Part shown: positions 1 to 26,432 of the stretch, one piece after another | How the letters are laid out: each line of letters starts with the position of its first letter | Numbering within the stretch: position 1 is the first letter of the stretch | From: a virus | IMG/VR virus record: IMGVR_UViG_3300028895_000246 | Coordinates: 1 to 26,432 of that record | DNA: 26,432 bases | Reading direction: 5' to 3' (one strand) | Made by a program: the position numbers and the translations under genes | Notes under the pieces: model-generated | Seen by the model: the letters and a program-made list of their open reading frames with translations, nothing else | The model's database searches: none | What the model was told of the DNA's origin: nothing

Positions 1-1085
1 ATATTATTGTATGAATATTGTTCTGCGACAATATCGCCGCGCAACAAACGTTCTTTTGAAGTTAGATTATTTCGATTGTTATAGGCTTCTCTCATAGCAA
101 CCTGTAAGGATATAACATCAATTTCTTGCCATGTTTCATGGGCGGTGTATAATGTATCTAATGGTGCATCTGGTGCATATGCCGGTGTCTCATGGCTTGA
201 TACTGTATATCCAAACTGGCGTCCAATATCACTCATGCCGGTATTATCAGTGACAATGATATCATTACCAAAATATGCCGCATCCATCACAGGTCTAGAT
301 AATGATTCACCCCTTGATGCAGAGACGAAACAATTACATCGTTTGTGTAAGGAAGATAGTTCTTCCATTGACAGGTGTTTGGTGATAGTAAATTCTGGCT
401 TGTAACCCTTTACAGTCTTGTATAGTCGCAGGTTTTTCTTAAACGCCCCTATGGTTTCTTGTATTAAATCGCGCACGGCGTCTGGGGCAACATTGCTCTT
501 ATTAAGTTTTAACAAAAGGTGCGCATTTTCTGTAGTATAAAACTCCCTATTGAACGCCATTACGAGGGCCATTATATTCTTACGAGAAACATATTCTCCT
601 ATAAAGTAGAAGATAAAGTCGTTATCATTACACGGGAGTTGAAATGGGTCTACATCTCTGTCTAACTCTTTGGTGTTTATTGGCATCGGTATTACGCGAA
701 TGGGTATCGTAACGCCGCATTGAACTAAAATATCTCTTTCCTTATTGGATGCCACCCATGCTTCATCTAATAGATTAATCTGTGTTATCCAACCAGTGTG
801 TTGCAGGTGATTGGTTTCTATGTAAAATAGACCAATGTTGTGCATATTGGGTTGATAATCCAACAGGTGCGGTAATACATTTTGTATGATTACATCTGGT
901 GGACTATCTAGTTGTTTGGCGGTTAGCTCTGAAAATTCTAAGGTATGTTTCCGATTAGCCGACATTGTGACAGGGCGCGCAACTATATTGTGTTCGGTAA
1001 GTTGTAAGGCTCTGAGATAATCTTTCGCTGCCTCACCCCATCCATCATATTGATGATATGGCCCAAGAAATAAAATGTTTTTCAT
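1..1085 (-). CDS. GT-B glycosyltransferase, C-terminus beyond the window
   Basis: About 361 codons are visible from ATG at 1085 and the frame is still open at base 1, so the C-terminus is missing. The N-terminus (MKNILFLGPYHQYDGWGEAA) has the first strand and glycine-rich loop of a GT-B fold. Near residue 170 comes FIGEYVSRKNI, the start of the sugar-nucleotide domain. Further on are SRGESLSRPVMDAA and then NDIIVTDNTGMSD, the donor-binding acidic region of GT4-like enzymes. It should move a sugar from a nucleotide donor to an unknown acceptor, such as modified DNA, a virion protein or a host surface glycan. Its ATG overlaps the stop of the preceding glycosyltransferase (ATGA), so the two are translationally coupled. 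Seen: motifs and coupling. Inferred: acceptor unknown. Confidence 0.85.
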   Translation of the reverse strand, partial: MKNILFLGPYHQYDGWGEAAKDYLRALQLTEHNIVARPVTMSANRKHTLEFSELTAKQLDSPPDVIIQNVLPHLLDYQPNMHNIGLFYIETNHLQHTGWITQINLLDEAWVASNKERDILVQCGVTIPIRVIPMPINTKELDRDVDPFQLPCNDNDFIFYFIGEYVSRKNIMALVMAFNREFYTTENAHLLLKLNKSNVAPDAVRDLIQETIGAFKKNLRLYKTVKGYKPEFTITKHLSMEELSSLHKRCNCFVSASRGESLSRPVMDAAYFGNDIIVTDNTGMSDIGRQFGYTVSSHETPAYAPDAPLDTLYTAHETWQEIDVISLQVAMREAYNNRNNLTSKERLLRGDIVAEQYSYNN

Positions 1086-2737
1086 AATCCCGCTTCTTTT
1101 TTATGTGCATATTGAATGAAGTCTGATAGCTCTGTTGGTATCATACCACTACGTACTTGCTCGGCCATAATTTTATTCATGGCAGCAATCTTGAATCTCT
1201 CATATGCATCTTGCTGCTCAAACTTCTTAAAATCATTATCTACAAATGTAGCACCATAGTTTAGGTCTTTAATAGTATCTAGAGCTAATAGACTAAATTC
1301 TTTGTTTGGTTCATTTAATACCTTAGTACATAACCATCTAACAAATTCTGGTGTTGATAACTCAGGGGTGGGAATGTTGTCTGGTATTTGATGTAGATTG
1401 ACAGGGGCATCCCACTGTCCTTGCCTATCGCATAGTTCTACACTGTCAAAATAGTCCGACCAAATTTGGGTTGTACGGTCCCAATTATATATGTCGAGAA
1501 TAGCTTGACGAGCTTTATCACTGTATTTAGCACGAGCTTCATCGCTCATGGTAAAGAATTTTTCGATTGTTTTAGCAAAGTATTCATTATCTGGATATGC
1601 CCTGTCTGCGCCTGTTTCAAACTCTCGAAACATACGTTCTACCTTAAGTGGAAATCCGCCGGTTTTACGTACTACGTCCGACATGGCGCTATAATCAACT
1701 GCCATGACTGGTACCCCACATGCAGCAGCTTCTACCTGAGGCATACCAAAGCCTTCACAGATAGAATATTGCACATACACATCAAATAGGTTGTAGATTT
1801 CAGATAGTTCTTCTGGTTCCAAGCCAACAGACACACTGGGTAGTACGCCTGTTATACCTTGGCTGTATGGAGAATAGGTTTTAGCATCTTGGAAAAAACT
1901 ACAAAAGTATTTACCAGTTGCGCGACAATGATAGGTGAATAACACTTTGTGTCCAATCCCAAATTCATTTATTAAGGCCGGAAGATTCCACCCCCTATCA
2001 GGAAAACTGGTGTGAACATACAAGAATGTTTTTTTAGCTAACTCTGGGTCAGCATTGTCTAAGAACATACGAAAAGCCTTAAACAAATCTGGATACAACT
2101 TACGTTTTTGATTGCGCATAATTGTACCAATAATAAAGGCGTCTTCCGCAAAGCCCATTTGCTTTCTATGTTCTGCTTTGTTTTCTACTGGTTTGAAAAC
2201 TTCTGGGTCTACTCCCGGCGGGGCAGACTGTTGTAGTTTAATGCGTCCATCACTTTGTTTGCGTAAAACCTCTAGACCCCAATCTGAATAAGTGAATACA
2301 CCATCAGCATCTAAGAAAACCTCAATCCAATCATTTTTTTGTGGTGCAGAGTCAACAGTTGGCATAATTGCCCAATGGTAGTATGGTCTTAGTGGAGATG
2401 TGTGTTCAAATGCCAACATCCAAAAGTCACGAATGTCACATACTATATCAGGCTGAAAGTCTAATAATACCTGTTCAAATCTCCATGCTCCAAATTGATT
2501 GGTGATTTGTTTGTTATATTCTTCATATCGTGGGTCGTCTTTGTGTACCGCATTAGGGTAGTATCTCCAATTGACATGTTTGTCCTTTGGGTCATCGACA
2601 ACCGCATAAGATGCAAATTCGGCAACATGATATTTGTCCATGTTAATCAGGCGGGTTAGCAATTCTTTACCATAAGTACCGTATCCTGATAATGCATGAG
2701 TGGTTTCTCCAACCCATAGTATCTTTTTCTTATTCAT
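1082..2737 (-). CDS. GT4-family GT-B glycosyltransferase
   Basis: A 551-residue protein starting MNKKKILWVGETTHALSGYG. I chose ATG at 2737: it overlaps the sigma-factor stop by 8 bases and has AGAGAAG just upstream, whereas the longer frame to 2803 only adds sigma-gene coding in another frame. Motifs include a GT-B glycine loop at the N-terminus, APPGVDPEVFKP in the inter-domain region, a nucleotide-site stretch FIIGTIMRNQKRK, and CEGFGMPQVEAAACGVPV, the E-x7-E donor-binding motif of GT4 enzymes. About 120 residues follow the catalytic domain, longer than a minimal GT4. It is cotranscribed with ssb and the sigma factor and coupled to a second glycosyltransferase. The substrate cannot be read from the sequence. 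Confidence 0.9.
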   Translation of the reverse strand: MNKKKILWVGETTHALSGYGTYGKELLTRLINMDKYHVAEFASYAVVDDPKDKHVNWRYYPNAVHKDDPRYEEYNKQITNQFGAWRFEQVLLDFQPDIVCDIRDFWMLAFEHTSPLRPYYHWAIMPTVDSAPQKNDWIEVFLDADGVFTYSDWGLEVLRKQSDGRIKLQQSAPPGVDPEVFKPVENKAEHRKQMGFAEDAFIIGTIMRNQKRKLYPDLFKAFRMFLDNADPELAKKTFLYVHTSFPDRGWNLPALINEFGIGHKVLFTYHCRATGKYFCSFFQDAKTYSPYSQGITGVLPSVSVGLEPEELSEIYNLFDVYVQYSICEGFGMPQVEAAACGVPVMAVDYSAMSDVVRKTGGFPLKVERMFREFETGADRAYPDNEYFAKTIEKFFTMSDEARAKYSDKARQAILDIYNWDRTTQIWSDYFDSVELCDRQGQWDAPVNLHQIPDNIPTPELSTPEFVRWLCTKVLNEPNKEFSLLALDTIKDLNYGATFVDNDFKKFEQQDAYERFKIAAMNKIMAEQVRSGMIPTELSDFIQYAHKKEAGL

Positions 2738-3206
2738 TAGCTTCTCTGATTTTATCCGTTGCTGATTTGCATAATTTATTGGCCCATCCGCGTGTGTATC
2801 CACCTAGTCGTTGACCAACTTCTTCAAAGGTGCAGCCTTGTAGGCGCAGTAAAATGGTTTGACGTTCTTTGTCAGACAGGGTGGGTGGTAATAACTCCCA
2901 TATCACAGATTGTGACTTTTGTTCCATTACATCATAAGGTAGTTGAGAGTGTGAGTGCTTCTGCATGAAACTAATATGCTTCATAATAGCCCAGCGAATA
3001 TGCTTCCAAGCCCATGTGCTTAGTTTACATCCTTTTGCTGGGTCAAAGTCACGTATAGCACCCAATAGACCTATAGACCCCACATGAATAAATTCATCTA
3101 GTTCTTCTGGACCGGAGGGCTTAAAAGATTTAGCGAGAAGCACAACTAGACCCATATTATCGTGGATTAGCTGTGCTTCCCGCTGCTTATCAATCTTTTT
3201 TGTCAT
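2730..3206 (-). CDS. Phage-encoded sigma-70 family RNA polymerase sigma factor
   Basis: A 158-residue protein with two recognisable sigma domains. Region 2 covers about residues 10-75: the core-binding and -10 recognition segment includes VGSIGLLGAIRDFDPAKG and LSTWAWKHIRWAIMKHI. Region 4 covers about residues 108-155, with an HTH beginning LSDKERQTILLRLQGCTFEE. Only a short linker (about 30 residues) separates them, so region 3 is essentially absent, as in ECF sigmas, although region 2 looks more like a group 3 factor. It should redirect host RNA polymerase to phage promoters, probably middle or late ones. It follows ssb directly (stop 3207, start 3206) and overlaps the glycosyltransferase start. 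Family is clear; the genes it controls are unknown. Confidence 0.92.
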   Translation of the reverse strand: MTKKIDKQREAQLIHDNMGLVVLLAKSFKPSGPEELDEFIHVGSIGLLGAIRDFDPAKGCKLSTWAWKHIRWAIMKHISFMQKHSHSQLPYDVMEQKSQSVIWELLPPTLSDKERQTILLRLQGCTFEEVGQRLGGYTRGWANKLCKSATDKIREANE

Positions 3207-3644
3207 TTAGAAAGGGATGTCTTCCCCTGGCTTGGTAACTTCAGCATCGGCTTCTACTGGGGCGTCATCACTTGGGATGTCGCTATCCGCATCTTCACCG
3301 TCTTCACGCTTTGGGGCACGATATAGTTTATCAAAGTTAGATACACGCACTTTCATACGTGAATGCTTCGTACCATCCTTTTCCCAGGATTCCATCTTCA
3401 AAGAACCCTCAAGCAAAATTGGGTCGCCCTTCTTTAAGAGCTTCTCGATAGACTTAGCACCTGTGTCCCATGCTTCACATGGAATAAAAACAGTGTCTCT
3501 ATCACTAGTACCATCAGCGCGCTTAAAGAAACGCGATACTGCTACTGTAAAGTTGGCCACTTGTGTTTCGCGACCAGCGCCAGTTGTAATAGTGCGTAGT
3601 TCAGGGTCACGCGCCAAATTACCTTTCAGAATTGTCTTATTCAT
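3207..3644 (-). CDS. ssb: Single-stranded DNA-binding protein
   Basis: A 145-residue protein with the bacterial SSB layout: an N-terminal OB fold (about residues 1-112, starting MNKTILKGNLARDPELR, with FTVAVSRFF and LEGSLKMESWEKDG), an acidic linker (EDADSDIPSDD) and a C-terminal tip GEDIPF. In bacteria the DIPF tip recruits replication and repair proteins. It coats single-stranded DNA at the phage fork. GGAG sits about 7 bases before the ATG. It is the first gene after a near-consensus promoter with an operator-like palindrome over the predicted start site, so it heads the ssb, sigma, glycosyltransferase operon. The replicative helicase in this window ends in nearly the same peptide. Confidence 0.96.
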   Translation of the reverse strand: MNKTILKGNLARDPELRTITTGAGRETQVANFTVAVSRFFKRADGTSDRDTVFIPCEAWDTGAKSIEKLLKKGDPILLEGSLKMESWEKDGTKHSRMKVRVSNFDKLYRAPKREDGEDADSDIPSDDAPVEADAEVTKPGEDIPF

Positions 3645-3677
3645 TGCAATCTCCGTTGTTAAAACTAAAAATCAAAT

Positions 3678-3693
3678 ACTTGTCTCTACAAGT
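3678..3693. promoter_or_regulatory. Operator-like perfect inverted repeat at the ssb promoter
   Basis: ACTTGT-CTCT-ACAAGT is a perfect 6-bp inverted repeat with a 4-base centre. It begins one base downstream of the -10 hexamer and spans the predicted transcription start (about 3687). Only half would be transcribed, so a DNA operator is more likely than an RNA hairpin. The binding protein is unknown. Confidence 0.55.
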
Positions 3694-3721
3694 AATATAC
3701 ATCTAAACGCCGCTGTGTCAA
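3694..3721 (-). promoter_or_regulatory. Sigma-70 promoter for ssb
   Basis: On the minus strand: -35 TTGACA (3716-3721, perfect), a 16-base spacer and -10 TATATT (3694-3699, five of six). The predicted start is near 3687, leaving about 42 bases of leader before ssb. It sits in the 86-base gap after the polymerase stop codon. The match is to the host housekeeping sigma consensus. Confidence 0.85.
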
Positions 3722-3724
3722 GGT

Positions 3725-3744
3725 TTTGGCTCAAATTTGCCAAA
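3725..3744. repeat. Inverted repeat over the polymerase stop codon, upstream of the ssb -35
   Basis: TTTGGC at 3725-3730 pairs with GCCAAA at 3739-3744 around an 8-base centre that contains the polymerase stop codon. No T-run follows in the direction of transcription, so it is not a standard terminator. It lies 3 bases upstream of the ssb -35 and could be a second operator or an mRNA-end hairpin. Confidence 0.4.
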
Positions 3745-6154
3745 CTTTTTGAATCACCAACGAATCTTTTTCTTTACCACGCTTACCGCTAAGCATAACG
3801 GTATTTCTTTCTGTTAAAACAGACTTATGTTCTTTCCACTGTTGTGGAAAAGCAACTACTGAATCCAACATCCCAGAACTATCACTGACAGTTAAAAATG
3901 CCATATGCTTACCTGGAGCTTTACCCTTTTTGGTTTGGATTTCTTTAATAGCATCAATCTGGCACGCTAAAATTACCACACCTTGTTGTCCATTTGTACC
4001 TTTAATAAAGTCTCTACATGTGCAATTTGCAGCCATAGTGTTGCAGGAATCAACAGAAGTACAAGTTAGTGGTATACCTAATAGGTTTTCCTCTATACTT
4101 GTTATCCACTCTGGCATATCTTCCATACTGTGAGGTGGTTCACGTAGTGCATTTAATAGGCCGGCAACCTTGTCTCGGCGCTTAGCTGTAGCACATGCCC
4201 CGTTACGACCAGCATCGGACATAACCATTAATTCTAAGATGTCCTCCAGGTTATTAGGAGATGTTAACCCGTCTGGGTCAGTATTATTATGGTCTAAGTA
4301 TAAGTTCTCTACCCACTTTTGCTCTCGCCCACTTAACTTGGAGTATATCTCATACTCATATAACATCTTAGTACGGCTAACGCCCATATAGTTGAGTGCG
4401 CCCGCCGAGATTGTAGCGCGGATAGCAGTACTGGTGGCATACTGAGAGAGGAAGATTAGAAACTGTAGCCAACTCCAGTCAGCCCGCCCCTTATTTAGTT
4501 TCTTCTCTGCTTCACCACAACGTTTAATCATCTTATCAAATACAGATTCGCCAATACCTTTAATGTCAGAGAAACCAAAGAAGATTTGTCTGTCGAATAG
4601 GCGAAAGTATTTGTTTAAGTGAATGAAGTTAGGTGGATAGATGTCAATATCCATCATGCGTGCATTCTGTGCTAGTTCATAAACCTCATCCTGTGGTCTT
4701 TGTTTTTCTTGTGAGTACCTTAGATACGAAGTAAAAAATACTCGTGGAAAATGTGCCTTGGCATATGCGGATAAGTAACCGTTAATAGCATAGCTTACTG
4801 AGTGAGACTTGTTAAATGAGTATCTCTGAGATTTCTCAATCCACCCAAAGATTTCTTCTGCTTCTTCCTTTGTGACTATGCCGGTCTTCTCACAACCTTC
4901 TAAAAACTCTACTTTAACCTTAGCCATAATTTCAGGCTTCTTTTTACCAATAGCTTTTCTTAGGATGTCAGCTTGTTGTAGATTGAAACCAGCAATATCT
5001 CGGGCGATTTGCATAGCCTGTTCTTGATAAACCATTTCCCCATAGGTGGCGCTTAATGCGTTTTCTAAGGAGGGATGGAAGTATTCAACAGGTTCTACCC
5101 CATTCTTTCGGTCAATGTAATGCTCAGTAACAGACTTTCCTTCTCGAATAGCTTCCAAACAATTATGGACTACTACGTTACCTGCAATAAAATTGTGGTT
5201 GGGTCCATCCATAACAATGTCAAATACTCGTTCTTTTTTTACAAATTCTTTACCTTGATATTCCGCCCATTCTATATCTGGATATTGTTGTAGCGCATAT
5301 TGTGCGCGTGCGTTTCTAGTTTCTTGTTCTGTAAGTTTATGTTCAGTATACATCCGATGGTGGTTTGGACACATAAAACATAGATTATCAGGGCTGTTAT
5401 CTATAGAGCGATTTCCGTTAAGGTGATTAACATCTAAAGAACCATCTTGCCAATCACAAAAAACACAATGATAGTTGTAGTGTTGAAAACATGTTTCTCT
5501 AAAATATCTGTTACCATTAGAGGTTTTAGGTTTACCCCGGTGTCTTAAAACCGCAAAACGCTCTCCTATATTTAGCTCTCTCAGTTCTTTCCAACCTGTA
5601 GGCGTCAATAACCTGTGGTCGTCAGTACATTTAAGGTCATAATACTCATTATGATTGTGGTCGTTACGACATGTTTTACGTAGTTTGATACGATACACAT
5701 TCTTTTGACCATTATCAATTACTTTTTTCATATTATTGTGGAACAACTCACCAGTGTTTTCATCTACTGATACAATAGTAGGATATTTTTCTTGTGATGT
5801 ATATAGTTCTCCAATAGTTATACGTTTGTAGTTTGGATTACCATTAGAACGCGTATATATCTTGACTATAATCTTAGTATCAATAGAGATACATCCTGGG
5901 CGCATTATTGCCACGAGAGCAGATAGGTGTTCAATATTGCGTGGCTTAAGTTTCTTAGCCAGCATTTGTCCCAGGCGGCTCTCTAATTGAAAGACACCCT
6001 TGGTGTTGCCCTCAGAAATTAAGTCCCAGGTAGCTGTACAATCCAATGGTATGTTTTCTAGATTGGGGTCAAACTTTACTTGCGGACTGCCGTCTTCTTG
6101 TGTTCCAACAACAGGAAATTTACATCCACAAGGAAACTCAAAATGTTTACTCAT
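3731..6154 (-). CDS. dnaE (C-terminal part): DNA polymerase III alpha, C-terminal half (fingers to OB fold), with intein
   Basis: An 807-residue precursor; removing the 244-residue intein leaves about 563 residues. The first 87 residues enter the fingers (IPLDCTATWDLISEGNTKGV, FQLESR, LSALVAIMRPG). After the intein come YQEQAMQIARDIAGF and ADILRKAIGKKKPE (typical alpha fingers), then the beta-binding and helix-hairpin-helix region (FGFSDIKGIGESVF). A C-terminal OB fold follows (VVILACQIDAIKEI, LTVSDSSGMLDSVVAF). The PHP domain and the palm with its three catalytic aspartates are absent; they lie in a separate gene at 9643-11514. The two products should form one alpha subunit without a covalent link. 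The ATG overlaps the dnaQ stop (ATGA) and AAAGGTG provides the ribosome site. Four cysteines near residues 700-720 (CTSVDSC, NCTCRDF) may bind metal. Confidence 0.95.
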   Translation of the reverse strand: MSKHFEFPCGCKFPVVGTQEDGSPQVKFDPNLENIPLDCTATWDLISEGNTKGVFQLESRLGQMLAKKLKPRNIEHLSALVAIMRPGCISIDTKIIVKIYTRSNGNPNYKRITIGELYTSQEKYPTIVSVDENTGELFHNNMKKVIDNGQKNVYRIKLRKTCRNDHNHNEYYDLKCTDDHRLLTPTGWKELRELNIGERFAVLRHRGKPKTSNGNRYFRETCFQHYNYHCVFCDWQDGSLDVNHLNGNRSIDNSPDNLCFMCPNHHRMYTEHKLTEQETRNARAQYALQQYPDIEWAEYQGKEFVKKERVFDIVMDGPNHNFIAGNVVVHNCLEAIREGKSVTEHYIDRKNGVEPVEYFHPSLENALSATYGEMVYQEQAMQIARDIAGFNLQQADILRKAIGKKKPEIMAKVKVEFLEGCEKTGIVTKEEAEEIFGWIEKSQRYSFNKSHSVSYAINGYLSAYAKAHFPRVFFTSYLRYSQEKQRPQDEVYELAQNARMMDIDIYPPNFIHLNKYFRLFDRQIFFGFSDIKGIGESVFDKMIKRCGEAEKKLNKGRADWSWLQFLIFLSQYATSTAIRATISAGALNYMGVSRTKMLYEYEIYSKLSGREQKWVENLYLDHNNTDPDGLTSPNNLEDILELMVMSDAGRNGACATAKRRDKVAGLLNALREPPHSMEDMPEWITSIEENLLGIPLTCTSVDSCNTMAANCTCRDFIKGTNGQQGVVILACQIDAIKEIQTKKGKAPGKHMAFLTVSDSSGMLDSVVAFPQQWKEHKSVLTERNTVMLSGKRGKEKDSLVIQKVWQI
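5162..5893 (-). mobile_element. HNH-containing intein in the polymerase III alpha C-terminal half
   Basis: An in-frame insert of 244 residues (precursor residues 88-331) between MRPG and CLEAIREGK, well-conserved alpha sequence. Splicing residues are intact: Cys at intein position 1 (CISIDTK), a block B motif with T177 and H180 (CTDDHRLLTP), C-terminal block VFDIVMDGPNHNFIAGNV, the His-Asn end, and Cys as the +1 extein residue. That is a class 1 intein expected to self-splice. Its middle carries a zinc-binding HNH nuclease domain at about residues 222-272: CVFC, DVNHLNGNRS, and CFMCPNHHRM, with the second pair of cysteines and the final histidines. Known HNH inteins home into intein-free alleles of their host gene. 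Active splicing is inferred from the intact residues. Confidence 0.95.
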
Positions 6155-6843
6155 TTAAATGCACCTTTAAATTTAACATTCTTAGAGGTTTTACGCAATA
6201 GTTTCATAAAGCGTATGATAATTTCTGCTTCATCCTGTACATCCACTAGGGCGTCGTGAGAACCACGCTCTTTCATACCGAAATACTCACGTAGTGTGTC
6301 CATACGGTAGTTTTTGGGCGCATCCTCTACATCTTCTAACCAGTAGAAGAACAGGTCTAGTAAATCAACCTTATCGCGTAACCAAAACATGGTTTTGATA
6401 CCATGTATGTTGTTGAGTCTATTAGTTATAGTGAGGTCGAAGTCGCGTATATTCATTCCACAAGCTATGGGAGCAGAGAACATCTGTCCCTTCCAATTGA
6501 ACTTGTTAATATGTTGGGAGAATCTTTCCCAAACAAACTTCTGGTCGGGTGCATTTGCCCACGACTCTATGACTTCTTCCTTAGTTTTCTTAAGTGTCTT
6601 AGCGTGCCACGCTATACACTCTTCCACCGTATCCGAATCTTTGTAGCCTGTGACTGTCTCAAGGTATTCTGGTAAATTCTCAATTCCTGGTGGTTTCACC
6701 ATCATATTAAACTCAGAACCCTTTACAATCTTGAGGGTTTTTGAGTTTACTGCCAATGCCGCTATCTGTACTGGATTACACAATTCTGGATTTTTACCGT
6801 CAGTTTCAAAGTCGAATACGATAAATGTCCTGGGTGTTGCCAT
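6151..6843 (-). CDS. dnaQ: DnaQ-like DEDDh 3'-5' exonuclease (proofreading)
   Basis: A 230-residue exonuclease of the DEDDh class. Exo I is VFDFETDG (Asp and Glu that bind metal) at about residues 10-16. Exo II lies in CGMNIRDFDL around residue 130. Exo III is GSHDALVDVQDEAE around residue 195, giving the catalytic His and last Asp. It should remove mismatched 3' ends for the polymerase III alpha next to it, as epsilon does in bacteria. The start directly follows the preceding stop (6844), with GAGGA about 10 bases upstream. The stop overlaps the polymerase C-half ATG (ATGA), so the exonuclease and this half are made together. It is one of the genes in the gap between the two polymerase halves. 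Confidence 0.94.
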   Translation of the reverse strand: MATPRTFIVFDFETDGKNPELCNPVQIAALAVNSKTLKIVKGSEFNMMVKPPGIENLPEYLETVTGYKDSDTVEECIAWHAKTLKKTKEEVIESWANAPDQKFVWERFSQHINKFNWKGQMFSAPIACGMNIRDFDLTITNRLNNIHGIKTMFWLRDKVDLLDLFFYWLEDVEDAPKNYRMDTLREYFGMKERGSHDALVDVQDEAEIIIRFMKLLRKTSKNVKFKGAFK

Positions 6844-7152
6844 TTACTCATTGTCCTCATTAGGTCCAAAACTACCACCACCTACAAAACCACCACGTAC
6901 TATTGGCACATTATGTTGTGGGTCTATGTCATCTTCGACTGGTTCATCTACAATTGCTGGCAAGCCATCTTCCTCAATAATCGCTGGCGGGCCAACAACA
7001 TCGACTTCCTGCTCTAATAGCGTTGGATTAAACGGTAAAGCATACATGTAGCCTTGTCCGCTGTCACGTTCCGCTTTGGATTCTCTAGTTCTTGTCCAGA
7101 TGTTGCCTTCAAACTCAAAGTCTTGGCCGATTTCTAAGTCTTTAATTTTCAT
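6844..7152 (-). CDS. Small acidic protein, paralogue of its upstream neighbour
   Basis: A 102-residue protein of unknown function. ATG at 7152 is preferred because AGGAAC lies 5 bases upstream; a longer start at 7164 would swallow that site. The first ~25 residues (MKIKDLEIGQDFEFEGNIWT) match the pattern L-x-IG-x-x-F-x-x-x-G-x-x-[YW] that also opens the neighbour at 7142-7339, so the two arose by duplication or share a small fold. The rest is acidic and proline-rich (VVGPPAIIEEDGLPAIVDEP), ending in a glycine-rich stretch GGFVGGGSFG. It probably binds something through its N-terminal domain, but nothing in the sequence says what. It starts 11 bases inside the previous gene and ends right before dnaQ. 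Confidence 0.75.
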   Translation of the reverse strand: MKIKDLEIGQDFEFEGNIWTRTRESKAERDSGQGYMYALPFNPTLLEQEVDVVGPPAIIEEDGLPAIVDEPVEDDIDPQHNVPIVRGGFVGGGSFGPNEDNE

Positions 7153-7339
7153 TTTGTTCCTCATAATCTACGAGTTTCATTGGAGCATAATATGTGATTT
7201 CTCCTGTGTCTTTGCGCTTCATATTAGCTATTGCGACACAACAGTTACCATTATCATACTCTGTTGGAATCTTAATGTATACTACGCCATTGAGAAGAAA
7301 TTCTGCTCCGATGGGTAGACTTTTCAGTGTTCGTTTCAT
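7142..7339 (-). CDS. Small protein with IGxxF/GxxY motif
   Basis: A 65-residue protein of unknown function (start MKRTLKSLPIGAEFLLNGVV). The start overlaps the groES stop (TAATG). The L-x-IG-x-x-F-x-x-x-G-x-x-Y pattern at residues 7-21 recurs in the next gene, suggesting a small beta-rich module. Two cysteines (NCCVA) sit in the middle. The gene overlaps the next one by 11 bases. No catalytic motif is visible. Confidence 0.75.
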   Translation of the reverse strand: MKRTLKSLPIGAEFLLNGVVYIKIPTEYDNGNCCVAIANMKRKDTGEITYYAPMKLVDYEEQNEN

Positions 7340-7596
7340 TAGTGTAAACTAGCTAGCAGTTTTTTATTATCGCAGATAAAATACTCGGTGCCCTGATGTC
7401 TAATCATACTACCCTCAAATGGATTAATGATAACTACATCACCCTGGTTTACATCTGCTACTTCCTTACCAACTGATACAACCGTACCCATGTGAGGGTC
7501 TTTGGTACTTGGTAGTGCAATACCACCCTCAGTAACCGTTTGTTCATTGGTAAGTTTTACTATTACTTTTGTGTTAAGTGCGTTGAGTTGTTTCAT
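7339..7596 (-). CDS. groES: GroES-like co-chaperonin
   Basis: An 85-residue protein with the Hsp10 fold signature: LNTKVIVKL at the start, then the mobile-loop-like TEGGIALPS, GTVVSVGKEVADVNQGDVV, INPFEG and a closing YFICDNKKLLASL. Length is slightly below the usual 90-100. Phage GroES homologues, such as T4 gp31, cap host GroEL to fold phage proteins. ATG at 7596 is chosen because GGAG lies 7 bases upstream; the frame also opens at a TTG further up, inside that ribosome site. The first 23 bases overlap the end of the upstream endonuclease gene, so the endonuclease frame runs through the groES ribosome site. It lies in the gap between the two polymerase halves. Confidence 0.9.
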   Translation of the reverse strand: MKQLNALNTKVIVKLTNEQTVTEGGIALPSTKDPHMGTVVSVGKEVADVNQGDVVIINPFEGSMIRHQGTEYFICDNKKLLASLH

Positions 7597-8461
7597 TTTG
7601 TTCTCCAAATATATCTATTCCTCGTTTTGCGAACTCGTCGCGTAAGTATTGTTCGATTTTGTCGAATGGTATGGTGTAGGGAACTTCTATTAGTTTGTCT
7701 CCCAGTGTGTCTCTGAGTAGTTGGTCGCGTTTTTGCTGTGCTATAAACCTTTCTTGTCCACCGAAGCGTGTCACTGATTCATAGTGTTGGATACCATGAT
7801 ATTCAATATAATATGGTCCTATACGAAAATCTGGTACAACATAATTACCATTCGGTAAATCTATTTTATAGTATTGATGCTTGAACGGAATTTGATATAA
7901 CATCAACAAGTTTTTAATTGTGGTTTCGCCGCTACTTTTTATACACCCACACGATTGAGTACGACCGGACAAAAGATTGTCATTTGAACATACAGTGATA
8001 GTACCACATTCACACACACATTGGGAATGATATGGTTTAATATCTGGTACGGTCACCGTTAATCTTCCAAATTTTTGACCAGACTGGGTAAAGTTTTTTC
8101 TCCTGGCTTTGTTACGTTCTATGGTTTTTTCTAATTTGAAGCAACCACATGATTTGTTATTACCACTCAACAGTTGGTGTGCTTTTACTGTTACAATGTT
8201 ACCGCATTCGCATTTACATTTACAATATAAGGTGTTTGTCTCATATGTATCTAGAACCGTCAATTTGTAGAAGGTTTTATTTAGAAAGTCTGACCGTTTG
8301 AATTTTTGTATTTTCCCTGCGCATAAGCCTAGCCTTTCTATACGGTGTGATACACTACATTTAGAGCGACCGAGATATATACCTATTTCTTTATGTGTTT
8401 TTACACCAGTGTTTACCTGTAAATATTCATCTTCCCATTCTTCCCAAGCTTTTCTAGGCAT
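7574..8461 (-). CDS. Vsr-like (EDxHD) homing endonuclease, second of a tandem pair
   Basis: A 295-residue freestanding endonuclease. ATG at 8461 is chosen because it forms a TAATG junction with the previous stop. Domains in order: an N-terminal helix-turn-helix/Myb-like segment (AWEEWEDEYLQVN, KEIGIYLGRSKCSVSHRIE); two copies of a cysteine-rich DNA-binding repeat ending SCGCF (around residue 110) and SCGCI (around residue 170), each with an internal C-x-CECG; and a C-terminal nuclease fold with VVPDFRIG, YYIEYHGIQHYE, KRDQLLRDTLGDKLIEVPY. The spaced Asp, Glu, His and Asp match the EDxHD active site of the Vsr-like family typified by I-Bth0305I. Such enzymes home into gene breaks or introns in phages. 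Active-site residues look intact. Confidence 0.88.
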   Translation of the reverse strand: MPRKAWEEWEDEYLQVNTGVKTHKEIGIYLGRSKCSVSHRIERLGLCAGKIQKFKRSDFLNKTFYKLTVLDTYETNTLYCKCKCECGNIVTVKAHQLLSGNNKSCGCFKLEKTIERNKARRKNFTQSGQKFGRLTVTVPDIKPYHSQCVCECGTITVCSNDNLLSGRTQSCGCIKSSGETTIKNLLMLYQIPFKHQYYKIDLPNGNYVVPDFRIGPYYIEYHGIQHYESVTRFGGQERFIAQQKRDQLLRDTLGDKLIEVPYTIPFDKIEQYLRDEFAKRGIDIFGEQNETTQRT

Positions 8462-9591
8462 TATGCGCCACACCCTTTCCTGATAATACCCTCAATCTTA
8501 TCAATATTCCAATATGGAATTTCCACCAGTTTGGGTCCAAGATGTTTTTGAACCGTTTTATCACGCCTCTTCTGTTCCCTCAATCTCCGCTTGGCTTCTT
8601 GTTCACTTTTAACCCCAAAAACCCCAACCGCCATCGGTTCATAGTGTTGTTTACCATGACACTCAATGTATAAATCATATTGGGGCAGGTAAAAATCAAT
8701 CATATATCGTTTGTCATCAACAACTATTTTATGTTGATGTTGATATTCTATGTTGAGTTTTTCCAGGGTGGCGATGGTAAATTTTTCTAAGTGACTTATA
8801 TTACATCGTGGACACCCTGTTTCGTCTTTGGTTCTAGTTAAAATCATAGCTTTCCATTCGTGGCCACACCTACCACATTGCCACCAAACCTTTTGGTTGC
8901 TTCTTAGTGAATATTTTTGAGGTGGTTGGTTGTTTTGCTGTCCCCACTCGGTTACTAAATCTGGTCTTTGAATGGCTAGGTTATTTCTAAGTGCCGCCTG
9001 CTCTTGTTGAGTTTTAGCCATATCCTTTTTGGCGCATTTTGGACACTTAGTTAAATTGGTTAGTCTACTAGCTATTGATGCTTTCCATTTGGTTTGACAT
9101 GTTAAACACACCCACCACACGCTTTTATTTGAACTGGCTGCATATAGGTCGGGTTTACCGTTTTTTGATATGTCCCATTCTTTATATAGTGTTTGCCAGT
9201 TAGAGTGGTCGACAAGGTTGTTGTTTTGTAGAGCTTGTTGCTTAGTTGCTATACAACCTAATTTAGCATTTGCCGGTCTTGATATATCGTACAAACACCC
9301 ACACGATTTGGTATTACCACTGGTTAATGAATGACCAACTACGTTTACTTTATTTCCACATTCACACTCGCACTCGAAAATGTAGTGACCATGTTTATCT
9401 TTATCTACTTGTTGCAAAACGGTTAGTTGTCCGTAGGTTTTTCCCAAGTGGGATTTAATAGCATCTTTTCTTAGCTCGAATTTTTTACATTTTAAGCTAA
9501 TGTTTGCTTCTGAGCAGTCAAGTTTCTTTGCGATTTCTCGTTGCGTAAGCCCAGAATCAAGCATTTCTTTGAGTTTTTCTCGTGTAATCAT
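8461..9591 (-). CDS. Vsr-like (EDxHD) homing endonuclease, first of a tandem pair
   Basis: A 376-residue endonuclease immediately after the polymerase N-half. ATG at 9591 is preferred: GGAG lies 9 bases upstream; a GTG at 9636 is the only longer option. Domains: helix-turn-helix (LTQREIAKKLDCSEANISLK); one cysteine-rich repeat (FECECECGN ... KSCGCL, about residues 50-100); two treble-clef zinc fingers of the DUF4379 type (VWWVCLTCQTKW ... CPKC and VWWQCGRCGHEW ... CPRC); and a C-terminal Vsr-like nuclease (MIDFYLPQYDLYIECHGKQH, then EQKRRDKTVQ, LVEIPYW). The Asp, Glu, His and Asp fit the EDxHD active site. It has its own promoter-like sequence. Its position at the polymerase break suggests its insertion caused the break. 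Confidence 0.9.
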   Translation of the reverse strand: MITREKLKEMLDSGLTQREIAKKLDCSEANISLKCKKFELRKDAIKSHLGKTYGQLTVLQQVDKDKHGHYIFECECECGNKVNVVGHSLTSGNTKSCGCLYDISRPANAKLGCIATKQQALQNNNLVDHSNWQTLYKEWDISKNGKPDLYAASSNKSVWWVCLTCQTKWKASIASRLTNLTKCPKCAKKDMAKTQQEQAALRNNLAIQRPDLVTEWGQQNNQPPQKYSLRSNQKVWWQCGRCGHEWKAMILTRTKDETGCPRCNISHLEKFTIATLEKLNIEYQHQHKIVVDDKRYMIDFYLPQYDLYIECHGKQHYEPMAVGVFGVKSEQEAKRRLREQKRRDKTVQKHLGPKLVEIPYWNIDKIEGIIRKGCGA

Positions 9592-9627
9592 ATGTTTTGT
9601 CTCCATTGAGTAAAGTTTGACATATAT

Positions 9628-9656
9628 ATTATACACGAAAAATTACATAATGTCTC
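9628..9656 (-). promoter_or_regulatory. Promoter for the endonuclease pair and groES cluster
   Basis: Minus strand: -35 GAGACA (9651-9656, four of six), a 17-base spacer and -10 TATAAT (9628-9633, perfect). The -35 lies inside the last codons of the polymerase N-half. Predicted start near 9621, about 30 bases before the ATG. The bases GTGTATAATATAT around the -10 are identical to those at the promoter near 26081. Confidence 0.6.
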
Positions 9657-11514
9657 CTGTTTCTAGGATTTTTTGTATACCTTCCAGCCGGTCCAACATT
9701 AAAATTCCCAAAACATCGAACTTGAGCATACCAATACTCTCAAGGTCGTTCATTTCAAGACCAGCAATCATAACCTTGTTGTTAGTATCCTGAACCATAG
9801 GACACATTTGATGCAACGGTTGGGGTGCAATCACAATCCCCGCCGCATGTTTACTTGGTGCTGATTTGACACCTTCAAGCCTTATTGCTTGAGCAAAACG
9901 GTCAGCCATTGGGCCGATTAGTTTACCATCATCAGTAAGTTGACACCACTCTGCCAACTTAGATGCTCGGTTCTCCAGCGCCCATCTAATAATTGAGCGG
10001 TCGGCCTCATCCATTTGTTTGAGTTCACCAGCAATTTTCGCCTCTTCTGGAAAGTGCTTAGTAATGCGGTTAATCTCTTCAAAGGATATGCCACCATAAG
10101 CCCTACATACATCCTTGAGCGCGCCTCTTCCTTTGATAGTTTGGAAGGTTATCATCTGAGAAACGCGGTCTTCGCCGTATTGTAGCTTGATATAGTTGAT
10201 AACTTCATCACGGTGTTTTACTGGTACGTCCATATCAATATCAGGCATGGACACTCTACCACCTGTATTTCTTCCTGCATTATAGAATCTCTCAAACAAG
10301 AGGTCGTAGGGCATTGGGTCAATACTTGTGATACCAGTTAAGTATGACACAAGGCAACCAGCAGCAGAACCACGACCAGGACCGGGCAGCCAACCTTTCT
10401 GTCTAATGAAGTTGATAATGTCAGCACAGATAAGGAAGTATCCACAAATCTTGGCTTCGGAGAATACCTTCAGTTCATGCTGAACTTCCTCACCATACTT
10501 TGTATGTTCACTCTTATCGACACGACCTTCAACCAGTCGCTTCCAACCTTCGCGACACAGTTGTCGCAAATAACCTTCTTCATCCATACCATCAGGACAT
10601 GGGAATTTAGGAGGAATTGGCTCACGAGTAATCTCAGTGTATGTTTCAACTTGAGCGGCTACATCTATTGTGGCTTTTAGTTCTTCTTCTGTATGCCCAT
10701 ACTGCAACATTTCCTCACCAGATGGAATATGGAAGTTGTTGGTTTGGAAAAACCCACGCAAACCAAAGTCAGGTGCCCTCGCTTCATTTAAGCTCACACC
10801 CATATTGCGGCAGAGAAGAATGTGTTGGTCTTCTGCCTGTTCCTGAGTAGCATAGTGGGCGTCGGGCGTAGCAATACATGGTATGCCGGTTTTCTGGGAA
10901 ATATGACGTATCATTTCGCCAATGGAAAACTGCTTAGCTTCTACATCAATCATCATTAGTTGGATTTCTAAGTAGAAGTTTTCCTTTCCAAAGATGTCGC
11001 GGAGTTGCTGGGCCATTTTAAGACCGCGCTTTTCCCAATCCGCATGTGGTTTATTTACAGTGTCGTCCCATACCGCCTTTGCCATATGAGAACCCATATG
11101 CCCACTAAAACCAATGATAGACCCATCGGTAAAAGTTGCCAGTTGATTTAGTGATAGGCGAGGCTTATGATAAAAGTTGCGCGGTTGCCACGACTCACTC
11201 GTTAGCTTAATAAGCTGTACCCATCCGCGATTGTTTTTAGCCAGTACCGGCAAGTGGGTCAGACTACGATTTTCCACGCCTTGGATAGATGCGTGACCTT
11301 CACAGGTATAAAGTTCGCACCCTATGATGGGTTTTAGTCCTGCTTTATTCATCTTGTTGAGAAACTCTACTGAACCGGAAATTCCCCCGTGGTCAGTAAT
11401 AGCACTTCCTGCTAGTTCTAAATCTCCTACGCGTTTAGCAATTTGTTCAGGCTTACTGAGACCATCAAGTAAACTGTAGTGACTATGTACGTGGAGTGGA
11501 AAATATTTAGTCAC
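9643..11514 (-). CDS. dnaE (N-terminal part): DNA polymerase III alpha, N-terminal half (PHP and palm)
   Basis: A 623-residue protein starting at GTG (11514), where GTGACTAAA overlaps the previous stop; GGAG lies about 10 bases upstream. Residues 5-270 form the PHP domain (LHVHSHYSLLDG, AITDHGG, TPDAHYAT). The palm has GPGRGSAAG at 378-386, PDIDMD at 424-429 (catalytic D425 and D427) and KFD ending at D600, the third aspartate. It stops at residue 623, just after the palm strand VLGILMLDRL, where the fingers of an intact alpha would start. The fingers and C-terminal parts are in a separate gene at 3731-6154. No intein N-fragment is seen at its end, so covalent trans-splicing is not supported. 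All known catalytic residues are here. Confidence 0.95.
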   Translation of the reverse strand: MTKYFPLHVHSHYSLLDGLSKPEQIAKRVGDLELAGSAITDHGGISGSVEFLNKMNKAGLKPIIGCELYTCEGHASIQGVENRSLTHLPVLAKNNRGWVQLIKLTSESWQPRNFYHKPRLSLNQLATFTDGSIIGFSGHMGSHMAKAVWDDTVNKPHADWEKRGLKMAQQLRDIFGKENFYLEIQLMMIDVEAKQFSIGEMIRHISQKTGIPCIATPDAHYATQEQAEDQHILLCRNMGVSLNEARAPDFGLRGFFQTNNFHIPSGEEMLQYGHTEEELKATIDVAAQVETYTEITREPIPPKFPCPDGMDEEGYLRQLCREGWKRLVEGRVDKSEHTKYGEEVQHELKVFSEAKICGYFLICADIINFIRQKGWLPGPGRGSAAGCLVSYLTGITSIDPMPYDLLFERFYNAGRNTGGRVSMPDIDMDVPVKHRDEVINYIKLQYGEDRVSQMITFQTIKGRGALKDVCRAYGGISFEEINRITKHFPEEAKIAGELKQMDEADRSIIRWALENRASKLAEWCQLTDDGKLIGPMADRFAQAIRLEGVKSAPSKHAAGIVIAPQPLHQMCPMVQDTNNKVMIAGLEMNDLESIGMLKFDVLGILMLDRLEGIQKILETGDIM

Positions 11515-11938
11515 GTTCTTTTACTCCATCTGCTACGCCATTGGCGTATTCTTCTCTTAGTTTACCAGCATATACACAGTAGTCGTCTATAATTTCTTTG
11601 ACGGATTCTTCTGTGTAGTTATAACAACCGTCTTCATAACCTTCTTCATATGCTCTTTCTAGAGGCATCACTAGAAGGTAGTAAGACCAATCAAAACCAA
11701 AGTTGCCACCAACCATACTAACCATTTTGGTAATAAAGTCGTTGTCTTCACACAGAACTTCTATGTCTTCAACATCAAAGTCAAAACTTACCTCAGAATG
11801 TTTGCCGGCTACTTCACCTAAGTAAACCTTATTACCATTTAGTTGACACAGACTTTCCCATTGTTCGTCATTGACTACGAATACCCCGGAAATATCTGAG
11901 GAACGACTCATACACAATTCAAATCTCAATAGTTTCAT
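11507..11938 (-). CDS. Acidic protein of unknown function
   Basis: A 143-residue protein I do not recognise. It is strongly acidic (FDFDVEDIEVLCEDNDFI, YEEGYEDGCYNYTEES), with no signal peptide or transmembrane segment. A predicted beta-rich N-terminal half is followed by a helical C-terminal half. Five cysteines are scattered without a zinc pattern. The ATG overlaps the previous stop (ATGA), with GGGAG 6 bases upstream; the end overlaps the polymerase N-half start by 8 bases. Coupling to the polymerase suggests a replication-linked role, but that is inference from position only. Confidence 0.75.
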   Translation of the reverse strand: MKLLRFELCMSRSSDISGVFVVNDEQWESLCQLNGNKVYLGEVAGKHSEVSFDFDVEDIEVLCEDNDFITKMVSMVGGNFGFDWSYYLLVMPLERAYEEGYEDGCYNYTEESVKEIIDDYCVYAGKLREEYANGVADGVKERD

Positions 11939-13002
11939 TCTGTACTCCCTGGCGCTTTATAGTTAGCGCAGTTAAAACCTTCTTTACTCATATTAGTAAT
12001 CACAGAGGTAATTGTTCTGTGTTGTAGAGTATAGTTAATTTGCTCACACTTACACATTATAGAACCCTTGGGTGTGACTTGTCCCCAACGTGTTTCAACA
12101 AGGGGTTTTACATTGGTCTTCTCAAATGTACTCATACCTTGATGACAAAATTTATTACATTTCCAACCCTTTTGTGTACCACGAATCATTTCGGGATGGT
12201 CGGTATTACTCATAGCTTCGTATTTACGACGAAGCATATCAAGAGTATCTGGAATGTCTTCACGATAAAAGTCTACAGTGTATGGACCACCGTCATTAAT
12301 GTAGAAGATAGTAAATAGTATCTGGTCTACATCAGGGTACAAACACTGAATAGCGTAGTGATACATCCTGAGTTGAGCATCACCCCTTAACTTATCATGT
12401 GTCTTTTCTTCACCAGTTGCCCAGTTAATACGACGACCGGTTTTCCAGTCTACTACTTCTAGTACTCCTGGACTTAGTTCAGTCACTAGGTCAATTGTGC
12501 CTTTAATACTTAGTTGACCACTAATGGTTTTACCCATGTAGTCATACTCATACTTTGCCCAGTCATCCTTTAGTTCTAAATCGAATGGGGCTTCTGGGGC
12601 TACAATAGTTCGTTTACGTGGGTCGAAAGCACCGTTCTTAAAGTGTAAAGCCTTCCACGTCCACAGTCTTACATCTTTCAGGTCTTTGGTTTGCCAATTG
12701 TGTTGGGTAAACGCCTGAGAATAGTGTTCGTATACTCGTTCAATAATGTTGTCTACGTCCAGGGTATCAACGTCACTACTTAATTCTCCAAAAAATTCTT
12801 CATCAACATATGTTTTCTGGCCTTGTTGCTGTGCAAGTTTGGCGCAGGCTAATAATTCCAATGCTTTGTGGGTCATGGTACCTTTGTCGGCTTTTAGATT
12901 ACCTGGGCCTGACCAGCCCAATGTGTATTCTCCAAAAGCCTTCATTTGGCACATGTCGTGACAACCATATGAACTACTACGAATGTAGGTCACAGGTATC
13001 AT
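11935..13002 (-). CDS. PD-(D/E)XK nuclease of the RecB/Cas4 type
   Basis: A 355-residue protein with the RecB-family nuclease core: motif KGTMTHKALELL (His45), then GTIDLVTELSPG and LEVVDWKTGRR, giving the metal-binding Asp and the D-x-K catalytic pair around residues 175-200, followed by GDAQLRMYHYAI, the usual Q-x3-Y helix. Cysteines at the N-terminus (C14, C18) and near the C-terminus (CNKFCH, MCKCEQ) recall the iron-sulfur cluster of Cas4 and AddB, but the spacing (C-x3-C) is not standard. It probably degrades or trims DNA ends during replication, recombination or host DNA breakdown. The start overlaps the kinase stop (ATGA). Nuclease family is firm; the metal cluster is a guess. Confidence 0.88.
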   Translation of the reverse strand: MIPVTYIRSSSYGCHDMCQMKAFGEYTLGWSGPGNLKADKGTMTHKALELLACAKLAQQQGQKTYVDEEFFGELSSDVDTLDVDNIIERVYEHYSQAFTQHNWQTKDLKDVRLWTWKALHFKNGAFDPRKRTIVAPEAPFDLELKDDWAKYEYDYMGKTISGQLSIKGTIDLVTELSPGVLEVVDWKTGRRINWATGEEKTHDKLRGDAQLRMYHYAIQCLYPDVDQILFTIFYINDGGPYTVDFYREDIPDTLDMLRRKYEAMSNTDHPEMIRGTQKGWKCNKFCHQGMSTFEKTNVKPLVETRWGQVTPKGSIMCKCEQINYTLQHRTITSVITNMSKEGFNCANYKAPGSTE

Positions 13003-13895
13003 AATGTTTTTTCATATTCCTCTTGAGTTAATTCGTAAATAGACGGGCACCATTCAATAGGTTGTAGTGCCTTATATGTAAGTTCGCACTGACCTTCTAC
13101 GGTGTCACTGGCATTATCAATAATCCAGTCAAACTGGTCCCAGTCAAAGTTTTCTTTGTCGAGCGCAGTTTCGCTTTCATGCGCATCCTGGTCGCCAAAT
13201 GGATTGCGAGTTAAGCGCATTACTTTACCACCGGCGTTTTTGATAGCCATTACTTCATTGGGGAATCGCAGGTCACAAATAATAGCCATTTCAGATTGGT
13301 CCTGTTGGATACGGCGAACCGTAGCATCTGCCCATACGTCCGAATACATCTTGCGAAAGATGTCGGTACCAACATATTGCATGACTTCACGACCACTCAT
13401 ATGGCCGGGTTCATGGTAGTGCATCTTAAAACCAATATCTTGTAAGTCTTCTTCCATTTCTGGGCCGAGACACCGTTCATAAATAGCATCAAACAACTTT
13501 TTGTTGGTTATCATACCGGGCATGTCTTCCCATTTCAGGTGGGTGGGTTCGTTCTTTTCGTCGTCAGTACCATAACATTGTTCGTACTGAAGACCTAAGA
13601 CATCCATACACACCCCTTGTTTTAAGAGGTCTGCAAAGCTATATAGCTTAATGTATGGGTCTAGACGCTCAGCGCAGAAATCCCTCATTGTTGGGGTATT
13701 ACGCTGAACATCAAAAATACCCTCATAATCTGTATCACCCCATAAGTCGGTGATATGCAACTGACCCTTTTTGGTAATTCTAAACTTACCATGTATGAGG
13801 CCGATGCCGTTCATAGTGAGTCCGATAAGAAAGTTGGCAGTTGTGTTCTTACCACTTTGCTTGCGTCCACTTATTCCTAAAATCTTTTGTGTCAT
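12999..13895 (-). CDS. Deoxynucleoside monophosphate kinase-like P-loop protein
   Basis: A 298-residue P-loop kinase. The Walker A loop is GISGRKQSGKNTTANF at residues 7-22. The later segment ICDLRFPNEVMAIKNAGG followed by VMRLTRNPF is the hallmark of phage dNMP kinases related to T4 gene 1, where Arg and Asp contact the nucleotide. About 100 residues between P-loop and lid (for example CAERLDPYIKLYSFAD, and PGHMSGREVMQYVGTDIFRK) match the same family. It should phosphorylate dNMPs to dNDPs, feeding the replisome together with dCMP deaminase and the ribonucleotide reductase. Start and end are ATGA-coupled to the receiver-domain and nuclease genes. Confidence 0.88.
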   Translation of the reverse strand: MTQKILGISGRKQSGKNTTANFLIGLTMNGIGLIHGKFRITKKGQLHITDLWGDTDYEGIFDVQRNTPTMRDFCAERLDPYIKLYSFADLLKQGVCMDVLGLQYEQCYGTDDEKNEPTHLKWEDMPGMITNKKLFDAIYERCLGPEMEEDLQDIGFKMHYHEPGHMSGREVMQYVGTDIFRKMYSDVWADATVRRIQQDQSEMAIICDLRFPNEVMAIKNAGGKVMRLTRNPFGDQDAHESETALDKENFDWDQFDWIIDNASDTVEGQCELTYKALQPIEWCPSIYELTQEEYEKTL

Positions 13896-14278
13896 AGTCT
13901 TCCACCGTTTTTATGTAATTCTTTCAATCGCTCAGCCAACGTCGTAAATGGGTTATAGTGAGCATCGTATTGTGCCCTCTTTAATGCAACCACCATAGAC
14001 TGTGCTGCCGGCGCATTTAATGAGTGTACTATAATAGTGCGAATAGGTGGGTTGTTTGCCACTATCCATCTAACGACTTCCATTCCGCAGTCTTCGCGTG
14101 CGCTGTTAACATATACTTCACCACCTAAATCATGGTCTAAGAATAGTATACTAATATCATCAGTCTCTTGTATCGCTTTTATGCAGTCTTGTGCAGTATG
14201 CACAATAGTACTCGGACACCCCGCAAATCTTTTGAAAGCCCTGCACCTCTGTTTGTCGTCATCTAGGAAAATAATCAT
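13892..14278 (-). CDS. Stand-alone receiver-like protein (cREC type)
   Basis: A 128-residue single-domain protein resembling response-regulator receivers of the cyclic-phosphate-processing (cREC) group. Residues 3-8 (IFLDDD) form the acidic pocket. ILFLDHDLGG at 45-53 gives the acceptor-type Asp48, and IIVHSLNAPAAQSM at 82-96 is the characteristic HSxN segment. A usual receiver lysine near the end is not obvious, so it may not be a two-component protein. In the literature this group is linked by genomic context to RNA repair; that role is predicted, not shown here. No histidine kinase is in the window. It is ATGA-coupled to primase upstream and dNMP kinase downstream. Confidence 0.75.
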   Translation of the reverse strand: MIIFLDDDKQRCRAFKRFAGCPSTIVHTAQDCIKAIQETDDISILFLDHDLGGEVYVNSAREDCGMEVVRWIVANNPPIRTIIVHSLNAPAAQSMVVALKRAQYDAHYNPFTTLAERLKELHKNGGRL

Positions 14279-15444
14279 AATTCCATCCTATACTTGTCAA
14301 AAATAGGGTCTAATATCTCTCTTACCTGCATCACTGTTAAATCGCCAATGTCTCTATTGTTTGGTAACTCAGGTATTATCACATTATATTGTTGTTCACA
14401 AAGTTTTCGGATGTTCTCTGCTGCCATTATACCTGCGTCGTCGGGGTCTGTCAAGACAACGAGCGTAAAAGCACCGGAAGAATCCAGCCAAATTTTTTGT
14501 CCATCAGACAGTTTAGCCCCAAAAGTGCCTACGCTATTGTGAAAACCTGCCTCTTCTAATCTCAAGACATTTCCTGGGCTTTCTACAATTAACGCTATGC
14601 CTGATTCAGCAACGAATGGTTTAGCTTTCCACATGTTGTATAGAAAAAACTCACTGTTGAAGTTGCTGCTATGTCTCCATTTGGAGTATTGCCACTTCCA
14701 CTTAGGGTCTGGGCAACAATTACGTGGGTCGTGCCACAGATTACATTTGTTACACTTAGGCCACATAGACCTACCAGTACAACCAATCATCCATTTGTGT
14801 GTGTCGTCGTAAATAGGAAATACGATTCGCTGGTACATAGGTTTATTGGGTGTGTTACATAATCCCACGTCATACTTTTCCAAAATATCCAACGTGTACC
14901 CACGATTATAATAGAATGATGCGGGTATTTCTAATGACGCTATAACCTCTTCTCTAGTTATTGTCTTGGTAATTTCCGGCGCTTGCTTGCCCCAGATTGA
15001 GTTGACATGGGAAGTAAACCTTCCTAAGTCACTTCCTTCGTAATTAACATTTAAGTCGCCAATGTCTTTACCAAGGAATTTTAAGCTCCATACCACAGCC
15101 TCAAAAAAGCTGGCCGTAGTATCGCCCTGACTATCCCAATTATGTTTTCGTCGAGATAATAAACCACGAATAAACCCAATTGGAGACGACACAAAAACTG
15201 ACTCACATTGGTGAGTATTACAATACCAATTGCCGCTATGTGTATGACCACTATGGTAGAAGTTTAACGAATCCTGGTTATCTCCACCATGAATAGGACA
15301 ACACCCTATATACATACGGGGTGTTTTTCTTATGTCTAATTCAAACTCGTCAATGATATCATCAAATCTTTCCACCAATTCTTCTGAGATTGTCTGTAGT
15401 TCTGCTTGTGTCCAATTCTTATTCAAATGGGATGTCGCTACCAT
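14275..15444 (-). CDS. dnaG: DnaG-type DNA primase
   Basis: A 389-residue primase from ATG 15444, chosen because GAGG lies 9 bases upstream; a TTG at 15459 would include that site. The N-terminal zinc domain has CCPIHGG (about residues 48-54) and NWYCNTHQC (about 72-80). A second cysteine cluster, CNKCNLWHDPRNCC, sits in the middle, which is unusual. The TOPRIM domain follows: ALIVESPGNVLRLEEAG with the catalytic Glu, and VLTDPDDAGIMAAENI with DxDxxG. It makes RNA primers at the fork. Its first 26 bases overlap the helicase gene, so the two are translationally linked. It is shorter than bacterial DnaG (about 600) and lacks an obvious helicase-binding C-domain. Confidence 0.93.
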   Translation of the reverse strand: MVATSHLNKNWTQAELQTISEELVERFDDIIDEFELDIRKTPRMYIGCCPIHGGDNQDSLNFYHSGHTHSGNWYCNTHQCESVFVSSPIGFIRGLLSRRKHNWDSQGDTTASFFEAVVWSLKFLGKDIGDLNVNYEGSDLGRFTSHVNSIWGKQAPEITKTITREEVIASLEIPASFYYNRGYTLDILEKYDVGLCNTPNKPMYQRIVFPIYDDTHKWMIGCTGRSMWPKCNKCNLWHDPRNCCPDPKWKWQYSKWRHSSNFNSEFFLYNMWKAKPFVAESGIALIVESPGNVLRLEEAGFHNSVGTFGAKLSDGQKIWLDSSGAFTLVVLTDPDDAGIMAAENIRKLCEQQYNVIIPELPNNRDIGDLTVMQVREILDPIFDKYRMEL

Positions 15445-16897
15445 TAGCTTCGTCCTCAACTACAAAGCCTTCGTTGTCTTTAGCTTGTTCTTGTTTCACC
15501 TTGGACTTGCGCTGTCCTTCCTCAATTTTAGCACAGTAACCTTTCATGTTGCAATTAATATAGTCTCCCATAGTAAATTCTTCGCCGTGCCTCATGGCTA
15601 CTGGAACCAACTTGCGGTTACCATATTGTTGTCCGTCCTCTGCCATTTCTTCATCAGATTTACGCTTAAAGATTGTAAAGTTAGAGCAGAGCCAAATAAT
15701 TCTATCAGAACCACTAGCGGTGTCTGTGGATTCTTTAGTAATACCATCGCGGTTTAACTGCATAAACGTTAGAAATGGTACTTGATACCTCATAGCAAAA
15801 TTATGAAGGGCGGTTAGCATAAAACCAGGCATCTGATATTCTTTCATATCGCTGCTCAAACCATCTGCTGTCATTAACTTGAGATAATCATACACAATTA
15901 CACAGGGTTTAGCATGTCCATCATCATCCAATCCAACATTTTTTACCAGCCAACGTCGCATAATAGCTAGTTGTTCCTCAAACGGCATACCAGCAATACT
16001 TAGGTGATAGTATGGAATTTTTTCGTCTTCCAGCTTTCTTGCAGCCGCGAGAACCTTTTCTTTTGTGCCCATCTTCTGATAATACTGACCGGTTTCAATA
16101 TCATAGATGTACGATTCTGTCATCATTGCTAGTGTGCGATGCTGATGGTCTTCCTTGCGCATTTCAGTATCCATGTTTAAGACTGGAAAACCCAATTGGT
16201 CTGCAACCCAATAACCCATGTTATCGCTTAAAAGGGTTTTACCGGTCTTAGGTCTGGCACCAATTACATTGACTGTACCAGGGCGTAAGCCACCACCAAT
16301 AGCAGCGTCCCACTCATGGAATCCGGTTTGAATACCAATGTTCTCTACGGGATTTTCACCTAAGTAAGTAACATAGTCTACCAGACCGTCGCCTAAAAGG
16401 GTGGGTTCATTCTCAGAAGAGTCGTGTAGCAGAGAAGTGAAGTCAAAGATTGAGTCCTCAGCCAAACCCAAGATATGGGTAATGGTTTCATCGCCGCTTA
16501 ACTCCAGCAGTTTGTCTTGGGCACCTTCTAATTGCCCATGTAATAAACGTGCTACTTCTAGTTTGCGAATCTTGGCCGCAAATCTGCGCATGTTTTTTTG
16601 GTTGGTTGGAAAATTCAAGATGGCTTGCAAATGTTGTGCCTGACTCTTCTTTTCCATCATATGTGATACACCTACTTCGCGGGCAGCAGAGTATATCATA
16701 GGTACGTCAATAACAGAGCTATCATCTCTGTCTAAAATATGCTTAACACAATCAAAAATCGCTTGGTTGGCCGCTACGGTAAAAGTTGTAGAGTTAACAA
16801 TGTCAACTATATCTAAGTACGCATCTTTACCGTATCGACACACACCTGCCAATACCGCCCTCTCTGCTGGAGGGTCCGCTAACACTTTCTCTATCAC
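15419..16897 (-). CDS. dnaB: DnaB-like replicative helicase
   Basis: A 492-residue helicase starting at GTG (16897), with GAGGT 5 bases upstream and sharing one base with the previous stop. The N-terminal domain (about residues 1-110) begins PPAERAVLAG as in DnaB. The RecA-like motor has Walker A GARPKTGKT at 213-221, LNMDTEMRKEDHQHR (H1a-type Glu), Walker B VIVYDYLKLM around 330 and TFMQLNR (H3). It unwinds DNA ahead of the polymerase. The last residues, SDIPFE, after an acidic tail, closely copy the SSB tip (EDIPF), which may let it bind the same partners. It is cotranscribed with primase. Confidence 0.95.
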   Translation of the reverse strand: MIEKVLADPPAERAVLAGVCRYGKDAYLDIVDIVNSTTFTVAANQAIFDCVKHILDRDDSSVIDVPMIYSAAREVGVSHMMEKKSQAQHLQAILNFPTNQKNMRRFAAKIRKLEVARLLHGQLEGAQDKLLELSGDETITHILGLAEDSIFDFTSLLHDSSENEPTLLGDGLVDYVTYLGENPVENIGIQTGFHEWDAAIGGGLRPGTVNVIGARPKTGKTLLSDNMGYWVADQLGFPVLNMDTEMRKEDHQHRTLAMMTESYIYDIETGQYYQKMGTKEKVLAAARKLEDEKIPYYHLSIAGMPFEEQLAIMRRWLVKNVGLDDDGHAKPCVIVYDYLKLMTADGLSSDMKEYQMPGFMLTALHNFAMRYQVPFLTFMQLNRDGITKESTDTASGSDRIIWLCSNFTIFKRKSDEEMAEDGQQYGNRKLVPVAMRHGEEFTMGDYINCNMKGYCAKIEEGQRKSKVKQEQAKDNEGFVVEDEANGSDIPFE

Positions 16898-17451
16898 TAT
16901 CTACCTCGTATACAATCAGGACAAACAAATATTGTTCCTTCGTCGTCATGTGCTATAAGCGATTCTGGGGCCTCCCACCAGTGACCACAATGATTACATT
17001 CCACTTCCCTATACACTACAGGATTTCGTCTCAGTGTTGGCCTATTATCACCAGCTAATAGCTTATCTTGTTCTTGTTCTTTTTTACTTCTATGTAAATC
17101 AGAATAACCTTCAGTAATAAATCTACTGCCGTCTTGCCCTTTTTCTACTGGTTGTCCTACAGCAGGAATACGTCCAGTACCACCTTCTCCGCCACCTCGC
17201 CTTCCAGGGCGTCTGCGTGAGCGTGCGTTGGCTGGTTTATCAATTCGGCGCATAACACCGCCGCTTTTTGGGCGTTTAACTGGACGCGCCTGTGGGGCTT
17301 GTTCTGCCTGTTGTTTCGGCTTACGACGTTGTTTTCTTTTCCCCTTTTGTTGTGGGGATTGCTTAGCCTCAGCCTTTTTTTGAATCAAATTTAAGACCTC
17401 TTGTAGGTCTTCTGGGTCTAATGATTCTAAATCAGTAATTATCTTGCCCAT
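16897..17451 (-). CDS. Basic low-complexity protein with C-terminal zinc finger
   Basis: A 184-residue protein of unknown function. Residues 1-28 form an acidic helix (LDPEDLQEVLNLIQKKAEA). Residues 30-100 are very basic and low in complexity, with repeated Lys, Arg, Gln, Pro and Gly, including RSRRRPGRRGGGEGG. The C-terminus holds a four-cysteine zinc finger: CNHCGHWW and, about 20 residues later, CPDC. A disordered basic arm plus zinc finger suggests a nucleic-acid-binding protein. Its place right before the helicase (stop and GTG share a base) makes a helicase loader or fork accessory factor possible, but no loader motif is seen. It overlaps the previous gene by 20 bases. Confidence 0.7.
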   Translation of the reverse strand: MGKIITDLESLDPEDLQEVLNLIQKKAEAKQSPQQKGKRKQRRKPKQQAEQAPQARPVKRPKSGGVMRRIDKPANARSRRRPGRRGGGEGGTGRIPAVGQPVEKGQDGSRFITEGYSDLHRSKKEQEQDKLLAGDNRPTLRRNPVVYREVECNHCGHWWEAPESLIAHDDEGTIFVCPDCIRGR

Positions 17452-17950
17452 AGTTTTTCCTATCTGATACCTTAGCGATTTGTAGGTTTTTTAATGTATC
17501 TGCTAAGTAACGAATACTACTAGCTAGCTCTTCTAATCTTTGAGTACGTTCCTTAGCATATGCAGCCATATCGTATATCTTCTTAGCTGCCTCGTTTTCT
17601 TTACATATTAACGCAACTTTGTATTCAGCCTTAGCTATTACCTTATCATAGTTGATTAGTGCCGGGGCTATAGTTTCGTGAAGTACCCTTTCTGCCCACG
17701 AATGTCGGGCTCGCTCACGATTCCACAATCGCTGTACATAAGTAGCAAATTGCGCCAACCTTACTCCGATAGTAGCACACTCGGTTGGACCCAATTTTTC
17801 TAGTGTATCTCGTCCCATTGTGAGGTATTCTTGTAACTCAGCCTCAATTCCAGGAGGTATATTGACTGGTACACTTGCCCGACCTTCATATTCGTCCAAC
17901 GCCCTTTCTACGACGTTCATTCGTTCAACGAGTTTATCCTGTTTAGCCAT
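17432..17950 (-). CDS. Helical protein, possible recombination mediator
   Basis: A 172-residue, largely helical protein that I cannot assign with certainty. Residues 60-160 look like coiled coil rich in Arg, Glu and Leu (VQRLWNRERARHSWAERVL, then ERTQRLEELASSIRYLADTL). Size, helical layout, a lysine-rich middle and a position beside recA recall UvsY-type mediators that load recombinase onto SSB-coated DNA; this is a weak, context-based guess. The start is uncertain: ATG 17950 has no clear ribosome site, while ATG 17920 overlaps the upstream stop (ATGA) as most genes here do. It overlaps the Vsr-like gene by up to 34 bases. Confidence 0.65.
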   Translation of the reverse strand: MAKQDKLVERMNVVERALDEYEGRASVPVNIPPGIEAELQEYLTMGRDTLEKLGPTECATIGVRLAQFATYVQRLWNRERARHSWAERVLHETIAPALINYDKVIAKAEYKVALICKENEAAKKIYDMAAYAKERTQRLEELASSIRYLADTLKNLQIAKVSDRKNYGQDNY

Positions 17951-18318
17951 TGTTCGTTCGTTTCATCAAAGGGTAGTTCTATTATGGTTATGTTGTTATT
18001 TTCACACCACTCTTTTTTCTCTGCATCACGTCTTCTGTGTCTCGCCCAATTCATTCTACTACCATGAAAGTGTTGAACGAATTTATAGTGTTGTTCACCG
18101 TGAGCCTCCACGGCTAAGTTGAGCAGAGGAGAAAAGAAGTCTAAGTATAGTGTTTGGCCGCGTCTAACTGGAATACCCACTTCTTCAATAAAGGCTACAG
18201 TGGGATATGCAGAATGTAGAAATTCTCTAACGTTAGCATGAAGCTGACTAGTTTGCTGTCGCTTGCGTGCGTGTGGTTTCCAGTTGACCTCTTTGCCATT
18301 TAGGTCAATAGTAATCAT
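17917..18318 (-). CDS. Small stand-alone Vsr-like (EDxHD) nuclease
   Basis: A 133-residue protein with only the nuclease core found at the C-terminus of the two large endonucleases: TLYLDFFSP (Asp), LAVEAHGEQHYKF (Glu and His), RHRRRDAEKKEWCE (Asp), and IIELPF as the last strand. This matches the EDxHD pattern. The DNA-binding arrays of the larger relatives are missing; only a basic N-terminus (KPHARKRQQ) remains. It may be a reduced homing enzyme or a domesticated repair or resolving nuclease. The ATG overlaps the recA stop (ATGA), so it is made with the recombinase. Fold is clear; biological role is not. Confidence 0.82.
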   Translation of the reverse strand: MITIDLNGKEVNWKPHARKRQQTSQLHANVREFLHSAYPTVAFIEEVGIPVRRGQTLYLDFFSPLLNLAVEAHGEQHYKFVQHFHGSRMNWARHRRRDAEKKEWCENNNITIIELPFDETNEQWLNRINSLNE

Positions 18319-19376
18319 GCTGTATCTGTAATACCTAGTAGTTCGCGAAATTGTGTTAACATATCTTCGTATATTTTGGGGTTATCACGTAGATATTGGG
18401 CGGCTTTGTCTTTGCCTTGTACCTTAGTTCCGTTTGGAAATGCAAGCCAGCTACCTGAAACCTCAAGCAAACCAATGTCTTTACCATAGTTGATAAGTTC
18501 CCAGGCTTTGTCTAGACCGCTTCCATATCTGAGTAGTGAATCACATTTACCATGTGGTGGTCCTAAGGCGGAAGATGTACACTTCCAGTGTACGATTTGT
18601 CCTGTAACGTCATCTTCATTTGGGTGTAACGTAAAGTGTGTTGCCCATAATTTTACGTCAGCTTGGTATTGAATCTTCTTACCAGATGCTTCCATACTAG
18701 CTTTACGAGTCGCAGGGTTCTGGTCGGCAATAATATGCGTAATAGCCATAACTACGCAGTTGTTTACCGGTAGAATGTTTGCCACTCGTTTTGTCATATC
18801 AGCCAACATAAGTGGTACATCGTCTCTAAACCTTTTACCAACCTTGTTGGTTGAGCGAGCCTCAGAACACAGTTGCGAGATAGAGTCTATAATATGAATA
18901 GACCCAGGTTTTGTTTGAACGTATGCCTGAAAGATTTCTAAGTAATCTTCTGCATGTAAGATGCGTCCCGGTTTAGATTCTATAACGTTAAATCTTGGTT
19001 CATTGGTCTGTAAACCTGGGATACCTTTTAAGTCCCTGGCTTTTAAGCGACCCTCAACATTGTAGAAATAAACATCGCGGGGCTTATCGGTAATATCACA
19101 CTTGCAATCTTCTTGTTGTGCGTTGGCTGCAAATGTCAGGCACATGGTAGTCTTACCAACCTTTTCTGGTCCAGTAATAACACAAAAACTACCTTCTGGA
19201 ATACCGCCTGTAATCATATCTAATGCTGGAGAGATTGATATGACAGTTTTTGGTTTTTCAATAATAGAGTCGCCACTTACAAATATGTCGTCCCCAAATT
19301 GTTTCTTCAGTAATTGGTCAACATTGTCTGCGGTGTAAACTGGACCCTTACTAGCATCTTCTTTCTTCTTCGCCAT
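18315..19376 (-). CDS. recA: RecA/UvsX-like recombinase
   Basis: A 353-residue recombinase, the size of bacterial RecA. Walker A is GPEKVGKTT at residues 69-77. The catalytic Glu is in YFYNVEGRLKARDL, where RecA has DAEH and UvsX has DSEF. Walker B is SIHIIDSIS, and the DNA-binding loop region is AITHIIADQNPATRKASMEA. It forms filaments on single-stranded DNA for strand exchange, supporting recombination-dependent replication. The start lies 26 bases inside the previous gene. The stop overlaps the Vsr-like gene (ATGA). Whether it groups with RecA or UvsX cannot be settled by eye. Confidence 0.95.
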   Translation of the reverse strand: MAKKKEDASKGPVYTADNVDQLLKKQFGDDIFVSGDSIIEKPKTVISISPALDMITGGIPEGSFCVITGPEKVGKTTMCLTFAANAQQEDCKCDITDKPRDVYFYNVEGRLKARDLKGIPGLQTNEPRFNVIESKPGRILHAEDYLEIFQAYVQTKPGSIHIIDSISQLCSEARSTNKVGKRFRDDVPLMLADMTKRVANILPVNNCVVMAITHIIADQNPATRKASMEASGKKIQYQADVKLWATHFTLHPNEDDVTGQIVHWKCTSSALGPPHGKCDSLLRYGSGLDKAWELINYGKDIGLLEVSGSWLAFPNGTKVQGKDKAAQYLRDNPKIYEDMLTQFRELLGITDTA

Positions 19377-19851
19377 CTATTGTATCCTCAACATCATCAA
19401 GTTCTCTGAGAGTGCCCAATAAGCTACGTCGCTTCTGTTTTTCTCTAGGCTTTGTAGGTACTGTACTCACTATTGATGGTGTTTGTATAGTTGTCTTTTC
19501 CATTTTTTTCCGTGCCACAATTTTTTGATGATAGTCGTTAACTATCTTTGCGGCCCACGGTGCCAACAGTCCTTTTAGAGAAAATGTCCTAGCCAATCTC
19601 TTGTCGTCTCTCAGCGCTTGAATAATTGCCTGAGCGTGATATTTCTCAAGTAGTTGATGGGCAACTTTAATCTGAGCAAGAAAAAACTGCCTCCACTCTG
19701 GTAGGTTCCAGAAGTGGGTGGGCAGTTCATCCTTGTCCATTTTTGCTCGTCGTTCACACACCAACTCAGTAATATACTGAGCAGCGGTAACATACTTATC
19801 AGGTGCATATCTCGACGGATATCGACTTTTATCAGTTTGTTTATTAGCCAT
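19351..19851 (-). CDS. Protein of unknown function upstream of recA
   Basis: A 166-residue protein I do not recognise. An N-terminal polar stretch (SRYPSRYAPDKY) precedes a helical middle rich in aromatic residues (THFWNLPEWRQFFLAQIKV, HQLLEKYHAQAIIQAL) and a basic tail (KPREKQKRRSLLGTLREL) ending acidic. No membrane segment or zinc motif. It shares 8 bases with the previous gene and 26 bases with recA, so it is read with the recombination genes. A DNA- or recombinase-associated role would be inference from position. Confidence 0.7.
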   Translation of the reverse strand: MANKQTDKSRYPSRYAPDKYVTAAQYITELVCERRAKMDKDELPTHFWNLPEWRQFFLAQIKVAHQLLEKYHAQAIIQALRDDKRLARTFSLKGLLAPWAAKIVNDYHQKIVARKKMEKTTIQTPSIVSTVPTKPREKQKRRSLLGTLRELDDVEDTIDGEEERRC

Positions 19852-20419
19852 CTGCCATCTGGTTGTCTTTAGGTCTAAAGATTCTTCCTCTTACACCGCG
19901 TCCTGGTTGACGTGGTCTATTTTTGCTTTCATCACCACGTTCAGAAGCAGCCTTGGTCATCATAGCAACACCCTTGCGTCCACCTGCTGACCGAGTTACC
20001 ATAACATCTTTAGCATTTAGATTACGCAGACAATAGCCGTACATTTCATCTGCCGTAGCAGGTTCCCCTAGCAGCTTGCGTACTGTGCGGTCGAGGATTT
20101 CTCTTGCGTCACCAAGTTCCATACCGGCGTTTCTGAGTTTATACAATGTGTCGTTATACATTTGTTCTGAAAGTACTACAACATCATCGTGTTCATCAAC
20201 ATCTAATACTTCTGTAGTTTCTGACTGTGGTATATCCGTAGATTGAAGTTGAGCTGTCGCAATATTTGAGGTTAATTCACTCAATTCGCCATCAATATAC
20301 TTTTGGATAGTTGGTGTTTTGCGACCTAGTTGAGATGCGATTTCTGACACATCTATACCCTGGTTTACCATCCCTTGGATGGCATATTTTTCCGTAAGTG
20401 ATAGTCGTCCGCTTGCCAT
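19844..20419 (-). CDS. Helix-turn-helix protein
   Basis: A 191-residue protein with an N-terminal helix-turn-helix at about residues 7-45 (LTEKYAIQGMVNQGIDVSEI, then SQLGRKTPTIQKYID), of the kind seen in resolvases, transposases and small phage regulators. An acidic middle (LDVDEHDDVVVLSEQM) leads to a helical segment (LRNAGMELGDAREILDRTV) and a basic C-terminus rich in Arg and Gly (RPRQPGRGVRGRIFRP). It probably binds DNA; whether it regulates genes or works in replication is unknown. The ATG forms TAATG with the previous stop. Confidence 0.75.
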   Translation of the reverse strand: MASGRLSLTEKYAIQGMVNQGIDVSEIASQLGRKTPTIQKYIDGELSELTSNIATAQLQSTDIPQSETTEVLDVDEHDDVVVLSEQMYNDTLYKLRNAGMELGDAREILDRTVRKLLGEPATADEMYGYCLRNLNAKDVMVTRSAGGRKGVAMMTKAASERGDESKNRPRQPGRGVRGRIFRPKDNQMADG

Positions 20420-20925
20420 TAGATTAGCTCCCGTTGTGCTTGCGTAAGATAGGCTTGGTTTCTAGTTCTAAGAAAATTTAGATAGAGTTGAAATGCCTTG
20501 GGTTTTACACGTTGAAATTCCCAGGTGTTCAAACCATGAGTACGCTTTTTAGTGTTAGTATTAAGAAGTCCTAGAGGGTTAAACATTGCACCCTGTGGAC
20601 CCATAAGAATGTAATAGTATGGAACACCGTCGAGAATCTCAACCTTGGCATATGCTTCAGACTTGTCTTCTGCTTGGTTTACATTACCATTACTGAATTG
20701 TGAATCTAAAAGAATAGGAAAGCCATTAGTGTCTGGATTTCCAAGTGCATCAATACGTTCATCTTCTTGACCGATTATTGTATACACAATTGTTTGTTGT
20801 TCTGGTGGTCTAAACCCGTTGCTATTTACTTGATTTTGGTTTGGGTTTGGTCGATAAACTGCCTCCCCCAAATCAGCATCACGAATACGCATAGGATTAG
20901 GTATATCATTATGTGGTCTTGTCAT
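20419..20925 (-). CDS. Conserved-looking phage protein, function unknown
   Basis: A 168-residue protein, not recognised. The N-terminal third is Asn- and Pro-rich (YRPNPNQNQVNSNGFRPP) and likely flexible. The middle is beta-rich (TIVYTIIGQEDERID, VEILDGVPYYYILMGPQGA) and the end helical and basic (KPKAFQLYLNFLRTRNQAY). It begins 17 bases inside the previous gene and ends in a TAATG junction. The compact middle domain suggests a folded, possibly multimeric protein; no enzymatic motif is visible. Confidence 0.7.
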   Translation of the reverse strand: MTRPHNDIPNPMRIRDADLGEAVYRPNPNQNQVNSNGFRPPEQQTIVYTIIGQEDERIDALGNPDTNGFPILLDSQFSNGNVNQAEDKSEAYAKVEILDGVPYYYILMGPQGAMFNPLGLLNTNTKKRTHGLNTWEFQRVKPKAFQLYLNFLRTRNQAYLTQAQRELI

Positions 20926-21142
20926 CGTTTAATAATCCTTGTACTTTTTTAAGAAGTTTGTCGGTTTTACCGTTACACTCAGCTAGAGTCTCACCGGTTA
21001 CTGTAAATACTTTACCTGTTACAACACCTTTATCAGCTACGACTGCGCTCATTTGTCCTTCGTGCGTGCGCTCACAGGTTTCAAAATGTATACTGACGGT
21101 AACCACAGTTTGGTGAGGAGCATCTGGATTCGTTTTAGCCAT
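20909..21142 (-). CDS. Small protein of unknown function
   Basis: A 77-residue protein predicted to be mainly beta-strand with a C-terminal helix (MAKTNPDAPHQTVVTVSIHF; KTDKLLKKVQGLLNDD). The first 94 bases overlap the end of the previous gene, far more than other junctions here, so one of the two frames might be misjudged or a frameshift might join them. It overlaps the next gene by 17 bases. No function can be assigned. Confidence 0.6.
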   Translation of the reverse strand: MAKTNPDAPHQTVVTVSIHFETCERTHEGQMSAVVADKGVVTGKVFTVTGETLAECNGKTDKLLKKVQGLLNDDKTT

Positions 21143-21480
21143 GTAATTTTCTTCTTTTGTTTTGGTTCTGATTTTACCGCCAAATTCGCTCTCACCCTTT
21201 CTGATATTGGTGTTTTACGATAATCTTCTGCGGTTTTTACTTCAATAGGTTCCTTGAATAACAACAGCATATTGCCAGCTCTAACAGGTTTATAGCCCGG
21301 TTCTACCTTAATGGTGCGTTCTGGCATATCATTGGCCTGTTTAATAGTATCCCACAATTCTCCTAAAGTAAAAGTTTCTCTATACTTAGGGTCGTGCGGT
21401 TTAATGTTATGTCGATTAACAGGGATTTGTGGGTTGTTGTGTACTACGGCTTCCATACATTTGTGTATACATTTATCCAT
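21049..21480 (-). CDS. Protein of unknown function, basic C-terminus
   Basis: A 143-residue protein from ATG 21480 (MDKCIHKCMEAVVHNNPQIP); the longer frame to 21609 runs inside the upstream gene and is not credible. Two cysteines near the N-terminus (C4, C8) lack a partner pair. A middle segment (TFTLGELWDTIKQANDM, VRAGNMLLLFKEP) looks folded; the end is Lys- and Arg-rich. The last ~31 residues overlap the next gene in another frame and look less protein-like. The run AAAACAAAAGAAGAAAA just before the overlap would be a plausible slip site. No function is assigned. Confidence 0.6.
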   Translation of the reverse strand: MDKCIHKCMEAVVHNNPQIPVNRHNIKPHDPKYRETFTLGELWDTIKQANDMPERTIKVEPGYKPVRAGNMLLLFKEPIEVKTAEDYRKTPISERVRANLAVKSEPKQKKKITWLKRIQMLLTKLWLPSVYILKPVSARTKDK

Positions 21481-21484
21481 TGTA

Positions 21485-21868
21485 CTATTTCTTTCTCGGG
21501 TCTTTGGTGTGAGTTTTAGTGGAGGGAATACGCTTACCATCGGCATCTCTAGGTACAAGACTACCATCTTTAGGCATTGGGCCTGTATAAGGTTTATCTC
21601 GGTAAGCATTTAACTTTTTATGGATGTGGTGTTTCTCGTCAGTGCTTAAACGAGAAGTATTACGTTCAGCCAGGGCGGCTACAGTGGTGGGTGAAGCATC
21701 TACGAATGATTTGTCTTCTGCGCAAAAATCCCTTGCAACAGACTTAATCTTCCTACATTCTGGACAACGTGGTTTTAGACCTTTAACATCTGACATATGA
21801 GCCTCTACCTCAAAGGTGTGCCCGCAACCACCGTCTTCTTCATAACACGTAAAAACGTAAGTTATCAT
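21485..21868 (-). CDS. FmdB-like zinc-ribbon protein
   Basis: A 127-residue protein. The N-terminus has a zinc ribbon: YVFTCYEEDGGCGHTFEVEA and, about 20 residues later, KPRCPECRKIKSVARDF, giving four cysteines as in FmdB-type regulatory proteins. The remaining 80 residues are polar and probably disordered, with a basic end (THTKDPRKK). It could bind nucleic acid or protein. AAGGA lies 7 bases before the ATG. It is the first gene after the intrinsic terminator at 21901-21933, only 33 bases away, so it must be reached by read-through or by a promoter I cannot identify with confidence. Confidence 0.8.
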   Translation of the reverse strand: MITYVFTCYEEDGGCGHTFEVEAHMSDVKGLKPRCPECRKIKSVARDFCAEDKSFVDASPTTVAALAERNTSRLSTDEKHHIHKKLNAYRDKPYTGPMPKDGSLVPRDADGKRIPSTKTHTKDPRKK

Positions 21869-21900
21869 CCTCTATTCCTTATATACACCAAAAACTAGAG

Positions 21901-21933
21901 AAAATGGGCTAGTTTTTTACGCCAGCCCATTTT
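21901..21933 (-). terminator. Intrinsic terminator after the HNH gene, probably bidirectional
   Basis: A 10-bp perfect stem (AAAATGGGCT with AGCCCATTTT, arms 21901-21910 and 21924-21933) with a 13-base loop. On the minus strand it ends in TTTT then CTCTAGTTTTT. On the plus strand it ends in a longer T-run, so it could also stop antisense transcripts. The stop codon of the HNH gene (21917-21919) lies in the loop, so a ribosome finishing the HNH gene would cover the stem. Confidence 0.8.
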
Positions 21934-22525
21934 TTTCCCTATTTTTTATCATTTGTTTGTAAATAGGAGTTAGGTATATCTCCCATTCTTGTGGAACCTT
22001 ACTCCACGGTGTTAATCCTAAGATGAATTGTCGTGGATTTGGTTCTTGCACCTCGCGTAGTAACGGCATACCAGCTTGTTCTGGTGTTTTGTCTGCCTTT
22101 TTTCTGTTACAGTCGATGCAGCAAGTAACAATGTTCTTCCAGTGCGTAGGAGTACCTTCGTATCCCTTCTTCTTCCACACTGACCTTGGAATAACATGGT
22201 CGTATGTTAACAAGTCCGTAGTACCATCACAGTAACCACAGTACTGACATGTCATTTGGTCGCGAATAAAAACATTCTTACGACTGAATGGTACCTTGCG
22301 ACGATGTTGTCTAACGTACTTAGGAACTGCCACTACCGCAGGCACAGGATGTCTCCTACCATGACCACTAGTAATGTAGTCATCTTTGTAGTAGTCAACA
22401 ACCACAACACCATCTTCTGGATTGTCCTGATTTAATATCGACAATACAATAGCACGTCTCCATGAGACTAAACCTAATGGGGTATAGTCAGCATTTAGTA
22501 CCAACACTCTCTTGTGGTTCGTCAT
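21917..22525 (-). CDS. HNH endonuclease
   Basis: A 202-residue HNH nuclease. ATG 22525 has an excellent ribosome site (GGGAGG, 5 bases upstream), although the frame is open further. The N-terminal half begins RVLVLNADYTPLGLVSWRRA, a segment shared by a widespread bacterial and phage HNH family. The nuclease core has CQYCGYCDG, LTYDHVIPRS (catalytic His), HWKNIVTCCIDCNRKKADKT (Asn and the second zinc pair). It cuts DNA; in phages such enzymes serve packaging, host DNA breakdown or homing. The start overlaps phoH by 38 bases and the stop lies in a terminator loop. Confidence 0.92.
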   Translation of the reverse strand: MTNHKRVLVLNADYTPLGLVSWRRAIVLSILNQDNPEDGVVVVDYYKDDYITSGHGRRHPVPAVVAVPKYVRQHRRKVPFSRKNVFIRDQMTCQYCGYCDGTTDLLTYDHVIPRSVWKKKGYEGTPTHWKNIVTCCIDCNRKKADKTPEQAGMPLLREVQEPNPRQFILGLTPWSKVPQEWEIYLTPIYKQMIKNREKNGLA

Positions 22526-23228
22526 TATAACCTCCCAATCTTTGAATAATACGCTCAACCAATTTGTCTCTAACACTATCAATGTGTTGCAGTGTAGAAA
22601 CAGTAATATCCTCAACATTAACCAATTTATCCATAAAGTGTTTAAAAGCACCCCTTTGTCTGTGTGGTAAGTCAGACTGTGAAGCATCGCCAGTTAATAC
22701 CATCTTAGAATTTTCACCTATACGGGTGAGTATCATAAGCAATTGACTGTGGGTGGCGTTCTGACATTCATCAGCTACGATAAAGGCGTTCTTAAAAGTT
22801 CGCCCACGCATATGGGCAAACGTAACAACTTCAATAGACTCGTTTTGTAAGCAGGCGCGCAAATCAGTATGACTTAAATACACCCGCATTTCATCAAATA
22901 TAGGTCTTAGAAATGGAGAGGCTTTTCCGCCAATACTTCCACCTCTAACGGAGAGTATCTCTCCTGGTAGGTATCCCATTTCTTCTTCTGCACAAACCAT
23001 TGGACGTGCAATAATAATCTTCTCAACTTTTTTTCTAGACAATGCTAATACAGCAGATGCTACAGCTATATGTGTTTTACCAGTACCCGCAGGTCCAGAG
23101 CAAAAGACCAATCTGTTATTATCTACTGCTTGTATATATTTCTTTTGGTTAGGAGTTTTTGCTGTTAAAAACGTTTTTTTGAGAACTAAGGTTTGTTCTG
23201 CTTTTTCTTTCTTTTTTCTTGATGTCAA
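22488..23228 (-). CDS. phoH: PhoH-like ATPase
   Basis: A 246-residue P-loop protein of the PhoH family: TPNQKKYIQAV, Walker A CSGPAGTGKTHIAV at 43-56, RPMVCAEEEMGYLPG, Walker B FIVADECQNAT, and TGDASQSDLP. PhoH proteins are common in phages; related proteins act on RNA as ATPases or helicases, but the phage role is unsettled. The start is TTG at 23228, the only usable start in frame, since a stop lies 8 codons upstream and there is no ATG before Walker A. The ribosome site is weak (GAGAG). It is the first gene after a consensus promoter. Confidence 0.93.
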   Translation of the reverse strand: MTSRKKKEKAEQTLVLKKTFLTAKTPNQKKYIQAVDNNRLVFCSGPAGTGKTHIAVASAVLALSRKKVEKIIIARPMVCAEEEMGYLPGEILSVRGGSIGGKASPFLRPIFDEMRVYLSHTDLRACLQNESIEVVTFAHMRGRTFKNAFIVADECQNATHSQLLMILTRIGENSKMVLTGDASQSDLPHRQRGAFKHFMDKLVNVEDITVSTLQHIDSVRDKLVERIIQRLGGYNDEPQESVGTKC

Positions 23229-23248
23229 CGGAGTGTCTCTCAGTTTGT

Positions 23249-23276
23249 ATTATACCACGAAATTGCGATTTGTCAA
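23249..23276 (-). promoter_or_regulatory. Consensus sigma-70 promoter for phoH
   Basis: Minus strand: -35 TTGACA (23271-23276) and -10 TATAAT (23249-23254), both perfect, with a 16-base spacer. TGG directly precedes the -10, giving an extended -10 (TGn). Predicted start near 23242, about 13 bases before the phoH TTG start. It fills the 57-base gap after the ribonucleotide reductase gene. Confidence 0.9.
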
Positions 23277-23277
23277 G

Positions 23278-23290
23278 TCTAAATTTTAGA
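23278..23290. repeat. Palindrome next to the phoH -35
   Basis: TCTAAATTTTAGA is a perfect 6+1+6 inverted repeat, one base upstream of the -35 and covering the reductase stop codon (23286-23288). There is no T-run, so it is not a terminator. It could be an activator or repressor site, or chance in AT-rich DNA. Confidence 0.4.
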
Positions 23291-25616
23291 TTAAACAGGC
23301 TCCACCTGCACAAGCAATTTCGCCTTCAAGATTAGTATTGTCTTCATCCTCAAACATAACGGTGTAATCTACCGATTTGAACGATTGATTTAAATCATAG
23401 TATCGTTTCCAATTGAAGACATCCTTCATGCAGTAGGTTAATCTCTTTATGTCGCCATCAAAATAACTATCTGCGAATCTCTTTATTTTTCTACGAAACG
23501 CAGCTTGTTTGGCTAAGGCACTATAGAATCTCTCTACTTCTGCACCATATAATCCTGTGGGTGTTGCGGCCGGTTGCTGTAAATCGGCCATTGGGTCAAG
23601 CGCATTGTCACACGCAGTCCATAAATTATTAAACGCATCCAGACCAATCTCAATTAGCCCCGAAGTCCACAGGGCCGCATCACCATACTCCCTGACGATT
23701 TCTCGCGGAGTATATACGGCAGTAAATGGTACTTGTGCATAGTCTTTGTCTCCACTATGCGGCACTAATGTAATACCGCAAAAATGTTTGCGGTTGTTGT
23801 AAATATATTTCGTTACAGCATCCCATTCATCAGGCATCACTGTAATTGTGTTTGATACATTATGACTTAACCAGGGTTGTGTACAACGGGATTTAACCTT
23901 TCCTGGTTTTACCCAATTCTGTTGAGTGCTTTTAACAATTTTCAATAGTTCTAGGGCCGGTAGTTGGTTTTTAGTTTTGGCACCGTCTGGTACTTCAATG
24001 GGAAACATGAGTACATCGTCGGTTTTATGAGGACTCCATACTGATTCTTCACAAGCTGTTGGATTAGTCTTACGAAAATGTTGGTATGGTTCTTCCTGCT
24101 TGTTGGTTTGTAAGAACCTTAAGTACCTCTTAGAATGGTGAGGGTGTAAACTTGATGAAGTTCCTAGTAAACATGAAGATGTTCCTTCTGGTTTCAGACA
24201 TGTAGTACGTGCCGCAGGATTAATACCTATCTTCTTTGCCATCTGCAAGTTGGTTTTAATAATAACCTTTGCGACATGGCGCTGATTTTCTGGATTGAGA
24301 ACAATCTCATAGTTCTCCATCATGCCAGTCATGCTTACGCCGAGTAGCGCCTCACGCTGAAAAATAGAGATAGACGTATCTGTAAGATAGTGGAGTTCTG
24401 TAAATCCGGCTTGCAGGGTTCCAATAATAGCTGCCGCCTTCCCCGCTTCCTCAAATTCCTCAAGTGTTCTAACTGATGAGGCATTAATGGTTGACAGGTT
24501 ACACCCTTGCCATCCTGATTCCAAGCCCATTTTGGACAGGTCGCATTTATATCCAGTACCATCATATGTCTCCATATACTTGTCAAACTTAGCCTGATTG
24601 ATGATGCGATAGCACCACATACCAACTTCTGCACATGGGTTCATTAGGAACTCAAGGTCGTCTACCCATAAGAATCCAGGTTCGCCATGCTCTCTAGTAC
24701 ATTTGATAAGTTCTTGGAACTGTTTCAAACCTGTAGAGTTACGCAGGAGAATGGCTGAGTTGTTTGAACGTCCTCGTTGTGGGTTGTAATCTTTCCAGTT
24801 TCCAACCTTAGCCATAGCCATGTCCAGGTCGTCGGGTGAAAACACACAGATACATGCTGAACGGCGCACACCACCGCTGAGTACCGCGTCGGCCTCATGC
24901 ATAATGATGTCGTAACAATCAATGGGTGCTAAACGCTCTTGCTTGTCTATTATTACTTCGTCTAGCAGTTCTCTAACACTATCTAATGATGCATGTAATC
25001 CATCTGGTCCAGGTGCTTTTCCCGAACTAGAACTTAACGGCGCACCCTTTGGTCTAATTGCGGAGTAATCAAAGATAACGTCATAGCCCACCCATTCTTC
25101 AAACTCTGGACTTGCTGCCACATCCCAATAAGTGGTAAGCAGTATACCAAATGCATCCGCCCACCCCTCAATCGTATCAGGTATGATAAATGTTTTTTGC
25201 TTACGTTTTTTACCCGCCAATCTATCCTTAGATAGTGGAGGCAGTTTTGCTACGTGGTGTTTTTGTACTGAAAATCCAGTACCACAACCACACAATAGTA
25301 GCCATATACACTCTTGAAAGAATCTAGGTCTATCTACCGGAGAAGACACGCAATTATAAATGCGGGCGTGCTTCTTTAATGCTGGCGCCCCACCAAATTG
25401 TAGTGCGCGCTGAGAACCCAACACTTTCTTTTTGAGCATGAAGTTATATGCCCACTCAATGTCATCGTTAATGCCTTTATCTTGGTAATAGTCAAGCATC
25501 ATATGCTTAACTCTATCAACTGCTTCTCTCCAAGTTTCTCTTCTATTTTTTTCTGGTAGCCACCTAGCATATTTAGAAACGAAGGTATATTCCTTCAATT
25601 CAGATAATGCTGACAT
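23286..25616 (-). CDS. nrdJ: Adenosylcobalamin-dependent (class II) ribonucleoside-triphosphate reductase
   Basis: A 776-residue reductase of the monomeric class II type (Lactobacillus RTPR is 739). Key residues are present: C89 in NCVSSPVD and C372 in GWQGCNLSTIN, the redox pair; N326, C328 and E330 in NPCAEVGM, the radical site; and C769 and C774 in CAGGACLI at the C-terminus, which re-reduces the active site. It turns ribonucleotides into deoxyribonucleotides with a cobalamin cofactor and needs no oxygen or second subunit. About 33 more residues lie between C328 and C372 than in the Lactobacillus enzyme. The ATG forms TAATG with the previous stop, with AAGGA upstream. Expression should pass the leader terminator at 25931-25962. 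Confidence 0.95.
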   Translation of the reverse strand: MSALSELKEYTFVSKYARWLPEKNRRETWREAVDRVKHMMLDYYQDKGINDDIEWAYNFMLKKKVLGSQRALQFGGAPALKKHARIYNCVSSPVDRPRFFQECIWLLLCGCGTGFSVQKHHVAKLPPLSKDRLAGKKRKQKTFIIPDTIEGWADAFGILLTTYWDVAASPEFEEWVGYDVIFDYSAIRPKGAPLSSSSGKAPGPDGLHASLDSVRELLDEVIIDKQERLAPIDCYDIIMHEADAVLSGGVRRSACICVFSPDDLDMAMAKVGNWKDYNPQRGRSNNSAILLRNSTGLKQFQELIKCTREHGEPGFLWVDDLEFLMNPCAEVGMWCYRIINQAKFDKYMETYDGTGYKCDLSKMGLESGWQGCNLSTINASSVRTLEEFEEAGKAAAIIGTLQAGFTELHYLTDTSISIFQREALLGVSMTGMMENYEIVLNPENQRHVAKVIIKTNLQMAKKIGINPAARTTCLKPEGTSSCLLGTSSSLHPHHSKRYLRFLQTNKQEEPYQHFRKTNPTACEESVWSPHKTDDVLMFPIEVPDGAKTKNQLPALELLKIVKSTQQNWVKPGKVKSRCTQPWLSHNVSNTITVMPDEWDAVTKYIYNNRKHFCGITLVPHSGDKDYAQVPFTAVYTPREIVREYGDAALWTSGLIEIGLDAFNNLWTACDNALDPMADLQQPAATPTGLYGAEVERFYSALAKQAAFRRKIKRFADSYFDGDIKRLTYCMKDVFNWKRYYDLNQSFKSVDYTVMFEDEDNTNLEGEIACAGGACLI

Positions 25617-25906
25617 TAGCTTTCCTTATTGTCTCTCTTTTGTTGCTTACTCTTGGCATACTGCCCAGCTTCCTTGGCGAGCTTGTCAGCTTCTTTTCCC
25701 TTGGGTAGCGCACCTTCTTTACGTCGTTTACGTTTAGGCTTACCGTGCATACGATGCCAGAAGTTAGAGATTTTATCTGGGTAATCACTACTAAATGATT
25801 TAGTTTTACCAGTTGGATTACCTTGTGCATCTCTTATCTGCACCACTATTTCATAAGTATACTTAGGCTGTGCCTTGTCCCCGAATGTTAATTCTTGTTG
25901 TGACAT
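25616..25906 (-). CDS. Small basic protein cotranscribed with nrdJ
   Basis: A 96-residue protein from ATG 25906 (MSQQELTFGDKAQPKYTYEI), preceded by TAGGA and GAGGA. A short beta-rich N-terminal part (YEIVVQIRDAQGN) is followed by a strongly basic segment (HGKPKRKRRKEG) and a Lys- and Ala-rich helix. No known family recognised. It is TAATG-coupled to nrdJ, so it may help the reductase or simply share its regulation. The longer frame to 25948 would start inside the terminator and is rejected. Confidence 0.75.
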   Translation of the reverse strand: MSQQELTFGDKAQPKYTYEIVVQIRDAQGNPTGKTKSFSSDYPDKISNFWHRMHGKPKRKRRKEGALPKGKEADKLAKEAGQYAKSKQQKRDNKES

Positions 25907-25930
25907 ATCCTCTTGTCCTATGTAAAAGAA

Positions 25931-25962
25931 AAGACCCGTTAAGTACAAACAAAACGGGTCTT
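25931..25962 (-). terminator. Intrinsic terminator in the nrdJ leader
   Basis: A 10-bp perfect stem (AAGACCCGTT at 25953-25962 on the minus strand, AACGGGTCTT at 25931-25940) with a 12-base loop, followed on the minus strand by TTCTTTTAC. It ends 24 bases before the next gene, leaving no room for a promoter. It may end the upstream deaminase transcript, attenuate the nrdJ transcript, or both. Confidence 0.85.
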
Positions 25963-26074
25963 GTGATTTTCAAAGCGACACATTTGGTTTGATAGACTGG
26001 GGTGTGTCGCTTTAACTCTGTCAGTATGGTCATCATTGTAAAAGTAACCTTTGACATGCTCTTTAAGCCCAGTC
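25931..26074 (-). ncRNA. Candidate structured leader / small RNA upstream of the nrdJ operon
   Basis: A strong promoter (26081-26109) starts transcription near 26074 and a terminator ends at 25931, giving an RNA of about 145 nt with no credible gene. An 11-bp perfect hairpin has arms 26003-26013 and 25972-25982 and a 20-nt loop. The loop contains CCCAGUC, which is exactly complementary to GACUGGG at the predicted 5' end (26068-26074). Short pairings (UGUCA/UGACA, arms 26052-26056 and 26019-26023, enclosing GGUUA/UGACC) could form between. It could be an attenuator, a riboswitch or a stand-alone RNA. No cobalamin-riboswitch B12 box is visible. Structure is by eye only. Confidence 0.55.
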
Positions 26075-26080
26075 CAATAT

Positions 26081-26109
26081 ATTATACACCACACGGAGTG
26101 GCGTGTAAA
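26081..26109 (-). promoter_or_regulatory. Sigma-70 promoter of the nrdJ leader
   Basis: Minus strand: -35 TTTACA (26104-26109, five of six), a 17-base spacer and -10 TATAAT (26081-26086, perfect). It lies directly after the deaminase stop codon. Predicted start near 26074. The bases GTGTATAATATAT at the -10 match those at 9628-9633. Confidence 0.85.
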
Positions 26110-26432
26110 CTAGTCAGTTGAATTTTTCGGATAATCAACGTGTCGGATAGTTAAATCTTTCATGAGATACGCTAAAATCTCTGTACGTATAGCCCTATCA
26201 TCATCAGTAGTTTGCATATGGGTAGGATTATGGCCATAGATGACTTCCTTAATACCCGCTTGCCATATATATTGTAAGCACATATCACAAGGGTGTCCAG
26301 TCACATACATCTTACAGTTAAGAGTGGCCATGCCGCGTCTAGCGCAAGAAAGAATAGCGTTATGTTCAGCGTGAACTATGAAGGGATATTTATCAGGACG
26401 TAAGTTAGGTAGGATGTCATCCCTAATATCTC
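26110..26432 (-). CDS. Deoxycytidylate (dCMP) deaminase, N-terminus beyond the window
   Basis: About 106 residues are visible, open at the window edge. The zinc site of the cytidine/deoxycytidylate deaminase family is complete: HAEHNAILSCARRG (His, and Glu as the proton shuttle) and VTGHPCDMC (the two Cys ligands), followed by the nucleotide-domain strand GIKEVIYG. It turns dCMP into dUMP, feeding thymidylate synthesis, and pairs with the ribonucleotide reductase and dNMP kinase here. The ATG inside the frame at 26331 is not the true start, because it would cut off the HAE motif. A related cytosine deaminase family cannot be excluded without the N-terminus. Confidence 0.9.
   Translation of the reverse strand, partial: DIRDDILPNLRPDKYPFIVHAEHNAILSCARRGMATLNCKMYVTGHPCDMCLQYIWQAGIKEVIYGHNPTHMQTTDDDRAIRTEILAYLMKDLTIRHVDYPKNSTD

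What the first reader, a model, noticed from the sequence alone, without database searches (positions are those of the whole stretch)
3731..11514. Fractured DNA polymerase III alpha: palm and fingers in separate genes 3.5 kb apart
The N-half ends right after the third catalytic aspartate (KFD, residue 600 of 623). The C-half starts at the fingers. Between them lie two EDxHD homing endonucleases, groES, two small paralogues and dnaQ. This matches the 'fractured gene' arrangement known from phage metagenomes with this endonuclease family, but no split-intein fragments are found at the break. The two parts must therefore form a non-covalent alpha subunit, a break point unlike the split-intein break in cyanobacterial DnaE. 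Seen: domain content and order. Known: the family and its link to fractured genes. Inferred: functional assembly.
Basis: partly seen in the sequence, partly recalled or inferred. Interest (0 to 1): 0.85.

Follow-up and report, generated by a model that had tools for sequence, protein, structure and literature searches.

The report
Phage replicase permanently split in two
A large group of uncultured phages makes its only recognisable DNA-copying enzyme as two separate proteins, divided between the catalytic palm and the nucleotide-gripping fingers, with the proofreading gene lying between them; the selfish DNA elements now at the site arrived after the gene was already split.

Summary
The split is real. 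A family C (DnaE-type) alpha subunit is encoded as alphaN (11514..9643; PHP, palm, thumb; ends 23 residues after the third catalytic Asp) and alphaC (6154..3731; fingers to OB fold), 3.5 kb apart on the minus strand. They cover E. coli alpha residues 3-578 and 572-1073.

The explanation changes. In IMG/VR, 180 of 180 related loci (115 distinct) have alphaN and alphaC in separate ORFs, 179 with dnaQ between. Most have only a 60-aa gene plus dnaQ between, and no endonuclease. Two pairs of closely related phages show that the endonuclease gene (inserted at the alphaN stop codon) and the intein come and go while the split stays. So this is an ancient, clade-wide two-chain replicase, not a recent endonuclease-broken "fractured gene". 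26 long relative contigs carry one alphaN, one alphaC and no PolA or PolB match. Both halves are under purifying selection. Cultured Rossellomorea phage phiT1 has the same break.

Non-covalent assembly is inferred, not shown. New variant of a known kind (genes-in-pieces polymerases), unusual for family C, for a break through the active site, and for clade-wide fixation.

The parts
9643..11514 (-). alphaN: N-terminal chain of DNA polymerase III alpha (PHP, palm, thumb, third catalytic Asp D600 of 623)
   Evidence: Pfam PHP and PF07733; PDB alignment to E. coli alpha 3-578, Z about 33, and M. tuberculosis 5lew, Z 37; D425, D427, D600 invariant
3731..6154 (-). alphaC: C-terminal chain of DNA polymerase III alpha (fingers to OB fold), interrupted by an intein
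   Evidence: PF17657, HHH_6; aligns to E. coli alpha 572-927 (5fkw, Z 16) and 575-1073 (5fku, Z 16)
5162..5893 (-). complete intein with HNH endonuclease inside alphaC (residues 88-331), between PG and CLEA of the fingers
   Evidence: PF14890 and TIGR01445 above cut-off; fold like NrdJ-1 intein, Z 11.4; exact presence/absence at the same codon in L014 vs L044
6151..6843 (-). dnaQ-like 3'-5' exonuclease (epsilon); its stop overlaps the alphaC start (ATGA)
   Evidence: PF00929; between alphaN and alphaC in 179 of 180 loci
7142..7339 (-). p65, member of the conserved p60 small-protein family normally between alphaN and dnaQ
   Evidence: HMM of 56 distinct p60 sequences, E 3.5e-10
6844..7164 (-). 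p106, weaker paralogue of p60
   Evidence: same HMM, E 1.2e-5 over residues 4-30
7339..7608 (-). groES-like co-chaperonin, cargo in the gap; also in relative L267
   Evidence: PF00166 E 1e-15; L267
7574..8473 (-). HEG2, Vsr-like/EDxHD-type stand-alone homing endonuclease gene
   Evidence: PHROG 559, 9084; nuclease motif D..ExHGxQH..D
8461..9636 (-). HEG1, Vsr-like/EDxHD-type stand-alone homing endonuclease gene directly behind the alphaN stop codon
   Evidence: PHROG 559, 9084 and DUF4379 zinc fingers; same-position insertion of a similar gene in L251, absent in L239

Best explanation
These phages encode their family C replicase as two chains. alphaN carries PHP, palm, thumb and all three catalytic aspartates; alphaC carries the fingers, the following helical domains and the OB fold. 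The two chains, made from one gene cluster with the epsilon gene between them and with alphaC mostly overlapping the dnaQ stop codon, fold onto each other along the surface that joins palm and fingers in one-chain DnaE, giving a non-covalent alphaN-alphaC polymerase that works with epsilon. In this phage alphaC must first excise its own intein. The break is old and fixed in the clade; the two homing endonuclease genes and the intein are later, independent, mobile arrivals. Shown: the split, its clade-wide conservation, the break position, conserved catalytic residues, purifying selection, mobility of the inserts. Inferred: the protein complex, its activity, intein splicing, translational coupling.
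For: Complementary coverage of E. coli alpha, 3-578 and 572-1073, nothing lost. 180 of 180 loci split, 115 distinct, 179 with dnaQ between. One alphaN and one alphaC per long contig, and no PolA or PolB match, in 26 contigs up to 232 kb. dN/dS mostly 0.01-0.10 in both halves across informative pairs. Both half-trees give one clade with SH-aLRT 100; alphaN-alphaC distances correlate 0.86 over 46 lineages. dnaQ stop and alphaC start overlap in 67 of 81 loci. Stop codon of alphaN varies among TGA, TAA and TAG, against one recoded stop. Endonuclease gene and intein each present in one and absent in the other member of closely related pairs.
Against: No protein evidence at all: no complex was predicted (only single chains could be modelled) and nothing was purified. 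The alphaC model is of moderate confidence (pLDDT 68, intein included). All contigs are classed linear, so a second polymerase outside them cannot be excluded.
Confidence: 0.82

Rival explanations
1. Endonuclease-made gene in pieces: an EDxHD homing endonuclease inserted in an intact alpha gene of this lineage and broke it, as mobE did to nrdA of phage Aeh1.
For: Two such genes lie in the gap here and others occur at the same place in L251 and L025. The T4-like precedents exist (PMC2988022).
Against: Most relatives have the identical break without an endonuclease; L239 lacks what L251 carries, and the insertion is at the alphaN stop codon rather than inside coding sequence. No unbroken relative was found inside the clade. 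An endonuclease at the very origin of the split, since lost, cannot be excluded.
Confidence: 0.1
2. The halves are joined after all, by a split intein, an intron, frameshifting or stop-codon readthrough.
For: Inteins do occur in this gene family, including a true split intein inside alphaN of L069/L057 and a whole intein in alphaC here.
Against: alphaN ends about 23 residues after KFD and alphaC starts with a 30-aa stretch without intein motifs; intein models hit only residues 88-331. No Rfam intron family near the break at E up to 1, although that test also missed the intron-like breaks of phage G and Jayan, so it is weak. Intact dnaQ and p60 genes with their own starts lie between.
Confidence: 0.04
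3. alphaN and alphaC are decaying remnants, and the phage uses another polymerase.
For: The contigs are not proven complete; L011 has altered residues in the PHP N-terminus.
Against: Catalytic residues invariant, strong purifying selection on both halves, no PolA or PolB match in 26 contigs, SSB next to alphaC.
Confidence: 0.04

Closest known systems
Rossellomorea phage phiT1 gp20/gp18 (PV767480)
   Same: Cultured phage; alpha in two ORFs with the break at the same palm/fingers loop, no intein, no endonuclease
   Different: Only a 49-aa unrelated ORF between, no dnaQ there; about 30% identity; shared or independent origin of the split undecided (AU p 0.185 against free tree)
Aeromonas phage 25 gp43A/gp43B split polymerase
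   Same: Replicase in two polypeptides reported to co-purify and to polymerise, with a seg endonuclease linked to the split (PMC2988022)
   Different: Family B, T4-like; here family C, clade-wide, dnaQ between
Minimal split Pol III alpha of group 2.2 jumbo phages (Iyer et al. 2021, PMC7824862)
   Same: Family C polymerase core in two proteins thought to reassemble
   Different: That version is minimal, lacks the other alpha domains, its genes are far apart and it accompanies a PolB; here PHP to OB fold is kept and no PolA or PolB match is found
Fractured genes of Dassa et al. 2009 (recalled, paper not held)
   Same: Broken DNA-synthesis gene with Vsr-like/EDxHD endonuclease between, phage metagenomes
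   Different: Those are broken by split inteins; none at this break
Cyanobacterial split DnaE
   Same: DnaE in two genes
   Different: Joined by a split intein (PMC3919608 states the intein); different break; genes far apart (recalled)

Membership tests
Family C DNA polymerase (DnaE-type alpha) | PHP, palm/NTase and fingers domains with three catalytic Asp | tested here: met
Fractured gene with split intein (Dassa type) | split intein fragments at the break | tested here: not met
   intein models hit only residues 88-331 of alphaC; the same models detect a split intein in L069
Fractured gene with split intein (Dassa type) | free-standing endonuclease gene between the halves | tested here: met
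   HEG1, HEG2 in the window; but absent in most relatives
Gene broken by homing endonuclease insertion (mobE/nrdA type) | relatives without the endonuclease have an unbroken gene | tested here: not met
   180 of 180 loci split, nearly all without endonuclease; L239/L251
Genes-in-pieces enzyme | two polypeptides assemble into an active enzyme without covalent joining | not testable with these tools
   only single chains could be modelled
Intein (in alphaC) | Cys1, block B TxxH, C-terminal HN, Cys+1, splicing domain model above cut-off | tested here: met
   sequence CISIDTK..CTDDHRLL..VVHN|C; PF14890, TIGR01445; NrdJ-1 fold, Z 11.4
EDxHD homing endonuclease (I-Bth0305I) | homology to I-Bth0305I and conserved active-site residues | tested here: inconclusive
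   shared D..ExHGxQH..D pattern, PHROG homing-endonuclease hits; no PDB sequence match to I-Bth0305I by profile
Minimal split Pol III of jumbo phages | no PHP or other alpha domains, accompanied by PolB | tested here: not met
   PHP present; no PolB in 26 relatives

The most novel reading that the evidence does not exclude
One ancient fracture gave rise to a family C replicase that has stayed obligately two-chain across a large phage clade (possibly shared with phiT1), with its active site divided between chains, and the proteins encoded between the halves, epsilon and the conserved 60-aa p60, have become structural parts that hold alphaN and alphaC together.
Probability: 0.15. Interest if true: 0.8.

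Novelty: new variant of a known kind. Interest (0 to 1): 0.62.

Why it matters
Family C replicases are otherwise studied as one long chain. A whole phage clade that keeps palm and fingers on different polypeptides shows that the palm/fingers linker is dispensable for a replicase that must copy genomes of 100-200 kb, gives a natural split point for biochemistry or engineered split polymerases, and separates two things often equated: a gene being in pieces and homing endonucleases having broken it. The natural pairs here show the reverse order: the elements settle at a locus that is already split.

Tried and rejected
Stop-codon recoding at the break: rejected, alphaN stops are TGA 47, TAA 42, TAG 1 and frames between halves vary. 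Intron: Rfam at the break gave nothing; a weak negative, because the intron-like breaks of Jayan and phage G were also missed. Split-intein remnant in the alphaC N-terminus: no motif, no model hit. Bacterial origin or host copy: the nearest bacterial proteins are intact DnaE at 36% identity. Isolated phages: no clade member in INPHARED, all matches under 60% identity and the best full-length ones about 33%. Search for relatives of phiT1 in IMG/VR found none. One-origin test of clade plus phiT1: not rejected (p 0.185), so neither shown nor excluded. Phage G first looked like the same break; on reading, its break lies just before KFD and it has another before PDID with a GIY-YIG endonuclease, so it was set apart. 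Sequence search for I-Bth0305I as a homologue of the endonucleases gave nothing. The careful alphaN tree did not finish; a quick tree with SH-aLRT support was used.

Full report
OBSERVATION. On the minus strand, alphaN (11514..9643, 623 aa) holds PHP and the alpha NTPase/palm domain, and alphaC (6154..3731, 807 aa) the fingers. All three catalytic aspartates are in alphaN (D425, D427, D600), invariant over 23 aligned sequences. The model of alphaN (pLDDT 79) aligns to E. coli alpha 3-578 and that of alphaC (pLDDT 68) to 572-1073, so the two chains together are one complete alpha up to the OB fold, without the tau-binding tail. In intact phage and bacterial proteins the break falls in the variable loop after the KFD-helix and before the conserved GxTxGxFQLES stretch.

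AN INTEIN WAS MISSED. alphaC residues 88-331 (CISIDTK...VVHN, followed by CLEA) are a full intein with an HNH nuclease. It sits at the same codon boundary in relatives. L014 and L044 are 95-97% identical over about 16 kb, and L014 has a 241-codon intein exactly between GGA and TGT while L044 has none. So the intein is mobile, and the polymerase part of alphaC is 563 residues.

THE SPLIT IS A CLADE FEATURE. IMG/VR scans with alphaN, alphaC and their alignments (the last reports 556 relatives of alphaC) gave 180 loci with both halves. In all 180 the halves lie in different ORFs, and in 179 dnaQ lies between; 115 are distinct by the alphaN 3' end, 12 of these with the intein. The usual order is alphaN, a 56-66 aa gene (p60), dnaQ, alphaC, most often with short overlaps; the dnaQ stop and alphaC start overlap in 67 of 81 loci. 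The contents of the alphaN-dnaQ gap vary: L011 has a uracil-DNA glycosylase; L012 a glutamate dehydrogenase-like gene, a uracil-DNA glycosylase and an IMPDH/GMP-reductase-like gene; L267 groES; L025 an HNH endonuclease; L251 an EDxHD-type endonuclease.

ENDONUCLEASES CAME LATER. L239 and L251 are 94-99% identical in the aligned stretches. L251 has about 0.9 kb with a 324-aa endonuclease gene starting at the alphaN stop codon; L239 has six bases there. Conversely L239 has the alphaC intein and L251 does not. The break between alphaN and alphaC is the same in both. The direction (gain rather than loss) rests on the absence of such genes in most of the clade.

SOLE POLYMERASE, UNDER SELECTION. 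26 long relative contigs (64-233 kb) have one alpha NTPase gene and one fingers gene each; in a few the gene is further cut by an intein. None matches PolA, PolB or the bacterial beta clamp. The contigs are classed linear, so absence is not final. dN/dS is mostly 0.01-0.10 for alphaN, dnaQ and alphaC alike (the L032/L039 pair, at dS about 0.01, is not informative). The distances of alphaN and alphaC correlate 0.86 over 46 lineages.

TREES. The split clade is one clade in the alphaN tree, the alphaC tree and the whole-alpha tree, SH-aLRT 100 each. In the whole-alpha quick tree it falls with phiT1 and phage G (94, unstarred, long branches); holding the clade and phiT1 together is not rejected (AU p 0.185). 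One or several origins of the break are both open. The ancestor of the clade was most simply an intact alpha, since bacterial and most phage outgroups are intact.

MECHANISM. The most likely reading is a non-covalent alphaN-alphaC enzyme working with epsilon. The fingers close on the nucleotide over the palm, so the active site is made of two chains. The precedent for activity of such a pair is the family B gp43A/gp43B of Aeromonas phage 25 (PMC2988022). Most alphaC proteins of the clade start with about 30 extra residues with a CGC motif, absent in intact alpha and in some members; it could cap the new terminus (inference).

AGAINST JOINING. No intein fragments at the break; as a positive control, the same models find the N-terminal half of a split intein in L069, where alphaN is broken a second time at GPGRG/SAAG with a 264-aa putative endonuclease ORF between. 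That is the true split-intein fractured arrangement, in the same clade but at another place. No intron model matches at the break, though this test is not sensitive.

PRIOR ART. Iyer et al. 2021 (PMC7824862) describe a minimal Pol III alpha core in two distant genes beside a PolB. I found no paper in the held library describing the present arrangement; the library lacks most subscription journals.

VERDICT. Observation confirmed; interpretation partly supported. A new variant of the genes-in-pieces kind, with assembly untested.

Noticed in passing
L069/L057, L069:5065-8154: alphaN is itself broken by a split intein at GPGRG/SAAG with a 264-aa putative endonuclease ORF between: a true split-intein fractured gene, so alpha is in three pieces there.
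   Followed up: partly
L185 (Bacillus phage G, 239245-250008): alpha in three ORFs (gp329, gp331, gp339): gp329 carries an intein at GRG/SAAG; breaks just before PDID (with GIY-YIG endonuclease gp330) and just before KFD look intron-like, but Rfam finds no intron.
   Followed up: partly
L184 (Bacillus phage Jayan, about 6150-6490): DNA polymerase annotated as two genes, broken inside the PDIDxD active-site motif; intron-like, not recognised by Rfam.
   Followed up: partly
L199, L201, L202, L217, L222; L208, L212, L217: Other phage alpha genes are split at the PHP/palm boundary (about residue 290 of the L173 protein) or at about residue 750, so alpha is broken at several places in phages.
   Followed up: no
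window 17917..18318: A 133-aa nuclease related to the HEG1/HEG2 catalytic domains, next to a recA-like gene, is kept a few kb upstream of alphaN in most relatives; probably a resident enzyme rather than a homing gene.
   Followed up: partly
26 long relative contigs: No match to the bacterial beta clamp (PF02767), so the processivity factor of this replicase is unknown.
   Followed up: no
window 7142..7339 and relatives: Conserved 60-aa p60 protein (weak match to PHROG 2183, unknown function) between alphaN and dnaQ in 84 loci, absent in L011, L012, L078, L082.
   Followed up: partly
window 21917..22687: HNH-endonuclease-like ORF (CxxC..RDHxxPRS pattern by eye) upstream of a PhoH-like ORF.
   Followed up: no
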